Source: Halobacterium hubeiense | GTDB taxonomy: Archaea; Halobacteriota; Halobacteria; Halobacteriales; Halobacteriaceae | NCBI RefSeq assembly: GCF_001488575.1 | Contig: NZ_LN831302.1 | Coordinates: 1,178,001-1,242,000 of the forward strand | Length of the DNA: 64,000 bases | Reading direction: 5' to 3' | Part shown: one piece after another, positions 1-64,000 of the stretch | Position numbering within the stretch: the first letter of the stretch is position 1 | Layout: each line of letters starts with the position of its first letter | The notes under the pieces: generated by a model | What the model was told of the DNA's origin: nothing | What the model saw: only the letters and a program-made list of their open reading frames with translations | The model's database searches: none | Position numbers and translations under genes: made by a program

Positions 1-77
1 CGTGGCTCCGAGAGCGTCGTCGCAATCGTCTCGACGCGCTCTCGGGCCGTCATTGACTCGGTCCACGATTCGACCAT
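1..77 (-). CDS. N-terminal fragment of a haloarchaeal winged-helix regulator (DUF7342-like)
   Basis: Only the first 25 codons lie in the window; the gene runs off its left edge. The peptide starts MVESWTES and continues with TARERVETIATTLSEP. This resembles the opening of small haloarchaeal ArsR-like winged-helix proteins, in which a Trp-Thr-x-x-x-Thr segment precedes the first helix of the DNA-binding domain. The assignment is from pattern memory, because the recognition helix is outside the window. Two CCCA-type AT-rich dyads sit 23-57 bases upstream, where an autoregulated promoter would be expected. Confidence 0.5.
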   Translation of the reverse strand, partial: MVESWTESMTARERVETIATTLSEP

Positions 78-99
78 GATAGCGGATACGCAGCAGAAG

Positions 100-134
100 C
101 CCATATACTCTGGGGGCGAACCCAATATATTGGG
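100..134. promoter_or_regulatory. Twin CCCA/TGGG dyads with TATA-like cores
   Basis: A perfect 14-base palindrome, CCCAATATATTGGG, occupies 121-134. A looser relative, CCCATATACTCTGGG, occupies 100-114. Both have AT-rich centres in a very GC-rich background, so they can serve as TATA elements and as repressor half-sites together. They lie just upstream of the regulator whose start codon is at 77 on the minus strand. Binding by that regulator is an inference. Confidence 0.45.
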
Positions 135-214
135 AATACTGTTGTGAGCGGGAACTCGGCTCGACGTGGCAACCACCCCGGGCGAGGTGCTCGCGCACTG
201 CTATCCAGTCTCGC

Positions 215-1678
215 CTACTCGGTCCCGAGGTCGCGCCGCACCGCCTCGCGATCCACGGTCCCCGAGGCAGTCCGCGGCACTTCTTCGGCGAACGCAATCG
301 TTCGGGGATGCTTGTAGCCAGCGATCCGGTCCTCGCAGAACGCTCGGAGGTCGTCGGTGGTTACCGTTTCCTCGTCGGGGACGACGAGCGCGGCGACGCG
401 CTCGCCCCACTCCTCGTCGGTGACGCCGACGACGGCGGCGTCACCGACGGCGGGGTGGTCGCGGAGCACGGCCGCGACTTCCTCGGGGTGGACGTTCTCG
501 CCACCCGTGACGATTTGGTCGGTCTGGCGGCCGCCGACGTGGAGGAACCCCCCAGAGTCCACGAACCCGAAGTCGCCCGTACAGAGACCGTGCTGGCAGA
601 ACCGCTCGTCGTTCGCGTCAGCGGAGAGGTAGCCGGGCGTGACCGTCGGCCCGGAAACGACGAGTTCGCCCGTCTCGCCAGCCGGTAGGGCGTCGCCGTC
701 CTCGCCGACGACGGTCACCTCGGTGCCGAGAAGCGGCCGCCCCGAGCTGTCCGGGCGGTCGCGGGCCTCCGTCGCGTGCAGCGTCGCGACCTGCGAGGTG
801 GTCTCGGTCATCCCGAACGTCGGACAGACCGGAACGCCCGAGTCGAGCGCGCGCTCGACGAGTTCGGGCGGCGTGGGCGCACCGCCGACGAGCGCGAACC
901 GCAGGGTGTCCGGGACGCCGCCCGCGTCGAGCAGCCGCGAGAGCATCGTCGGGACCAGCGAGACGCCCGTGCAGTGGTGCGTGGCGAGCGCGTCGCGCAC
1001 GTCCTCGGCGTCGAAGCCGCGCGTGAGCACCGCCGTCGTCCCGTACAGCGCCGAGCGCAGGACGACCGAGAGCCCGCCCATGTGGTACAGCGACAGCGGA
1101 CAGAGCCAGCTGTCCTCGGGGAGCACGCCGAGCCGGAACGCCGAGGCGACAGCGCTCGCGGCGAAGTTCGCGTACGTCAGCCGGACCGCCTTCGGGTCGC
1201 CGGTCGTCCCCGACGTGAACATGACGGCGCGCGTGTCCGTCCACGAGAGATCCGCGGGCTCGACGGCGTCCGGCGACCGCGCGCCGAAGTGCTCGACGTC
1301 GCCCCCGGCGTCCACGCTCACGGCTGGTACGGGAAGCTCGCGGGCGGCGTCCGCGGTGTCGTCCTCGCAGACGACGAGGACGGGGCCGACGCGTTCGGCC
1401 TGCGCGCGGAGTTCGGGCGTCGCGAGCCGCGCGTTCAGCGGCACGAGCACCGCGCCGAGTCGAGCGCACGCGAACACCAGCCGGACGAACGCGGGGCGGT
1501 TCTCCATCAGCACCGCGACTCTATCGCCGTGCTGGACGCCACACGCGGCGAGCCGGCCCGCGGTCTCCTCGACCTCGGCGTCCAACTCGCGGAACGTCCA
1601 CGACGAGTCGGTCGCGGCGTCCACGAGCGCGGTCGCGTCGGGGTTGCTTCGCGTCTGGAGTGCAATCGCGTCACGCAT
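215..1678 (-). CDS. menE: o-Succinylbenzoate--CoA ligase (MenE)
   Basis: AMP-forming ligase of 487 residues that activates o-succinylbenzoate with ATP and CoA, a cytoplasmic step of menaquinone synthesis. The P-loop-like signature FTSGTTGDPKAVRL and the GMTETTSQV motif of the ANL superfamily are both present. The C-terminal A10 motif reads PRTASGTVDR, with Thr474 where most family members carry the catalytic lysine. The start overlaps the end of menC by 8 bases and menA-menC-menE are translationally coupled, which supports MenE over a generic acyl-CoA ligase. Confidence 0.9.
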   Translation of the reverse strand: MRDAIALQTRSNPDATALVDAATDSSWTFRELDAEVEETAGRLAACGVQHGDRVAVLMENRPAFVRLVFACARLGAVLVPLNARLATPELRAQAERVGPVLVVCEDDTADAARELPVPAVSVDAGGDVEHFGARSPDAVEPADLSWTDTRAVMFTSGTTGDPKAVRLTYANFAASAVASAFRLGVLPEDSWLCPLSLYHMGGLSVVLRSALYGTTAVLTRGFDAEDVRDALATHHCTGVSLVPTMLSRLLDAGGVPDTLRFALVGGAPTPPELVERALDSGVPVCPTFGMTETTSQVATLHATEARDRPDSSGRPLLGTEVTVVGEDGDALPAGETGELVVSGPTVTPGYLSADANDERFCQHGLCTGDFGFVDSGGFLHVGGRQTDQIVTGGENVHPEEVAAVLRDHPAVGDAAVVGVTDEEWGERVAALVVPDEETVTTDDLRAFCEDRIAGYKHPRTIAFAEEVPRTASGTVDREAVRRDLGTE

Positions 1679-2672
1679 CCGCGTTCACCTCCGGCAGATT
1701 GACGCCGTGACCCGGTTCCTCGGGCACGCGAATTCGGCCGTCTTCGACGGGCGCGGGGTCGGCCGCGAGGTCGTCGGCGAGCCGGTCGGCGGTCGCGAGC
1801 CCGCACGCGGGCACGCCGGGAATCGCGGCGGCGAGGTGGACAGCGGCGGTGCGCGCGACGACGGCGTCCACGGTCGTCGTCACGACGGGTTCGACGCCCG
1901 CGTCGCGAGCCTCGCGAGCGGCGTCGAGCGCGCGGTCCACGCCCCCGAGCGCCATCGGCTTCAGCACCACGCAGTCCGCGGCGTCGAAGATGTCGGCGAG
2001 CGCGTGTTCGGTCAGCGACTCGTCGAGCGCGACGCCGACCGGGCCGCCGCGGAGGTCGGCGTGCCCCGCGAGGTCGTCGGCTGGAAGCGGCTGTTCGACG
2101 TACTCGACACCGAGGTCGGCGAACGCGTCGAACGCCTCACGGGCCTGCTTGCGCGTCCACGCCCCGTTCGCGTCCGCGCGCAACGCCGCGTCAGTTTCGT
2201 CGGCGACCGCGCGGAGCCGTTCGGCGTCCGCTTCGACGGAGCGCGCCCCGACCTTCACTTTCACCGTCTCGAACCCCCGCTCGGCGGCGGCTCGCGCTTC
2301 CGCTACCGTCGCTTCAACGGAGCCGTCGCCGACGGTGGCGTTCACCGGGACTGACTCTGCGGGGTCGTCGGCGAGCGAGTGAGCGAGCGAGACGTTCTCG
2401 TTGCGGGCTTCTGCGTCGAGCTTTGCCAGCGAAACGGCGTTGCGTGCAGCAGGAGACCCCTGGCAGGCGGCGAGCGCGTCGTCCCAACTGTCGGCGTCGT
2501 CGGCGGCTTCGAGAGCGGTCTCGCAGGCGTCCAGCGGTTCGGTCCAGCCCGCCAGCGGCGTGGCTTCGCCGACACCACTGTTGCGAGCGAAAATGAACCC
2601 GCGGCGCTCGTCGATGGTGCCGCGAGCAGTCTCCAGTGGGCGCGCCAGCGGAAGCGAGAAGGAACGAATCAT
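1671..2672 (-). CDS. menC: o-Succinylbenzoate synthase (MenC)
   Basis: Enolase-superfamily dehydratase of 333 residues that converts SHCHC to o-succinylbenzoate. The metal and catalytic residues appear in order: the VKVKVG lysine pair, DANGAW, EQPL, ALDESL and LKPMALGG. The start MIRSFSLPLARPLETARG is chosen because its ATG overlaps the TGA of menA (ATGA), and the conserved N-terminal capping-domain sequence begins there. The frame stays open far upstream, but that part is antisense-like, arginine-rich shadow sequence. It forms an operon with menA and menE. Confidence 0.92.
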   Translation of the reverse strand: MIRSFSLPLARPLETARGTIDERRGFIFARNSGVGEATPLAGWTEPLDACETALEAADDADSWDDALAACQGSPAARNAVSLAKLDAEARNENVSLAHSLADDPAESVPVNATVGDGSVEATVAEARAAAERGFETVKVKVGARSVEADAERLRAVADETDAALRADANGAWTRKQAREAFDAFADLGVEYVEQPLPADDLAGHADLRGGPVGVALDESLTEHALADIFDAADCVVLKPMALGGVDRALDAAREARDAGVEPVVTTTVDAVVARTAAVHLAAAIPGVPACGLATADRLADDLAADPAPVEDGRIRVPEEPGHGVNLPEVNADA

Positions 2673-3601
2673 AGCGCGAGGGCAATCCCGAACAGCAGCG
2701 CGTACAGCGCGAGCAGCTGTCCGGTGCGCGTGAGCGCGGGGTTGAGCGCCTCGCCGTCCGTCCGCGTGAAAATCGTCTTCGTGACGCGGGCGGCGAGCGG
2801 GAGCGAGAGGTACGGGAGGAACACCGCGGGCTCGCCTGTCCGCGCGAAGAACCACGCCGGGACGGCGTACGCGAGCGCGAGCATCGCGACGAACTGGACG
2901 CGGGAGAACGTGTAGCCGAAGCGCACCGCGAGCGTGCGCTTGCCGGTCGTCTCGTCCTCCTCCTTGTCGCGGACGTTGTTCACGACGAGGACGTTCGTCG
3001 CGATAGCCGCGATAGGCAGGCTGGCGACGACCGACGACAACGTCACCGCGCCCTTGGGGATGCCCACCGGGATGCCCACGACGAAGCTCGCGGCCTGTAC
3101 GTAGTACGCGCCGGTGACGGCGACGACGCCGAAGAAGACGAACACGAAGAGGTCGCCGAGGCCATGGTAGCCCAGCGGGTACGGGCCGCCCGTGTACGCG
3201 ATGCCGGACGCGACGCTCACGAGGCCGACGACGAGGATAGGGACGCCGCCCACCCAGACGAGATAGGTGCCGACGAGGATGGCGGCGGCGAACGTGAGGT
3301 ACATCGCGCGCTTGACCTCGTCGGGCTCGATGAGGCCGCCCGCGGTAACGCGCGTGAACCCCTCGCGCTCCTCGGTGTCCGCGCCCTGCACGGCGTCGTA
3401 GTAGTCGTTCGCGAAGTTCGTGCCGACCTGGATGAGCGCGGCGCCGACGAACGCGGCGAGCGCGGGTAGCGGCGCGAACACGCCGTCGCGGACCGCCAGC
3501 CCGACCGCGACCAGGATGGGGGCGGCCGCGACCGGGAGCGTGTGCGGGCGCGCGGCGATGAGCCACGCCTCCCGCCGGGAGACGTCAGCCGTATCGGTCA
3601 T
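2669..3601 (-). CDS. menA: 1,4-Dihydroxy-2-naphthoate polyprenyltransferase (MenA)
   Basis: UbiA-family integral membrane prenyltransferase of 310 residues, which attaches the isoprenoid tail to dihydroxynaphthoate. The first aspartate-rich motif NDYYDAVQGAD and the second, VRDKEEDETTG, bind the Mg-diphosphate. About eight or nine hydrophobic segments are visible. I chose the start MTDTADVSRREAW; a longer start (MGALAQSRG...) is possible but lies in low-quality coding sequence. It is the first gene of the menA-menC-menE block and is divergent from the sensor kinase at 3717. Confidence 0.92.
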   Translation of the reverse strand: MTDTADVSRREAWLIAARPHTLPVAAAPILVAVGLAVRDGVFAPLPALAAFVGAALIQVGTNFANDYYDAVQGADTEEREGFTRVTAGGLIEPDEVKRAMYLTFAAAILVGTYLVWVGGVPILVVGLVSVASGIAYTGGPYPLGYHGLGDLFVFVFFGVVAVTGAYYVQAASFVVGIPVGIPKGAVTLSSVVASLPIAAIATNVLVVNNVRDKEEDETTGKRTLAVRFGYTFSRVQFVAMLALAYAVPAWFFARTGEPAVFLPYLSLPLAARVTKTIFTRTDGEALNPALTRTGQLLALYALLFGIALAL

Positions 3602-3683
3602 GCCCCGCGATTGGGCGAGCGCGCCCATAGCGGTGGCGGTCCCGGCGCTGTGGCGGTGGCGTCGTGGCCCGCCGCAAGCCGCA

Positions 3684-3704
3684 CGTATAAGTCGCTGAAG
3701 CGAC
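3684..3704 (+). promoter_or_regulatory. TATA box and overlapping inverted repeat of the 3717 kinase
   Basis: CGTATAAG lies 27-33 bases before the kinase ATG at 3717, as expected for a leaderless haloarchaeal transcript. It is followed immediately by GTCGCT-GA-AGCGAC (3691-3704), a perfect six-base-pair dyad between the TATA box and the predicted start site, a classic repressor position. Confidence 0.5.
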
Positions 3705-3716
3705 GTTTTCGAGGGG

Positions 3717-5375
3717 ATGGGGTTATCTCTCGTCTTTCTGGCGTATGTCGCCGCGTTCGGCGCCGCCGTCGTCGGGTGTGCGGTCGGCCTCCGACGCGCG
3801 CTCCGTGTCGCGGATGCTGGTACGCGCCGTGGGCTCGCCGGCGTGGTCGCGGGGAGCGGCGGCTGGGCGCTGTTCGAGCTCGCGTTCCTGGTCGCCCCCT
3901 CTGCGTTCCTGCAGTACGTCGCGTACGACCTCAGCCTCGTCGTCGGCCTCTCGACGGTGGGCGCGTGGCTGTACTTCTGCTCGGCGTACACGGGGCGGTC
4001 GTTCCACCACAACACCACCTACCGGCGGGCCGCAGTCGCCACGTACGTCAGCATCGTCGCGGTGAAGCTCACCAACCACGTTCACGGCCTCTACTTCACG
4101 ACGAGGGCCGTCGACTCCCCGTTTCCCCACCTCGCCATCCAGCACGGCACCATCCACTGGCTCGTCGCGGGGCTGTCGTACGCGCTGGTCGCCGTTGGCT
4201 TCTTCATGCTGTTCGAGCTGTTCCTCGAAGCCGACTACGACACGCGGCCGCTGGGCGCGCTCGTCGGGGTTACTGCCCTCCCCGTCGCGCTGGATGTCGT
4301 CGGGTTCGCGTCGCCGCTGCTCGTGGACATCAACTACGAGCCGCTGGGCGTCGCGGCGTTCGCGCTCGGCGTGCTCTACGTCTACGAGGAGGAGTTCCTC
4401 GCGGTCCAACTCACGGATGGCGTCGACGACGCGGTCGTCTACCTCGACGGCGCCGACCGCATCCGGGAGTCCAACGGCCGCGCCCGCGACCTGTTCGCCG
4501 CGCTCGGCGGCGCGACCGGCGAGCGCTTCGACGACGTGCTCCCCGACATCGCCGAGACGCTGGGGGACGACCACCCGGTCGTGGCGCGCGCCGACGACGG
4601 CGAGACGCGCTACTACCTCGTGACGGACACGTCGTTCTCGCTGGGGCAGTCCGACATCGGCCGCATGGTCGTGTTCAGCGACGTCACGCGCACCGAGCGC
4701 AAGCGCCGCGAACTTGAACGGCACAACGAACAGCTCGAGGGATTCGCGGCGGCCATTCGCCACGAGCTGTTGAACACGCTCCAGATTATCGGCGGGCGGG
4801 TCACCGTCGCCGGGAACGCCCTCGACAGCGGGGACGTCGAGGCCGCCCGCGAGTCGCTGCGCACCGCCTCGGAAACGACCGACCGGATGTCCGGCATCGT
4901 CGAGGACCTCTCGGTGCTGGCGCGCCACGGCAAGACCCTCGAAGACACCGAGCGCGTGGACTTCCGGGCGGCTGTCGCGGACGCGTGGGCGGACGCCGAC
5001 GTCGGCGACCTGTCGCTGTCCGTGGAGGGCGACGCGGACGTGGTCGCGGACCCGACGCGGGTTCGCGAACTCCTCGCAAGCGCGTTCGCGTTCGCCGCGC
5101 ACAACGGCGCCAGCGAGGTGACCGTCGAGCGCGGCGACGACTGGTTCGCAGTCGCGGGCGACGGCCGGCCGCCCGGCGACGCTGACCCCGAAGCGTTCTT
5201 CGAGTACGGGAGCGCCGTGCCGGACTCGGAAGCCGGTATCCTCCTGCCGAACGTGCGGATGCTGGCGGCCGTCCACGGCTGGTCGGCGAGCCTCGACACC
5301 GACTACGAGGACGGCGTGCGTGTGGTCGTCTCCGGGACGGGCAGCGTCAGCCGACCGGGAGACGACGCGGCTTAG
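3717..5375 (+). CDS. Seven-TM sensor histidine kinase with degenerate ATP-binding domain
   Basis: A 552-residue membrane protein. Residues 1-225 form about seven hydrophobic helices of the histidine-kinase N-terminal 7TM type. Residues 232-325 look like a PAS domain, and residues 335-405 a dimerisation domain with the H-box AIRHELLNTLQII (His349). The ATPase domain is eroded: the N-box asparagine position reads Ser455 (ELLASAFAFAAHNG) and the G1 box reads AGDGRPPGD. Kinase activity is therefore doubtful, and it may be a phosphatase or signal partner. No response regulator is adjacent. Its 3' end overlaps the BCCT gene by four bases. Confidence 0.85.
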   Translation: MGLSLVFLAYVAAFGAAVVGCAVGLRRALRVADAGTRRGLAGVVAGSGGWALFELAFLVAPSAFLQYVAYDLSLVVGLSTVGAWLYFCSAYTGRSFHHNTTYRRAAVATYVSIVAVKLTNHVHGLYFTTRAVDSPFPHLAIQHGTIHWLVAGLSYALVAVGFFMLFELFLEADYDTRPLGALVGVTALPVALDVVGFASPLLVDINYEPLGVAAFALGVLYVYEEEFLAVQLTDGVDDAVVYLDGADRIRESNGRARDLFAALGGATGERFDDVLPDIAETLGDDHPVVARADDGETRYYLVTDTSFSLGQSDIGRMVVFSDVTRTERKRRELERHNEQLEGFAAAIRHELLNTLQIIGGRVTVAGNALDSGDVEAARESLRTASETTDRMSGIVEDLSVLARHGKTLEDTERVDFRAAVADAWADADVGDLSLSVEGDADVVADPTRVRELLASAFAFAAHNGASEVTVERGDDWFAVAGDGRPPGDADPEAFFEYGSAVPDSEAGILLPNVRMLAAVHGWSASLDTDYEDGVRVVVSGTGSVSRPGDDAA

Positions 5376-6976
5376 TCGTCGTCGGCAGGCGGGACGTCGC
5401 TGGCGCGGTCCTGCTCGGAGAGCAGCGACCCGGGGTCGACGTCTACGCCGCTGTGGCTGTCGGCGTAGTCGCGGGCGGCGACGTAGCTGGCGTAGACGAC
5501 CGCAACGAGGAACACCGTGAACGGGAGCGCGAGAATCGGGGAGAGCGCCTCGATGGCCTCGAAGCTCTCCAGCTCCAGCGCCATCATCCCGAAGCCCGCC
5601 AGCAGCGCGCCCCACCACGCACGGTTCCGGGCGTTGGGGTCCTCGTCGCCGAGCGTGATGGCGGAGATCATGAACACCGCCGAGTCCAGCGACGTGATGA
5701 TGTAGCCCGCGATGACGAACACGAACAGCACCGCCAGCACTGTGCCGTACGGCGTGATGTTCAGCGCGGTGGCGATGGCGGCGGGGATGCCGTTGGCCGC
5801 CCACGCCTCGCTGACGGGGGCGACGTACTCGGGGGAGAGCACCCAGCCGCCGATGATGAGGTGTTGGAGCCATGAGAGGAACGCCGGCGCGATGACGAGC
5901 ACCACGAACATCTCGCGGATGGTGCGGCCCTTCGAGACGCGCGCGACGAAGCTCCCGACGAAGATGCTCCACGCCGCCCACCACGCCCACCAGAACCCGG
6001 TCCAGTTGGCGGCCCAGTTGCCGGCGGACATCGGGTCGGTGTAGAGCATTAGCCGCGTCATGTTGCCGAGCCAGACGCCCGTGGCGTCCAGCCCGAGTTC
6101 GAAGATGAACAGCGTCGGCCCGACGACTACCAACAGCGCCATCGCGGCGACGATGAACAGCATCGTCGCGCGCGCGGCGTTACGAATGCCCTTGCGGAGG
6201 CCGAGCCAGACGTCGGTGAGGAACACCGCGCCGATGAGCGCGAAGATGCCGTACGTGAGGAAGTTCGCCTCCATCCCGAAGACGCCGCTGAGGATGGCGG
6301 CCATCGTCTGTGAGCTGAACCCCAGCGTGGTGGCGATGCCGCCGATGCTGGCGACGATGGCGGCGAGGTCGACCGCCCAGTGGAAGCCCGGATACGAATC
6401 GGCGTCGACGATGCCCGACAGCATCGAGGACACCTTGTACTCGCCGACGCCCTGCGTGTAGACGATGATGCCGAACGCGAGCGCGACCGGGAGGTACCAC
6501 ATCGCCAGCCCGGGGAACGCCTCGTGGACGAACATGAACGCCAGCGCCAGCGACTCGATGGACGCGCCCTCCACGGGATAGGGCTGGGGCGGCGGGTTCT
6601 GGACGATGGAGATGGGTTCGCCGACCCCCCAGATGAGGATGGACGCGCCGAACCCGACGGTGAACACCATCGAGAGCCACGAGAGCGTGTCGAACTCCGG
6701 TTCGGCGTCCGGGCCGCCGATGCGGAGGCGGCCGTACCGGGAGAACGTCACCCCGAACACGAGCAACAGCAACACGAACCCGAGCAGGATGAACCACCAG
6801 CCGAAGTACGTGAGCACCCAATCGAAGGCGCCGTTCAGCGCGGTGCTGAGCGCGCTCGGGCGCGCGAACCCGAACGCCGCGAGCGCGACCATCGCGGTCA
6901 TCGTCACGCCGAACAGCGCGCGCTCGGGCCACGTCGCCCCGTCGAGGCCGAGGACGTACCAGAACCGACTGGTCAT
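5372..6976 (-). CDS. BCCT-family betaine/carnitine/choline transporter
   Basis: A 534-residue secondary transporter with about 12 membrane helices. The tryptophan-rich signature FWWAWWAAWSIFVGSFVARV followed by SKGRTIREM is the BCCT hallmark. The ILIWGVGEP segment before it also fits the family. Such carriers import glycine betaine or related compatible solutes with Na+ or H+, a normal need in a halophile. The substrate cannot be fixed from sequence. The hydrophilic tail from about residue 500 is acidic and may be regulatory. Confidence 0.92.
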   Translation of the reverse strand: MTSRFWYVLGLDGATWPERALFGVTMTAMVALAAFGFARPSALSTALNGAFDWVLTYFGWWFILLGFVLLLLVFGVTFSRYGRLRIGGPDAEPEFDTLSWLSMVFTVGFGASILIWGVGEPISIVQNPPPQPYPVEGASIESLALAFMFVHEAFPGLAMWYLPVALAFGIIVYTQGVGEYKVSSMLSGIVDADSYPGFHWAVDLAAIVASIGGIATTLGFSSQTMAAILSGVFGMEANFLTYGIFALIGAVFLTDVWLGLRKGIRNAARATMLFIVAAMALLVVVGPTLFIFELGLDATGVWLGNMTRLMLYTDPMSAGNWAANWTGFWWAWWAAWSIFVGSFVARVSKGRTIREMFVVLVIAPAFLSWLQHLIIGGWVLSPEYVAPVSEAWAANGIPAAIATALNITPYGTVLAVLFVFVIAGYIITSLDSAVFMISAITLGDEDPNARNRAWWGALLAGFGMMALELESFEAIEALSPILALPFTVFLVAVVYASYVAARDYADSHSGVDVDPGSLLSEQDRASDVPPADDD

Positions 6977-7197
6977 CGGTGTGCTGTGCCGGTCGCGGGT
7001 TCGGCTTCGCGGCTATCATGTGCGCGACGGCGAGCGCTGTCGCTCGGTCGCCGTAGCACTGTTCCGTACATCTTGCCCAATCTGAGCGCGGTTTCACGCA
7101 AAAGGGCGTCGTCTCGGCGTTTACCGGCGAGTGTGGCCGTCATCCGAACGGACGGGCCGCGCGGAACCGTGAGCTTACGAGCGCGTTACCGTAGAGG

Positions 7198-8416
7198 ATG
7201 ACTGGGCTGCCGTCCCGTCCCGGAGGTTCGGTGCCGCGGCGGTTCTACGCGCTGGCCGTCGCGCTCGCGCTCCTCGTCGCCGTGGAAGTGGTGGTGGGGC
7301 TGTGGACCGGCGAACTGGGGAACGCGACCGTGCTGCCGTTCGCCAACGAGTTCACCGTCGGGGTGTTGACGATGGTGCCGTTCGTCGCGGGCATCGCGTA
7401 CGCCGGGTACTGGCTCTCGGGGGACGCCGTCGAGCCGGCGCGCCACCGCCGCGTCTGGCTGTGGACGGTCGCCGGCGTCGCGGCCTCGCTGGTCGTGAAC
7501 GTCGCGCTGATAGCGGCGCTCCCCGCGGAGTCGCTGCTGGTGACGGTGGCGTGGCTGCGGTGGGCGTGCGCCGTCGGCGCTGGCGTCGGGGTCGCCATCG
7601 GCGTGACGGAGGCGCAGGCGATTCAGCGAGCGATGGATGCCGAACGCAGCGCCGTCCGCGCCGAACACCTCGAAACCCAGCGGGACCTCCTGGACTACCT
7701 CAACAGCCTGCTGCGCCACGAGGTGTTGAACGCGACGAACGTCATTTCGGGGTACGCCGAACTCCTGGCGGACGAACACGACCCCGGGTCGTCCGGCCGG
7801 GAGTACAGCCGGGCGATACGCGCGAAAAGCGAGGAGATGACTGAGGTCGTCAACGATGTGCGCGTGCTCCTCGAAGCGACGAAAGAATGCACCGACTTCG
7901 AGCGCGTCGACGTCGCCGAAGTCGTCCGCGAGGAAGCCGCGAAGCTCTCGGACCTCGACGGCGACGTGGTCGTCGAAACTGACCTGCCGGCGTCAGCGCA
8001 CGTCTACGCGGACGCGCTGCTGCCGCGCGTGTTCGGGAACGTGCTCGCGAACGCCGTCGAGCACAACGACAGCGACCCGCCACACGTCTGGGTCCGCGGG
8101 AGCGTCGACGACGGCGCCGTCACCATCGACGTCGAGGACGACGGCCACGGCGTGCCCGAGCAGGATGTCGAGACGCTGTTCGAGCGGCCGTCGCGGCGCG
8201 CCGCCGACCACGGCCTCGGCCTGTATCTGGTCGCGCGACTCGTCGAACACTACTGCGGGACCGCCGAACTCGTTGAGACCGGGCCGGAGGGCTCGACGTT
8301 CCGCGTCACGCTCTCCCCGAGAGCAGGCCGAGGAAGCCACCGCGTCACCGTTCGTCAGCCCGTCCGCCGAGCAGTCCCGCACTACCGACCTTGCCGCCGA
8401 CGGCGCCGGTCAGTAG
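7198..8416 (+). CDS. Four-TM sensor histidine kinase, 3' end frameshifted
   Basis: Intact catalytic motifs: H-box LLRHEVLNATNVI (His174), N-box NVLANAVEHND (Asn285), G1 EDDGHGVP and G2 DHGLGLYL. Four N-terminal hydrophobic helices (about 15-135) precede them, and no PAS domain is seen. After GSTFRVTLS the reading frame becomes arginine-rich and would run 230 bases antisense into menB. The next frame reads REQAEEATASPFV... and stops at 8416, seven bases into the menB end, with normal composition. A one-base gain in the CCCC run at 8315-8318 explains this. The end given assumes the corrected frame. Confidence 0.8.
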
Positions 8417-9324
8417 TACCAGGGATAGTCCGAAAAGTCAGGGTCGCGGCCCTCCATGAACGCCTCGCGTCCCTCTTCTGCTTCCTCGGTCATGTAGCCG
8501 AGGCGGGTGGCTTCGCCGGCGAACACCTGCTGGTCGACGAGGCCGTCGTCAGCCATGTTGAACGCGTACTTCAGCATCCGCATCGCGGTGGGGGACTTCG
8601 AGGCCATCTCGTCGGCCCACTCCAGGGCGACATCCTCTAAGTCCTCGTGGGGGACGACTTCGTTGACCATCCCCATGTCCTCGGCTTCCTCCGCGGAGTA
8701 CGTCTTCCCGCGGAAGAAGACCTCGCGGGCCTTCTTCTGGCCGACCTGCTTGGCGAGGTACGCCGACCCGAACCCGGCGTCGAAGGACGCGACGTCGGGG
8801 TCCGTCTGGAGGAACTTCGCGTGCTCGTCGCTGGCGAGGGTCATGTCGCAGACGACGTGCAGGGAGTGCCCGCCGCCGACCGCCCACCCGGGAACGACCG
8901 CGACCACGGGCTTGGGCATGAACCGAATCGCGCGCTGGACTTCCAGAATGTGGAGTCGTCCCGCCTTCGCCTTCTGGACCGTCTCGTCCTCCTCGGTGGC
9001 GGCTTCGTCCTCGCCGCGGTACTCGTAGCCGGACTCGCCCCGCACGGACTGGTCGCCGCCCGAGCAGAACGCCCAGCCGCCGTCCTTCGGGCTCGGGCCG
9101 TTCCCCGTGAGGAGCACACAGCCGATGTCAGTCTGGCGTTTCGCGTGGTCGAGCGCCTCGTGGAGCTCGTCCACGGTGCCCGGCCGGAACGCGTTCCGGA
9201 CCTCGGGGCGGTCGAACGCGATGCGGACCGCGTCGACGTCCACGCCGCGGTGGTAGGTGATGTCCTCGAAGTCGCAGTCCGCGACTTCCTCCCAGCGGTC
9301 GGGGTCGAAGATGTCCGAGACCAT
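8410..9324 (-). CDS. menB: 1,4-Dihydroxy-2-naphthoyl-CoA synthase (MenB)
   Basis: Crotonase-fold enzyme of 304 residues that performs the Dieckmann-type ring closure of o-succinylbenzoyl-CoA. The oxyanion-hole segments CSGGDQSVRG and GWAVGGGHSL are present. The active-site stretch QTDPDVASFDAGFGSAYLA has Asp175 where the E. coli bicarbonate-dependent enzyme has glycine, so this is the M. tuberculosis-like, bicarbonate-independent type. The start MVSDIFDPDRW is preferred over a 9-residue longer version rich in Arg and Pro. Confidence 0.95.
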   Translation of the reverse strand: MVSDIFDPDRWEEVADCDFEDITYHRGVDVDAVRIAFDRPEVRNAFRPGTVDELHEALDHAKRQTDIGCVLLTGNGPSPKDGGWAFCSGGDQSVRGESGYEYRGEDEAATEEDETVQKAKAGRLHILEVQRAIRFMPKPVVAVVPGWAVGGGHSLHVVCDMTLASDEHAKFLQTDPDVASFDAGFGSAYLAKQVGQKKAREVFFRGKTYSAEEAEDMGMVNEVVPHEDLEDVALEWADEMASKSPTAMRMLKYAFNMADDGLVDQQVFAGEATRLGYMTEEAEEGREAFMEGRDPDFSDYPWYY

Positions 9325-9360
9325 GCCCGAGAACGGGCGCGGGCGGCGCAAAAAGGTTCC

Positions 9361-9747
9361 CTACTCGGCGGCCTCGTTGGGTTCGGTGGGATGGTCAGAT
9401 TCGACGGGGTCGTCGACCACGCCTTCGGGGATGACCGACGGCGGGGACGCGTCGAAGGGGCCGTCCTCGTCGGTCACCCACAGCGTGAGGTAGACGACGC
9501 AGGCCGCGACGACTGCGGTCGGGAACTGGAGCGTGAACACGCCGTAGACGACGGTCGCGCCCATCGTCACGGCGGCGACAGTCTCGCGGTTCGTGCCGCC
9601 CGCGTACAGGAGGACGGCGACGACGGCGAAGCCGAGCGCGACGGCGAGGCCGACGACGATTTCGTTGGCGATAGCGCCGACGTACAGCAGCCCCAGCACG
9701 CCCGCGAGGGCGGCCAGAATCGCGAGCTGCGTCGTGGTGGAGGGCAT
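9361..9747 (-). CDS. Small four-helix membrane protein in the men cluster
   Basis: A 128-residue protein with four closely packed hydrophobic segments (about residues 8-95) and an acidic, proline-containing cytoplasmic tail ending EPNEAAE. It lies between menD and menB on the same strand, with 26- and 36-base gaps, so co-transcription is likely. No catalytic motif is visible. A role in menaquinone synthesis is suggested only by position. Confidence 0.75.
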   Translation of the reverse strand: MPSTTTQLAILAALAGVLGLLYVGAIANEIVVGLAVALGFAVVAVLLYAGGTNRETVAAVTMGATVVYGVFTLQFPTAVVAACVVYLTLWVTDEDGPFDASPPSVIPEGVVDDPVESDHPTEPNEAAE

Positions 9748-9773
9748 CGAACCGACGTGCCGGGGCGAGTCCC

Positions 9774-11531
9774 TTAGTCGTTGAGGTATCGCCCGACGGC
9801 GGTCGCGAGGCGCTCGCGCTCGCGGTGGCTGGCCTCGCTGTCCGTCCGTACTTCGACGACCTGCGTGCCCTCGCTCTCGACGGACTCCCGGTAGGCGTCC
9901 CGGAAGCCGTCCAGCGTCTCCACGCGCGCGAACTCGAAGCCGTAGACGTCGCCCGTGGGCTCGAAGTCCAGACCGTGGGGCGTCTTGAACTGGCTCGTGA
10001 ACGGCGGGTCGAACTCCTCGATGGGGAGCATGTGGAAGATGCCGCCGCCGTCGTTGTTCACGACGACGATAGTCGCGTCCACGTCACAGCGGTCGAGCGC
10101 GAGCAGGCCGTTGCCGTCGTGGTAGTACGCGAGGTCGCCCGTGAGCACGACCAGCGGGTCGTCGGTCGCGCTCCCCGCGCCCAGTCCCGTGGAGGTGATT
10201 CCGTCGATGCCCGACGCGCCGCGATTCCCGAGCACGGTCAACTCGGCGCTACGCGGCCGCGCGAACCGGTCGAGGTCGCGGACCGGCATGCTGTTCGACA
10301 CCATCACGGTCGCGGGGTCGGGGGCGTCGTCGGCGGCCGCGGCGACCACGTCGCCCTCCAGCAGCGCGTCGCGGTCGAAGGCGTCCACGCCCTCCCAGTA
10401 GTCGGCTTCCAGCTCCGCGACGCGGTCGGCCCAGTCGCCCGCTGGCCGGTCCACGCGGTCAGCGAGCGCGCGCGCCGTCTCCGTGGGGTCCGCGACCACG
10501 AGATCCGACGCCGTGAACGTGGCCTCGCGCCACCCGCCCGCGGGGTCGACGAGGAACTGGCGGGCGTCGCCGTCCCGGAGGTAGTTCCGCAGGGGCTTCG
10601 AGGTCGGCGACGCGCCGAACCGCACGACGACGTCCGGCTCCGGGAGCGGGGCGTCGTCCGCGGCGAGGAAGCCGTCGTAGCCGCCGACGACGCGGGAGTC
10701 GGTGACGTGCTGGCCGAACCGAATCCCCGAGAGCGGGTCCGCGAACACCGGGAAGCCGGTCGCGTCCGCCAGCGCCGCGGCGGCCTCTGCTGTCAGGCCG
10801 TGGGCGTCGTCCGGCCCGGCGACGACGAGCCCGCGGTCGGCCGATTCGACGGCATCTGCGAGCGCGTCCAGCGTCGCGTCGTCGGGCGCCGCGGGGTTCT
10901 GGTGGACGGAGACGAAGGGACCGTCCCGGCCCTCGGCTGCGAGCGAGTGGTCGTCTGCGAAGTCGTCAGGTACGTCGCCCGGCACCTCCACGGGCTCCAG
11001 CGGCTTCTTGAAGGGGACGTTGAGGTGGATGGGGCCGGGGTTCGCGCCGGTCGTCTCCCCGATTGCGCGGCCGACCGCGGTCCGCAGCGAGCGGAGCTTT
11101 CGGGCGTCGGCCTCGGGCTCGGGGAGTTCGCGGAAGTAGCGGACGGCGTCCCCGTAGAGTTTCGTCTGGTCGACGGTCTGGTTCGCCCCGGAGTCGCGGA
11201 GCTCCGGTGGCCGGTCAGCGGTGAGGACGAGCAGCGGGACGCGCGCCTGATTGGCCTCCATCACCGCGGGGTGGAAGTTCGCGGTCGCGGTGCCGGAGGT
11301 GGAGACGACGGGCGTCGGCTTCCCGGTACGCTTCGCGCGGCCGAGCGCGAAGAACGCCGCCGAGCGCTCGTCGAGGTGCGAGAACACGCGGACGTCGTCG
11401 TGTTCGGCGAGCGCGACGGTCAGCGGCGTCGAGCGGCTCCCCGGACAGACGCAGGCGGTGTCCACGCCCGCGCGGACGAGCTCCTCGACGACGGCGCGCG
11501 CCCACAGCGTGTTCCGGTTCGGCGCGCTCAT
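9774..11531 (-). CDS. menD: SEPHCHC synthase (MenD)
   Basis: Thiamine-diphosphate enzyme of 585 residues that joins isochorismate and 2-oxoglutarate. The N-terminal region NTLWARAVVEELVRAGV...CPGSRSTPL is typical of MenD, and the ThDP/Mg motif runs from TGDLAYYHDGNG to VVNNDGGGIF. The chosen ATG overlaps the menF stop (ATGA), giving translational coupling. The frame extends 17 codons further upstream, but only inside menF. Confidence 0.95.
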   Translation of the reverse strand: MSAPNRNTLWARAVVEELVRAGVDTACVCPGSRSTPLTVALAEHDDVRVFSHLDERSAAFFALGRAKRTGKPTPVVSTSGTATANFHPAVMEANQARVPLLVLTADRPPELRDSGANQTVDQTKLYGDAVRYFRELPEPEADARKLRSLRTAVGRAIGETTGANPGPIHLNVPFKKPLEPVEVPGDVPDDFADDHSLAAEGRDGPFVSVHQNPAAPDDATLDALADAVESADRGLVVAGPDDAHGLTAEAAAALADATGFPVFADPLSGIRFGQHVTDSRVVGGYDGFLAADDAPLPEPDVVVRFGASPTSKPLRNYLRDGDARQFLVDPAGGWREATFTASDLVVADPTETARALADRVDRPAGDWADRVAELEADYWEGVDAFDRDALLEGDVVAAAADDAPDPATVMVSNSMPVRDLDRFARPRSAELTVLGNRGASGIDGITSTGLGAGSATDDPLVVLTGDLAYYHDGNGLLALDRCDVDATIVVVNNDGGGIFHMLPIEEFDPPFTSQFKTPHGLDFEPTGDVYGFEFARVETLDGFRDAYRESVESEGTQVVEVRTDSEASHRERERLATAVGRYLND

Positions 11532-12856
11532 CGGCGGAGTTCGTCCAGAATCGGCTGGAACTTCAGCTGGACCTCGGCCCACTCCTCGTTGGGGTCGCTG
11601 TCCGCGACGATGCCGTTGCCCGCGAACATCGTCACCGTTCGGTCGCGGGCGACCGCCGACCGCAGGCCGACCGCGAACGTGCCGTCGCCGTCCCCGTCGA
11701 ACCAGCCGACCGGCGCCGCGTACCAGCCGCGGTCGAACGTCTCGGTCTCCCGAATCACGTCCAAGGCCGCGTCCGGGGGTAGCCCCCCGACAGCCGGTGT
11801 CGGATGCAGGGCCTCGGCGACATCGAGAACGTGCGTGTCCTTGCTCACGTCGGTGGTAATCGGCGTGTTCAGGTGCTGGATGTTCGAGAGCTTGCGGACG
11901 CTGCGCTCGCCCACCGAGACGTCGCCGAACGCGCCGAGCTGGGCGGCGATGGTGTCGGTGACGAGCCGCTGCTCGTGGCGAATCTTCTCGCTGTCGCGGA
12001 GCTGCGCCGCGAGTTCGGCGTCCTCCTCGGGCGTGTCGCCGCGCCCGACCGACCCGGCGAGCGCGACCGTCTGCACGCTGTCGTCATCGAGCGTCACGAG
12101 GCGCTCGGGGGTCGCGCCGAGGAACGCGGCGTCGCCGGTCGGCTCCACGAGGAACCGGAAACACGACGGGTACGACTGCCGGAGACGCTCCAGCAGGTCG
12201 CGGGGGTCGAGGTCGTCCGCGAGGTCCGCGCGCAGCGCGGTCGCAAGCACGACCTTCCGCAGGTCGCCGGCCTCGATGCGCTCGACGGCGCGCTCGACCT
12301 GCTCGCGCCACGCGGCCTCGTCGCTGGTGGTCGTCGTCGATTCGACGCCCGGCCGCGGGCCGCTGGGCTGCATCGCCGGCAGCGCCTCGATTTCCTCACG
12401 GGCGTCGGCGAGCGTGGCCTCGACGGCCTTTGGGTCGACGTCCTCGCCTGCTCGCGTGACCGTCAGCCACGTCTCGTCGCCCGCGCTCGCCAACTGGACT
12501 GCCGGCAGCACGAACTGCGCGGCCGGGAACCCCGACCACGTCCCTTCGGGGGCATGGTCGTCGCGGAACGCGAACCCGCCGAGTAGTCGGGGTCGTGCGA
12601 CCTCGGGGCCGTCGTGGTCCGTGTCGTCGAACAGCGCCGTCGCCCACTCGCGGACCGCCTCGAAGCGGTCGGCGCCCGAGGCCGTCACCGTCGCCGCGTC
12701 GCCGACCCCGGACAGTTCGAGGCCGTCCGGGTCCGCCCAGTGGATGCGGGGCGCGTCCCGGGCCGCCAGAAACGCCCGATAGGAGACGTCGGCTACCCGG
12801 CAGCTCCTGCTCACGACCGCCCCGCGGGCGGCCGCTTCGCCGGACAGAGAACTCAT
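11528..12856 (-). CDS. menF: Isochorismate synthase (MenF)
   Basis: Chorismate-binding enzyme of 442 residues, the first committed step from chorismate to menaquinone. Visible landmarks are LRKVVLATA (Lys201, the position of the water-activating lysine in EntC/MenF), FLGATPERLV with a metal-site glutamate, LAGSVGRGDTPEED and HLNTPITTDV. It is the first gene of the menF-menD-orf-menB block and overlaps menD by four bases. Confidence 0.93.
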   Translation of the reverse strand: MSSLSGEAAARGAVVSRSCRVADVSYRAFLAARDAPRIHWADPDGLELSGVGDAATVTASGADRFEAVREWATALFDDTDHDGPEVARPRLLGGFAFRDDHAPEGTWSGFPAAQFVLPAVQLASAGDETWLTVTRAGEDVDPKAVEATLADAREEIEALPAMQPSGPRPGVESTTTTSDEAAWREQVERAVERIEAGDLRKVVLATALRADLADDLDPRDLLERLRQSYPSCFRFLVEPTGDAAFLGATPERLVTLDDDSVQTVALAGSVGRGDTPEEDAELAAQLRDSEKIRHEQRLVTDTIAAQLGAFGDVSVGERSVRKLSNIQHLNTPITTDVSKDTHVLDVAEALHPTPAVGGLPPDAALDVIRETETFDRGWYAAPVGWFDGDGDGTFAVGLRSAVARDRTVTMFAGNGIVADSDPNEEWAEVQLKFQPILDELRR

Positions 12857-12912
12857 TGTCGGAGGTTCAGGACGCTGCGACTAATAGCCTGTTCCTTCGG
12901 CGCCGACGGCCG

Positions 12913-13509
12913 CTAGCTGTACCGGTCTTCCGCCCACGGGTCGGCGGTGTTCGAGTAGCCGCGCTTCTCCCAGTAGCCGCGCTCGGGCTCGGTGAGGAAC
13001 TCCACGCCGTCGACCCACTTCGCGCCCTTGTACGCGTACTTGTGCGGGGTGACGACGCGTAGCGGGCCGCCGTGCTCGCGGGGGAGGTCGTCGCCGTCGA
13101 ACTCCCACGTGAACAGGACCTCCTCGCGCATGCAATCCTCCAGTGGGAGGTTCGTCGTGTAGCCGTCCAGCGCGTGGAACATCACCGTCGTCACGTCGTC
13201 GTGGACGCCCGCCAGCTCCGTGAGGTGCGGGAACGTGACGCCCGTGAACTCGCAGTCGAGCTTCGACCAGCCGGTGACGCAGTGGAAGTCCTGTCGCTGC
13301 GTGACGCTCTCCAAGTCCCGGAACTCCTCGTAGGAGAAGGATAGCTCGTCGTCGACGGCGCCCGAGACAGTGAACGTCCAGTCGTCGCGGTCCCACTTCG
13401 GCGTCCCGCCCTTCGACAGCACGGGGAACTTCGACGTCTCGCGCTGGCCGGGCGGCAGCCGGTCGTCGCCGAACTCCTCGTAGAGGTCCGTGACGTCCAT
13501 GACACTCAT
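12913..13509 (-). CDS. Sulfite-oxidase-fold molybdopterin oxidoreductase
   Basis: A 198-residue molybdopterin-binding domain of the sulfite oxidase/MsrP superfamily. FHCVTGWSKLD holds the cysteine that would ligate molybdenum, and LRVVTPHKYAYKGAKWV is a typical cofactor-binding region. No Tat or Sec signal is visible, so it is probably cytoplasmic, unlike periplasmic MsrP. Substrate unknown. The start could be Met1 or Met4 (MDVTDLYEEFG). Confidence 0.87.
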   Translation of the reverse strand: MSVMDVTDLYEEFGDDRLPPGQRETSKFPVLSKGGTPKWDRDDWTFTVSGAVDDELSFSYEEFRDLESVTQRQDFHCVTGWSKLDCEFTGVTFPHLTELAGVHDDVTTVMFHALDGYTTNLPLEDCMREEVLFTWEFDGDDLPREHGGPLRVVTPHKYAYKGAKWVDGVEFLTEPERGYWEKRGYSNTADPWAEDRYS

Positions 13510-13667
13510 GGACCGCAGTAGGGGCCGCGCCCACGTATTCCTACCGACTCGGGGTCGCGTCGCCGGTTTCGAGAATCGAAGGCGTCGCGGGCTCAGCCCG
13601 GAAAACCCTCCCGAATCCGCCCCCCGTCAGGCTTAAGAACGGTGGCGGCGAAGCCCCGCCCAGAACG

Positions 13668-13886
13668 ATGCCCCAGATCGAAGTCAACATCCCGGACCAG
13701 ATAGAGATGCAGATTGCACAGCTCGTCGAACAGGGGGAGTTCGTCAGCCGCGAGGAGGCCGTCGAGCAGCTGCTGTCGTCGGGCATCCGCGCGTACAAGA
13801 CCAGCGGCCCCTCCGAAGAAGAGGAGGGCGCCGGCCTCGAGAGCGAGGGCGGCATGATGGGCCACGAGGACGAGTACGTCTTCTGA
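13668..13886 (+). CDS. Ribbon-helix-helix DNA-binding protein
   Basis: A 72-residue protein. Residues 1-45 (MPQIEVNIPDQIEMQIAQLV, then SREEAVEQLLSSGIRAY) form a CopG/Arc-type ribbon-helix-helix: an alternating beta strand, then two helices with the Gly-Ile turn. The tail is acidic and ends EDEYVF. It belongs to a conserved haloarchaeal family of small regulators and probably binds DNA as a dimer. Target unknown. Confidence 0.85.
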   Translation: MPQIEVNIPDQIEMQIAQLVEQGEFVSREEAVEQLLSSGIRAYKTSGPSEEEEGAGLESEGGMMGHEDEYVF

Positions 13887-13993
13887 ACGGACCGCGGGCG
13901 GCCGGCGCGCCCGCTCTCCACCGTCGCCGCGAGCGGCGTGGTACGGTATCGCAGACAACGCTTAAACGCCCGAATTTCCTACTGTAACCAAGC

Positions 13994-14272
13994 ATGCACA
14001 AGGACGAGCTCCTCGACCTCCACGAACAGATGGTGCAGATCAAAGACCAGTTCCTCGAGTTCGACAACGTCGACGACGACACCTTCCGGGCGTACGAGGA
14101 GCTAGAAGTCGAGCCCTCCCACGTCCACAAGTCCAAGAGCGAGCACAAGCACGCCGTCTTCCTGCTCGGGAACGCGCTCGCCGCGGCGATGAGCGAGGAC
14201 GAGTTCTCGAACGCCGGCCGACTCAGCAAGCGGATGCAGGAGCTGGCCGACGACGCGTCGAGCAAACTGTAA
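13994..14272 (+). CDS. UPF0058 family protein
   Basis: A 92-residue helical protein, MHKDELLDLHEQMVQIKDQF, followed by HVHKSKSEHKHAVFLLGNAL. The histidine-rich central segment (His-x-His...His-x-Lys-His) is the conserved core of the archaeal UPF0058 family, which has been described as possibly metal-binding. Molecular function is not established. TTAAACG at 13961-13967, about 27-33 bases upstream of the ATG, suits a near-leaderless promoter. Confidence 0.85.
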   Translation: MHKDELLDLHEQMVQIKDQFLEFDNVDDDTFRAYEELEVEPSHVHKSKSEHKHAVFLLGNALAAAMSEDEFSNAGRLSKRMQELADDASSKL

Positions 14273-14364
14273 CTGCTGTTCTCGCGGAGTCGTCGCCGTC
14301 AGACGCGTGCAGGCCGCTCGTCCGCCCGGAAAGTCTTATACGCGCTCCTTGCCTTCCAGTGGGT

Positions 14365-16413
14365 ATGCAGGCACACACGGTCGAGCGGGTGGAGTCCTGG
14401 GACTCCCGGCCGTTCTCGGGTGGGTTCCGCGAGCTACACGAGCTCGCGGACCGGGAGTTCTCGGGAGCGGTCGTCGCCGACGACACGTGGTTGTTCATGT
14501 TGAACGGCCGCGTCATCGGCGTCTTCGAGGGCGACGTTGAGGACTTCGGGGACGCCTCCGGGACGGTGTACGAGGCCCCACACCCCAGCGTCGCGCTGCT
14601 GTTCTCGATGCAGGAGCGCGGCGGCGAGACGCAGGCGAAGTACTACACGAACGACACGCCGCTGTCGGAGGCCGCCGACACCCTGAAGAACGCGAACTTC
14701 ACGGGCTACATCGAGCTCTCCGAGAACGTCCTCTCCGGGGACTACTACGTCGTCTACTACGGCGGCCGGTCGATGAGCGCGGCGTTCGTCGGCGCCAGCG
14801 AAGAGCTCGTCACCGGGGACGAGGCCTTCGACCTCGCGGACGACGAGGTCGGCGTCTACGAGGTCAAGGAGTCCCCCGTGAACGTCACCGAACTCCCCGA
14901 GCCGGAGGGCGAGCCGGCCGGCGCGGCGGGCGGCGCGCCGAGCGGCGACGACTCGGAGCCGGAACCGGAGGAGTCGGCGACCGACGACGAGCGACCCCGA
15001 ACCCAGTCGAGTGACGCGGAAAGCGAGACTGTCGGCGAGTCCGCGGCAGACCCGACCGCGGCTCGGAGTACCGAGTCACCGCCAGCCGACGACGGCGACG
15101 ACGCCGGTGCGACGCCAGCGGCGCGCGCGGACGAGACTGAGCCGGAGCCGACGGGAACGTCCGAGGACGCCAGCGCGGCGTCCGAGGAGCAGGCACGAGT
15201 GCGGTCGGCGGAGCCGGACGCGGGCGGCGACGAGCCGACCGACGCCGAGGTCGCGGCTGCGCGCGCCGGCAGCGAGCAGGGCGTCTTCGACCAGGAGGAG
15301 GCGTGGCGCAACGCCCGCTCGGTGCCCACTATCGACCCCGAGAAGAGCGAGTCCACCGACGGCGGCGCGACGCGTTCGAAGTCCGCGGAGAGCGCGAGCG
15401 CGGAGCGCGCCAAGCAGTCGCAGTCGTCTGCGAAGTCCGCGTCGAGCGGCGCCTCGAAGAGCACGGGCGGGAAGCGTTCGACGGTCGAGAAGCTCAAGCG
15501 CGCGGTCAAGCAGCGCGACGCGAAACTCGAGGAGGCCGCCGAGCGCATCGACAGCCTCGAATCCGAGCGCTCGGAGCTCCGCGAGCGCGTGGAGACGCTG
15601 GAGGCCGAGCGCGACGACTTGCAGGCGCGCGCTGACGACCTCGAAGCCCGACTGGAGGAGGCCGCCGCAGCCGGCGGCGAAGAAGCAGCGTCGGCGACCG
15701 ACCTCGCGCCCGCGGCGGCGCTGTCGGACACGAACCTCTTCGTGCGGTACGACTCGAAGGGCAAGCCGACGCTGGACGACCTCGGCCCCGACACCGACCT
15801 CGACGCCGTGAACCAGAACCTCCGCATCGACCACCACACGCAGTTCGAGGCGGCGGAGGCGACCGTCGACGGCGAGGACTACGAGTCGTTCCTCGAAGCG
15901 TCGGCGGCCTACCGGTTCGTCTCGTGGGCGATCCGGGAGCTTCCCTTCGAGATTCGAGACGCCGGCCACACGGACGGGCTCGCGGACATCTACGAGGCGC
16001 TGCCCGAGGTCGACCGCGCGGAACTGGACGGCACGGTCGCCGTCGATACCGAGGACGGCGCGACCTCGCGGACGTTCGACGTGGTGCTGCGCGACCGGAT
16101 GGGCGACCCGCTGGTCGTCGCGGAGCTGAACGCCGAGCGCGAGCCCGTCACTGGCGAGGAGATGGGCGCGCTCGTCGAAGACGCGACCGCGGTCCGCGAG
16201 GGCGCCGACGGACTCAGCGCGGCGATGTACGTCACCGCGTCGTTCTTCGAGCCCGCCGCACTCGAGACGGCGAGCGAGGAGACGGGCGGCGGCGGCTTCC
16301 TCAGCCGCAACGACAAGAAGAGCTTCGTGAAGCTGGGGCGGAAATCCGGCTACCACCTCTGTCTAATCGAGGACCGCAACGACGCGTTCCACTTGACCGT
16401 CCCAGAGCTGTAG
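14365..16413 (+). CDS. Large haloarchaeal protein: N-domain, acidic linker, coiled coil, C-domain
   Basis: About 682 residues in four parts. Residues 1-180 are globular (ESWDSRPFSGGFRELHEL, with repeated YYV/YYGG strands). Residues 185-340 are a low-complexity Glu/Asp/Ala/Ser linker. After a Ser/Lys patch, residues 375-445 form a heptad coiled coil (LKRAVKQRDAKLEEAAERID). Residues 460-682 form a second globular domain containing DVVLRDRMGDPLVVAELN, which loosely resembles the core strand of PD-(D/E)XK nucleases but lacks its lysine. I recognise a conserved haloarchaeal family, not a function. A GTG two codons upstream (14359) is an alternative start. Confidence 0.8.
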   Translation: MQAHTVERVESWDSRPFSGGFRELHELADREFSGAVVADDTWLFMLNGRVIGVFEGDVEDFGDASGTVYEAPHPSVALLFSMQERGGETQAKYYTNDTPLSEAADTLKNANFTGYIELSENVLSGDYYVVYYGGRSMSAAFVGASEELVTGDEAFDLADDEVGVYEVKESPVNVTELPEPEGEPAGAAGGAPSGDDSEPEPEESATDDERPRTQSSDAESETVGESAADPTAARSTESPPADDGDDAGATPAARADETEPEPTGTSEDASAASEEQARVRSAEPDAGGDEPTDAEVAAARAGSEQGVFDQEEAWRNARSVPTIDPEKSESTDGGATRSKSAESASAERAKQSQSSAKSASSGASKSTGGKRSTVEKLKRAVKQRDAKLEEAAERIDSLESERSELRERVETLEAERDDLQARADDLEARLEEAAAAGGEEAASATDLAPAAALSDTNLFVRYDSKGKPTLDDLGPDTDLDAVNQNLRIDHHTQFEAAEATVDGEDYESFLEASAAYRFVSWAIRELPFEIRDAGHTDGLADIYEALPEVDRAELDGTVAVDTEDGATSRTFDVVLRDRMGDPLVVAELNAEREPVTGEEMGALVEDATAVREGADGLSAAMYVTASFFEPAALETASEETGGGGFLSRNDKKSFVKLGRKSGYHLCLIEDRNDAFHLTVPEL

Positions 16414-16423
16414 ACGGGACGAG

Positions 16424-16726
16424 TTACTCGGCTTCGGCGGCGGCGTCGATTTTCATCGCTTCCATCTTGTCGACGAGGTCGTCGACTTTGCCGTCGAGAT
16501 CGTCGACGAACTCGCTGGTGCGTTCGGTCGTGATCGCTCCCTGCGAGGACGGCTCGATGAGGTTCTCCTCCTCGAGGACGCGCAGCGAGTACCGGACCTT
16601 GTGGTGGGGGTAGCCGGTCTCGTTGGACATCTTCACGATACCGATGGGTTCGTTCTCGATGACCATGCGGAGGACCTGCAGATGGCGCTCCAGCATATCG
16701 ACTTCCTTCTCAAGCCGGTCTATCAT
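16424..16726 (-). CDS. Winged-helix transcriptional regulator with C-terminal coiled coil
   Basis: A 100-residue protein. Residues 1-25 are helical (MIDRLEKEVDMLERHLQVL). Residues 25-70 form a winged helix with GIVKMSNETGYPHHKVRYSLRVLEEENLI, and residues 75-95 may form a dimerising helix. The start is set by TTTAAA at 16755-16760 on the minus strand, which predicts a transcript start within a few bases of this ATG; the longer open frame would begin upstream of the promoter. It is divergent from purA. Confidence 0.87.
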   Translation of the reverse strand: MIDRLEKEVDMLERHLQVLRMVIENEPIGIVKMSNETGYPHHKVRYSLRVLEEENLIEPSSQGAITTERTSEFVDDLDGKVDDLVDKMEAMKIDAAAEAE

Positions 16727-16754
16727 GGCATTTGTTAACTTGTCTTGGCGGGGG

Positions 16755-16760
16755 TTTAAA
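16755..16760 (-). promoter_or_regulatory. TATA box of the 16726 regulator
   Basis: TTTAAA, about 31 bases before the ATG of the winged-helix gene, implies a 5' leader of roughly five bases or none. GTTAAC palindromes at 16734-16739 and 16816-16821 flank the element and could be regulator contacts. Confidence 0.5.
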
Positions 16761-16964
16761 GGTTGTCGTAGGGCGCGGGCGAGAAAGCGACAGTATTTGT
16801 TTGCGATTGACAACAGTTAACGCTTGCGTCCGGCACTGTTAGCGCCCCGACAATGGTCGTACGTCCAACATTCCCGCAATTAGTTCGTTCTAGTATGCGC
16901 GCTCGTGCACACATCGGGCGGCGAGACCGTAACCGGTTTGACGACGCTGGTGGAAGCCACGGGT

Positions 16965-18290
16965 ATGACCGTCACCATCGTCGGGTCGCAACTCGGCGAC
17001 GAAGGCAAAGGCGGCGTCGTCGACTTGTTCGGCGACGCGGCTGACGTCGTCGTCCGGTACCAGGGCGGAGACAACGCCGGCCACACCGTCGTCGTCGGCG
17101 GCGACGAGTACAAGCTCTCCTTGGTCCCCTCGGGGGCCGTCCGCGGGAAGACCGGCGTCCTCGGGAACGGCTGCGTCGTCAACCCCGAGACGCTGTTCGA
17201 GGAGATCGACGCGCTCCGCGAGCGCGGCCTCGACCCTGACGTCCGGGTCGCCCGCCGCGCCCACGTCATCCTCCCGTACCACCGCGTCCTCGACGGCATC
17301 GAGGAGGAAGTCAAGTCCGACTCCGACCTCGACGCCGGCACGACGGGCCGCGGCATCGGCCCCACGTACGAGGACAAGGCCGGCCGCCGCGGCGTCCGCA
17401 TCGGCGACCTGCTGGACCCCGACGTGCTCCGCGAGCGACTGGAGTACGCCGTCCCACAGAAGCGCGCGCTCTACGAGGACGTCTACGGCGGCGACGCCGG
17501 CGAGGAGTTCGACGTCGACGCGCTGTTTGAGCAGTACCGCGCGTTCGGCGAGCGGATCGCCGAGGAGGGCATGGACGTCAACGCCGGCGACTACCTCGCC
17601 GACCGCATCAGCGACGGCGACAGCGTGATGCTGGAGGGCGCGCAGGGCACCAGCCTCGACATCGACCACGGCGTCTACCCCTACGTCACGTCCTCGAACC
17701 CGACCGCGGGCTACGCCGCCACCGGCACCGGTCTCGGCCCCACGACAGTCGGGCAGGGCGAGGTCGTCGGCGTCGTGAAGGCGTACCTCTCCCGCGTCGG
17801 CACCGGCCCGCTCCCGACCGAACTCACGGGCGACGACGAGGACCTCGCGGAGTACATCCGCGAGGAGGGTGGCGAGTACGGCACCGTCACCGGGCGGCCG
17901 CGCCGCGTCGGCTGGCTCGACCTCCCGATGCTGCGCCACGCCGCGCGCGCCAACGGCTTCACCGGCCTCGCCATCAACCACCTCGACGTGCTCGCTGGCC
18001 TCGACGAAGTGAAGGTCGGTCACGCTTACGAGCTAGACGGCGAGACCATCTACTCGATGCCCGCGACGACCGAGCGCTGGGGCGACTGCGAGCCCGTCTT
18101 CGAGACGTTCGACGGTTGGCCGGAGTTCGACCCCGCGGAAGTCGCCGCCGAAGGCTACGACGCGCTCCCCGCCGAAGCCCGCGAGTACGTCGAGTACGTC
18201 GAGGACGAACTCGACACCGCCGCCTACGCGCTCGGCGTCGGTCCCGGCCGCGAGGAGACCGTCGTCCAGCAGAACCCCTTCGAGCAGTAA
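16965..18290 (+). CDS. purA: Adenylosuccinate synthetase
   Basis: A 441-residue enzyme that makes adenylosuccinate from IMP, aspartate and GTP in AMP synthesis. The GTP P-loop GSQLGDEGKGGVVD, the IMP-loop NAGHTVV, GTTGRGIGPTYEDK and LEGAQGTSLDIDHGVYPYVTSS are all present. The start MTVTIVGSQLGDEGKG matches the family; upstream in-frame codons extend into sequence without coding character. Confidence 0.97.
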   Translation: MTVTIVGSQLGDEGKGGVVDLFGDAADVVVRYQGGDNAGHTVVVGGDEYKLSLVPSGAVRGKTGVLGNGCVVNPETLFEEIDALRERGLDPDVRVARRAHVILPYHRVLDGIEEEVKSDSDLDAGTTGRGIGPTYEDKAGRRGVRIGDLLDPDVLRERLEYAVPQKRALYEDVYGGDAGEEFDVDALFEQYRAFGERIAEEGMDVNAGDYLADRISDGDSVMLEGAQGTSLDIDHGVYPYVTSSNPTAGYAATGTGLGPTTVGQGEVVGVVKAYLSRVGTGPLPTELTGDDEDLAEYIREEGGEYGTVTGRPRRVGWLDLPMLRHAARANGFTGLAINHLDVLAGLDEVKVGHAYELDGETIYSMPATTERWGDCEPVFETFDGWPEFDPAEVAAEGYDALPAEAREYVEYVEDELDTAAYALGVGPGREETVVQQNPFEQ

Positions 18291-18339
18291 GCGCCCGCCA
18301 ACCCGCACGCTTTTTGTCCGCGCCCCCGTCGGTCCAGCC

Positions 18340-18534
18340 ATGAAAGAAGACCTCGTGGACATCACCTGCTGCCCGCTGGACAAACACGACCTCGACCTCG
18401 ACATCGAGGAGCGCGAGGGCGACGAGATTCTCTCCGGGACGCTGACCTGCACGGAGTGCGGGGAGACGTACCCCATCGAGGACGGCATCCCGAACCTCCT
18501 GCCGCCGGACATGCGCGAAGAAGCTCCGGCATAA
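18340..18534 (+). CDS. Trm112-like zinc-ribbon methyltransferase partner
   Basis: A 64-residue protein with a knuckle at CCPLDKHDL and another at CTECGETYPIEDGIPNLLPPD, the Trm112/YcaR layout. In archaea Trm112 activates several SAM-dependent methyltransferases acting on tRNA, rRNA and proteins. The size and the closing GIPNLLP motif fit well. CTTTTTG at 18310-18316 could be the purA terminator or this gene's TATA-like element. Confidence 0.87.
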   Translation: MKEDLVDITCCPLDKHDLDLDIEEREGDEILSGTLTCTECGETYPIEDGIPNLLPPDMREEAPA

Positions 18535-18576
18535 CGCTCGCGAAGCTTTTTCTTCCCCCGCGACAATCCATCTGTC

Positions 18577-19137
18577 GTGCCCGAACGGCTGTCCGTCCAC
18601 CTCAACCGCGACAACCCACGCGACCTCCAGCCGGAAGCAGCATCGCTGGAGACGGACCGGTCGTTCGTCCTCGTCTTCGAGAACCACGGCGGCCCCATCC
18701 ACGTCCACCTGCGCCTCGACGACGCGCTCGCGGCGGTCTCGGAGCCCGCGGCGACGCAAGTGTACGTCGACGAAGGGCAGACGCGCGGCGTCGAAGTCGC
18801 GATTCCGTCCGACCACCCGCCGACGAAGGGCTACGTCGAACTCTCGACGGGCTACGGCGCCGAGCAGGCGCGCGTGAACGTCACCGTCACCGCCGAGCGC
18901 AAGGACGGCGGCCCGGACGTCGCCGTCGACGACTCCCTCGCCGAGAAGTCCGGGCCCGACGACGACGGGGAGTCGGTCGCGCTCGCGGACGTCGCGCTCC
19001 CGACCGCCGCGGCGGCCGCCGTCGTCGTGGTCGCCGCCGCGCTGACCGTCTCGATTTCTGACTCGATCGCGATGCTGGTCGGCGTGCTCGCGCTCCTCGG
19101 CGGCGTCGGGGTCGCTGGCTACATGTTACGGGCGTAG
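18577..19137 (+). CDS. Haloarchaeal membrane-anchored beta-domain protein
   Basis: A 186-residue protein starting at GTG. Residues 1-110 are beta-rich (LSVHLNRDNP, IHVHLRLDD, YVELSTGYG), with no signal peptide. An acidic linker follows, then two hydrophobic helices (about 138-160 and 165-185). The domain therefore probably sits in the cytoplasm, anchored at its C terminus. It matches an uncharacterised haloarchaeal family. CTTTTTC at 18546-18552 is about 27 bases upstream and supports the GTG start. Confidence 0.75.
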   Translation: MPERLSVHLNRDNPRDLQPEAASLETDRSFVLVFENHGGPIHVHLRLDDALAAVSEPAATQVYVDEGQTRGVEVAIPSDHPPTKGYVELSTGYGAEQARVNVTVTAERKDGGPDVAVDDSLAEKSGPDDDGESVALADVALPTAAAAAVVVVAAALTVSISDSIAMLVGVLALLGGVGVAGYMLRA

Positions 19138-19230
19138 CCGTCGTCGCTCCGCGGTCCCCGGGACGCGACGTGTGAGCACCTACGTCTGCTCCCAGTATGC
19201 TTTTGCCAGCCGGCGGCGAGTCGGTCACGT

Positions 19231-20261
19231 ATGCGGTCTCCGCGAAAACTAGCGGCCACCGCCTGCGTCGCCCTCCTCCTCGTCACCGCCGGGTGCAGTG
19301 GCGTGACGAATCCCAGCACCACGGCCAGTCCCACAGACACGTCACCGAACGACGGCGTCGTGCAGTACCCGCCGGGCGTCGCCGACAACGGCACGCTCAC
19401 GGACGCCGACGCGCTCATGAACGCGCACCTCGAAGCGACCGCCAACCAGTCGCTGGTGTTCACCGACGAGCGCGACTACCCGGACAAAGAGACCACCCGA
19501 ACCTTCGCTCGCGGGTCGAGCGCGCGCGGAACGGCAGCCACACCCTGACCGAATCATATCAGCTGAGCGACCGCGATTTTCTGGTGTCCCACGGCTTCCT
19601 CCGTCACGAGAGCGACGACGGGACGTCGTTCTTCGTCGAACAGAACGCGAGCGCCGTCGACCCGTGGCTGACCGACGGACCGTACGCCGTGGAGAACGAC
19701 CTCGTGTCCCTGTTCGTCTTCGGGAACTACAGCGTCGACGGTACCGTCGAGCGGGACGGCCGGACGCTCGTCGAACTCACCGCCGAATCGGCTGCCTCGA
19801 ACGAGGACACCGCCCCCGCCTACGAGAGTCGCGTCCTCGTCACGTCCGAGGGCGTCGTCTACGAGGCGGAGTCGTCGTTCAGCCGAGAGGTGGGCGACGG
19901 GCGGGAGTACCGGAACGTCTCGCTCTCGCTCGACACGGACGCGGAGTGGACGATGCCGCCGTCGTGGGTCGGGGACCTCTCTCATCTCTCGGCGTCGGTA
20001 GTCGAGGACGGGCGCGCGCTCGAACTCCGGAACACCGGCGGGGCGACGTTGCCCGCGAACGCGACGTTCACCGTCTCTGCCGCGGATTCGTCCCGCGAAA
20101 CGCCGGCTGACCTCGACGAGTCGAGCGCCGACGCAAACGCGTCGTCGTTTACGCTCCGCGACGAGTCCGCCCGGGGGGAGTACGCGTTCGTCGCCGCGAA
20201 ACTCACCGGCGAGAGCGAGAACACCACGTACACGCTGGTGGCGGAACTCGGAGAAGACTGA
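19231..20261 (+). pseudogene. Secreted lipoprotein gene broken by a one-base frameshift
   Basis: The N terminus, VALLLVTAGCSG, carries a lipobox, followed by a Thr/Ser linker and the domain start DADALMNAHLEATANQSLVF. At 19499-19508 the frame is lost and soon hits a stop at 19548. The next frame continues with normal composition from LRSRVERARNGSHTLTESYQ to a stop at 20261. One missing base explains it. The joined product, about 343 residues, resembles the LolA-like lipoprotein at 22366 in style. It is either a real pseudogene or an assembly error. Confidence 0.75.
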
Positions 20262-20286
20262 GAACGGGGGAATCGGGTCGCGGGCG

Positions 20287-21366
20287 CTACTCGTGGTCCT
20301 CGGGGTACGTGGGAGTCCCCGAGAGCCCGTGTTCGTCCATGCGCTTCGCGCGCAGGAACCGGGCGCGGTAGCGGTTCGCGCCCTCGTAGACGTCCGCCTC
20401 CCGAATCTCGTCCGTGCGGCCGTCCGCGACGGCGTCGATGATGTCCTCGACCTGTTCTTTCTCCGCGGGGGTCAGCTCGAAGGTGTACTCCCGGGACTCC
20501 TCGCGTTCGAGCGTCGTGAACTTCCGCGCGGCGGCGATGAACAGCGAGCACGGCTCCCGACACGGGAACTCGCCGTCGCCGCGCGGCACGTCCAGTTCCT
20601 CCTCGTCGCTGGCATCCCACTCGCGGCGCTTCAGGCACTGCGAGTCCACGCAGCAGGCTTCGGTGGCCCACTCCAGCGCCTCGTCGTCGAGCTGTTCGAC
20701 GATTTCGTAGATGCCGGACTGCCGGTCGGCGACCTCGTCCCAGTGGTCGACGTCGAGGTCGCCCTCGCGCTCGCGGTGCCAGTTCGACACCGTCGCCGGG
20801 TAGACGTAGTCGACGGTCTGCACGAGGTCCGAGCCGTCGAGGTCGACGAACGCCCAGCCGTGGGGCAGCGACGGCGCCGTCGAGAGCGGTCGGTAGCGCC
20901 CCTCGTCGTCGTGCTTGACGAGGTGGCGGGCCTCCAGCGGGTCCGTGTAGGCATCGACATCGTCGCCGACGTCGTCCTCGTGGCGGACCTCGTATCGCCG
21001 GCTGCCGCCCTCGCTGAGGACTGTGGTGATGGCGAGTTCGCCCCACGAGCGCGTGTGGCCGCCGCGGAGTTCGTCGTAGCGCTCGGGGACGGAGAGGTCG
21101 TCTGCGCCCTCCAGCCACCGCAGGAACGCGCGCCGGGGCGTGTCGCGGCCCTCGACGACGTGCTCCCAGTAGTACCAGTTCGTGGCGTAGGGGTCGTCGG
21201 CGCGCTCCCGAAGGGCGTCCTCGCCGGCCGTCACCTGCTCGTCGGGCGTCTCCCAGCGGTAGCCGCCGTCCGCGGGCTCGACAACGAGGCCGTCGAAGTC
21301 GATGCCGTCGTCGGCGTGCTCGACGAGCGCCGCTTCGACGTCGTCGAGCGTGTCGGCTGCGCTCAT
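20287..21366 (-). CDS. DR2241 family protein, partner of CbiX
   Basis: A 359-residue protein. A cysteine cluster, ACCVDSQCLKRREW then PCREPCSLFIAAARKF, lies around residues 237-290 and could hold an iron-sulfur centre or zinc. It follows CbiX by four bases on the same strand, an arrangement I recall from other haloarchaea and from Deinococcus. A role in sirohydrochlorin/cobalamin metabolism is inferred from that pairing; no activity is known to me. Confidence 0.82.
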   Translation of the reverse strand: MSAADTLDDVEAALVEHADDGIDFDGLVVEPADGGYRWETPDEQVTAGEDALRERADDPYATNWYYWEHVVEGRDTPRRAFLRWLEGADDLSVPERYDELRGGHTRSWGELAITTVLSEGGSRRYEVRHEDDVGDDVDAYTDPLEARHLVKHDDEGRYRPLSTAPSLPHGWAFVDLDGSDLVQTVDYVYPATVSNWHREREGDLDVDHWDEVADRQSGIYEIVEQLDDEALEWATEACCVDSQCLKRREWDASDEEELDVPRGDGEFPCREPCSLFIAAARKFTTLEREESREYTFELTPAEKEQVEDIIDAVADGRTDEIREADVYEGANRYRARFLRAKRMDEHGLSGTPTYPEDHE

Positions 21367-21370
21367 CGGT

Positions 21371-22252
21371 TCAGTCTCCCGCGCTCGCGGCGCCGTCGTT
21401 CTCGGTTCGCTGGCGGACGCGCTCGATTGCGTCCGCGAGGTCGGCGCCCGCGTCGTCGGCGCGCTCGAGGATGACGTCCGCGACCAGCGGCTCGGTGCCG
21501 ACGGCGCCCGAGTACCAGATGCGGTGACCGTCGACCTCGCTGGGCACGTCGTAGCCCTTCCGGTAGTCGTCGGTCAGCCCCATGTCCTCGGGGATGTCCT
21601 CCTGCGTGTGGAAGCCGTCGGCGACGAACAGCGGGACGACGACGATATCCTCGGCCTCGAAGAAGTCGGTGACGTCGTCCACCTCGGGGTCCTCGTCCAT
21701 GAAGACCGCCTTCACCTCCTCGAAGCGGTTGGTGTCGCGGATGCGGTCGGCGTGGTAGTGGATGGCCTTCGCGGAGTTCTCGTTGCGCTCGGTGCCGTGC
21801 CCGACGACCGCGAGCCCGAAGCCCTCGCCGACGTCGGGGTCGTCGGTGATGGTCTTCGCGCGCTCGACGATGACGTCGCTCATCGAGTCGTGGGTGCCCA
21901 CGGGGCCGCAGTAGTGGACGGTCTTGTCGACGTCCTCGGCCTGCACGGTGACGTGGTCGGCGTCCGTGCCGTCCGAGTCCCAGTCCTCGGGGTCCCAGGC
22001 TGAGAGGCGGAGTTCGCGGGGGATGACCTGCTCGGTGAAGTAGCCCTCGGAGATGAACAGCGGGACGACGAATACCTCCTCGGATTCCAGCGTCCGCAGC
22101 ACTTCCCGGAACGACGGTTCCTCCTTCCAGAACGCCTCCCGGACCTCGTCGAAGGCGCCCGTCGCGCGGATGGTGTCCGCGTGCGAGAACGCCGGGTCCG
22201 ACGAACCCGGATTGAGGTGCGAACCGTGACCGACGATGACCAGCGCTTGCAT
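21371..22252 (-). CDS. cbiX: Sirohydrochlorin cobaltochelatase (CbiX-like), two-domain
   Basis: A 293-residue chelatase with two tandem CbiX domains. The first has LVIVGHGSHLNPGS and VVPLFISEGYFT, the second GLAVVGHGTERNENS and VVPLFVADGFHT. The histidine in each VGHG(S/T) and the downstream region bind metal. It would insert cobalt (or nickel or iron) into sirohydrochlorin on the way to cobalamin or sirohaem. It is translated with the downstream DR2241 gene. Confidence 0.92.
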   Translation of the reverse strand: MQALVIVGHGSHLNPGSSDPAFSHADTIRATGAFDEVREAFWKEEPSFREVLRTLESEEVFVVPLFISEGYFTEQVIPRELRLSAWDPEDWDSDGTDADHVTVQAEDVDKTVHYCGPVGTHDSMSDVIVERAKTITDDPDVGEGFGLAVVGHGTERNENSAKAIHYHADRIRDTNRFEEVKAVFMDEDPEVDDVTDFFEAEDIVVVPLFVADGFHTQEDIPEDMGLTDDYRKGYDVPSEVDGHRIWYSGAVGTEPLVADVILERADDAGADLADAIERVRQRTENDGAASAGD

Positions 22253-22365
22253 GCCCGAACGTAGGGAATATCCCTCCTTAGTGGCTTCGCAAGCGGCGGC
22301 CCAGACGCACAGTAGCGGACAAATTCGCCCCTTTTATCGTGTAGCAGGAGAATCACGTCGTATCC

Positions 22366-23532
22366 ATGGGGCGACAGGCGTCGCTGGCGGTCGTCGTCAC
22401 TGTCCTCCTCGCCACGAGCGGCTGCATCGGCCTCGGCGTCCTCGCGGACGACGCGGAGTCGCCGCCGAGCGTCGACGTCGCCCAGCGGTACGACTCCCTC
22501 GACGCCCTCGAAGCGACGCGCGTGACCACCGTCGACTCCGGGAACGCGACCAACGTGACGCGCTCGCTCGTCCGCGTTGACCTCTCGGGCGACCGGCACA
22601 GACGCTACGAGCGCGTCCTCTCGCCCGCGTCACGCGCCGGCGACGTGGCGGTCCTCGACGCGTCCGGAATGGTCCTGTACGACGCCGACGAGAACACGGT
22701 GACGCACGCCCCGCGAACCGCCGGATTCGGCGGGAACTGGTCGGCGTACCTCCAGCGCGTGGTCTCGGCGGCACGCGACGGCGGCGACGTGGCGGAGCCG
22801 TCTGACGGCGTCTCGCCGCTCCCCGTCGTCCCGACGACCGGGAGCGGGCCGTCGATTCCCGAGGACGCCATCGAGGGCTTCGAGGTGGAGTACCTCGGGA
22901 CGCGAACGGTGGACGGCCGGACCGCCCACGGCTTCGAGCTAACCGCGGTCTCGGAAGCGACGCTGACAATCGACCAGACGCTGTGGCTGGACAGCCAGTA
23001 CTACTACCCCCTGCAGACCAGCCACCGCTTCGACTACGGGAACCGGACTATCGAGACGCGGACCCGCCTGGAGAACGTCACGTTCGACCCCGACCTCCCC
23101 AGCGGCGCCTTCGACTTCGACGTCCCCGAGAACGCGACCGTGACGGAGACGAACGCCTCCACGCAGTCGTTCAACTCCGCCAACGCGCTCGCGGAGCGCG
23201 TCAACTTCACCGTCCCCGAGCCCGAGGCGCCCGCGGGATACGAGTTCGAGGAGGCGCGCTACGTCGGCGGGAACGTGACGCAGGCCAGTCTCCAGTACGT
23301 CACGGCGGACGGCGAGCAACTCACCGTCACCAAGACGACCGCCGGGCCGGACGCACGCGGGTTCGCGTCCGGGGAGAACGTCACCGTCGCGGGGCGGACC
23401 GGGCAGTACGTCACGACGCCGCGAGCGGCGTTCGTCTCGTGGTCCTGCGGAGACACCCACTACGCCGTCGTCGCGACCGACCTCGACAAGGAGACGCTGC
23501 TGGCGGTCGCCGACTCCGCGGGCTGCGAGTAG
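22366..23532 (+). CDS. LolA-like secreted lipoprotein
   Basis: A 388-residue protein with signal sequence and lipobox LLATSGCIG. Residues about 40-265 form a LolA-like half-barrel (YERVLSPA, MVLYDADENTVTH, LWLDSQYYYPLQTS). Residues 280-385 form a second domain (GYEFEEARYVGGNVTQASL), like the DUF4367 partner seen in similar exported proteins. It probably faces the outside of the membrane. Ligand unknown. Confidence 0.82.
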   Translation: MGRQASLAVVVTVLLATSGCIGLGVLADDAESPPSVDVAQRYDSLDALEATRVTTVDSGNATNVTRSLVRVDLSGDRHRRYERVLSPASRAGDVAVLDASGMVLYDADENTVTHAPRTAGFGGNWSAYLQRVVSAARDGGDVAEPSDGVSPLPVVPTTGSGPSIPEDAIEGFEVEYLGTRTVDGRTAHGFELTAVSEATLTIDQTLWLDSQYYYPLQTSHRFDYGNRTIETRTRLENVTFDPDLPSGAFDFDVPENATVTETNASTQSFNSANALAERVNFTVPEPEAPAGYEFEEARYVGGNVTQASLQYVTADGEQLTVTKTTAGPDARGFASGENVTVAGRTGQYVTTPRAAFVSWSCGDTHYAVVATDLDKETLLAVADSAGCE

Positions 23533-23835
23533 CTACGACGGGCGCCGGTACAGCGAGTACGCGATACACAGCAAGCCCGCCAGCTGGAGCATCCGGACGA
23601 CCAGCCTGAACGGCGCTTCGAGGCTCGCGTCGAGGACACCGTACCGGAGCATCGCGGAGCCGACGAACGTCGCGGTGTACGTCACGGCGGTCAACAGGAC
23701 GAGGCCCGCCGAGAGGTACTGCATCGCCGTGCTCTGGTGGCGCCGGAACCCCCGGTAGGCGTGGTAGCCGATGAACAGGCCGACGGCGGTCGCGGCGAAC
23801 GACGCGGCGACGTTGACGACGTAGAGTGCGTTCAT
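23533..23835 (-). CDS. Three-helix membrane protein (DUF7521-like)
   Basis: A 100-residue protein with three hydrophobic segments (about 5-25, 38-60, 75-95). Its ATG overlaps the TAA of the upstream regulator by one base (TAATG), so the two are translationally coupled. Such regulator/membrane-protein pairs recur in haloarchaea, suggesting one sensory unit, but the signal is unknown. Confidence 0.8.
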   Translation of the reverse strand: MNALYVVNVAASFAATAVGLFIGYHAYRGFRRHQSTAMQYLSAGLVLLTAVTYTATFVGSAMLRYGVLDASLEAPFRLVVRMLQLAGLLCIAYSLYRRPS

Positions 23836-24179
23836 TACAGTCCCTCCCACATTCTCGTGAAGCGGTCGGCGACGTCCTCGGACTCGCACTCGACCTCGGT
23901 GGTGAACTCGCCGTCCTCGAGTTCGAGCGCGAACCGGCGGAACGTCGCCCGGTAGACCCGGTGGTGGTTGCCGTCCGACCGGACGTTGATAGATTCTTCG
24001 AGCAGGTCGTGGTCGGTCAGGTCGTCGATTCGCCGATACACTGTCGCGGTCGACGCGTCACAGGCCTCGCTCAGTTGGCTCGCGGACATGGGTTCCGTAC
24101 TCGCCGCTGCGAGGATGGCGCGGGCGTGCTCGTCGTCGAGTAACGAGAGCACCGACGTCGGGTCGCTGTCCTCGCTCAC
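23835..24179 (-). CDS. Winged-helix regulator, GTG start
   Basis: A 114-residue protein. Residues 8-70 form an ArsR/GntR-like winged helix (SVLSLLDDEHARAILAAAS, then MSASQLSEACDASTATVYRR). The tail, FALELEDGEFTTEVECESED, may bind the partner or a ligand. The GTG at 24177-24179 is selected because TTTAAA at 24204-24209 on the minus strand places the transcript start on that codon. It is divergent from the 24267 gene and shares its intergenic region. Confidence 0.87.
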   Translation of the reverse strand: MSEDSDPTSVLSLLDDEHARAILAAASTEPMSASQLSEACDASTATVYRRIDDLTDHDLLEESINVRSDGNHHRVYRATFRRFALELEDGEFTTEVECESEDVADRFTRMWEGL

Positions 24180-24203
24180 GGCGCGTCGTACTCGCCACGG
24201 TGG

Positions 24204-24241
24204 TTTAAAATGGTGGAGTGCTCGCAGGCGTTGAGACTTAT
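24204..24241. promoter_or_regulatory. Divergent leaderless promoters
   Basis: TTTAAA at 24204-24209 serves the minus-strand regulator (GTG at 24179). ACTTAT at 24236-24241 lies about 28 bases before the plus-strand ATG at 24267. Both predict transcripts beginning at the start codon. The two elements are only 26 bases apart, so a bound regulator could control both directions. Confidence 0.5.
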
Positions 24242-24266
24242 GCCCCCGCAGCGTCGAAGTCGGGGC

Positions 24267-24743
24267 ATGACTCAGGCGGCGGCGACGCGCGAGGCGGTCG
24301 ACGACCACCCGTTCCTGCGGCGGGCGCTGCGCGCGGGCGTGGTGAACCACGCGGCGGCCGCGCGCTTCCTCGACGTCGACGGCGACGAGGACGCGGTCGC
24401 GGCGGCGATTCGGCGGTATAGCGAGGACCTCCCGGCGTTCGACGCCGCGTCGCGGGACGCGAGCGTCTCGATGCGGTCCGGGCTCGGCCGCAGCGACGAC
24501 GGCCTGCTGGTCGTCGCGGGCTCTGGGTTCGAACCCGGCGAGGGGAACTTGACCGCGCTGCTCGCGAGCGGCGACGTGGACACGCGGGCGCTGGCGGCGG
24601 CGTTGGAACGCCTCCACGCCGCAGGCGTCGAGCCGGTCGCCGCGGGCGTCGCGGAGGACGCGCTCGCGGTGGTCGTCGAGCGGCGGGACGGCGCGGACGC
24701 CGTCCGCGTCGTCGAGGACGCACTCGACGAGGTGCCCGCCTGA
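24267..24743 (+). CDS. Conserved haloarchaeal protein, two small domains
   Basis: A 158-residue soluble protein. Residues 10-60 are helical, PFLRRALRAGVVNHAAAARFL then VAAAIRRYSEDL, resembling a degenerate helix-turn-helix. Residues 75-155 alternate strands and helices (LVVAGSGFEPGEGNLTALLA, ALAVVVERRDGADAVRVVE), as in an ACT-like regulatory domain. The family is conserved in haloarchaea but unassigned. An amino-acid-sensing regulator is only a guess. Confidence 0.72.
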   Translation: MTQAAATREAVDDHPFLRRALRAGVVNHAAAARFLDVDGDEDAVAAAIRRYSEDLPAFDAASRDASVSMRSGLGRSDDGLLVVAGSGFEPGEGNLTALLASGDVDTRALAAALERLHAAGVEPVAAGVAEDALAVVVERRDGADAVRVVEDALDEVPA

Positions 24744-24803
24744 CTGCGACAGTCGCCGTCGGTTCCGACGCTTTGAAACGCTGGCGCGCGTACTTCCCGG
24801 CAC

Positions 24804-26285
24804 ATGACTCTCTACGTGTCGAACACCCTCTCCGGCGAGCGAGAGGTCTTCGAGCCACACGACCCCGAGGAAGTCCTCGTCTACACGTGTGGGCTCACGG
24901 TCTCCGACAACTCCCACCTCGGGCACGCTCGCCTCTGGGTGCAGTCGGACGTGATGGCGCGGTGGCTCGCCCACGTCGGCTACGACGTCCGCCACGTCCA
25001 GAACTTCACGGACGTCAACGAGAAAATCGTCGCGCGCACCGGCGAGGACGACCTCGGCGACACCGAGCAGGCGGTCGCGCGCCACTACATCGACTCCGTC
25101 ATCGAGGACATGCGCGACCTCAACCTCCAGCGCGCGGCGGTGTACCCGCGGGTCTCCGAGCACGTCCCCGAAATTATCGACCTCGTGGAGACGCTCATCG
25201 AGGAGGGCCACGCCTACGAGGCCAACGGGTCGGTCTACTTCGACGTGACGTCCTTTGAGGACTACGGGAAGCTCTCGGGCCAGCAGGTCGAGGAGATGGA
25301 AGCTCAGGGACCGGAGTCCGAGCAGTCCGAGAAGCGCAACCCCGCGGACTTCGCGCTCTGGAAGGCGGGCGCTGTCGCCCCCGAGGACGCCAACGAGCAC
25401 CGCAGCGACGACCTCCCGCCGCTAGAGGAGCCGACGGGACAGACGTGGGAGTCGCCGTGGAGCGAGGGCCGCCCGGGCTGGCACATCGAGTGCTCGGCGA
25501 TGAGCACGGCCCACCTCGACGACCACATCGACGTCCACGTCGGCGGGCAGGACCTCGTCTTTCCCCACCACGAGAACGAGGTCGCGCAGAGCGAGGCCGC
25601 AGCGGGCGAGCCGTTCACGAAGTACTGGCTGCACGTCCGCCTGCTGGAAACGGAGGGCGAGAAGATGAGTTCGAGTCTGGGGAACTTCTTCACGACGAAG
25701 AACGCAATCGAGGAGTTCGGGCCGAACGTCGTCCGGATGTTCCTCGTCTCGACGTCGTACACGCAACGACAGACGTACTCTGAGGAGACCATCCAGGAGG
25801 CCCAGCAGCGCTGGGAGCGCCTCCAGCGGGCGTACGAGCGCGCCAGCGACGCCGCCGACAGCCCGGACGCGTACGCGAAAGTCGAGTCCGAGGAGCTCCG
25901 GGGCGCAGTCGCGGAAGCCCGCGAGGCGTTCGCGGCAGCGATGAACGACGACTTCAACACGCGGGCGGCAGTGAGCGCGCTGCTGGAACTCGCCTCGGCT
26001 GTCCACCGCTACGCCGACGACACCGAGCGCTACGACTACCGCGCGCTCGTAGACGCCGTCGAGACGTTCGAGGAACTGGGCGGCGACGTGCTCGGCTTCC
26101 AGTTCGAGACCGTCGACGGCGGCGAGGTCGAGCTCGCCGGCGACCTCGTCGAACTCGTCTTGGACATCCGAGAGGACGCCCGCGACGAGGGCGACTACGA
26201 GCGCGCCGACGAACTCCGCGACCGCCTCGAATCCCTCGGCGTCACCGTCGAGGACACCGACGAGGGAGCGACGTACCGGCTCTGA
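24804..26285 (+). CDS. cysS: Cysteinyl-tRNA synthetase
   Basis: A class I synthetase of 493 residues. The HIGH-type motif is HLGHARLWV and the KMSKS-type motif is EKMSSSLGNFF. Zinc ligands are at YTCGLTV, HIECSAMS and the HHENE cluster. The C-terminal helical DALR-type region (residues about 345-470) recognises tRNA-Cys. Its presence implies direct charging of tRNA-Cys rather than only the Sep-tRNA route. Confidence 0.97.
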   Translation: MTLYVSNTLSGEREVFEPHDPEEVLVYTCGLTVSDNSHLGHARLWVQSDVMARWLAHVGYDVRHVQNFTDVNEKIVARTGEDDLGDTEQAVARHYIDSVIEDMRDLNLQRAAVYPRVSEHVPEIIDLVETLIEEGHAYEANGSVYFDVTSFEDYGKLSGQQVEEMEAQGPESEQSEKRNPADFALWKAGAVAPEDANEHRSDDLPPLEEPTGQTWESPWSEGRPGWHIECSAMSTAHLDDHIDVHVGGQDLVFPHHENEVAQSEAAAGEPFTKYWLHVRLLETEGEKMSSSLGNFFTTKNAIEEFGPNVVRMFLVSTSYTQRQTYSEETIQEAQQRWERLQRAYERASDAADSPDAYAKVESEELRGAVAEAREAFAAAMNDDFNTRAAVSALLELASAVHRYADDTERYDYRALVDAVETFEELGGDVLGFQFETVDGGEVELAGDLVELVLDIREDARDEGDYERADELRDRLESLGVTVEDTDEGATYRL

Positions 26286-26361
26286 CACGCCGCTAACGTG
26301 GCGTTGCGTTCCTGACACGAGAGCCATCAAGCTTATTCCCACCGACCGGGTTCTGTCCGCC

Positions 26362-26994
26362 ATGCATCGACGAACCGCGGTCGCCGTAGCGCTGGCCGCA
26401 CTTATCGCGACCAGCGGCTGTCTCGGCATCCTCGGCGGGGATGGCCTGTCGTTCTCCGCGTCACAGGCCACCGTCTCCGAGGACGCCCTCCAGGAGACGG
26501 GCTACGAGGAAGTCAGCGTGAACGAGTCCGAAATCACTCGCGAGTTCTCCGCGGGCGGCCAGTCCCGGAACGTCACCGTCACCAACTGGGTGGCGATGTA
26601 CGAGCGCACCGTGAGCGTGCCCGTTCTCGGCGAGCAGCGCGCCGCCGTCTTCGGCGCGTTCGCCAGCCCCGAAGTGAGCGTCGTCGGCCAGTCGTTCAAC
26701 CCCATCGACGACTACTCCGAGCGCGACCTCGCGCAGCTCGCCCAACAGCAGTACGACGGCCTCTCCGTCGGGCAGACCGCGAGCACCCGCGAGGCGACGG
26801 TGCTGAACAAGTCCACGACGGTCACGAAGTTCGAGGGGACCGCCGACATCAGCGGCCAGTCCATCGACGTCTACGTCCACGTCACGAAGGTCAAACACGA
26901 CGGTGATTACGTCGTCGCGGTCGCCATCTACCCGCAGGACCTCGACGGCGAACAGGAGCGCGTCGACGCGCTGCTCGACGGCCTCGACCACTAG
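26362..26994 (+). CDS. DUF6517-type haloarchaeal lipoprotein
   Basis: A 210-residue exported protein with the lipobox LIATSGCLG. The remainder is beta-rich, including VTNWVAMYERTVSVPVLGEQ and VGQSFNPIDDYSERDLAQL, matching a haloarchaeal lipoprotein family (DUF6517). It probably lies on the outer face of the membrane. Function unknown. A T-rich tract at 27010-27014 follows. Confidence 0.8.
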   Translation: MHRRTAVAVALAALIATSGCLGILGGDGLSFSASQATVSEDALQETGYEEVSVNESEITREFSAGGQSRNVTVTNWVAMYERTVSVPVLGEQRAAVFGAFASPEVSVVGQSFNPIDDYSERDLAQLAQQQYDGLSVGQTASTREATVLNKSTTVTKFEGTADISGQSIDVYVHVTKVKHDGDYVVAVAIYPQDLDGEQERVDALLDGLDH

Positions 26995-27114
26995 CTGCCA
27001 CTCTCCCTCGTTTTCCCGCTCGCGCGGTCGAAGTGTGACGTGCGTTCAGCTATGCCGCCAGTGTTCGCTGACAGATGTACCGAGTGGAATTTCTAAAGAA
27101 GATAATTGCCTATC

Positions 27115-27128
27115 CGTTTCTTTTTCTC
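27115..27128 (+). terminator. T-tract terminator
   Basis: Pyrimidine tract GTTTCTTTTTCTCT lies in the AT-rich intergenic region after the 26362 lipoprotein. Haloarchaeal transcripts commonly end at such T-rich tracts. No stem precedes it. Confidence 0.4.
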
Positions 27129-27215
27129 TCGTCTGCAGCGACGTACTAGCAATATAGTCTCCCTAAACCAGTATTATGGTCACTCTTACAAGTGATAGGG
27201 GTGTTACCGATACAC

Positions 27216-27362
27216 ATGGTTCGATCTGATTCGTACACGCCCCCCGCGACCAGCCGCTACGAGTGCACCGGCTGCCTGAGCCGCTTCGAGAGCGACTCGC
27301 ACCTCGTCGACTGCCCGGAGTGCGGCGAGCCGGTACGGAACGTCGCAGTCCCACGAGAGTGA
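27216..27362 (+). CDS. 48-residue zinc-ribbon (rubrerythrin-like) protein
   Basis: The peptide has two knuckles, YECTGCLSRF and VDCPECGEPV, and ends RNVAVPRE, a pattern I know from small haloarchaeal rubrerythrin-like zinc ribbons. It begins MVRSDSYTPPATS. It probably binds one zinc ion. The gene sits at the end of an unusually AT-rich stretch (27040-27215) with possible TATA elements at about 27169-27175. Confidence 0.85.
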   Translation: MVRSDSYTPPATSRYECTGCLSRFESDSHLVDCPECGEPVRNVAVPRE

Positions 27363-27411
27363 CTGCGAAGGCGCGCGGTTCTCTCCTGTATGGTTTTAAC
27401 TAGCAAGGACA

Positions 27412-27418
27412 TTTTTAT
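27412..27418 (+). promoter_or_regulatory. TATA box of the five-repeat membrane protein gene
   Basis: TTTTTAT is centred about 27 bases before the ATG at 27442, predicting a leaderless transcript. This spacing decides between that ATG and an in-frame upstream codon at 27430. Confidence 0.55.
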
Positions 27419-27441
27419 AGTTCGTCTGTGTGCTGTCGTAC

Positions 27442-28944
27442 ATGTCAGCCACAGACAGCGGTGACGGCGTAACGGGCTTCTACGAGCGACAGATCGGGCG
27501 AGCCCAGACCGCCGACGAGGTGTACGGCTACCTCGTGTTCGTCGCCGGGCTCGTGTTGGGCATCGTCGGCATCCTGTTGTTCCTGCCCAGCGAGTCCGCC
27601 GGCTCGCTACGGGAGTACAGCGTCGCGCTCGGCGCGGCCGGGTTCGCGCTGCTCATCGCCGGGCCCGTCATCCGACTCCCGCTCCGACGAGCCGCCACGA
27701 TAGCCGTCTACCTCGGCGTCCTGCTGTGCGCGGCCGCCATCGCGTGGTTCCTCGTCGTCTTCCCCAGTCAGTGGCAGGTCGCGACCGGCCACCAGGGCGT
27801 CATCTCGCTGTACGTCGTCGGCATCGCAATCGTCGGCGCCGGCGGCGTCCTCGTGCCGCTGCTCACGTCTACGCGCACGACCGAGGAAGCCGCGGCCGCA
27901 CGAGAACGAAGCGAGGAGAGCCAGCGCCGCGTCGAGGAAGTCGAAAGCGAACTCGAAGCCGCCGAGCGCGCCCGCGACGAACTCGAACGCGAAGTCGAGT
28001 CCATCCGCACCAGTCAGGCCCAGTTCGAGCTGTTCGAGGACAAGGCCGGGGAGTTCCGCTGGCGGCTCCGCCACCGCAACGGCAACGTCATCGCGGACAG
28101 CGGCGAGGGCTACACGGCCAAGCACAACGCCCAGAAGGGGATGCAGAGCGTGCGCCGGAACGCGCTCGGCGCGGCGTCGATTCACGCCGACGACCCCGCC
28201 GTCGAGGACGAGTCGGACCTCGATGACCTCCCGATGCTGCCCGACGAGGCCGAGCAGAGCCAAGCGACCTTCGAGGTCTTCGAGGACGAGGCCGGCGAGT
28301 ACCGCTGGCGGCTCGTCCACGACAACGGGAATATCCTCGCGGACAGCGGCGAGGGCTACACGCGCCGCCGCGACGCCGAGCGCGCCATCGACGGCGTCCG
28401 GAACAACGCCGGGCCCGCGGAGTACCTCACGTTCGACCCGACGTCGTTCGAAATCTACCGCGACGTCGCCGGCGAGTGGCGCTGGCGGCTCGTCCACAAG
28501 AACGGGAACATCCTCGCTGACGGCGGCGAAGGATACAGCCGTCGCCGCGACGCCCGCCGTGCCGTCGACCGCTTGCAGGACCGCGTCGGCGACGCCGACT
28601 TCGACGTCTACGAGGACGACGCCGGCGAGTACCGCTGGCGGCTCCGCGCGGAGAACGGCAACGTCGTCGCAGACAGCGGCGAGGGCTACACCCGCCGCGG
28701 CGAGGCCGAGGACGCCACCGAGCGCGTCAGCGAGTACGCGCCGGACGCTGACGCGCTCGACGTCGGTTTCGCGGCGTTCGAGGTGTACGAGGACGCGGGC
28801 GGTGAGTGGCGCTGGCGGCTCCGCCACCGCAACGGCAACATCATCGGTGACGGCGGCGAGGGCTACAGTTCGCGGACCAAGGCCCACGACGCCATCGAGA
28901 GCGTGAAGCGCGACGCGCCCGGCGCGGCCGTCGAAACCGAGTAA
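27442..28944 (+). CDS. Membrane protein with coiled coil and five HVO_2922-type domains
   Basis: A 500-residue protein. Four hydrophobic helices (about 30-145) are followed by a charged coiled coil (about 150-190). Then come five copies of a roughly 50-residue DUF1508/HVO_2922 domain, beginning near bases 28018, 28261, 28438, 28591 and 28768. Each copy has the core F-x-(V/I/L)-(F/Y)-x-D-x-(A/G)-G-E-(F/Y/W)-R-W-R-L followed by NGN(I/V)-x-x-(D)-(S/G)-GEGY. Usually one or two copies occur in small soluble proteins. Function is unknown; tandem display on a coiled-coil stalk suggests a multivalent binding scaffold. Confidence 0.85.
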   Translation: MSATDSGDGVTGFYERQIGRAQTADEVYGYLVFVAGLVLGIVGILLFLPSESAGSLREYSVALGAAGFALLIAGPVIRLPLRRAATIAVYLGVLLCAAAIAWFLVVFPSQWQVATGHQGVISLYVVGIAIVGAGGVLVPLLTSTRTTEEAAAARERSEESQRRVEEVESELEAAERARDELEREVESIRTSQAQFELFEDKAGEFRWRLRHRNGNVIADSGEGYTAKHNAQKGMQSVRRNALGAASIHADDPAVEDESDLDDLPMLPDEAEQSQATFEVFEDEAGEYRWRLVHDNGNILADSGEGYTRRRDAERAIDGVRNNAGPAEYLTFDPTSFEIYRDVAGEWRWRLVHKNGNILADGGEGYSRRRDARRAVDRLQDRVGDADFDVYEDDAGEYRWRLRAENGNVVADSGEGYTRRGEAEDATERVSEYAPDADALDVGFAAFEVYEDAGGEWRWRLRHRNGNIIGDGGEGYSSRTKAHDAIESVKRDAPGAAVETE

Positions 28945-29022
28945 CGTCCCGCTCTCCCCTCTGTCCGTTTTGCGAACGTGTTCGGCCCAGTTCTCAAGGA
29001 GTCGCCAGCGCGAGCTACACGC

Positions 29023-29349
29023 GTGTCCAACGAACCTACGGCCGACGACGTCGAAGTCACAGACGTCGACGCGCTCGCGGAGACGCCCCACGCCGAGGTC
29101 TTCGAGACGCGCGACCCGCGGACGGTCCGGCTCGGCCTCGACGCCGGCGAGTCGGTCCCCGCCCACCAGCACCCCGACTCGATGGTCGTCATCTACGTGC
29201 TGTCGGGCGCGCTCGAACTCGGACTCGGCGACGAGACCTACGACCTCGACGCCGGGGACGCCGTGCGTTTCGACGGCGCGCAGGACGTCTCGCCGCGCGC
29301 CGTCGAGGACGCCGAGGCGCTCGTCGTGTTCGCGCCGAAGCTACGGTAG
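29023..29349 (+). CDS. Cupin-domain protein
   Basis: A 108-residue protein, one conserved beta-barrel domain. PAHQHPDSMVVIYVLSGALELGL carries the first cupin motif, with two histidines and a downstream glutamate that would bind metal; the second motif is degenerate (VRFDGAQDVSPRAV). The GTG at 29023 gives the usual acidic N terminus. An in-frame GTG at 28978 would add an uncharacteristic 15 residues. Substrate unknown. Confidence 0.8.
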   Translation: MSNEPTADDVEVTDVDALAETPHAEVFETRDPRTVRLGLDAGESVPAHQHPDSMVVIYVLSGALELGLGDETYDLDAGDAVRFDGAQDVSPRAVEDAEALVVFAPKLR

Positions 29350-30566
29350 CGCCAGCGGCACGAGCAGCACCGCCATCAGGTGGACGCGGCGCGCGCCGAA
29401 GTACGGCGGAATCAGGCCGATTAGCGTCGCCGCCCCGAGGAGCGCGACCCCGAGCCAGCCGGCGAACACCCACGCGAGCACGACCAGCAGCGCGCAGACG
29501 CCCGCGATGAGCCGGCGGTGGTTCAGCCGGCGGACCACTCGGAAGTAGCGGTCGCCGAGCACGGGGACGAGCACCGCACCCACGCAGGCCGCGAGCGCGA
29601 CGCTCGCGAGCAACAGCGGGAGCGGCTTCGGGAGCGCCGCGCGCTCGAACGTGACGAGCACGCCGGTGTGGGCGTCGCCGAGAGCGAACAGCGCGTACAG
29701 CGCGAAGACCGTATTTGCGGTGTTAACGCCGGAGAGCGCGGCGACGAACGCGCGGTCGCCGTCCGCGCGCGTCGCCTCGACGGCGAAGACGGCCGCGATG
29801 GCGCCGGACATCCCCGGAACGTACGCGACCGCCGCGCCCGCGAGACTCCCGGCGAAGCCCGGTCCAGCGACGTCGCGCGGGCGGTCGGCGACCGCCGCGT
29901 CGTCCTGCTCGGGAACGCCGACGCCGCGGTAGGCTTCGAGGAGCACGGGCGCGCCGAACAGGCCGGCGAACAGCGGCGCGAGCACGTCGCCGACGGGCAT
30001 CACGCCGTCGGGCCGCATCGGGAGCGCGACGGACTCCCAGACCGCCGCTCGCAGCGACCGACAGACAGCCGCCGATGCGGGCGCGTCGCGTCGGCTCGCG
30101 GACGAGGAGGAGAGCGACGAGGGCGACGACCACGAGCGGGAGGTGCTCGTAGACGAGCAGCGCGACGACGGTCGCGGCCGCCGTCACCGGAATCCCGAGG
30201 ACGAACGCGACGGCGACGGCGACGCCGCTGCCGAGCGCGGAGATGCGGAGTGCCTCCCGGCCGCGGCCGCCCATCACGAGCCGGTGGCCCGGGAGCGCGC
30301 TCACCGCCATCGCGGGGTCGGGGACGCCGAGCGCCAGCGTCGGCACGATGTCCAGAAACGAATGTGTCACCCCGGCGGCGAGCATGGCGGCGCCGACGAG
30401 CTGCGGCGGCCCCGGAATCGAGGACGCGACGGCCGCCAGCAGCAGGGACAGCGAGTTGACGTGCAAGCCCGGGACGAGCCCCGAGCAGGACGCCCGCGCT
30501 GATTGCGGCCAGCGCCGCCGCTGACGCGCTCGGGGCGACGAGTATCCACACGCCGGCGACGTCCAT
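29341..30566 (-). pseudogene. TctA-like permease, broken by two frame changes
   Basis: Three consecutive reading frames together give one membrane protein of about 408 residues of the tripartite tricarboxylate/DUF112 permease type. It opens MDVAGVWILVAPSAS, continues SGLVPGLHVNSLSLLLAAV and PALGVPDPAMA-like GVPDPAMAVSALPGHRLVM, and ends with PLFAGLFGAPVLLEAYRGV and AYVPGMSGAIAAVFAVE. The first break is at about 30475-30490, the second at about 30025-30040 (GTCCGTC). The second looks like one extra base. The first may be a larger deletion, since the usual glycine-rich loop before SGLVPG is short. The 3' end overlaps the cupin gene. Confidence 0.75.
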
Positions 30567-30650
30567 CGCACCGAGTTGGTCCCGCTCCGGTACTTCAAGC
30601 TACGGACGCGTTACGTGCGCGACGAGCCGTTGGCTGTCCGCGTTACGCGC

Positions 30651-30662
30651 GAAAGAAAACGG
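30651..30662 (-). terminator. T-tract after the ribosomal stalk operon
   Basis: On the minus strand the sequence CCGTTTTCTTTC lies 18-29 bases after the rpl12 stop codon. This is the expected form of a haloarchaeal terminator for the L1-L10-L12 transcript. Confidence 0.5.
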
Positions 30663-30679
30663 GTGGTCGTGGAACCGGT

Positions 30680-31018
30680 TTAGCCGAAGAGGTCGCCGAG
30701 GCCTTCGCCGCTGGCCTCCTCGTCCTCGTCGTCGCCGGCTTCCTCGGCTTCTTCCTCGGCCTCGGCTTCTTCCTCGGCCTCGTCCTCGGACTCCTCGGAC
30801 TCGTCACCGCCTGCGGCGCCCGCGGCGGGCGCAGCGGGAGCGGCAGCCGCCTCGGCGACGGCTTCCTCGATGTCGACGTCTTCGAGGGCCGCGACGAGCG
30901 CCTTGACGCGGGATTCCTCGACGTCGACGCCGGCGGCCTCGAGGACGCCGGTGATGTTGTCTTCGTTGATCTCTTCGCCAGATTCGTTCAGGATGAGTGC
31001 TGCGTAAACGTACTCCAT
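30680..31018 (-). CDS. rpl12: Ribosomal protein P1/L12 (archaeal)
   Basis: A 112-residue stalk protein. The N-terminal dimerisation domain [20 protein letters not shown] and [20 protein letters not shown] are canonical. An Ala/Gly then Glu/Asp hinge leads to the conserved tip GLGDLFG, which contacts elongation factors. It is the last gene of the L1-L10-L12 operon, two bases after L10. Confidence 0.97.
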
Positions 31019-31020
31019 TG

Positions 31021-32064
31021 TTAGCCAAACATCTCCCCGAGGCCTTCGGCGCCGTCGCCTCCGTCTTCGTCGTCGTCGGAGTCGTCGGCGTCTGCCTCGG
31101 ATTCAGGTTCTTGGTCGTCGCTCTGTTCGTCCTCGCTCTCCGCTTCCGGCTCCGCCTCGGCGGCGGGGGCCTCGACGTCCTGGAGCTCCTCGGGGAGCGC
31201 CTCCTCGTCGTCGATCTGCGCGGCGAGCGCGCGAACCTGCGCGTCCGCCTTGCTGACGAGGTCGTCCGCGAGGTCCGGGCTCTCGATGGACGCCTGCAGG
31301 CCGAGGCTCTTGGCCTCGCCCTGGGCCTTCCGGATGAGCGTCGGCGCGGTCTGCGCCGTCGGGTACTCCGCGTTCACGGAGAGGTTCCGTGCGGACGCGG
31401 CCGCGGACTGGATGTCCGCGCGGTACTCCTCGACGTCGATTTCGAGTTCGTCCGGCGTGAACAGGACGCCCTCGGAGTAGACGCCGCGGAGGTCCAGGCC
31501 GACTTCCTTCGGCTCGATGCCGAGCTCGGTCAGGACGTTCGCGACGTCCGTGGAGACCGTCTCGCCTTCCTCGACGACGACGGAGTCCTCCATGACCTGG
31601 ATGGAGCCTTCCTGGATGCGCGCGTTCGCGCCAATCTGCTGGAGCTCACCGACGAACGGACCCGGGTCGATGCCGGTGTCGCCCTCGGGAACGACGATGT
31701 CGTTGGGCGCGACCTCGCCGGCGTTGATGGGCGCGGGCGTCTTCGACTCCTCGAGCTGCTGGAACAGCCCGAACGGGTTGTCGTTGGTGGCGACGAGACC
31801 GACCTCACCCGAGATGTACTCGGTGAGGTCTTCGAGGCCGTCGTCGACCTCTTCGAGCGCGCGAACGAGGAGCGTGTTCCGGCTCATGCGGAGCGCGGCG
31901 CTGCCGTGCAGGCCGCGGCGCATGTCCTGGAGCTGCTTGCTCGGGATACCGGTGACACTCACGACGCCGACGCTGTCGTAGGTCTCGAGCAGGTCGACGA
32001 GTTCGCCGACTTCCTCGCGCTTCCACTCGGGAATGGTGTCGGTCGTGCGTTCTTCTGCGGACAT
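31021..32064 (-). CDS. rpl10: Ribosomal protein uL10 (P0)
   Basis: A 347-residue stalk base protein. The rRNA-binding N domain has [20 protein letters not shown] and [21 protein letters not shown]. Two helical spine segments bind L12 dimers, and the acidic tail ends [10 protein letters not shown], the same type of tip as L12. It lies immediately after L1 with no gap and two bases before L12. Confidence 0.97.
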
Positions 32065-32703
32065 CTAAGCCACCTCCACGGCGGGCCCCATCGTCGTCTT
32101 CACGTAGACTGCGTCGATGTTGAGCGGGCCCTTTTCGAGGTCCGCGTGCAGGCGGCGCAGGATGACGTCGATGTTGTCCGCGATGTCTTCGGCGGACATG
32201 TCCTCCGCGCCGACGCGCGTGTGGAACGTGCGACGGTCGCGGCTGCGAAGCTGCACGGTGTTTTTCATTCGGTTGACTGTCTCGACGACGTCGTCGTCGG
32301 GCTGGAGCGGCGTCGGCATCTTGCCGCGCGGACCGAGGACTTGACCGAGCGCACCCGCGATGTCCTGCATCATGGATGCTTCGGCCACGAAGAAGTCCGT
32401 CGCGTCAGCGAGGTCCTTCGCGGCGTCGTTGTCGTCGGCGAGGTCGGCGACTTCGTCGCCACCGTAGACCTCGTCCGCGACTTCCTCGGCTCGAACTGCG
32501 GTTTCGCCCTCTGCGAAAACCACAATCTGTGTCTCCTGTCCGGTGCCCGACGGCAGCACGACGCCCTCGTCGACACGATTCGACGGGTCGTTGAGGTCGA
32601 GGTCGCGCAGGTTGATCGCGAGGTCCACCGTCTCACGGAAATTCCGCTCTGGGGCCTCCTCGAGTGCGCGAGCTACGGCCTCTTCAATATCGTTGTCTGC
32701 CAT
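32065..32703 (-). CDS. rpl1: Ribosomal protein uL1
   Basis: A 212-residue protein of the L1 stalk, with the RNA-binding signature region [21 protein letters not shown] strong Shine-Dalgarno, GGAGGTG at 32708-32714, precedes the ATG. This is unlike the leaderless genes nearby and fits a leadered mRNA under translational control. First gene of the stalk operon. Confidence 0.97.
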
Positions 32704-32810
32704 CTTTCACCTCCGTAGTGCGTTGACCCTGTGAAGGTCGGATCTCCTACGGGTCAGTGAAACAGGCGAAGCCTGTCTCGCTTCGAGAGAGGGGCAACGC
32801 GTCCTTAAAA
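32704..32810 (-). promoter_or_regulatory. Leader and promoter of the L1-L10-L12 operon
   Basis: TTTTAA at 32805-32810 is the TATA box, giving a leader of roughly 75 bases. Within it, ACAGGC-GAA-GCCTGT (32762-32776) makes a perfect hairpin. CCGTAG (32713-32718) pairs with CTACGG (32747-32752), and that stem overlaps the Shine-Dalgarno at 32708-32714. Archaeal L1 is known to repress its own mRNA by binding a mimic of its rRNA site, so this leader is a good candidate. Confidence 0.6.
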
Positions 32811-32906
32811 CCGTCGAACCGCGCCTCACGCGAGAAACGGCAAGCGACGCCCTCACGGCTACAGCGTCGGAAAATACGGCCGTACGAGAGAGTGGGAAAG
32901 CGCCGA

Positions 32907-33000
32907 GTTACGCCGCGGCTTCTTCTTCGCCGAGGACGCCGCAAATCAGAGATTTGCGTACTCTTGGCGCTGCTTACGCTGCCGCTTCCTCAGCGCCAAG
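32907..33000. repeat. Displaced duplicate of the uL11 C-terminal codons, with two hairpins
   Basis: On the minus strand the uL11 end (VLGAEEAAA, stop at 32974-32976) is repeated about 65 bases downstream as VLGEEEAAA with stop at 32908-32910. Of ten aligned codons only one changes the residue, and most others differ at the third base. Between them lie CTTGGCGCTG (32963-32972) matched by CAGCGCCAAG (32991-33000), and GCAAATC-AGA-GATTTGC (32941-32957). The layout looks like a small insertion that supplied a new gene end and pushed the old one aside. Confidence 0.6.
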
Positions 33001-33465
33001 AACCTCGTCATACTCGCCGGAGGCGACGCGCTCGTTGAACGTCCGCGCGTCCTCGCCCTCGATGGTGACACCCATGGAGGCGCAGGTGCCCGCGACTTCC
33101 TTCGCGGCGTTGCGGGTGTCGTACGCCAGCAGGTCGGGCTTCTTCTGCTCGGCGATGGTCTTCAGCTGCTCGATGGAGAGGTCCGCGACGAACTCCTCGT
33201 TGGGCTCGCCGGAGCCGGTCTCGAAGCCGGCCTCGTCCTTGATGAGGGCGGCCGTCGGCGGGACGCCGACCTCGATGCTGAACGACCCATCTTCCTCGTA
33301 CTCGATGGTGACCGGAACCTCCGTACCGTCGAAGGCAGCGGTCTGGTCGTTGATTTCCTGTACGACAGCCTGCACGTCGACGGGCGTCGGTCCGAGCTCG
33401 GGACCGAGCGGCGGGCCGGGGTCGGCCTGGCCGCCTGCCACGAGCACTTCGATCGTCTCAGCCAT
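32974..33465 (-). CDS. rpl11: Ribosomal protein uL11
   Basis: A 163-residue protein of the GTPase-associated centre. It opens MAETIEVLVAGGQADPGPPL with the conserved GPELGPTPVDVQ, and the C domain has DLLAYDTRNAAKEVAGTCASMGV, which binds 23S rRNA. The last nine codons occur again downstream in recoded form (see 32907-33000), so the annotated C terminus may be a replacement. It is separate from the L1-L10-L12 transcript. Confidence 0.97.
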   Translation of the reverse strand: MAETIEVLVAGGQADPGPPLGPELGPTPVDVQAVVQEINDQTAAFDGTEVPVTIEYEEDGSFSIEVGVPPTAALIKDEAGFETGSGEPNEEFVADLSIEQLKTIAEQKKPDLLAYDTRNAAKEVAGTCASMGVTIEGEDARTFNERVASGEYDEVLGAEEAAA

Positions 33466-33536
33466 ACCCGAACGAACCGTCGCCGCGGCTTTAACCCTTT
33501 CTTTCTTCGGAGCACCGGCGGCGTCGCCGCGAGCGG

Positions 33537-33737
33537 CTACGGGACGCTCACGCCCTGCCGAGCGAGGTACTCGCTGACGTGCTTGATGACGACGGGGCTG
33601 CCGATGATGCGGACCGTCTCGTCCTGTTCGAGAAAACTCACCGTGAACTCCTCGTCGATGTCCTCGCGGTACCCCTCCAGCGTTGAGGCGGGAAGCACGA
33701 TCTGCGTGCTGTCGCGCAGGTTGGAGGGGTCCGGCAT
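33537..33737 (-). CDS. VNG_1110C-like small protein
   Basis: A 66-residue protein, MPDPSNLRDSTQIVLPAST then TVSFLEQDETVRIIGSPVVIKHVSEYLARQGVSVP. The beta-rich middle and final helix fit a single small domain. The same gene sits between rpl11 and the DRG GTPase in Halobacterium, where it is unassigned (VNG_1110C). The shorter start is chosen because the upstream residues are Arg/Ser rich and overlap the divergent gene's promoter. Confidence 0.75.
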   Translation of the reverse strand: MPDPSNLRDSTQIVLPASTLEGYREDIDEEFTVSFLEQDETVRIIGSPVVIKHVSEYLARQGVSVP

Positions 33738-33838
33738 CACCCGCCACTCTCTTGAGACGGAGTATGAACGTGTCGAAAACAATCCCCCTCGGACGGGAGG
33801 GAAAGCGCTTTTCGGCGGCAGCAGCCTACTCCAGGGTA

Positions 33839-34951
33839 ATGGGTCTGGAGGAGGAAATCGAACAGCTCGAAGAAGAAATCTCGGAGACGCCCTACAACAA
33901 GTCCACCGAGGCCCACATCGGCCGTCTGAAGGCGAAGCTCGCCGAGAAGAAAGAGAAACTGGAGAAACAGCAGTCCGGCGGCAGCGGCGGTGGCGGCTAC
34001 GCCGTCGAACAGCACGGCGACGCCACGGTCGCGCTCGTGGGCTTCCCCTCGGTCGGCAAGTCCTCGCTCATCAACGCGATGACGAACGCCGACAGCGAGG
34101 TCGGCTCCTACGAGTTCACGACGCTGGACGTCAACCCCGGGATGCTGGAGTACCGCGGCGCGAACATCCAACTGCTGGACGTGCCGGGGCTCATCGAGGG
34201 CGCCGCGGGCGGCCGCGGCGGCGGCAAGGAGATTCTGTCGGTGATTCGCGCGGCGGACCTCGTCATCTTCATGCTGTCCGCGTTCGAAATCGAGCAGTAC
34301 GAGCGCCTCTACGAGGAACTCTACAACGTCAACATCCGCGTCGACGAGGAGCCGCCCTCCATCACCGTCCGCCGGAAGGGCAAGGACGGCATCGACGTCA
34401 ACACCTCCGGCGACCTCGAACTCGACGAGGGGACGGTCAAGGACGTGCTCCGCGCGCACGGGTTCGTGAACGCGGACGTCACCATCCGCGGCAACCCCGA
34501 CATCGACGAACTCGTGGACGGCGTGATGGACAACCGCGTCTACATGCCGTCGCTGGTCGCGGTGAACAAGGTCGACCTCATCGAGCCCTCCTACGCGGAG
34601 ACGATGAAGTCCAAGCTCCGCGAGCACGACATCGACCCCGAGGAAGCCGTCTTCATCTCAGCGGAGGAGGAGAAGGGCCTGGACGCCCTCAAGGAGAAGA
34701 TGTGGGAGGAACTGGGCCTCATCCGCGTCTACATGGACAAGCCGGGTCGCGGCGTCGACTACGAGGAGCCGCTGGTCATCCGACGCGGCGACACCGTCGA
34801 CGACGCCCTCCAGAAGCTCGGCGGCACGCTCGACGAGCGCTTCCGGTTCGCGCGCGTGTCCGGGCCGTCCGCACAGCACGACGACCAGCAGGTCGGCCGC
34901 GACCACGTGCTCGAAGACGAGGACGTCATGCGCGTGGTCGCGCGGCGGTAG
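33839..34951 (+). CDS. drg: DRG-family GTPase
   Basis: A 370-residue developmentally-regulated GTPase homologue. An N-terminal coiled coil (residues 2-45) precedes G1 GFPSVGKSSL, switch sequences FTTLDVNPG and G3 LLDVPGLIEGAAGGRGGGKE, then G4 NKVD. A C-terminal TGS domain (about 290-370) includes IRRGDTVDDALQKLGG. DRG proteins associate with translating ribosomes; the neighbouring uL11 fits that role. Confidence 0.95.
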   Translation: MGLEEEIEQLEEEISETPYNKSTEAHIGRLKAKLAEKKEKLEKQQSGGSGGGGYAVEQHGDATVALVGFPSVGKSSLINAMTNADSEVGSYEFTTLDVNPGMLEYRGANIQLLDVPGLIEGAAGGRGGGKEILSVIRAADLVIFMLSAFEIEQYERLYEELYNVNIRVDEEPPSITVRRKGKDGIDVNTSGDLELDEGTVKDVLRAHGFVNADVTIRGNPDIDELVDGVMDNRVYMPSLVAVNKVDLIEPSYAETMKSKLREHDIDPEEAVFISAEEEKGLDALKEKMWEELGLIRVYMDKPGRGVDYEEPLVIRRGDTVDDALQKLGGTLDERFRFARVSGPSAQHDDQQVGRDHVLEDEDVMRVVARR

Positions 34952-34952
34952 C

Positions 34953-35375
34953 GTGGCGAGCACCCGCTGGCGGCTCGCGGCGGTCGTGCTCGCGGGCGCG
35001 CTCCCGTGGGTGGCTGTCACGTTCGACGGCGGCTGGTACCCGATGTTCTCCGTCGGCTTCCTCCACTTCGACCCGTTCTCGTTCACGTCGCTCCCGGCGT
35101 ACCTCGCTCGCGTCGAGAGCGTCCCGCCGCGGCTGACCGCGTGGCCGACGGCGACGCTGCTGTACGGGGCCGCGCTCGCAACAGCAGTCCTCGACCACGT
35201 CGTCGGCTTCGATGCGCGGATACCCGCGGGCTTGCTCTTCCTCACGGGCGTGGACGTCGGCCTACTGGGGCTCTCGCTGTCCCGCGAGCCGACGATTCTC
35301 GCGCTCCCGGTGGGCGCGCTGTGGCTGTGGGCGGCCGTCTGGGTGGGGTACGGGGACGCGCTGCTCGGCGAGTGA
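34953..35375 (+). CDS. TIGR04206-like haloarchaeal membrane protein
   Basis: A 140-residue protein starting at GTG one base after the drg stop. Four hydrophobic segments are visible, with the conserved GGWYPMFSVGFLHFDPFSFTS-type motif after the first. That matches a haloarchaea-specific family of unknown function. It probably shares the drg transcript. Confidence 0.78.
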   Translation: MASTRWRLAAVVLAGALPWVAVTFDGGWYPMFSVGFLHFDPFSFTSLPAYLARVESVPPRLTAWPTATLLYGAALATAVLDHVVGFDARIPAGLLFLTGVDVGLLGLSLSREPTILALPVGALWLWAAVWVGYGDALLGE

Positions 35376-35435
35376 CCGGGAGCGGACGCTTCCGCGTTCG
35401 GTACGCTTTTCGACGCGCCCCTGCATCCCTCGCAC

Positions 35436-36221
35436 ATGAGCGAGTTCGTACTCGACCACGTGATGATGCGCGTCGGCGACCTCGACGCGAGCCTCGACTG
35501 GTACAAGACCCACCTCGACTACGTCGAATACGGCCGCTGGGAGGCCGACACGTTCGACATCGTCTACCTCGGTCCCGAGGACGTCCACGAGGAGGGCGCG
35601 CTGCTGGAACTGACGTACAACCACGACACCGACGAGTACGACCTCGGCGACGCGTGGGGCCACATCGCCGTACGCGTCGAGGACGTCTACGACGCCTACG
35701 AGGAACTGATGGACGAGGGCGTCGAGGACTACCGCGACCCCGACTCCTGCGGCGGGTCGTACGCGTTCGTGAAAGACCCCGACGGCCACGAGGTCGAAAT
35801 CGTCGAGCGCGACCACGGCGCGAAGTGGAGCCTCGACCACACGATGATTCGCGTCGAGGACGCCGACGAACAGCTCGGGTTCTGGACGCGGAAGTTCGAG
35901 TACGAGCACACGGGCCGCTGGGAGGCGGACACGTTCGCGAACTACTTCATGAAGCCCGAGGGTGCCGCCGACGAGGCGATGGCGGTCGAACTCACGTACA
36001 ACTACGACGGCCGCACGTACGAGTTCGGTGACTCGTGGGGCCACCTCGCCGTGCGCACGGACGACCTCGTCGACGACTGGGAGACGCTCGTCGAGCGCGA
36101 GGCCGAGGACTACCGCGACCCCGAGTCCTGTGACTACGACTATGCGTTCACGAAGGACCCTGACGGCCACGAAATCGAGGTCCTGAACCCCGCGGAGTCG
36201 CCGGTCGACCGCGAGGACTGA
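35436..36221 (+). CDS. Tandem VOC/glyoxalase-domain protein
   Basis: A 261-residue protein with two VOC domains (about 1-128 and 130-255). Each contains the glyoxalase-like set LDH(V/T)M(M/I)RV, GRWEADTF, (L/V)ELTYN and KDPDGHE(V/I)E(I/V). Histidine and glutamate ligands (LDH..., LELTY, GH...V, ...HE-E) could bind one metal per module. Usually called lactoylglutathione lyase, but haloarchaea use other thiols, so substrate is open. Internal duplication is clear. Confidence 0.85.
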   Translation: MSEFVLDHVMMRVGDLDASLDWYKTHLDYVEYGRWEADTFDIVYLGPEDVHEEGALLELTYNHDTDEYDLGDAWGHIAVRVEDVYDAYEELMDEGVEDYRDPDSCGGSYAFVKDPDGHEVEIVERDHGAKWSLDHTMIRVEDADEQLGFWTRKFEYEHTGRWEADTFANYFMKPEGAADEAMAVELTYNYDGRTYEFGDSWGHLAVRTDDLVDDWETLVEREAEDYRDPESCDYDYAFTKDPDGHEIEVLNPAESPVDRED

Positions 36222-36281
36222 TGTTCCCACATCGCGGGTCCGTGCCCGCCCGTTTTTCTCCGGCCGCACGGTAGCGCCGGT

Positions 36282-36686
36282 ATGGACTGCGAGCGAATCG
36301 GCCGCGTGGAGACGCCGTACGCGTCCCGCGAGGACGCGCCCCGGCAGGGATTCCTCGGTGACGCGACTGGGACCGTCCACGTCGCCGAGCAGTACCGCGC
36401 GGCGCTGACGGGCCTCGACACCGGTCACACGATAGACGTAGTGTGGTGGGCCGACGACGCCGACCGCTCCGTGCTGCGCGTCCGCGGCGGCAACCGTGGC
36501 GTGTTCACGACGCGGTCGCCGGCCCGCCCGAACCCGGTCTGTGTGACGACCTGCGACGTGCTCGCCGTCGATAGCGAGGCCGGCACGCTGGACGTCGCCG
36601 GCGTGGACATGGTCGACGGCAGTCCCGTCGTGGACCTGAAGTACGCGCTCGTCGGTGACGACGAGCACACGCCCTCGGACCGTTAG
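36282..36686 (+). CDS. trmO: TrmO-like tRNA methyltransferase
   Basis: A 134-residue protein of the TrmO/TsaA beta-barrel family. DAPRQGFLGDATGTV near the start and the signature FTTRSPARPNPVCVTTCDVL bind SAM and substrate. The bacterial homologue N6-methylates the t6A modification at tRNA position 37. Its 3' end overlaps dphB by four bases, convergently. Archaeal substrate is assumed by homology. Confidence 0.82.
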   Translation: MDCERIGRVETPYASREDAPRQGFLGDATGTVHVAEQYRAALTGLDTGHTIDVVWWADDADRSVLRVRGGNRGVFTTRSPARPNPVCVTTCDVLAVDSEAGTLDVAGVDMVDGSPVVDLKYALVGDDEHTPSDR

Positions 36687-37480
36687 TCGCGGTACTCGTC
36701 GAGCGCGTCCGCGGGCGCGTCGGCGAGCCCCGCGAGCGCGTCCGTCTCGACGTGGTGGAGGTCGCCCGGAATCACGAGCAGGTGCAGCGGCTCCCCGAAG
36801 TCCATCTCCGCGAGCGCGCCGAGGCGGTCCGCGCGGACGGTCGCGTCGGGCGCTCCCGCACGCGCGACGACCACGCCGAGCGCGTCCGCGTCCCAGTGCT
36901 CGGCGAGCAGGCCGGCGGCGTGGCTCGCGGTCATGTACTCGTCACCGTCCACGCGCGGGTGGTCGACCTTGATGTCCAGATAACAGAGCGTGTGCAGACC
37001 GCGCTGGCGGTTGTCCTCGACGGTCTCGACGACCGAACTCGGCACGCCGTCCGCGCCGTGCGCCCACTCGAAGGGGAGCGTCGTCGCCTTCCCGAAGCGG
37101 TAGTTCTGGAGGCCCGTGAGACTGGACGCCGCGGATTCAGCGGTGGGGGCGTGAATCACGCGCGTGTCGATGCCGCGCTCCTCGGCGCGCAGCCGCAAAT
37201 CGACGTGCGTCGTCGAAATCATCGTGTCCCCCGCAGTGAGGAAGACGCAGTCGCCGGACTCGGCGGCCGCGAGAATCGGCTCGGGGTCCTGTTCGACGCC
37301 CGCGCGGTCCCGCACCTCGACGTCGGTGTCGTGGTAGGCTTCGAGGTCGGCGACGTCCGCGCCGACGAGTTTGCTGGTGTAGAACTCCGCGAACGCGCGG
37401 TCGGCGGCCGCGATGGCGTCGGCGCCAGCGACCGTGACCGAGCGCTCGTCGTAGAGACCGAGCCCGACGAACGTGAGCAT
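36683..37480 (-). CDS. dphB: Diphthine synthase
   Basis: A 265-residue SAM-dependent methyltransferase that acts on elongation factor 2 during diphthamide synthesis. It opens MLTFVGLGLYDERSVTVAG, with DCVFLTAGDTMISTTHVDLRL and LPFEWAHGA, all characteristic of DphB. The start at MLTFVG is chosen by family alignment; the longer frame is shadow sequence. Confidence 0.95.
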   Translation of the reverse strand: MLTFVGLGLYDERSVTVAGADAIAAADRAFAEFYTSKLVGADVADLEAYHDTDVEVRDRAGVEQDPEPILAAAESGDCVFLTAGDTMISTTHVDLRLRAEERGIDTRVIHAPTAESAASSLTGLQNYRFGKATTLPFEWAHGADGVPSSVVETVEDNRQRGLHTLCYLDIKVDHPRVDGDEYMTASHAAGLLAEHWDADALGVVVARAGAPDATVRADRLGALAEMDFGEPLHLLVIPGDLHHVETDALAGLADAPADALDEYRD

Positions 37481-37562
37481 ACCCGCGATAGCGCGCGCGC
37501 CGTCGTAGGGGTTTCGGGACGCAAGCGACACGGGTAAGGCCGCGCCCGCCCGACTCCCGGGC

Positions 37563-38660
37563 ATGTCAGTGCCGTGTGTCCGCGTCCCCACCGAGGACGG
37601 CGAAGCCACGCGCCGGAGGCTCGCCGAAGCGGACCTCCTCGTCGACGAGTACGCCATCACGGCCAGCGACGGCGACCTCTACGTCCCCGTCAGCGACCCG
37701 GACGCGGTGCCCGAGGACCTCGCGGTCGTGGAGTTCGACGCGCCCGAGCGCGAGACGCCGACGACGCCCGCCGAGATTCTGGGGTTCGAACCGACCTACG
37801 AGCGCCTCGGCGACGTCGTCATCCTCGACGAGGACTCCCCGGAGCGCGCCCGCAAAATCGCCGACGCGGTGATGGCCTCGGACGTCCGCGCGAAGACGGT
37901 CGTCAACCGCGCCTCGAAGGTGAAAGGCACCGAGCGCGTCCGCGACTGGGACGTCGTCGCCGGGGACGGCACCGAGACGGTCCACACGGAGTACGGCTGC
38001 GAGTTCGAACTCGACCTCGCGACGGTGTACTTCTCGCCGCGGCTCGCGACCGAGCGTCACCGCGTCGTCGAGCAAGTCCAGGAGCGCGCGGCCGAACGCA
38101 GTGAGACCGCGGACGGGGAGAGTGGCGAGGGACAGGGTCCCTCAGACCATTCGAGCGGGCAGCGCCCGCGAGAAAACGGGGATGGAGGACCCGTGAGCCG
38201 CGAACACGCCTTCGATATGTTCGCGGGCGTCGGCCCATACGCCGTCCCGATGGCGAAAGTGGGCGCGGAGGTCGTCGCGACGGACATCAACGAGGACGCA
38301 ATCGAGTACCTTCGGCGGAACGCAGAGCGAAACGGCGTGAGCGAGGACGTGACCGCCATCGCCGGAGACGTGAGGGAGACCGCCGACGAGTACGAGGACT
38401 GGGCGGACCGCATCGTGATGAACCTCCCCCACACCGCCGACGAGTTCCTCGACACCGCCGTCGCGCTCGCCGGCGAGGACTGCGTGATTCACTTCTACGA
38501 CTTCCAGCACGAGGACGACCTGTACGATCCCTGTGAAGCCGCCATCCGGGAGGCCGCCGAGCCCGAGTACGACGTCACAATTGAGAACGAGCGCACCGTG
38601 CGGTCGTACGCGCCCCACGAGTTCAACGTCGTCGTGGACGCCCGGCTGACGCGCCGGTGA
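37563..38660 (+). CDS. trm5: tRNA (guanine37-N1)-methyltransferase Trm5 with an internal insertion
   Basis: A 365-residue archaeal Trm5 that methylates G37 next to the anticodon. Landmarks are VVNRASKVKGTERVRDWDV, ATVYFSPRLATERHRVVEQV, FDMFAGVGPYAVP (SAM site), ADRIVMNLPHTADEF and a C-terminal IHFYDFQ. Between the FSPRLATERHR block and the SAM motif lies a 35-residue hydrophilic run (about 178-212, bases 38094-38198). It is not part of the fold and contains two hairpin-forming stretches; family members usually have a short connection here. Confidence 0.93.
   Translation: MSVPCVRVPTEDGEATRRRLAEADLLVDEYAITASDGDLYVPVSDPDAVPEDLAVVEFDAPERETPTTPAEILGFEPTYERLGDVVILDEDSPERARKIADAVMASDVRAKTVVNRASKVKGTERVRDWDVVAGDGTETVHTEYGCEFELDLATVYFSPRLATERHRVVEQVQERAAERSETADGESGEGQGPSDHSSGQRPRENGDGGPVSREHAFDMFAGVGPYAVPMAKVGAEVVATDINEDAIEYLRRNAERNGVSEDVTAIAGDVRETADEYEDWADRIVMNLPHTADEFLDTAVALAGEDCVIHFYDFQHEDDLYDPCEAAIREAAEPEYDVTIENERTVRSYAPHEFNVVVDARLTRR
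38127..38169. repeat. Hairpin pair inside the trm5 insertion
   Basis: GAGGGAC-AGG-GTCCCTC (38127-38143) and GCGGGC-AGC-GCCCGC (38155-38169) are perfect inverted repeats of seven and six base pairs. They lie within the in-frame segment that interrupts Trm5, the form expected of a small palindromic element that inserts without breaking the reading frame. Confidence 0.55.
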
Positions 38661-38669
38661 TTCGCAAGG

Positions 38670-38676
38670 CTTATTT
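38670..38676 (+). promoter_or_regulatory. TATA-like box of tRNA-Thr
   Basis: CTTATTT lies about 38 bases before the mature tRNA 5' end. This places the transcript start near 38700, leaving a short 5' leader for RNase P to remove. Confidence 0.45.
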
Positions 38677-38710
38677 CTCGAATCCGGCTACGAGGAAGTA
38701 CGCGAAGTGC

Positions 38711-38784
38711 GCCGGTATAGCTCAGACTGGTAGAGCGATTCCTTCGTAAGGAATAGGCCAAGGGTTCAAATCCCTTTACCGGCT
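38711..38784 (+). tRNA. tRNA-Thr (anticodon CGT)
   Basis: A 74-base cloverleaf. Acceptor arms GCCGGTA and TACCGGC pair fully, with T as discriminator. The anticodon stem ATTCC/GGAAT encloses loop TTCGTAA with anticodon CGT at 38745-38747, and the T arm is AAGGGTTCAAATCCCTT. No intron and no encoded CCA. CGT reads ACG threonine codons, which are frequent in this GC-rich genome. Confidence 0.95.
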
Positions 38785-38977
38785 CTACGACGCGGGCTCG
38801 AAGCCTGCATCCCGTTCTCTGATTTCTACGCGCCGAGCGTGAGCGCCGTCTAACCGGGGCGCTCGTCGGACCGGAACCGGGATAGCGGCCGCGCGACTAT
38901 CGGGGAGTCGTGTATGCGAACCGCTTGATAAACGACGCTCGGGACTCACTGTTCGGCGACGCCCGGGGAGGCCACCA

Positions 38978-39382
38978 GTGAACAACAAGCGCCACCACGA
39001 CGAGTACGACGGCCGCAAGGACCTGCAGGACGCCGGCTGGCAGGTCAGCAAGCGGGACGCCGTGGCGTTCAACTCCGGGAGCGAGACGGACCGACACCTC
39101 GTCGCGAAGACGCTGGTCGCGAAGGTGCTCCGCGATAGGGGGTACCGCGTCGACACCGAGGTCGTGAAGGACGGCGTCGGCGAAATCGACGTCGTCGCGT
39201 ACGGACTCGACGAGCCGCCGTTCGCGGTCGAAGTCGAGACGAATCCGACGAAGGCGGTCGTCTCGGACAAGCTCAGTCGCTACTACCGCGGCGAGCCGTT
39301 CTGCGAGTGTTACGTGCTGGACCCGACGGAGATGCCTGACAGCCTCGAAGCGGCCCGCGAGTGGGTCGAAGCGAAGCTCTGA
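38978..39382 (+). CDS. PD-(D/E)XK-fold-like protein beside tRNA-Thr
   Basis: A 134-residue protein with GTG start. The N terminus is basic and polar (MNNKRHHDEYDGRKDLQDAG). The core VKDGVGEIDVVAYGLD then FAVEVET has an acidic residue followed by an E-x-E strand, resembling restriction-endonuclease-like folds, although the motif lysine is absent. Similar proteins occur in haloarchaeal viruses and tRNA-linked islands as far as I recall. Its location 194 bases after a tRNA is typical of integrated elements, but no integrase or att repeat is present. Confidence 0.65.
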   Translation: MNNKRHHDEYDGRKDLQDAGWQVSKRDAVAFNSGSETDRHLVAKTLVAKVLRDRGYRVDTEVVKDGVGEIDVVAYGLDEPPFAVEVETNPTKAVVSDKLSRYYRGEPFCECYVLDPTEMPDSLEAAREWVEAKL

Positions 39383-39417
39383 CCGGGCCGGGCGCGCTCA
39401 CGAACAGTTCTCGGCGG

Positions 39418-40185
39418 TCAGTCTTCCCGCACGTCGTCCCCGACTGTCAGCGTCTGCCCGCGGCTCTCCTCCGGCACCCGAGAGATGAGCATCAGCGTGT
39501 AGAAGTGGTCGAAGGCGTCCTCGTCGGCGAACTCGGGGAACGTCTCCTGTCGTCGCTGGACGAACGTCTCGCGGAACTCCGGCGTGGGGTCGCCGGTGTC
39601 GGGGTCGCGGCTGGGGACGACGCAGCGCCCGCAGGGCGTGACGCCCTCGAAGCGCACGCCGCCGGCCTCGAAGCCCGGGGCGTCGTCGCCGACGAAGCGG
39701 TCCTCCCAGAACGCGGGGACGCCGGCGACTTCGACGTTCGCGCGGAGGCGCCGGCGCACGCCGTCGACGGTGAGGTCGTCGAACCACGACGCGACCTCGC
39801 GGAGGGTGGCGGTGCTGACGACGGACGGCCCCATCTCGCGGCGGTCGACGTAGCCGAGTTCGTCGTCGCGTTCGAGCGCGAGGTCGAGGTCGAAGAACTC
39901 CGAGAACCACGCCTCGGCGCGGCCGGGGTCGTCGTCGAGGTCGAATCGTTCGACCGTTCCGTCGGGCGTTTCGACGGTGAACTCGTGGGTGTCGCGGTCG
40001 AAGTCGGTGTCGAGGTCGTGGACGCGCGCGGTTCGCTTGCCGTTGACGACGTCCCCCTCTGCGTCGAACAGCGCGTACGTGCGGTCGTCGGCGAGCGTCC
40101 CACCTGGCAGCACGTCGGCTGCCTCGACTTCGACGCCGTCCAGCCCCTTCACGGGGTAGACGCGCAGTCGGTCGACTCGTGGCAT
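39418..40185 (-). CDS. MOSC-domain molybdenum-cofactor protein
   Basis: A 255-residue protein. The beta-barrel N domain (RLRVYPVKGLDGVEVEAADVL) is followed by the MOSC domain. TPCGRCVVPSRDPDTGDPTPEF supplies the conserved cysteine that ligates molybdenum in the MOCOS C-terminal and mARC families. Likely a reductase of N-hydroxylated compounds or a cofactor carrier. No redox-partner domain is fused. Confidence 0.87.
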   Translation of the reverse strand: MPRVDRLRVYPVKGLDGVEVEAADVLPGGTLADDRTYALFDAEGDVVNGKRTARVHDLDTDFDRDTHEFTVETPDGTVERFDLDDDPGRAEAWFSEFFDLDLALERDDELGYVDRREMGPSVVSTATLREVASWFDDLTVDGVRRRLRANVEVAGVPAFWEDRFVGDDAPGFEAGGVRFEGVTPCGRCVVPSRDPDTGDPTPEFRETFVQRRQETFPEFADEDAFDHFYTLMLISRVPEESRGQTLTVGDDVRED

Positions 40186-40335
40186 CGTCCGGACGGAGGG
40201 CGGGACGGCTCTTAGGTGTTCGTCCGAACGCCGCGCGTCGCCCGCGCCGACGTCGTGGTTCGCGTATGTTTGGTCGGGTCGCTTTCGCCGGGACGGCCGG
40301 CAGAGCGTGTCAAGGCCGACACCAGTGGCGGTCGA

Positions 40336-40375
40336 GCGGGTGTGACCCGCCCTTATATCCCTTACATTTATTATA
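40336..40375 (+). promoter_or_regulatory. Promoter region of the AtoE-like carrier
   Basis: TTTATTATA at 40367-40375 lies about 28 bases before the ATG at 40400, predicting a leaderless mRNA. A second TATA-like element is at 40352-40359. Just upstream GCGGGT-GTG-ACCCGC (40336-40350) is a perfect dyad that could be an activator site. Confidence 0.5.
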
Positions 40376-40399
40376 CTCGTGTTAGTGGTTGCTTTCGGT

Positions 40400-41821
40400 A
40401 TGTCATCACGAGACACGGGGCAGTCGGGCGGCAACGCCTTCGAGCGGCTGGGCCACCGGCTCGCCGGCGTCGTCGAGCGCTGGATGCCGAGCCCGTTCCT
40501 GTTCGCCATCCTGTTGAGCTACGTCGTCTTCGCCGCGGGCATCGCCGTCGAAGGCGCCGGCCCCGCCGAGATGGTGGGGTTCTGGTTCGACGGCTTCTGG
40601 GCGTTCCTGAGCTTCGCGATGCAGATGACGCTCATCCTCATGACGGGGTTCGTCATCGCGTACCACCCGCGCGTGAACGCGCTCCTCCAGAAGCTCACCG
40701 AACTGCCGCGCTCGCCCGGGCAGGCGGCCGCGCTCGTCGGCGTGTTCTCGATGGGCATCGCGTGGGTCCACTGGGGGTTCAGCCTCATCCTCGGCGCCAT
40801 CTTCGCCCGCGAGATGGGCAAGACCGCCCACGAGAAGGGCATCGACGTCCACTACCCGCTGCTGGCGGTCGCCGGCTACATGGGGCTCGGGCTGACGTGG
40901 CACTGGGGGCTGTCCGGGTCGGCGCCGCTCGCGCTCGCGACGCCCGGCAACGACTTCATCGAGGCCGGCGTCATCGACGGCGTCGTCCCGACCACGCAGA
41001 CCATCTTCAGCTCGTACGCGCTCGCGCTGACCGCCCTCTCCATCCTGTTCGCGGCGGGGATGCTCTACCTCCTCTCGCCGTCGCCGAAGCGCGCGAGTCC
41101 CATCACGGACTACGTGGACGAGAGCGAGCTCGCGGACTCCACGACGGACGGCGGCGAGTCGCCGGAACCGACTCCGGACGGCGGGACGGCCAGCCCCGCC
41201 GAGCGCATCGACAACAGCCGCGTGCTCGGCGGCGTCATCGCGCTGACGGGCGTCGCGTACGTCGCGTACCTGTTCGCGACCGACGGCCTCGACGCGCTCA
41301 CGCTGAACGTCGTGAACTTCGGGTTCCTGTTCGCCGGGCTCGCCATCTACCAGCGGCCGTCGCTGTACCGCGAGCGGTTCGGCGAGGCCGCCGAGTCGGC
41401 GGCCGGTATCATCCTACTGTTCCCGTTCTTCGCGGGGATTCAGGGGATGATGAACGCCTCTGGGCTCTCGGAGACGTTCGCGCAGACGCTGCTGGACGTC
41501 TCCACGCAGGCGACGTTCCCGGTCGTCGCGTGGCTCGTCGGCTCCGCCGTCAACCTCTTCGTGCCCTCGGGCGGCGGCGAGTGGATCGTCCTCGGGCCGT
41601 CGATTATCGCCGCGGCCCAAGACCTCGGCGTGCCCGTCGGGAAGGCGACTATCGCGTACGCGGTCGGCGACGCGCACACGAACCTCCTGAACCCGTTCTG
41701 GGCGCTCCCGCTGCTCGCCATCACCGGCGTCAAGGCCCGCGAGATGTTCGGGTACGCGGTCGCGATGCTGCTGCTGTTGATTCCGTTCCTCGCCGCCGCG
41801 CTGTACGCCGTCCCCTACTAG
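40400..41821 (+). CDS. Short-chain fatty acid transporter (AtoE/TIGR00366-like)
   Basis: A 473-residue transporter with about 12 hydrophobic helices. Conserved family segments are WMPSPFLFAILLSYVVF, GFWAFLSFAMQMTLILMTG, TWHWGLSGSAPL and NLFVPSGGGEW. An acidic hydrophilic loop at about 232-275 divides the two halves. Members import short-chain fatty acids such as acetoacetate or butyrate. Converges with, and overlaps by four bases, the HTTM gene. Confidence 0.88.
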   Translation: MSSRDTGQSGGNAFERLGHRLAGVVERWMPSPFLFAILLSYVVFAAGIAVEGAGPAEMVGFWFDGFWAFLSFAMQMTLILMTGFVIAYHPRVNALLQKLTELPRSPGQAAALVGVFSMGIAWVHWGFSLILGAIFAREMGKTAHEKGIDVHYPLLAVAGYMGLGLTWHWGLSGSAPLALATPGNDFIEAGVIDGVVPTTQTIFSSYALALTALSILFAAGMLYLLSPSPKRASPITDYVDESELADSTTDGGESPEPTPDGGTASPAERIDNSRVLGGVIALTGVAYVAYLFATDGLDALTLNVVNFGFLFAGLAIYQRPSLYRERFGEAAESAAGIILLFPFFAGIQGMMNASGLSETFAQTLLDVSTQATFPVVAWLVGSAVNLFVPSGGGEWIVLGPSIIAAAQDLGVPVGKATIAYAVGDAHTNLLNPFWALPLLAITGVKAREMFGYAVAMLLLLIPFLAAALYAVPY

Positions 41822-43281
41822 GCCGAGCAGTTTTTCGCCGCGAGTTCGACGCGCTCCGTCGGGTCAGGGCCGTCTAGATTCACCGGCTGTTCGACCACGA
41901 ACACCTCGACGGACGTGAGGTCGGTGTCGTGGCTGTCGTTCCACCGCGTGCAGAGGTAGTCCGCGAACGCGTTGCTGACCGCCAGGTCGTCCAGCCGGCG
42001 GACGTTCGCGGTGTACTTCCGCCAGCGCGAACTCGGGTAGCTCCCCGCGACGTCGGGCGGCTCGTCCCACGTCACGGGACCGCCGTGGAAGGCGTCCACG
42101 CTGCTCCCGTCGTCGAGGGTCGCTGGCGCGACCACCCAGAGGTCGGTGGCCAGCGGCGTCGGCGCGAACATCGACCACCGGGGCTCGGGCTGGTCGTCGA
42201 CCGGCCCGACCTCGGGCACGTCGGCGGGCGCGACCGTCGCGACGTTCCAGACGAGCAGGACGGCGAGGCCGACCGCGAGCAGTGCCGGGACGGCGCGGTC
42301 CTTCAGGTGGACGACGCGCGGCGGCAGCGACGGCAATGCGAGCGCGGGGAGCGCGCGCTCGATGCTACGCGCGTACTCGTTCAGCGGGAGGTCACGTACT
42401 CCGGGGACCGCCCGCCAGCCGGGCGCACGGTCCCAGACCGCCCGCGGGAGGAACGGCAGGAGCGCCGCGATGGAGACCAGCGGGAACACCGCCAGCTGCA
42501 TCGAAACGAACATCCCGGCGTGCATCGCGGCGAACAGCGCGGCAAAGCCCGCGCGCGGCCAGCCCGTGAGGACGACGAGGAGCACGGACCCGGCCAGCGC
42601 GGCGAGCCAGAGGTGGTCGAACGCGACGACGAGCGCGGGGAACTCGGCGAGCGCGTCGCCCAGCAGGACCGTGAACATGTCCAGTTCGAGGACCTGCCGG
42701 ACCGCCTCGCCGGACAGCCAGACGTCGCCGCGGAGCTTCAGCACGGCGTTCACGCTGTAGACGACGACCACCTGCGCGAGCAGTCCGGTGGTCGCGACGC
42801 CGAGGACGCGCCCTCGGGGAGGGCTCTCGGCCCGGAGCGCGTCTACGGACCAGCGCTCGCCGAGCGGCGCGAAGACCGCCCAGAACAACAGCATCCGGAG
42901 GAGCGTGTCGCCGCTGTTCAACACGAGCGGGTTCCGGAGGTGCAGCGACCCGACGAGCAGCCCGGTCACGAGCGTCGCCAGCGTCGTCCGGTAGCCCGCG
43001 AGCATCGCCAGCGCGGCGACGGCGGTCGCGAGGAAGAGCGCGGCCTGCAGCCACGGACCGCCGGAGAGCGCGTGTACGGAGAGGCGCGCGAGCGCGCCGT
43101 ACTGCTCGAAGAGCAGCGACCGCGGGTAGATGCCGGCATCCGTGTAGAACGCGCGGAGGAACCGCGTGCGCAGCGCGAGGTCCGCGAGCACGATGGCCGC
43201 CAGCGCCACGCGAAAGGCGGCCAGCGCGCGCGTGTCCACGCCGAGCCGGCGCGCGACGGCGTCGCGGAGTCGTCCCGTCAC
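41818..43281 (-). CDS. HTTM-domain membrane protein
   Basis: A 487-residue protein. Residues 1-360 form repeated hydrophobic helices of the HTTM type, related to the membrane part of vitamin K-dependent gamma-carboxylase. Recognisable segments are FRVALAAIVLADLALR, YTDAGIYPRS, SGDTLLRMLLFWAVFAPLGERW and RWSMFAPTP. A soluble C domain with KYTANVRRLDD and a possible extracellular region follows. It lacks the full eukaryotic carboxylase set. The reduced quinone made by the nearby men genes is a conceivable cofactor, but this is speculation. Confidence 0.85.
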   Translation of the reverse strand: MTGRLRDAVARRLGVDTRALAAFRVALAAIVLADLALRTRFLRAFYTDAGIYPRSLLFEQYGALARLSVHALSGGPWLQAALFLATAVAALAMLAGYRTTLATLVTGLLVGSLHLRNPLVLNSGDTLLRMLLFWAVFAPLGERWSVDALRAESPPRGRVLGVATTGLLAQVVVVYSVNAVLKLRGDVWLSGEAVRQVLELDMFTVLLGDALAEFPALVVAFDHLWLAALAGSVLLVVLTGWPRAGFAALFAAMHAGMFVSMQLAVFPLVSIAALLPFLPRAVWDRAPGWRAVPGVRDLPLNEYARSIERALPALALPSLPPRVVHLKDRAVPALLAVGLAVLLVWNVATVAPADVPEVGPVDDQPEPRWSMFAPTPLATDLWVVAPATLDDGSSVDAFHGGPVTWDEPPDVAGSYPSSRWRKYTANVRRLDDLAVSNAFADYLCTRWNDSHDTDLTSVEVFVVEQPVNLDGPDPTERVELAAKNCSA

Positions 43282-43317
43282 GTCCGGAACTGCCGGCGCG
43301 TGCAGAATAAGCCTTGT

Positions 43318-43863
43318 CTAGCTCGCGCACGCCCAGAGCCCGGTGGCGTTCGCGCGCGCCCGCTGCTCGACGGCGGCGTAGTCGTCGCGCTGCGTGAACT
43401 CGCTGTCGTAGAGCCGGGCGTACCCCTCCGAGAGGAGCGCGCGGTTGAACGACTGATTCTCGACGACCACGTACGCGAGCAGTCTGTCGTAGCCGCCGCG
43501 GCGGTCGCTCTCCGCGTCGAACTCGATGGTCACGGACTCGCCGGCGAGCCGGTCGGTGGCGTACTCGCTGGCGCGCTCGCCCCACGACCGCAGGCACGAG
43601 CGCCCGGCCTCGGTGTCCGGGACGCCCTCGAACTCGCCGGGCGAGACCTCGGTGTGGACTTCGGGCGTGTCCACGCCGAGCAGGCGAACCGTGTCTTCGG
43701 TGCCGTCCGCGAACCGCACGTCCACGGTGTCGCCGTCCACGACGTCGACGACCGTCGCCGACCGGCTGTCCGCGGGCTGCTGGTCGCCGGTGAGCGGGCC
43801 GACGCAGCCGGCGCTGGCGGCGAGCGCGACGACGGCGAGCACGGCGAGGACGCGTCGAGTCAC
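43318..43863 (-). CDS. Secreted thermonuclease-family lipoprotein
   Basis: A 181-residue staphylococcal-nuclease-fold protein. The signal and lipobox are LAASAGCVG, so it is tethered outside the cell. VVDGDTVDVRF, RLLGVDTPEVH and GYDRLLAYVVV supply the calcium-binding aspartates and catalytic arginines. It would degrade extracellular DNA or RNA and may feed phosphate uptake. Confidence 0.9.
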   Translation of the reverse strand: MTRRVLAVLAVVALAASAGCVGPLTGDQQPADSRSATVVDVVDGDTVDVRFADGTEDTVRLLGVDTPEVHTEVSPGEFEGVPDTEAGRSCLRSWGERASEYATDRLAGESVTIEFDAESDRRGGYDRLLAYVVVENQSFNRALLSEGYARLYDSEFTQRDDYAAVEQRARANATGLWACAS

Positions 43864-43926
43864 ACGCGGTGTTCTCGGTCGAGCGTGATAATCAGTGCGC
43901 TCGCCGGCGCGAAAACGGCGGTCGCG

Positions 43927-45057
43927 TTACTGGCGGCGGGTGGCGAGCAGCGCGGCGCCGAGCGCGGCGACGACGGCGGCGGGGATGCCGAAGCCGGGGA
44001 TGGTTGTGCCCGTCGTCTGGGTCGTCGTCTCGGTGGCGGTCTCAGTCGCGGTCGGTTCCTGCGTGGTCGCGGTCGTCGTCGCGTTCGCTGCCGCGTACGC
44101 GTCGGGGTGGAACGCCTGCGCCATCTGCGTCATCGGCTCGACGACGCGGGGCGCGGGCTGGCTGACGTGGTTGCTGTCCACGACGACGATGTTGCCCTCC
44201 TCGAAGGCGGTCGTGTTCCGCAGCACCGACCCCTCGGCGATGTACGACCGGCTGTCGTTGCCGAGCTGTTCGGGGAGCGCGCTCACGACGAGGAACTCGG
44301 GGTCCTGCTTGACGATGAACTCCGCGGAGAGCTGTGGGTACGACCGAGTGGTGTTGGCGTCGGCCGCGATGTTGTGGCCGCCCGCGCGGTCGATGACCTG
44401 CCCGATGAACGTGTTCGGGCCGGGCGTGAACCGGGCGCCCATGTCGTAGAAGACGCTGGGCTCGTCCTCGCCCTCGACGGCCGCTTCGACGGTCTGGACG
44501 CGGTCGCGCATCTCGGAGACTGTCTCTGCGGCGCCCTCGCACTCGCCGGTGAGCTGGCCGGTGAGCTCGGTCTTCTCGTAGATGCTCTCGATGGAGTCGG
44601 CGGCCGCGAACCGGTAGACGGTGAGGTTGGCGTCCCGGAGCTGGGCGACCGTCTCGTTGCCGATGGTGTTGGGTGCGAGCACGAGGTCGGGGTCGAGGCT
44701 GACGACCTGCTCGACGTTCACGGCCGACGGCGACCCGGAGGTCACGACCTCCCGCTCGTCGGCACCGTCGAGGAAGTCGGCGAACTGGGAGACCCCGACG
44801 ACCTTCTCGCTGGCTCCGATCTCCCACATCGTCTGGGCGGCGCTGGGGTTGAGCGTGACGACGCGCTCGGGCTCCTCGGAGACGGTGACATCGTGGCCGC
44901 TGGCGTCCGTTTCGGTGACCGGGAACGAGCAGTCGAAGTCCTGCGCGCCGGCGTTCGCGACGGCGTCGCCGGCGGGCGCGGCCGCGGCGCCGGCGGCCGG
45001 CGCGACGGCGGCCAACAGCAGTAGTACAACTCCAAAGACGGGGGCAGCCTGTCGCAT
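43927..45057 (-). CDS. btuF: Corrinoid-binding protein BtuF with PGF-CTERM anchor
   Basis: A 376-residue exported binding protein for vitamin B12. It has a Sec signal without lipobox, then [19 protein letters not shown] and [18 protein letters not shown] typical of BtuF. A Thr-rich stretch leads to [20 protein letters not shown] plus RR, the PGF-CTERM signal that archaeosortase exchanges for a lipid anchor. Divergent from btuCD, with which it forms the importer. Confidence 0.93.
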
Positions 45058-45115
45058 GTGGGGAGGACGGAGCCAACGCAATAAGTATTTGCCTAAAGAA
45101 ACTACGGTTGTGCAG
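45058..45115. promoter_or_regulatory. Divergent promoter of the B12 importer
   Basis: The 58-base gap between btuF and btuC holds ATAAGTATT at 45081-45089. On the minus strand it is about 27 bases from the btuF ATG. On the plus strand it, or CTAAAG at 45093-45098, would serve btuC. The imperfect dyad GCAATA-AGT-ATTTGC spans it, so one repressor could shut both transcripts. Confidence 0.5.
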
Positions 45116-46219
45116 ATGCGCGTCTACACTCGGGCGAGCGCGTGGACCGCCGGCACGTTCCTCGCGCTCGTCGCCGTCATGCTCACCAGCGCCGCCATCG
45201 GCCCGGTCAGGATTCCGCTCCACCGGGTCGCGCTCGCGGCGCTGGACGCCCTCGCCGTCCCCACTGCAGCCACCTTCTCCGTCACCTCCGTCGTCGTCCC
45301 CGCGGTCGGCGACGTGCCGTGGCTCGCCGTCGACCTCGCGTACACCTCGCCGCTGGAGTTCGCCGTCCCCGCCCAGCAGCAGCTCATCGTCGGCGAAATC
45401 CGGCTCCCTCGCATCGTCCTCGGCGCCGTCGTCGGCGCCGCGCTCGCCGTCGCCGGCACCGTGATGCAGGGGTTCTTCCGGAATCCGATGGCCGACCCCT
45501 CCATCATCGGCGTCTCCTCGGGGGCCGCCGTCGGCGCCGTCACCGCCATCGCGTTCCCCCTCCTGCTCCCGTTCGGGATGCAGGTGTCGGCGTTCGCGGG
45601 CGCGCTCGTCGCCGCGTTCGGCGTCTACCTGCTCGCCACCGAGGGCGGCCGCACCCCCGTCGCGACCCTGCTGCTCGCCGGGGTCGCCGTGCAGACGTTC
45701 CTCGGCGCCATCACGTCGTACGTCATCGTCCACTCCGGGGACAGCATCCGCGAGGCGATGTACTGGCTGATGGGGCACCTCCACCTCGCCAACTGGGCGG
45801 ACGTCGAGCTCACGCTCCCCATCGTCGTCCTCGGGAGCGTCGTGTTGCTGGCGTACGCCCGCGACCTGAACGTCCTGCTCGCCGGCGAGGAGGACGCGCA
45901 CACGCTCGGCGTCGAAGTCGAGCGCACGAAGCGCGTGCTGCTGGCGGTGTCCAGCGTCGTCACCGCCGCCGCCGTCTCCGTCGCGGGCGTCATCGGGTTC
46001 GTCGGGCTCATCGTCCCGCACGTGATGCGGTTGCTCGTCGGACCCGACCACCGCGTCCTCCTCCCCACGTCGGCGTTCGCCGGGGGTGCGTTCCTCGTCG
46101 CCGCGGACACGTTCGCGCGCGCCGGCCCCGCCGAACTCCCCGTCGGCATCGTCACGGCGTTCGTCGGCGCGCCGTTCTTCCTCTACCTGCTCCGGAACCG
46201 GGAGGTGCACGCGCTGTGA
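45116..46219 (+). CDS. btuC: B12 ABC transporter permease BtuC
   Basis: A 367-residue permease of the FecCD/BtuC family with about ten helices. [45 protein letters not shown] and [17 protein letters not shown] are hallmark segments, the last coupling to the ATPase. An insert after the first helix (residues 45-80) is hydrophobic and variable. Its stop overlaps the btuD GTG (GTGA). Confidence 0.94.
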
Positions 46220-47433
46220 CCCTCGACGTCCGCGACGTGGACGTGGAGCTCGGTGGCACGCAGATTCTCGAGGCCGTGAGCGCTGACGTCGGCGACGGCC
46301 GCCTCGTCGGCGTCGTCGGGCCGAACGGCGCGGGGAAGTCCACGCTGCTGCGCGCGATGAACGGCGTCGTCGAACCCGTCTCCGGCACCGTGCTCGTGGA
46401 CGAGGAAGCCGTCCACGAACTCCCGTCGAAGGCCGCGAGCCGCCGCATCGCCAGCGTCCCGCAGGACACGAGCCTCGGGTTCGACTTCACCGTCCGGGAG
46501 ACCGTCGAGATGGGGCGCCACGCCCACGTGCCGCGGTTCGGCACCGACCCCGACCCAGAGGCCGTCGAGCGCGCGATGGAGCGCGCGGAGGTCGCGCAGT
46601 TCGCCGACCGCGAGGTCACGTCGCTGTCCGGCGGGGAGAAACAGCGCGTCCTGCTGGCGCGCGCGCTCGCCCAGCAAGCCCCGGTCCTCCTGCTGGACGA
46701 GCCGACCGCGAGCCTCGACGTCAACCACCAGGTACGCACGCTCGAACTCGTGCGCGGGCTCGCCGACGACGCCGACCGCGCGGTCGTCGCCGCCATCCAC
46801 GACCTCGACCTCGCGGCGCGCTACTGCGACGAACTCGTGCTCGTCGCCGACGGCCGCGTGCTCGACTCAGGGCTGCCGGCGGACGTGCTGACGCCCGCGC
46901 AGGTCCGCAAGGCGTTCGACGCCCGCGTCGCGGTCGGCACCGACCCCGCGACCGGCGACCCGACCGTCACGCCGCTCCCGGACGCCGACGGCGACCTCGA
47001 CGAGCGCGTCCACGTGCTCGGCGGCGGCGACGCCGCGGCGCCAGTCCTCCGCGTGCTCGCCGACGCGGGCGCGACCGTGACTGTCGGCCCGGTCAGCGAG
47101 GGCTCGCTCGACCACGAGACCGCGACCCGGTTCGGGTTCGACGCAGTGACTGTTCCGCCGTTTTCGTCGCCCGACGACGCGGCGGTCGCCCGCGCCAGCG
47201 ACCTCGTCGCCGCCGCGGACGCGGTCGTCGTCCCGAGTGACGCCGCCTCGTGGGGCGCGAACGACGCGCTCCGCGACATCGCGACCGCGGCGGTCGTCGT
47301 CGGTGACGGCGACCGGCGGACTGGTGGCGGCGCGCGCGTCGAACTCGGCGGGCTCGTGGACGCGCTCGCCGCACTCGACGCCGAACCCGAGCCGTTCGCG
47401 GTGACCGACGGCGGCGACGCGACAGCGGAGTAG
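46216..47433 (+). CDS. btuD: B12 ABC transporter ATPase BtuD with extra C-terminal domain
   Basis: A 405-residue protein. Residues 1-250 are a standard ABC ATPase: Walker [11 protein letters not shown], signature LSGGEKQRV, Walker B VLLLDEP and the switch histidine AIHD. Residues about 255-405 form an additional Rossmann-like domain ([33 protein letters not shown]), which bacterial BtuD lacks. The start is the GTG overlapping the btuC stop. The extra domain might sense a corrinoid or nucleotide. Confidence 0.92.
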
Positions 47434-47479
47434 GGGAATGGCCGGGCCGCCTTTGTGTATCGGCGCCACAGATGTAACT

Positions 47480-49480
47480 ATGAGACGCGTGGTCGTCGCG
47501 CTCGTCGTCGCCCTCCTCGCGACCCAGGTCGCCGGCGCCGCCGCCGTGCAGGAATCGGTCGGCGCGAACGCCGACGCGGGGTCGAACGAACACGTCGCCA
47601 GTGAGTCCGCCAGCGAGTCGGCAGACGCCGCGAACGCTCAGAGTTCGACGATTCGGAAGGCCATCGAACTCCACCGCACGCCCGCGGAGCCCGGCTCCAT
47701 CGACGTCGTCGCCACGTACGAGGTGCCCGATTCGGTCACTGCGCTGCGCGTGACGCTCCCGTCGGGCGCCGAGAACGTCGAGTCCGGCTCGTTCACGCAC
47801 GCCCCCGACGGCTACGAGTGGGACGGGACGACCGACCCCGCGACGCTGCGGTTCACGCTGCCCGCGAACCAGACCGCCAGCGGCTCGCGCGGCCCGTCCG
47901 TGCAGGCCAGCGGCGACTACTCGTTCGTCGACGTCGGCGAGTGGGCGCTCGTCACCGTCCCCCAACTCCGCACAGGGTGGAGCTACCGCGGGCAGGAGGG
48001 GTCGGTGAGCATCGTGGAGGACGTCTCGGTCGCCGGCGAGGGCTCGACGGGCGGCGAAATCGCGTACCTCGGCCCCGTCAAGGAGCACACGCGCACGGCG
48101 AACGGCCAGCAGTTCACGCTCGCCGTCCCCGAGCACGCGTCGATGGTGGAGTCCCCCGGCGAGGTGCTGGACGCGCTCGGTGCCGCGTCGAACCGGCTCC
48201 ACGTCGGCGCCCGTGACGACGACGTCTGGTTCGTCGCCGCGCCGACGAGCGCCGACTGGGGCGTCCGCGGCGTCGAGTACGGCGGCGACGACGCGTGGGT
48301 GCTCGCGAACTCCAACCTCGACGAGGCCGGCAACGTCTGGTTCCACGAGTACGTCCACACGAGACAGGCGTTCAGCACGGCGGAGAGCGGACGGTGGACG
48401 ATGGAGGGCGGCGCCGAGTACTACGCCGGCCTGCTGGCGCTGCGCACCGGCTACGTCTCCTTCGGCGCGTTCGAAGCCCAGCTCTCGCGGGGCGAGCGCG
48501 ACCCGTGGCGGAACGCCATCCTCTCGCAGCCGTCGACGTGGGCGTCCAGCGCCAACTACCTCAAGGGCAGCCTCGTCTGGGGTGAAATCGACCGACGCGT
48601 GCGCCTCGCGACCAACAGCACGGCGACGATGGCCGACGTCCTCTACGAGTTGAATCAGCGCTCGGAGCCAGTGACGAACGCGGCCGTGCTGGCGGCGGTG
48701 CTGGACGCGTCGACGCCGGCGGTCGAGGAGCGCGCGAACCGCTACACGGGCACCCGGGAGGTGCCGGAGATGTGGACGCGCAGCCGGCACGCCGCCGCGT
48801 TCGGCACGGAGCCCGCACGCGTGGAGTTCGACGTGCGCGAGTACCGCGTCAGCGGCCCGTTCCGCAACGAGACGTTCACCCGGCCGCCGACCCTCTACGT
48901 CGGCGAAACCGTCACCGTCGTCGGGTCCGTGACCAACGACGGCGGCCGGTCAGGCGAGTACGTCGCCACCGTCGCGTTCGAGGGCGACGTGCTCGTGGAA
49001 GCACGCGGCAACCTCGCGGCCGGCGAAACCACCGACATCGCGCTCGACGAACAGGTCGGCGCCGCCGGCACCTACAACGTGACTGGCGGACGGACCACGG
49101 TCGCGCTCGACGTCAGGGACCCCGGGACCGTCTCCGTGAGCGACCTCTCCGTCGAGCAGTCCCGCGTCCAGCCCGGCGAGAACGTGACCGCGACCGTGAC
49201 GCTCGCGAACCCCGGCGACGCGCCCGCGACCGGCCCGGTCCCCGTGACCCTCGACGGCGAGGAAGTCGCCACCGTCGACGCGGCGCTCGCGCCGGGCGCG
49301 ACCGCGTCACGAACGGTGAACGTCACCCTCCCGGACGCTGGCCAGTACACGCTGGCGGCCGGCGACGCGTCGACGGCGGTGTCCGCCGGCGGCATCGGCG
49401 CGACCGTCCCCGGCTTCGGCGTCCCCGCCACCGTCTTCGCGCTGTTCGTCGCCGCGCTCTTCGCGCGGCGCTTCGAGTAG
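47480..49480 (+). CDS. Secreted HEYVH metallopeptidase with PGF-CTERM anchor
   Basis: A 666-residue exported protein with an N-terminal signal (VALLATQVAGAAA). NVWFHEYVHTRQAF carries the zinc HExxH motif (His289, Glu290, His293), and RWTMEGGAEYYAG supplies a third ligand (Glu309), a gluzincin arrangement. Two CARDB-like beta domains (about 470-640) precede VPGFGVPATVFALFVAALFA plus RR, a PGF-CTERM signal. It is probably a surface protease. Adjacent to the B12 importer but without an evident link. Confidence 0.87.
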   Translation: MRRVVVALVVALLATQVAGAAAVQESVGANADAGSNEHVASESASESADAANAQSSTIRKAIELHRTPAEPGSIDVVATYEVPDSVTALRVTLPSGAENVESGSFTHAPDGYEWDGTTDPATLRFTLPANQTASGSRGPSVQASGDYSFVDVGEWALVTVPQLRTGWSYRGQEGSVSIVEDVSVAGEGSTGGEIAYLGPVKEHTRTANGQQFTLAVPEHASMVESPGEVLDALGAASNRLHVGARDDDVWFVAAPTSADWGVRGVEYGGDDAWVLANSNLDEAGNVWFHEYVHTRQAFSTAESGRWTMEGGAEYYAGLLALRTGYVSFGAFEAQLSRGERDPWRNAILSQPSTWASSANYLKGSLVWGEIDRRVRLATNSTATMADVLYELNQRSEPVTNAAVLAAVLDASTPAVEERANRYTGTREVPEMWTRSRHAAAFGTEPARVEFDVREYRVSGPFRNETFTRPPTLYVGETVTVVGSVTNDGGRSGEYVATVAFEGDVLVEARGNLAAGETTDIALDEQVGAAGTYNVTGGRTTVALDVRDPGTVSVSDLSVEQSRVQPGENVTATVTLANPGDAPATGPVPVTLDGEEVATVDAALAPGATASRTVNVTLPDAGQYTLAAGDASTAVSAGGIGATVPGFGVPATVFALFVAALFARRFE

Positions 49481-49507
49481 CGCCACGCGGCTGCTCGGGC
49501 CTGGGCC

Positions 49508-49695
49508 GCGCGGCTCACGGCTCGCTATCGCTCGCCGCTCTTCTCCCGTGTCTCACTTCGTTCGAGCACGCGGCTCACGCATCGCTTCGCTCCGCGTTCG
49601 TCGTGACGTACTCTTCCCACGGTCGAGCACGCGGCTCACGGCTCACTCCGTTCGCCGTTCGCCTCAGCGTGGCCTCCCTGCGGTCGGGCACGCGT
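49508..49695. repeat. Array of about three 60-base units
   Basis: The core CGGCTCAC occurs at 49511, 49571 and 49632, and a partial unit begins near 49684. Each is followed by a diverged (G)CTC(G/A)CT..CG-CTCGCCG-type dyad, and two are preceded by CGAGCACG. The spacing is 60-61 bases. No open frame uses it. It resembles the interspersed palindrome-rich repeats of haloarchaeal chromosomes. Confidence 0.55.
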
Positions 49696-49732
49696 CCGAT
49701 ACCGTTTAACGGCGCGACCCGCTAGCCGGCGT

Positions 49733-50014
49733 ATGGTCGAGAACGTCATCTGGCCCGCGTACTTCGACGCGACGCTGTCGCGTCGCGAGGGCCGCCGCGT
49801 CCCCGAGTCCCTCTCCGTCGAGGAGCCGACGGTCGACGAGGTCGCGACCGCTATCCAGCAGGTCGGCTACGACGCGGTCGTCGAACGCGACGTCGCGTAC
49901 CCGCGCCAGCACTGGGAGGACTCCGGGCGCGTCCTCGTGAAGGACGCCGACGACGCCGGGAAGTCCGACCTCCTGCAGGCCGTCGCGGCGTACGTGGCGG
50001 CGCTGCGCGAATAA
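49733..50014 (+). CDS. srp19: Signal recognition particle protein SRP19
   Basis: A 93-residue RNA-binding protein that assembles SRP54 onto 7S RNA. It starts [20 protein letters not shown] and has [20 protein letters not shown] and the conserved basic region. The stop overlaps the gar1 start by one base (TAATG), giving coupling. The 7S RNA gene is not in this window. Confidence 0.92.
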
Positions 50015-50241
50015 TGGAGCGCGCCGGCGACGTCGTCCGCACCGCGCAGAACGTCGCGGTCGTGCGCTGCGAGAGCGACGCCCACCCCGACATCGGGGCC
50101 GCCGTCGTCGACCAGAACCTCGACGAGGTCGGGCGCGTCGTCGACGTCTTCGGGCCGGTCGAGCGACCGTACCTCTCGGTCACGCCCGACGCGGGCGTCC
50201 ACCTGCCGGCGCTGGTCGGGCAGACGCTGTACGTCCGGTAG
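50014..50241 (+). CDS. gar1: H/ACA RNP protein Gar1
   Basis: A 75-residue beta-barrel protein. AVVDQNLDEVGRVVDVFGPVERPYLSV is the Gar1 core (the G-x-V-x-D-x-F-G-P motif), here with an acidic archaeal version of the domain. It joins Cbf5, Nop10 and L7Ae to guide pseudouridylation. Coupled to srp19. Confidence 0.9.
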   Translation: MERAGDVVRTAQNVAVVRCESDAHPDIGAAVVDQNLDEVGRVVDVFGPVERPYLSVTPDAGVHLPALVGQTLYVR

Positions 50242-50288
50242 GTCGGCGAGTCGCAAAGCCAAAGCACGGGCGGGCCGACTGCCCGGGC

Positions 50289-51287
50289 ATGAAGGACTCG
50301 CTGCGCGGCGTCCCGGTGCTCGTGGGCGTCGTCGCGCTGTTTCTCGTCGTGCAGTTCGGCTCGCTCGCGCTACTGGAGCCGTTCCAGAGCGCCGGCCTGC
50401 AGTCCACCGAGAACCCGCAGAACCCCCTGAACAGCGTCTTCTACGTCGCGTTCCTGCTGGTCGCGACGGCGGGCATCCTGCTGGTCATCAAGTACGACCA
50501 GCAGTGGATTCTGCGCGCGTTCATCCTGTTCACGAGCGGGTTCATCGCGACGTACGTCTTCGGGGTCGTGCTCCCCGCCGTTGAGGTCGCGGGCGTGAAC
50601 GCGGCCGCCTACGTGCCCGCCGCGGCGCTGGTCGTCGCGCTGTACGTCTACCCGGAGTGGTGGGTCATCGACAGCGCGGGCGCCATCCTCGGGATGGGCG
50701 CGGCGGCGCTGTTCGGCATCAGCTTCGGCATCCTCCCGGCGCTCGTGTTGCTGACGGCGCTGGCCGTCTACGACGCCATCAGCGTCTACGGCACCGAGCA
50801 CATGCTCACGCTCGCGGAGGGCGTGATGGAACTCCGGCTACCCATCGTGTTGGTGGTGCCGGCGACGCGCGGCTACTCGTTCCTCGACGAAGGCGGCGAC
50901 GGTGAAGCCGACGAAGCAACCGAGGATCCAGCGGAAGCCGGGGAAACTGACGAGGACAACGAGGAGCGCCAGCTTGAGAGCGTCGACGAGGAAGACCGCG
51001 GCGCGTACTTCATCGGGCTCGGGGACGCCGTGATGCCGACGATTCTCGTCGCGAGCGCGTCGCACTTCCTCGACACGCCCGTCGTGTTCGGCGTGGAGAT
51101 GGCGGCGCTGACCGCGATGGTCGGGACGCTCGTGGGACTGCTCGTGTTGATGCGGATGGTGTTCGCGGGGCGCGCGCACGCCGGCCTCCCGCTGTTGAAC
51201 GGCGGCGCCATCGTCGGCTACCTGCTGGGCGCGGTCGCGGCGGGCATCCCGCTGGTGGAGGCGCTCGGGCTCGCGCCGTACGTCTAA
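50289..51287 (+). CDS. psh: Presenilin/signal-peptide-peptidase-like intramembrane aspartyl protease
   Basis: A 332-residue protein with nine hydrophobic helices. The catalytic aspartates sit in LAVYDAISVYG (Asp162) and FIGLGDAVMP (Asp246), separated by an acidic loop (198-238). A degraded PAL-type segment, LPLLNGG, closes the site. It would cleave helices inside the membrane. The gene order srp19-gar1-psh links it to protein export machinery. Confidence 0.92.
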   Translation: MKDSLRGVPVLVGVVALFLVVQFGSLALLEPFQSAGLQSTENPQNPLNSVFYVAFLLVATAGILLVIKYDQQWILRAFILFTSGFIATYVFGVVLPAVEVAGVNAAAYVPAAALVVALYVYPEWWVIDSAGAILGMGAAALFGISFGILPALVLLTALAVYDAISVYGTEHMLTLAEGVMELRLPIVLVVPATRGYSFLDEGGDGEADEATEDPAEAGETDEDNEERQLESVDEEDRGAYFIGLGDAVMPTILVASASHFLDTPVVFGVEMAALTAMVGTLVGLLVLMRMVFAGRAHAGLPLLNGGAIVGYLLGAVAAGIPLVEALGLAPYV

Positions 51288-51426
51288 GCGCTCTCGCGGC
51301 TATTCGGGGCGAACAGGTGGCGAAACGGAGTCGCGGAGCGGGCCGCCACGCTCCCACAGAACCGCTCCGCGCGACTCGTCAGGTCACGGCCCCCGCTGGT
51401 CCCGCTTCCGTACTTCAACCTTCGTC

Positions 51427-52425
51427 TTACTCGCCGGTGAGCGCGTCGCTCGCCGCGGCGAACTCGATTTCCGTGCCGAGGCCGCGCTCGCTGGCGCGCT
51501 CGTAGAGCATGTACGCGGCGGCGGCCGTCTCGATGCCCGTGCCGCCGCTGTCGAAGACGGTCACGTCGTCCTCGGAGACGCGGCCGGGCGCGTTCCCGGC
51601 GACCACGTCCCCGAGTTCCGCGTGCACGTGGTCTTCGGTGACGACGCCCTCCTCCAGCGCGTGGAGGAACGACCCGGCGTCCTGCGTGACGCGGTCGCGG
51701 AGGTCCGGGACGTACACCGCGCGCTCGATGGTTTCGGCGTCGAGTTCGTGCTTCTCGGGGTTGTACTGACCCATCGCGGTGACGTGCGCGCCGTCCGCGA
51801 GGTCCGCGCTGTCGAAGACGGGTTCGCTGGCGTTCGTCGCCGTGACCACGACGTCCGCGCCCTCGACGGCCGCGGTGCTGGAGGGGACGGCTTCGACGTC
51901 GGCGTCGAGCCAGTCGTCGGCGTCCGCGGCGAACGACTCGCGGTTGGCCTCGGTGGGCGAGAACACGCGCACCTCGTCGAAGTCGCGGACCGTGGCGGTC
52001 GCGCGGAGCTGGCCGCGGGCTTGCGCGCCGCTGCCGATTACTGCGAGCGTGCTAGCGTCCTCGCGGGCGAGCGCGTCCACGCCGACGGCGCCCGCCGCGC
52101 CGGTCTTGAACGGGTTCATGCGCGCGCCGTCGATGAGCGCGAGCGGTTCGCCGGTGTCGGCGTCGAACAGCGGCGTGACGAACCACGCGTCGGCGTCCGC
52201 GAACCCCGCGCTGTACATGTACCCGCCCATCGCACCCGTCTCGGGGAGGACGGCCGCGTACGCGGTGAACATCCCGGGCGGCGACTCGTTGAGCAGTTTC
52301 GTGCGCGGTTCGGCCGGCGCGCCCTCGCCGCGCTGTCGGTACGCGTCGCGGACGGCGTCGACGTAGTCGGCCGGGTCGGCCAGTCCCGCGACGTCGCTGT
52401 CGGAGAGGAACAGGGTCTCGGTCAC
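51427..52425 (-). CDS. Ornithine cyclodeaminase/alanine dehydrogenase family enzyme
   Basis: A 332-residue NAD-binding enzyme of the ornithine cyclodeaminase/mu-crystallin family. The substrate region PRTKLLNESPPGMFTAYAAVL, the conserved LIDGARMNPFKTGAAGAVGVDALAR, and the Rossmann motif TLAVIGSGAQARGQLRA are clear. Archaeal members include alanine dehydrogenase and ornithine cyclodeaminase; sequence alone does not separate these. Confidence 0.88.
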   Translation of the reverse strand: MTETLFLSDSDVAGLADPADYVDAVRDAYRQRGEGAPAEPRTKLLNESPPGMFTAYAAVLPETGAMGGYMYSAGFADADAWFVTPLFDADTGEPLALIDGARMNPFKTGAAGAVGVDALAREDASTLAVIGSGAQARGQLRATATVRDFDEVRVFSPTEANRESFAADADDWLDADVEAVPSSTAAVEGADVVVTATNASEPVFDSADLADGAHVTAMGQYNPEKHELDAETIERAVYVPDLRDRVTQDAGSFLHALEEGVVTEDHVHAELGDVVAGNAPGRVSEDDVTVFDSGGTGIETAAAAYMLYERASERGLGTEIEFAAASDALTGE

Positions 52426-52465
52426 GCGCGTCAGTTGGGGCGACGCGCGGAAAAGACTCCGGGAG

Positions 52466-52669
52466 TCAGTCCGCGGACTCGTAGCCGGCGCGGCGGTCGG
52501 CCGACGTTGGGTCGTTGACGAACAGGGCGTGGGCGGTCAGCGCGGTCGCCGCGACGCCGCCGACCGTAAGCGCCACCGTCGGATCGACGCCGGCGACGGA
52601 GAGGCCGCCGGCGAGCCCGACCAGCGAGAGCGGGAGCGCCGCCAGCAGGGCGTCGTAGTAGCCGGCCAT
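52466..52669 (-). CDS. Small two-helix membrane protein
   Basis: A 67-residue protein with two hydrophobic helices (MAGYYDALLAALPLSLVGLA and VALTVGGVAATALTAHALFV) and the polar tail NDPTSADRRAGYESAD. AATAGT-containing TATA sequence at 52698-52706 on the minus strand is about 30 bases upstream and supports the start. Family unassigned. Confidence 0.7.
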   Translation of the reverse strand: MAGYYDALLAALPLSLVGLAGGLSVAGVDPTVALTVGGVAATALTAHALFVNDPTSADRRAGYESAD

Positions 52670-52804
52670 GGTCAGCCGACGGTTCCGATTGCAGCCACAT
52701 AATAGTTTGGTGCGGGTTTTCCGTATTATCTGGATAAGTTATAGAGCGGGCTGCCGGAGGCCACACGTCTTTAACGGTGACGAGCAATTCTGCGACCGCA
52801 CACT

Positions 52805-54022
52805 GTGAACCGCAACGACCGCTCTATCGTCGGGCTCGTGGCGCTCGCGCACGCCATGGTCCACACGTACGAACTCTCCATCCCGATTCTCATCCCGCTG
52901 TGGCTAGAGACGTTCCCGGTCGGACAGGGCACCGTCGGGCTCGTCGTCGCGGCCGGCTACGCGCTGTTCGGCCTCGGCGCGCTCCCCGGCGGCATCCTCT
53001 CGGACACCGTCGGGTCGCGGAAGCTCATCGCGGGCTGCCTGTTCGGCATGGCGGCGTCGTTCGCCCTGCTGTCGGTCGCGCCGTCCATCGTCGTCGTCGC
53101 GCTTGCGCTCGTCTGCTGGGGGGTCGCCGCCAGCGTCTACCACCCCTCGGGGCTGTCGCTCATCTCCACGGGCGTCGAACAGCGCGGCGACGCGTTCGCC
53201 TACCACGGCATCGCCGGTAACATCGGCACCGCGGCCGGGCCGCTGGCGGTGACGCTGCTGTTGCTCGTCGCGGACTGGCGGGTCGTCACCGCGCTGCTCG
53301 CGGTGCCCGCCGTCGTCGCGGGTCTCGTCGCGCTCCGCGTGCGCTTCGACGAGCGCGCCGCCGTCACCGCCACCGACGGCGGTGACTCGAAGGCCAGCGT
53401 CGGCATCTCCTCGGTCGGCGAGTTCCTCTCGGAGTCGAAGCTCCTGTTCGTCGGCCCGTTCGTCGCCGTCTTCGCCATCGTGATGCTGAGCGGGCTCTAC
53501 TACCGCGGCGTCCTCACGTTCCTCCCCGACCTGCTCTCCCAGATGCCCGCGTTCGCGCCCGTCGAGTTCGCCGGCCGCGAGCTCGAACCGTACCGCTACG
53601 CGTACGCCGGCCTGCTGACAGTCGGCGTCGCCGGACAGTACGCCGGCGGGAAACTCACCGAGCGCATCCCGACCGAGCGCGGCATCGGCCTCACGTTCGC
53701 CGCGCTCGCGGTGCTGGCGGTCGTCTTCCTGCCGGCCGCGAACGCCGGGCTCGTGCCGCTGCTGGTAGTCGGCGCGTTCCTCGGGTTCGCGTTGTTCGTC
53801 ATCCAGCCGATGTACCAGGCGACGGTCGCCCAGTACACGCCCTCGGGGACGCGCGGGCTCTCCTACGGCTACACCTACCTCGGCGTGTTCGGCGTCGGCT
53901 CCGCCGGCTCCGCCATCGCCGGCGCCGTCCTCCAGTACGCCGACGCGACCGCGCTGTTCGGCGTGCTGGCGGCGTTCGCGGTCGCGGGCGCCGCAATCGC
54001 CGCCGTCCTCGCCGCGCGGTAG
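52805..54022 (+). CDS. MFS transporter
   Basis: A 405-residue carrier with 12 predicted helices. The loop after helix 2 reads GGILSDTVGSRKLIAGCL, the MFS A-motif region. The central loop (about 195-220) is acidic, and motifs such as YHPSGLSLIS fit the fosmidomycin-resistance-like group. GTG start; TTTAAC at 52769-52774 places a TATA box about 33 bases upstream. Substrate not predictable. Confidence 0.87.
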   Translation: MNRNDRSIVGLVALAHAMVHTYELSIPILIPLWLETFPVGQGTVGLVVAAGYALFGLGALPGGILSDTVGSRKLIAGCLFGMAASFALLSVAPSIVVVALALVCWGVAASVYHPSGLSLISTGVEQRGDAFAYHGIAGNIGTAAGPLAVTLLLLVADWRVVTALLAVPAVVAGLVALRVRFDERAAVTATDGGDSKASVGISSVGEFLSESKLLFVGPFVAVFAIVMLSGLYYRGVLTFLPDLLSQMPAFAPVEFAGRELEPYRYAYAGLLTVGVAGQYAGGKLTERIPTERGIGLTFAALAVLAVVFLPAANAGLVPLLVVGAFLGFALFVIQPMYQATVAQYTPSGTRGLSYGYTYLGVFGVGSAGSAIAGAVLQYADATALFGVLAAFAVAGAAIAAVLAAR

Positions 54023-54031
54023 CCCCTCGGG

Positions 54032-54430
54032 CTACCCGCGGTAGTCCACGACCACTAGTGTGAGGAATCGCGCGACAGTGAGCGCTATCGTGCCGAACAC
54101 GAGCGCGACGACGAAGAACTGTGGGTCGGCGCTCCCTCGGAAGAACGGCGTCCCGCGCAGCAACTGCGCGAGGAAGTCCGCGCCGAGCCACGACGCCGCG
54201 CCGTACAGCAGCGCGGCCCTCGAGGACTCGCGGACGCCCGTGTCGTAGGCGCCCGCGAACGGCGCGACGACGACCCAGCCGACGGCAAACGGGACGAGGA
54301 CGTTGACGTACCGCTGCGGCGTCAGCGTCCCGTGCGAGAGCGTCCCGACGAGCACGAACGCGGCGATGGCCAGCAGGTCGCCCGGCAGGAATCGAACGAC
54401 TGCGCGCGGGTCGGCGTCGTAGAGGTCCAT
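54032..54430 (-). CDS. DUF3054 membrane protein
   Basis: A 132-residue protein with four hydrophobic segments. FLPGDLLAIAAFVLVGTLSHGT and VLVPFAVGWVVVAPFAGAYD are typical of the DUF3054 family found in archaea and actinobacteria. Function unknown. Converges with the MFS gene. Confidence 0.83.
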   Translation of the reverse strand: MDLYDADPRAVVRFLPGDLLAIAAFVLVGTLSHGTLTPQRYVNVLVPFAVGWVVVAPFAGAYDTGVRESSRAALLYGAASWLGADFLAQLLRGTPFFRGSADPQFFVVALVFGTIALTVARFLTLVVVDYRG

Positions 54431-54453
54431 GTCTGGGCGTTCGGCGCGGGGGC

Positions 54454-55047
54454 CTATGTCGCTCCCGGTTCGACGCCGGCGACCGTGAACGCGAACCCGC
54501 GGTCGAGCACGCGAGCGTTTAGTCCCGTGCGCTCCATCCTCGCCGCGAGGTCGTCCGGCGCGTCGAACGCCGAGCGGAACGCGACGGCGTGCTCGGCGGC
54601 GACCAGCAGCCGCCCGCGAAGCGTCTCCGGGTCGAAGTCGCGGACGACGAGGACGCCGCCCGGTCGGAGAACGCGCTTCGCCTCCGCGAGCGCGCCGTCC
54701 CGGTCAGGGAAGTGATGCAGCGCGTCCACGACGACGACTGCATCGACGCTGTCGTCGCGGAACGGGAGTTCGGCGGCGTCGCCGCGAACCGCCGACAGCC
54801 CGGCCCCGCGGGCTTCCGCGAGCATCCGCGCGCTCGCGTCGACGACAGTCACGTCCCGGCCCGGCACTTCCTCGGTGTCCCGAGCGAGCGCGCGAGCGGC
54901 GCGCCCCGTGCCGCCGCCGACGTCCAGCACGCGCTCGACCGGGCGCTCGGCCGCCGCCAGCCCCGCCGCGAGGTCGCCGCGGTCCGCGGCCGGCATCGCG
55001 AGGTCGTACACCGGCGCGAACCGCTCGAAGTACCGGACGTCGTGCAT
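54454..55047 (-). CDS. Class I SAM-dependent methyltransferase
   Basis: A 197-residue enzyme opening MHDVRYFERFAPVYDLAMP, a UbiE-like start. VLDVGGGTGRAARAL is motif I; motifs II-III include DASARMLAEAR and LPFRDDSVDAVVVVDALHHF. The last motif reads VLRPGGVLVVRDFDPE. It is short compared with MenG/UbiE (about 230) but could be the demethylmenaquinone methyltransferase, the step missing from the men cluster. That is only a suggestion. Confidence 0.8.
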   Translation of the reverse strand: MHDVRYFERFAPVYDLAMPAADRGDLAAGLAAAERPVERVLDVGGGTGRAARALARDTEEVPGRDVTVVDASARMLAEARGAGLSAVRGDAAELPFRDDSVDAVVVVDALHHFPDRDGALAEAKRVLRPGGVLVVRDFDPETLRGRLLVAAEHAVAFRSAFDAPDDLAARMERTGLNARVLDRGFAFTVAGVEPGAT

Positions 55048-55106
55048 ACCCCTGCCTTCGGCCCGCAGGCACGCAACTCTTTGCCCTCGGCGTCCAACCG
55101 ACGCGC

Positions 55107-55685
55107 GTGCAGTACGCGGTCCTCGGCGGCCCCGACGACGGCCCGACGCTCCGACTGGACTGGCGGGCGTTCAGCTACGCCGGGAAGTTCGTGATGTCGA
55201 ACACCGGGAAGGCGATAGCGTTCGAGGGCGCGCCGCTGGCCGAGCGCGGTGCGTGGCCGCCGGCGGCCCGCGAGACCGACGAAACCCTCTCGGACGTCGT
55301 GGGCGCGGTCTCGTTCAACGACGACCGCACCGACTCGGAGACAGCGTGGCTGCGGTACGTCACGGTGCGCGAGGACCGCCGCGGTGACGGCGTCGGCGCG
55401 CAACTCTGTGCGTTCGCCGCCGCCCACCTGCTCGCCGACCGCGAGCGCGTCAAGATTGCAGTGAACAACCCGTTCGCGTACGAGGCGCTCCACAAGGCCG
55501 GCTTCGGGTTCACGGGCGAGGAGACCGGCATCGCGGAGTTGGTGCTGGAGCGGCCCTGCGCGGACCGCGCGGCGCGCTATCAGGACGGCTTCGACGTCTA
55601 CCGCGAGCGCGACCTCTCCGACGAGGAAGCGGCGTTCCTCGACCGGAAAGCCGGTTGTGGGCCGCCCGCGGTCCTGAGCGCGTAG
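55107..55685 (+). CDS. GNAT-family N-acetyltransferase
   Basis: A 192-residue protein. The acetyl-CoA loop is VREDRRGDGVGAQLCAFAA, and the following strand, KIAVNNPFAYEALHKAGFGFTGEETG, matches the GNAT fold. The N-terminal domain (about 1-60) is extended and the C-terminal tail includes a Gly/Pro stretch. Substrate unknown. GTG start, divergent from the methyltransferase. Confidence 0.82.
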   Translation: MQYAVLGGPDDGPTLRLDWRAFSYAGKFVMSNTGKAIAFEGAPLAERGAWPPAARETDETLSDVVGAVSFNDDRTDSETAWLRYVTVREDRRGDGVGAQLCAFAAAHLLADRERVKIAVNNPFAYEALHKAGFGFTGEETGIAELVLERPCADRAARYQDGFDVYRERDLSDEEAAFLDRKAGCGPPAVLSA

Positions 55686-55716
55686 CTTTTCCGGGTCACG
55701 AACGGACGAGAGAACG

Positions 55717-55914
55717 ATGACGCTGCAGTCGACGGTCCACCTGACGGTCGGCGCGGGCCTCGTCGCCGTCGGCACGGCGACCGCGGTCGCGCCGGCGCGC
55801 GCCCGAGCCGTCTCCCGGTCCCTGTTCCCCACCGCGAGAGACGACCTCCGGGAGTGGCGCGCTGTCGGCGTCCTCACCGCGAGCGTCGGGCTCGCGCTGC
55901 TGGCGAGCGCGTGA
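55717..55914 (+). CDS. 65-residue membrane protein
   Basis: Two hydrophobic helices (about 8-28 and 48-64) flank a basic loop RARAVSRSLFPTARDD. It is 31 bases downstream of the acetyltransferase, on the same strand, and 38 bases ahead of fen1. Codon composition is typical, so it is probably real, but no family is recognised. Confidence 0.6.
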   Translation: MTLQSTVHLTVGAGLVAVGTATAVAPARARAVSRSLFPTARDDLREWRAVGVLTASVGLALLASA

Positions 55915-55952
55915 CTGAACGGTTAAATCCGGGGGCCGCCTAGTGGGGCGTA

Positions 55953-56936
55953 ATGGGTAACGCGGACCTCCGACAGCTCGCGGTCATCGAGGAGGTCCCC
56001 TTCGACGAGCTGGAGGGGGACGTGGTGGCCGTGGACGCGCACAACTGGCTGTACAAGTACCTCACGACGACCGTCCAGTGGACCAGCGACGACGTGTACA
56101 CGACCGGCGACGGCATCGAGGTCGCGAACCTCGTCGGCATCGTGCAGGGCCTCCCGAAGTTCTTCGAGCACGACCTCACGCCGGTGTTCGTCTGGGACGG
56201 CGGCGTCACCGAACTCAAGGACGACGAGGTGGAGGCGCGCCGCGAGCAGCGCGAGCGCTACGAGGAACAGTTGGAAGAAGCACGCGAAGCGGGCGAGGCC
56301 ATCGAGGCGGCGCGCCTCGAAGCGCGCACGCAGCGGCTCACGGAGACCATCCACGAGACCTCCCGCGAACTCCTGAACCTGCTGGACGTGCCGCAGGTCG
56401 AGGCGCCCGCGGAGGGCGAGGCGCAGGCCGCGCACATGGCGCGCGTGGACGACGACGTGGACTACGCGGGCAGCGACGACTACGACTGCCTCCTGCTCGG
56501 GTCGCCGGTGACGCTGCGCCAGCTCACGAGCAAGGGCGACCCCGAGCGCATGGACTTCCAAGCCACGCTGGAGAAACACGACCTGACGTGGGAGCAGCTC
56601 GTGGACGTCGGCATCCTCTGCGGCACGGACTTCAACGAGGGCATCACGGGCTTCGGCCCGAAGACCGCGCTGAAGGCCATCCGTGAACACGGCGACCTCT
56701 GGGGCGTCCTCGACGCGGAGGGCGAGCACGTCGAGTACGCCGACCGCATCCGCGAGCTGTTCCTGAACCCCGACGTCACCGACGACTACGACCTCGACCT
56801 CGACTCGTCCCCGGACATCGACGCCGCCCGCGAGTACGTAATCGAGGAGTGGGAGGTCGCCGCCGACGAACTCGAACGCGGGTTCGCCCGCATCGAGGAC
56901 AGTGTCGTCCAGACCGGCCTCGACCAGTGGACGTGA
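55953..56936 (+). CDS. fen1: Flap endonuclease 1
   Basis: A 327-residue structure-specific nuclease of DNA replication and repair. The N domain has [20 protein letters not shown] and [13 protein letters not shown], the I domain has [15 protein letters not shown] and [13 protein letters not shown] with metal-binding acidic residues, and the helix-hairpin-helix is [18 protein letters not shown]. The final QTGLDQWT is a near-canonical PCNA-binding box. Confidence 0.96.
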
Positions 56937-56982
56937 CGCCGGGACCCACGGGCTTTTCTCGCCGGCTCGCCCAACGGTGGGT

Positions 56983-57240
56983 ATGGACCTGACGTTCGCG
57001 GACATCGAAGCCATCATCGAAGAGGAGATTCCGGACGCCGAGGCGACAATCTCGCGGATGCGCGGCGAGACCGACGACGACCACCTCGCCGCCACCGTCG
57101 TCTCGCCCGCCTTCGAGGGGAAGCGCCTCGTCCAGCAACACCAGCTCGTCTACGACGCGCTCGACGAGCACATGACCGAGGAGATTCACGCGCTGGAACT
57201 GTCCACGTACACGCCCGAGGAGTACGACGAGCACGCCTAG
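56983..57240 (+). CDS. BolA-family protein
   Basis: An 85-residue protein, MDLTFADIEAIIEEEIPDAE, then DHLAATVVSPAFEGKRLVQQHQLVYDAL and IHALELSTYTPEEY. The class II KH-like fold and the F-x-G-(K)-x-x-(V)-x-x-H motif are BolA features. In other organisms BolA works with monothiol glutaredoxins in iron-sulfur trafficking; here the partner is not local. Confidence 0.88.
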   Translation: MDLTFADIEAIIEEEIPDAEATISRMRGETDDDHLAATVVSPAFEGKRLVQQHQLVYDALDEHMTEEIHALELSTYTPEEYDEHA

Positions 57241-57280
57241 CGGCGAGAGCGGTCGAACCGAACGAAGAACGAGAAACTGC

Positions 57281-58420
57281 TTACTGACCGAGAAGGACGC
57301 CGTTCGCCTCGGCGTCGCGGTTGTGCAGCGCGTCGCCGGAGTCCGCGTCGAAGACGTGGACGGTCTCCTCGGGGATGCGCGCGGTGACCGACTCGCCGGC
57401 GGACAGCGGCGTGGTCGCGTCCACGACCGCCGTGAACGTGGTGTCGGTGTCGTCGGCGTCGAACTGGAGGTAGACGTTGTTCTCGTTGCCCAGCGGCTCG
57501 ACGACATCGACGGTCGCCGCGAAGTCGTGGTCGCCGGTCGCCTCGGGGACGATTTCGATGTCCTCGGGGCGGACGCCCAGCGTCACGTCGGTCTCGCCGT
57601 CGAGGTCCGCGAGCGTCGCCTCCGAGAGCGGGTAGTCGAACTGGTCGGTGACGAGCGCGCCGTCCTCGACGGTCGCGTCGAAGAAGTTCATCGACGGGTC
57701 GCCGATGAAGCCCGCGACGAACTCGTTTGCGGGCTCGTGGTAGGCTTCCAGCGGCGTCGCGACCTGCTGGAGGCGGCCGTCGTTGAGGATGGCGATGCGG
57801 TCGCCCATCGTCATCGCCTCGGTCTGGTCGTGGGTGACGTACACCGTCGTCACGCCGAGTTCCTCCTGGATGCGCTGGAGCTCCGTGCGCATCGACGACC
57901 GGAGCTTCGCGTCGAGGTTGCTCAGCGGCTCGTCCATGAGGAACACTTCGGGGTCGCGGACGATGGCGCGGCCCAGCGCGACGCGCTGCTGCTGGCCACC
58001 GGAGAGTTCGCTGGGCTTGCGGTCCAGCAGTTCCGGGATGTCCATCGTGTCCGCGGCGTCCTCGACGCGCTGGCCGATTTCGCTGTCGCCCATGCTCGTG
58101 GACTCCTCGAGCCCGAAGCTCATGTTCTGCCGGACGCTCATGTGGGGGTACAGCGCGTACGACTGGAACACCATCGCGATGTTCCGGTCGGCGGGCGCGC
58201 GGTCGTTGATGACCGTGCCGTCCAGGCGGATTTCGCCCTCGCTGACCGTCTCCAGCCCCGCAATCATGCGCAGCGTGGTGGACTTCCCACAGCCCGAGGG
58301 GCCGACGAGGACGAGGAACTCTCCGTCCTCGATGTCGATGCTCGCGTCGTCGACCGCGACGATGCGGTCGCCGTCGTCGTCGAAGTACTTCGTTACGCCG
58401 TCGAGTACGAGTTCAGCCAT
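57281..58420 (-). CDS. Sugar ABC transporter ATPase (UgpC/MsmK type)
   Basis: A 379-residue ATPase. Walker A is GPSGCGKSTT, signature LSGGQQQRVALGRAI, Walker B VFLMDEPLSNLDAKLR and switch VTHDQTEAM. A C-terminal TOBE/MOP-like domain (about 240-379) includes GVRPEDIEIV and is typical of carbohydrate transporters. It is the last gene of the importer and ends VLLGQ. Confidence 0.93.
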   Translation of the reverse strand: MAELVLDGVTKYFDDDGDRIVAVDDASIDIEDGEFLVLVGPSGCGKSTTLRMIAGLETVSEGEIRLDGTVINDRAPADRNIAMVFQSYALYPHMSVRQNMSFGLEESTSMGDSEIGQRVEDAADTMDIPELLDRKPSELSGGQQQRVALGRAIVRDPEVFLMDEPLSNLDAKLRSSMRTELQRIQEELGVTTVYVTHDQTEAMTMGDRIAILNDGRLQQVATPLEAYHEPANEFVAGFIGDPSMNFFDATVEDGALVTDQFDYPLSEATLADLDGETDVTLGVRPEDIEIVPEATGDHDFAATVDVVEPLGNENNVYLQFDADDTDTTFTAVVDATTPLSAGESVTARIPEETVHVFDADSGDALHNRDAEANGVLLGQ

Positions 58421-58436
58421 TAGTATTCCTCCGTAG

Positions 58437-59297
58437 TCATGTTGCGACACCCTTGGCGAACTGGTCGCCGAAGATGACGTAAACGATTATGGTCGGTAGC
58501 GCCGCGATGAACGCCCCCGCCATCTTCACCGCGAACCCGACGTCGGTCAGGCTCGACCCGAGGTTCGTCAGGCCGACGGTGACGGGCGCCCCTTCGCCGG
58601 GGCCCATGATGACGAGCGCGAACAGCAGATCGTTCCACACCTGCGTGAACTGGTAGATGAGCGTGACCGCGAACATCGGCACCGACAGCGGCAGGATGAT
58701 GCGCCTGTAGATGGTGTACGCGGTCGCGCCGTCGAGGCGCGCGGCCTCCACCATCTCCGTGGAGATGTCCCGGTAGTACGTGCGGAACAGCAGCGTACAG
58801 ATGGGGACGCCGTAGGCGGCGTGGGAGATGATGAGCGCCAGCAGGTCGCCGTGGTGCGAGCCGAGGTACGGCAGCTGCCACAGCGGCCACAGAATCTCGT
58901 CCAGCGGCAGGTACACCGACCAGAACTTCGACAGCGGGATGAGCACTGCCTGGTACGGGATGAAGATGCCCGCGAGGAACAGCGCGAAGATGCCGACCTG
59001 TCCCCGCCAGTCGAGGGTCGTCAGGCCGTAGGCGGCCATGCTCCCGAGCAGCGCCGAGAGGACGGTCGCCGGCACCGCCAGCAGGACGCTGTTGACGAGG
59101 CCGTCCTTGAGAGCGCTGAACGCCGTCGCCCACTCGCCGAGGGTGAACCCCTCGGGGGTCGGCGGCAGGAACGGCGCGGACGCCAGCGCGTCGGACTTCA
59201 GCGACGTCACTAGCCCGATTTCCAGCGGCATGAGGTAGAACGCCACGAGCGCGACGAGCACGGCGTAGAGGCCGACGCGTCGGGGGTCGCGGCTCAT
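58437..59297 (-). CDS. Sugar ABC transporter permease, MalG type
   Basis: A 286-residue inner-membrane permease with six helices. The coupling motif EAARLDGATAYTIYRRIILPLSVP is the EAA loop. The N-terminal TM and the large external region FLPPTPEGFTLGEWATAFS resemble MalG. Its start overlaps the upstream permease gene by four bases. Confidence 0.93.
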   Translation of the reverse strand: MSRDPRRVGLYAVLVALVAFYLMPLEIGLVTSLKSDALASAPFLPPTPEGFTLGEWATAFSALKDGLVNSVLLAVPATVLSALLGSMAAYGLTTLDWRGQVGIFALFLAGIFIPYQAVLIPLSKFWSVYLPLDEILWPLWQLPYLGSHHGDLLALIISHAAYGVPICTLLFRTYYRDISTEMVEAARLDGATAYTIYRRIILPLSVPMFAVTLIYQFTQVWNDLLFALVIMGPGEGAPVTVGLTNLGSSLTDVGFAVKMAGAFIAALPTIIVYVIFGDQFAKGVAT

Positions 59298-60319
59298 AGT
59301 TCACCCCGCCGGTACTGGTAGGTCAGGTACGGTGCGATGACCGCGAGTGCGAGCAGGAACAACATGATGGCGATAGCCGCAGCGTACGAGCGCTGGCCCG
59401 CGGAGAACGCCTGCCGGACCATCAGCGTCGCGAGAATGTCCGTCCCCTTCGGCGGGTAGTAGCCGCCCGTCAGCGAGTACAGGAAGTCGAAGGCCTTCAG
59501 CGCGAACACCACCAGCACGACGGAGGCGCTGATGGTCGCGCCCTTCAACTGCGGGACGATGACCCGCCAGTACATCTTCAGCGTGCTCGCGCCGTCCACG
59601 CGCGCGGCCTCGTAGTGCTCGTCGGGGATGGCTCGCAGCCCCGCGAGGTAGACGACCATCGCGTACCCGGAGAACTGCCAGATGAGCGCGAACACGACCG
59701 CGCCGAGCGCGAGCTGGGGGTTCGACAGCCAGTCGTAGGTGCCGAGCCCGAGCGTGCCCGTCACGAGGTTCACCATCCCGTTGTCGACGTTGTACATCCA
59801 CAGCCAGAACTGGGCCGTGACGACGAACGAGAGGCTGAACGGCAGCAGGTATATCGTCCGGAACGTGTTCTCGTAGCGGACCTTCCGGTCGACGAGAATC
59901 GCGACCAGCAGGCCGACGACCAGACAGGCGACGGTGAACGCCACCAGCAACACGAACGTGTTCTGGGTCGCCTGAATGAACGTCGGGTCGCCGAACGCCC
60001 GGGCGTACTGTTCGAAGTCGAGTTGACCGTAGTTCGGTTGGTTGAAGCTCTGGACGTTGACCAGCGACAGCGCGAAGTTCCAGCCGATGGCGCCGTAGAC
60101 GAAAAAGCCCATCAGGAGGAACGGCGGCAGCCAGAACGGCAGCGACCCGAGGAAGTCCCGGCTCGCCGGCAGCGAGAAGCCGCCGCTGTCGTCGGCGCCG
60201 TCGGCCTCCGCGGCCGTGGCTGTACCGCCGTCAGTGCGGAGGGCGTCGCCGGTGCTGGCGGTGCTGTCGGTGTCGCCACCGCCGAGTGACCGTAGTGCTT
60301 TGCGGGTTCGTTCGAGCAT
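59294..60319 (-). CDS. Sugar ABC transporter permease, MalF type
   Basis: A 341-residue permease. An acidic, low-complexity N-terminal tail (1-55) precedes six helices. The EAA loop is YEAARVDGASTLKMYWRVIVPQLKG. The tail is longer than usual, which is common in haloarchaeal members. Located between the solute-binding protein and the second permease. Confidence 0.93.
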   Translation of the reverse strand: MLERTRKALRSLGGGDTDSTASTGDALRTDGGTATAAEADGADDSGGFSLPASRDFLGSLPFWLPPFLLMGFFVYGAIGWNFALSLVNVQSFNQPNYGQLDFEQYARAFGDPTFIQATQNTFVLLVAFTVACLVVGLLVAILVDRKVRYENTFRTIYLLPFSLSFVVTAQFWLWMYNVDNGMVNLVTGTLGLGTYDWLSNPQLALGAVVFALIWQFSGYAMVVYLAGLRAIPDEHYEAARVDGASTLKMYWRVIVPQLKGATISASVVLVVFALKAFDFLYSLTGGYYPPKGTDILATLMVRQAFSAGQRSYAAAIAIMLFLLALAVIAPYLTYQYRRGEL

Positions 60320-60343
60320 TCGAATAATGGGGTTGGAAGGCGC

Positions 60344-61630
60344 TTAGAACGCGTCGATGTAGGCCTGGGCCGTCTCCTCGGCCGCGCTCTGGGACGGCGT
60401 GCTGAAGTTGCTCTGCGTCGCCTGCTTGAGGTTGTTGAGGACTTCGGGGGTCGTCGCGAGGCCGTGGGCGATGGACGGCGGCTGCGCCTCCGAGTCCTGG
60501 AAGTCGCCGATCTGGTCGGTCTGGAACGGGCCGAACTCCTCGGTGGAGACGTCGCTGCGCGGGGGAATCGAGCCCTTGTTCGTGTTGAAGCGAACCTGGG
60601 CGTCCTTCGTCCCGCAGTAGGTCAGCCACTTCTTGGTGTCCTCGGGGTTCGGGCCGTCGGCCGGGAAGACCCAGCTGTCCATGTTCAGCGAGTAGTAGTC
60701 CTCGGTGCCGGGGAACGCGATGTGGTCCCAGTCGGTGCCGTACTCGAAGTCCTCCTGCGAGATGTACATCTGTGCCGCCCAGTCGCCGTTGTCGAAGAAC
60801 GCGGCTTCGCCGTCGATGACGTACTGGTTGGCCTCCTGGAAGCCGACGGTGCCGGCGTCGGAATTGAAGTACTCGCTGAGCTCGGCGACCGTCTCAAGGG
60901 AGGACTGCACCTTGTCGACGTCGCCTTCGCCGTTGATGAACGCGTCGTAGGCTTCCGTCCCGTGCTCGCCGAGGAAGACGCACGCCCACAGCTGGAGGGT
61001 CGTCCACGGGTTCGACATCGCGTGGGCGAACCCGATGGCGTCGGTCTCCTCCTCGACGGTGGCCGCCGCCTCGACGAGGTCGGCGGGCGTCTCGAGAGAG
61101 CCGGCGTCGATGCCGGCGTCCTCGAGGACGCTCACGTTGTAGAAGACGTTGTTGAGCCGGTGGATGTTCGTCGGCACGCAGACGTACGACCCGCCGACCT
61201 GTGCGGCCTCCTGGGGGCCTTCGAGGTACGCCTCCTTCATGTTGTTCTGCGACCAGACGTCCTCCTCGATGTCCCCGAGGAGGTCCTCGGACGTGAACTG
61301 CGTGAGGTTCTGGCCGGGCCACTCGGCCCACGAGCTCGGCGGGTTGTTGTTGCCGAGGCGCGTGTTGATGCGGGCGTCGAGGGTCGTGTTGCCGCTGCCA
61401 CCGATGGCGTTGGCGTTGACGTCGACGTCAGGGTACTCCTCTTCGAAGCCCGCGAGGAGCGCGTCGAAGGCGGCCTGCCCGTCGCCGCCGCTCCAGCCGT
61501 GGAGCAGTTCGACTTCTTCGCTGCCGCCGCCTCCGCCGCCGCCGAGGCAGCCGGCCATCGTGAGCGCGGCGCCGGCCGCGCCAGCACCTTGCAAGTAGCG
61601 TCGTCGCGTGAGGTTGGTATCGGAAGTCAT
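60344..61630 (-). CDS. Sugar-type solute-binding lipoprotein, Tat exported
   Basis: A 428-residue extracytoplasmic binding protein. The N terminus LTRRRYLQGAGAAGAALTMAGC joins a twin-arginine signal with a lipobox, so it is exported folded. The mature part has the family-1 binding protein look: EVELLHGWSGGDGQAAFDAL and GSYVCVPTNIHRLNNVFYNV. It is the first gene of the operon and decides substrate, probably a mono- or oligosaccharide (Haloferax TsgA13 is a comparable glucose system). Confidence 0.92.
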   Translation of the reverse strand: MTSDTNLTRRRYLQGAGAAGAALTMAGCLGGGGGGGSEEVELLHGWSGGDGQAAFDALLAGFEEEYPDVDVNANAIGGSGNTTLDARINTRLGNNNPPSSWAEWPGQNLTQFTSEDLLGDIEEDVWSQNNMKEAYLEGPQEAAQVGGSYVCVPTNIHRLNNVFYNVSVLEDAGIDAGSLETPADLVEAAATVEEETDAIGFAHAMSNPWTTLQLWACVFLGEHGTEAYDAFINGEGDVDKVQSSLETVAELSEYFNSDAGTVGFQEANQYVIDGEAAFFDNGDWAAQMYISQEDFEYGTDWDHIAFPGTEDYYSLNMDSWVFPADGPNPEDTKKWLTYCGTKDAQVRFNTNKGSIPPRSDVSTEEFGPFQTDQIGDFQDSEAQPPSIAHGLATTPEVLNNLKQATQSNFSTPSQSAAEETAQAYIDAF

Positions 61631-61936
61631 GGTAACCGTGTGTGAAACCTACACGAGCCATTCGTGGCGCTCCACTTAATTGTTGCTAATATTTAATCCA
61701 AAACCGAGTAAGGTTTGTCAACAACCCTGACACGTACGCCCCAGATAGCGTTTACTCCCCGAAATCGCGCGTTTCGAGTATGTAACGAACGTTATTTTGG
61801 GTCGGGCGCTCGCGGAGGAATCGCCAGTGACGCCGCGAATGTCGCCCCCGCCGGTGCGGGCACACTGCCGACCGCGGGCTCCGCGGGCGGGAGCGATTCG
61901 GTGGGTTTTACGCGCCGTCACTTCGTCCCCCCGCGT
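61631..61936. promoter_or_regulatory. Divergent intergenic region between importer and fumC
   Basis: A 306-base gap. The AT-rich segment TTAATTGTTGCTAATATTTAA around 61676-61696 is the likely importer promoter. Dyads are AAACC-GAGTAA-GGTTT (61701-61716), CGAAA-TCGCGCG-TTTCG (61760-61776) and TAACG-AA-CGTTA (61783-61794). GGTTTTACG at 61904-61912, about 28 bases before the fumC ATG, is its TATA box. No gene is visible. The dyads could bind a sugar-responsive regulator. Confidence 0.55.
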
Positions 61937-63346
61937 ATGGGTGACGACTACCGAACCGAACGCGACAGTCTCGGCGAAATCGAGGTCCCCGCGGACGCCT
62001 ACTGGGGCGCACAGACCCAGCGCGCGGTCGAGAACTTCCCCATCTCGGACGCGACGTTCGGGCGGCGCTTCGTGCGCGCGCTCGGCGTCGTGAAGAAGGC
62101 CGCCGCGCAGGCGAACAACGACCTCGGCCTCCTCGACGACGAGCAGGCCGACGCCATCGTCGAGGCCGCCGACGAGGTCATCGCCGGCGAGCACGACGAC
62201 CAGTTCCCGGTGGACGTCTTCCAGACGGGCAGCGGCACGTCCTCGAACATGAACGCCAACGAGGTCATCGCCAACCGCGCCGCCGAGATTCTCGGCGAGG
62301 AGGTCGGCGCGCGCGTCGTCCACCCCAACGACCACGTCAACTACGGGCAGTCCAGCAACGACGTCATCCCGACCGCGATGCACGTCGCCGCCTTGGAGGC
62401 CGTCGAGAAGGACGTCGAGCCCGCGCTCGAACTGCTCGCGGACGCCCTCGACGAGAAGGCCGAGGAGTTCGACGGCGTCGTCAAGACCGGCCGCACGCAC
62501 CTCCAGGACGCGACGCCCGTCCGCCTCGGGCAGGAGTTCGGCGGCTACCGCACGCAGGTCGAGAAGGGCATCGAGCGCGTGCGCGACGTGAAGAGCCACC
62601 TCTCGGAGCTCGCGCTCGGCGGTACCGCGGTCGGTACCGGGCTCAACACCCATCCCGAGTTCCCCGAGAAGGCGGCGTCGTACATCTCCGAGGAGACCGG
62701 CGTCTCCTTCCGCGAGGCCGACGACCACTTCGAGGCGCAGGCCGCCCACGACGCGATGAACGAGGCCCACGGCGCGCTCCGCACGGTCGCGGGCTCGCTG
62801 AACAAAATCGCCAACGACCTCCGCCTGCTCGCGTCCGGGCCGCGCAACGGCCTCGGCGAAATCGAGCAGCCCGAGAACCAGCCCGGCTCCTCCATCATGC
62901 CCGGGAAAATCAACCCCGTCGTCGCCGAAGCCGTCAATCAGGTCCACAAGCAGGTCGTCGGCAACGACGCCGCCGTGAACGCCGGCGCCGTCGAGGGCCA
63001 GCTTGACCTCAACCTCTACAAGCCCGTCATCGCGCACAACTTCCTCGAATCCGCGAACGTCATCGCGAACGCCAGCGTCGCGTTCGCCGAGAAGTTCGTC
63101 GCGAAACTGGAAGCCAACGAAGAATACTGCGAGGAACAGGTCGAGCGCTCGATGGCGCTGGCGACCGCGCTCAACCCCGCCATCGGCTACGACAAGGCCA
63201 GCGAGGTCGCGAAGGCCGCGCTCAAGGAGGGCAAGTCCGTCAAGGAGGTCGTCGTCGAGAAGGGCTACCTCTCCGAGAGCGACGCCGAGGACGTCCTCGA
63301 CCCCGAGAAGATGACCCACCGCGGCATCCTCTCCGGCGACGACTGA
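61937..63346 (+). CDS. fumC: Class II fumarate hydratase
   Basis: A 469-residue homotetrameric enzyme of the citric acid cycle. The signature GSSIMPGKINPVVAEAVNQV and the TGSGTSSNMNANEVIANRA, HPNDHVNYGQSSNDVIPTA and KTGRTHLQDATPVRLGQEF regions are all present, including the catalytic serine loop. The start MGDDYRTERDSLGEIEVPAD aligns with family members; the longer frame lies in non-coding sequence. Confidence 0.96.
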   Translation: MGDDYRTERDSLGEIEVPADAYWGAQTQRAVENFPISDATFGRRFVRALGVVKKAAAQANNDLGLLDDEQADAIVEAADEVIAGEHDDQFPVDVFQTGSGTSSNMNANEVIANRAAEILGEEVGARVVHPNDHVNYGQSSNDVIPTAMHVAALEAVEKDVEPALELLADALDEKAEEFDGVVKTGRTHLQDATPVRLGQEFGGYRTQVEKGIERVRDVKSHLSELALGGTAVGTGLNTHPEFPEKAASYISEETGVSFREADDHFEAQAAHDAMNEAHGALRTVAGSLNKIANDLRLLASGPRNGLGEIEQPENQPGSSIMPGKINPVVAEAVNQVHKQVVGNDAAVNAGAVEGQLDLNLYKPVIAHNFLESANVIANASVAFAEKFVAKLEANEEYCEEQVERSMALATALNPAIGYDKASEVAKAALKEGKSVKEVVVEKGYLSESDAEDVLDPEKMTHRGILSGDD

Positions 63347-63407
63347 ACCCGGCGCCCGCGGCGACGCCCCGCCTACCTTCTTGTACCCGCGTTTCGATGG
63401 CCGACGC

Positions 63408-63893
63408 ATGGAACGACTCGACTCTCGCGTCCGCTTCATCTGGCTCTTCCGCGTGTTCGTCGGCTCCGTGGTCGCCGGCGTCGTCGCCGCCGTCGCAGCG
63501 GGCGTCGTCGAGCGCGTGACCGTCTCGCCCGTCCTCGTCGGGGGCGGCGTGTTCGGTGCCATCCTCGTGCTCGGCGCCGTCCACGCCGTCCTCCGGTACC
63601 GGGCGTGGCGCTTCGAGGTCCGCGAGGACACGCTCTACATCGAGCGCGGCGTGCTCGTGAACGTCCGCACGGTCGTCCCGTACGTGCGCGTCCAGCACGT
63701 CGACGCGCGCCGCGGGCCCATCGAGCGCGCGCTCGGCCTGAGCAGCGTCGTCGTCTACACCGCGGGGTCGCGGGGCGCTGACGTCTCGATTCCCGGGCTG
63801 GTCGCCGAGCGCGCCGACGACGTCCAGGAGACGCTGCGGCGCCTCGCAATCGAGAGCGAGCCCGAGACCGGCGACGCCGGGGATGCGGTGTGA
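63408..63893 (+). CDS. bPH2-domain membrane protein (YdbS-like)
   Basis: A 161-residue protein with two hydrophobic helices (15-35, 42-62). A bacterial PH domain follows: YRAWRFEVREDTLYIERGVL then VVPYVRVQHVDARRGPIERALGL, the usual YdbS pattern. In Bacillus, YdbS and YdbT act together at the membrane in resistance to certain antimicrobial peptides. The next gene overlaps it by four bases. Confidence 0.85.
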   Translation: MERLDSRVRFIWLFRVFVGSVVAGVVAAVAAGVVERVTVSPVLVGGGVFGAILVLGAVHAVLRYRAWRFEVREDTLYIERGVLVNVRTVVPYVRVQHVDARRGPIERALGLSSVVVYTAGSRGADVSIPGLVAERADDVQETLRRLAIESEPETGDAGDAV

Positions 63894-64000
63894 AACTCCA
63901 CCCGCTGTCGATTCCCGTCCGCGCGGTGTCGCGGGCCGTCGGCGTCGCGTGGGCGTTCATCTTCGCGGGGTTCGCGTTCGCGGGCGGCGACCCGGTGTTG
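63890..64000 (+). CDS. bPH2-domain membrane protein (YdbT-like), N-terminal part
   Basis: The gene begins at GTG 63890 inside the previous stop (GTGTGA) and runs off the window. The visible 37 codons read VKLHPLSIPVRAVSRAVGVAW then a hydrophobic helix. The coupled position after a YdbS-like gene and this opening (HPLS.P.R...) fit YdbT, which carries three PH domains. Confidence 0.7.
   Translation, partial: MKLHPLSIPVRAVSRAVGVAWAFIFAGFAFAGGDPVL

Follow-up and report, generated by a model that had tools for sequence, protein, structure and literature searches.

A repeated uL11 gene end in Halobacterium and a candidate family of very small double-hairpin elements in haloarchaea

The uL11 gene end

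The window, a 64,000-nucleotide stretch of a Halobacterium chromosome (genome G000, C1:1178001-1242000), carries the uL11 (rpl11) gene on its minus strand, and the end of this gene occurs there twice. The features of the gene end are the following.

32974..33465, minus strand: uL11 (rpl11) coding sequence of 163 codons, with a substitute tail at its end (open reading frame list and tblastn)
32974..33003, minus strand: E1, the active proximal end VLGAEEAAA-stop (read from the sequence)
32963..33000, minus strand: hairpin B, CTTGGCGCTG ... CAGCGCCAAG, with 10-bp arms around the stop codon (sequence, fold and arm co-variation)
32940..32958, minus strand: hairpin A, CGCAAATC-TCT-GATTTGCG, with an 8-bp stem and a 3-nt loop (sequence, and homologous A hairpins in relatives)
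32936..33001, minus strand: putative inserted unit of 66 nt, as placed by the insertion model (comparison with the single-end relatives L004/L005)
32908..32937, minus strand: E2, the distal end VLGEEEAAA-stop, outside the gene (likeness to single-end congeners)

In the order of the minus strand, the uL11 end GTTCTTGGCGCTGAGGAAGCGGCAGCGTAA is followed by GCAGCGCCAAGAGTA, the A hairpin, the dinucleotide GC and then GTCCTCGGCGAAGAAGAAGCCGCGGCGTAA, the second end. E1 reads GTT CTT GGC GCT GAG GAA GCG GCA GCG TAA (33003..32974) and E2 reads GTC CTC GGC GAA GAA GAA GCC GCG GCG TAA (32937..32908); aligned at their stops, the two agree in 21 of the final 27 bases. The first-pass annotation had recognized that the end is present twice, which comparison confirms, and had placed the copies 65 bases apart, for which the measured offset is 66 bp. 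The ten-base-pair inverted repeat that it described across the active stop is likewise real: the arms of hairpin B, CTTGGCGCTG at 33000..32991 and CAGCGCCAAG at 32972..32963, pair exactly over 10 bp, or about 13 with G-U pairs. The second hairpin that it noted is present as well, although the stem is one of 8 bp and not 7.

Hairpin B takes its left arm from the first part of E1 and has the stop codon in its loop. When folded, the unit forms two clean adjacent hairpins; the homologous A hairpins of relatives have other stem sequences. In the insertion model the 66-nt unit extends from just after the GT of a Val codon to the GT before the old end, that is GT^[unit]^CCTCGGCG, and the GT at which it would have entered belongs to the Val codon of a conserved Asp-Val-Leu. 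Except for the uL11 tail the unit is non-coding, and it carries no integrase or recombinase.

Filled and single-end sites among congeners

Among 12 congeners, a single uL11 end is found in G001, G002, G003, G004, G006, G010, G011 and G012, and extra ends are found in G005 (two units), G007 (one), G008 (three) and G009 (one). The one end of the single-end relatives (L004/L005; G003/G011) is matched by both window copies, by E2 at 27-28 of 30 bases and by E1 at 24 of 30, and the flank downstream of E2 is colinear with that of G003/G011 (88%). An empty-site comparison among relatives had been proposed at the outset, and it turned out as anticipated, with several congeners single-ended and their end closest to the distal copy. 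As judged from these alignments, E1 fits the part of a newcomer end and E2 that of the resident old end.

Within this small clade the polarity may run either way. In a tree built from uL11, dnaK and an acyl-CoA dehydrogenase, G003/G011, which have no unit, branch among the carriers (support 0.57), so that gain and loss both occur. Because of this weakly supported position, together with a deletion scar at dnaK of G011, some single ends may be secondary losses.

Haloarchaea recombine often, and the repeated end could in principle have arrived by homologous recombination or gene conversion, in which the 3' part of uL11 from an array-bearing donor enters a single-end recipient, with the second crossover falling in the donor's copy of the end. 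The distribution of variants has some of the expected character: E1 and hairpin A are common to G000 and G008, G008 has besides two identical 76-bp units, one of them 91% identical to the unit of G009, and the tree sets the species among unit-free ones. Such exchange covers the spread of units, but not their origin, nor the in-frame inserts at one site of different paralogs that are described below, and as a full account of the locus it appears improbable. Gene conversion from a relative, which the first-pass annotation had offered as an alternative, is nonetheless a possible way in which copies could spread.

Chance controls and recurrence at uL11

The codons of the tail (GAG/GCG) are repetitive and GC-rich, so that chance or low complexity is an obvious candidate explanation for repeated ends, as is an assembly artefact. 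A scan for re-copied ends was applied to 1,490 long-ORF ends in 1.66 Mb (53%) of the G000 genome; random other downstream regions gave a maximum of 18/27, and apart from the uL11 locus this control was exceeded only in a few cases, which involved tRNAs or internal repeats. The scan is no census, because its crude longest-ORF caller missed dnaK. For the same reason the idea that uL11 is the sole target, which the half-genome scan had suggested, was withdrawn when dnaK proved to have the same arrangement.

The tblastn set comprised about 110 haloarchaeal uL11 loci. Within 320 bp downstream of the gene, uL11-like tail peptides with a stop occur on the same strand at 15 of 96 distinct loci and on the reverse strand at none of the 96; after other ORFs, taken as a control, they occur in 4 of 767 cases. 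The extra ends come from several families, with Halobacterium, Halarchaeum, Halorhabdus, Natrinema and others represented, and encode tails that differ from one another and are typical of uL11 (at one locus VLAEEVEA, VLASEAPA and VLADEAAA stand consecutively). The random-region, reverse-strand and other-gene controls for uL11 and dnaK refute the low-complexity origin that had been named as a way for the initial reading to fail, and recurrence across many independent assemblies argues against an artefact; either explanation is now scarcely credible.

Ends of dnaK

A scan of G000 for A hairpins flanked on the right by CGGYGT led to dnaK, which lies outside the window (C1:902089 region, L193/L428). 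There, the active end EEDSEE-stop is followed on its 3' side by a 12-bp, stop-spanning B hairpin and then by an A hairpin; further downstream stand FEEDDADE-stop and FEADD-stop, two older ends separated by double hairpins. A genome search for the hairpin pair, as the first-pass annotation had advised, thus has a divided outcome: the uL11 hairpin of the window is single-copy in G000, and a related double hairpin is present at dnaK of the same genome.

Extra dnaK ends occur on the sense strand at 7 of 30 haloarchaeal dnaK loci and on the reverse strand at none of the 30. G011 and G003 have B-arm scars only. In G003 the arm that follows the stop has changed from GTCTTC to GTCTGC, matching the change of the tail from GAAGAC to GCAGAC.

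Elsewhere in L193 (C1:913500-913800 of G000), the remnant of a tRNA 3' end lies downstream of a tRNA gene and is broken by a hairpin (GAAAGACGCAAGAGCGTCTTTC GGCGTTC), possibly another member of the double-hairpin family or an old attachment site.

In-frame inserts in acyl-CoA dehydrogenase genes

In comparisons of orthologous sequences, the clearest evidence of polarity comes from 51-bp in-frame inserts in three acyl-CoA dehydrogenase paralogs (L389/L398 of G012, L388/L478 of G005, L480 of G033, L489 of G009 and L490 of G011). The G012 gene contains a clean 51-bp insert in the antisense direction, GT^TCTGAGTCG...GTGT^CC, made up of GT^TCTGAGTCGCCGAAGTCGACTCAGA-GCT-CGCCGAGC-TCT-GCTCGGCG-GTGT^CC, and all 29 of the other aligned orthologs (29/29) are without it. 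Two further paralogs carry such inserts at the homologous codon. One is filled in G005 and G033 and empty in G001, G031 and others; the other is filled in G009 and G011 and empty in G010 and G007. The inserts encode the peptide TAEQSSA... at one homologous site, in a loop of the protein. Like the uL11 and dnaK units, they fold as two adjacent hairpins. The A hairpin CGCCGAGC/GCTCGGCG, with the loop TCT or TTT on that strand, is common to the inserts of G012, G005, G009 and G011; the B hairpins differ in sequence and keep their pairing intact.

These inserts bear directly on the proposal that the units result from recurrent mutation without movement, by in-situ slippage or template switching at hairpin-prone ends that copies an end together with its reverse complement. 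At uL11 and dnaK the right arms of the B hairpins are indeed complementary to the adjacent end, G008 has an exact tandem duplication of its 76-bp unit, and loops of the GTAA/GNA type at the stop codon would favour snap-back. However, hairpin A with its flanks (CTCG...CGGTGT) is common to unrelated sites and to different families and could not have come from the end beside it; in the acyl-CoA dehydrogenases, different species have the same A hairpin at one site between differing flanks; and the copies are adapted to their site, yet not identical to the neighbouring end. Because unrelated sites have hairpin A and its flanks in common, and because the in-frame inserts lack a local source for hairpin A, an element is favoured over local slippage, which we regard as a serious but unlikely explanation.

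Architecture of the family

The units at uL11, dnaK and the acyl-CoA dehydrogenases have a common junction, GT^[B hairpin - A hairpin - GTGT]^, with palindromes near both ends and no long target duplication. The boundary falls after GT in each case (GACGT^NCT at uL11, GACGT^CGAAG at dnaK and GCCGT^CCT at the acyl-CoA dehydrogenases), hairpin B precedes hairpin A, and the 3' terminus is ...CGGTGT or ...CGGCGT. Units measure about 50-80 nt, which leaves no room for a transposase, and members are alike in architecture and not in alignable sequence. Some 28 distinct A stems, from uL11, dnaK, acyl-CoA dehydrogenase and generic sites, are fully complementary, with very few G-U pairs among them. Each B arm agrees better with its own end than with other ends, at a mean of 7.17 versus 6.49 of 9 positions (40 ends), and 0 of 2,000 shuffles scored as high.

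Whether it is an RNA that is conserved may be asked of any hairpin pair in a 3'-UTR, where it could terminate, stabilize or regulate the uL11 and dnaK mRNAs, the repeats being by-products. In line with this, units lie directly after stops on the sense strand, one pairing is kept through G-U changes (G000 versus G008, window 33003-33001 with 32962-32960), and the post-stop arm at dnaK of G003 has been altered in step with its end. Most uL11 loci, those of close congeners included, nevertheless lack the unit, which in the acyl-CoA dehydrogenases is antisense within coding sequence, and a search of six loci against Rfam gave no match above the gathering score. A functional RNA is thus a distinctly improbable explanation. 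Since stems are replaced wholesale with almost no wobble intermediates, the sequences suggest that a DNA hairpin, double- or single-stranded, rather than an RNA may be what is kept or copied.

A strict-consensus search of 392 genomes recovers just part of the uL11 units and is incomplete because stems and junctions vary. The strict junction pattern led to arrays in G195 (HArc-gm2) of the form GGCGTCC[stem]CGAGCGNAGCGAG[stem]GGGCTCG[stem]...[stem]CGGCGTCC. With the flanks GGGCTCG...CGGCGTCC, there are 12 A-B-A-B arrays in this genome versus 0 in the reversed control; the G000 genome has few unit copies. Examples of the long arrays in G195 are L265 13160-13420 and L269 11216-11286, in which hairpins with GNA loops alternate, flanked by GGCGTCC and GGGCTCG. 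Cores of CGAGCGNAGCGAG number about 146 in G195, versus 33 for the reversed pattern.

Origin and movement of the units

Taking together the unit anatomy, the recurrence at particular sites, the GT junctions, the empty orthologs and the co-variation of arms that are observed, we put at somewhat better than even (roughly 55%) the probability that the 66-bp unit is one member of a family of double-hairpin elements, 50-80 nt in size, with the behaviour of mobile palindromic repeats. A tiny element that brings a substitute end was already the suggestion of the first-pass annotation. It is the best-fitting reading in view of the single-end congeners, the resemblance of E2 to their end and the same GT^...GTGT^ inserts opposite empty orthologs, although the movement itself we infer. 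The recurrence of such inserts at uL11, dnaK and metabolic genes in many haloarchaea suggests that they are mobile elements of very small size and of a kind not yet described. The match of the B arms to the end of the host gene points the other way, in that a free-moving element would not obviously bring such arms.

On the reading as mobile palindromic repeats, a double hairpin would insert 3' of a GT. At uL11 hairpin B would encode, in its 5' arm and loop, a complete substitute tail and stop, and therefore the essential uL11 protein would be kept and its former end left downstream as a non-coding relic. The relic could receive further copies, giving rise to arrays, and at dnaK the same process would have run with a different tail. 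In essential genes only inserts that yield an acceptable tail would survive. Homologous recombination at the conserved gene would probably carry site-adapted copies from one species to another, and tandem copies would grow and shrink as ends recombine with each other. The copies would move as single-stranded hairpin DNA, in a manner resembling peel-and-paste and not by local copying, and some recombinase would presumably act on them in trans. A further-reaching version is offered more tentatively: hairpin elements may exist throughout the class, mobile as folded single-stranded DNA, with lineages adapted to single genes that have repeatedly overwritten the C-termini of uL11 and DnaK, one arm serving as coding sequence and the loop supplying the stop.

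Several candidates for a mobilizer or carrier were rejected. A Y1 transposase was considered, but the distribution of its genes does not follow that of the units: no Y1_Tnp (PF01797) gene was found in the four unit carriers G005, G007, G008 (87% complete) and G012, and Y1 (IS200/IS605-type) transposase genes are most numerous in G003 and G011, both without a uL11 unit. Viral contigs gave 77 pattern matches and 0 true units. Plasmid matches to a metallo-hydrolase gene reflect internal coding similarity that is unrelated to the units.

Relation to known systems

Integrative elements of one kind enter a gene at its 3' end and use their attachment site to make the gene whole again. The uL11 locus has the same outcome, a working essential gene with an element-borne end (E1) and the old end beyond the insert (E2); unlike those elements, the unit is 66 bp long, has no integrase and no cargo, and its substitute end forms part of a hairpin arm. 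In integrons, attC arrays consist of sites that fold as single-strand hairpins with complementary arms. The likeness goes no further: no integrase is seen near the uL11 locus, and there are no cassette genes and no attC consensus.

Among described repeats, the PATEs of Haloquadratum include 52-bp, terminal-only forms that derive from IS605-type transposons and are thought to be mobilized (PMC3119063). They are likewise haloarchaeal and non-coding, with palindromes near the ends, no target duplication and a smallest size of about 52 bp (PMC3119063). As repeats PATEs are homogeneous and depend on ends of the IS605 type, whereas the double-hairpin units are hypervariable, were linked to no IS605-type end, and have carriers that can be without a Y1 gene.

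CGTC/GTAG REPs and the RPEs of Rickettsia are found at ORF ends and in frame inside proteins (PMC3733652, PMC10969869). As with the units, these are short palindromes with 8-9-bp stems that occur singly, paired or in arrays, mostly at the 3' ends of ORFs, and next to the stem they have a CGTC/TGTC motif that bears a superficial likeness to the CGGCGTC/CGGTGTC of the units (PMC3733652, PMC10969869). CGTC REPs and RPE-4 and RPE-6 are defined by an unpaired CGTC/TGTC tag, an 8-9-bp stem starting with A-T and a CCA tail (PMC3733652, PMC10969869). Unit stems start with C-G, their CGTC/TGTC is located 3' of the stem on that same strand and thereby on the opposite side from the tag of those REPs, and there is no CCA tail, so membership in the CGTC REPs was rejected. 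The units differ further in having two hairpins each, a fixed GT^...GTGT^ frame, complementary stems that vary freely, and a gene-specific substitute tail and stop at essential genes. In the broad sense they are REP-like, with the arrays of G195 and multi-copy palindromes near the 3' ends of uL11 and dnaK. By word search, the text of the REP survey (PMC3733652, PMC10969869) names no haloarchaeon, and no description of elements that give uL11 or dnaK substitute ends was found in the open-access literature, subscription papers being outside this scope.

Should the units prove mobile, they would rank with the smallest mobile units on record, and they would have solved the problem of entering essential genes by means of a gene-specific replacement end inside a hairpin. 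This would explain the high variability of haloarchaeal uL11 and DnaK C-termini, and the stacked old ends would be a natural record of repeated events at a known site. If instead local template switching gave rise to the units, they preserve an unusually clear trace of it at particular genes.

The uL11-uL1 interval

Between uL11 and uL1 the window genome has 270 bp only, and G009, G001, G010 and G005 (L003, L009, L010 and L008) have about 1 kb extra; in G009 this extra DNA apparently contains a methyltransferase-like gene on the opposite strand, as judged by eye. In G011, whose uL11 has no unit, a Y1 (IS200-type) transposase gene (C1:1337458-1337817, L463) is located some 3 kb downstream of uL11. 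At 32700-32790 of the window, minus strand, there is a highly conserved uL1 leader with the hairpin CAGGCTTCGCCTG and GACCCGTAGGAGATC...GGGTC. The leader is 98% identical even where the remaining gap differs, and is probably the uL1 autoregulatory mRNA site.
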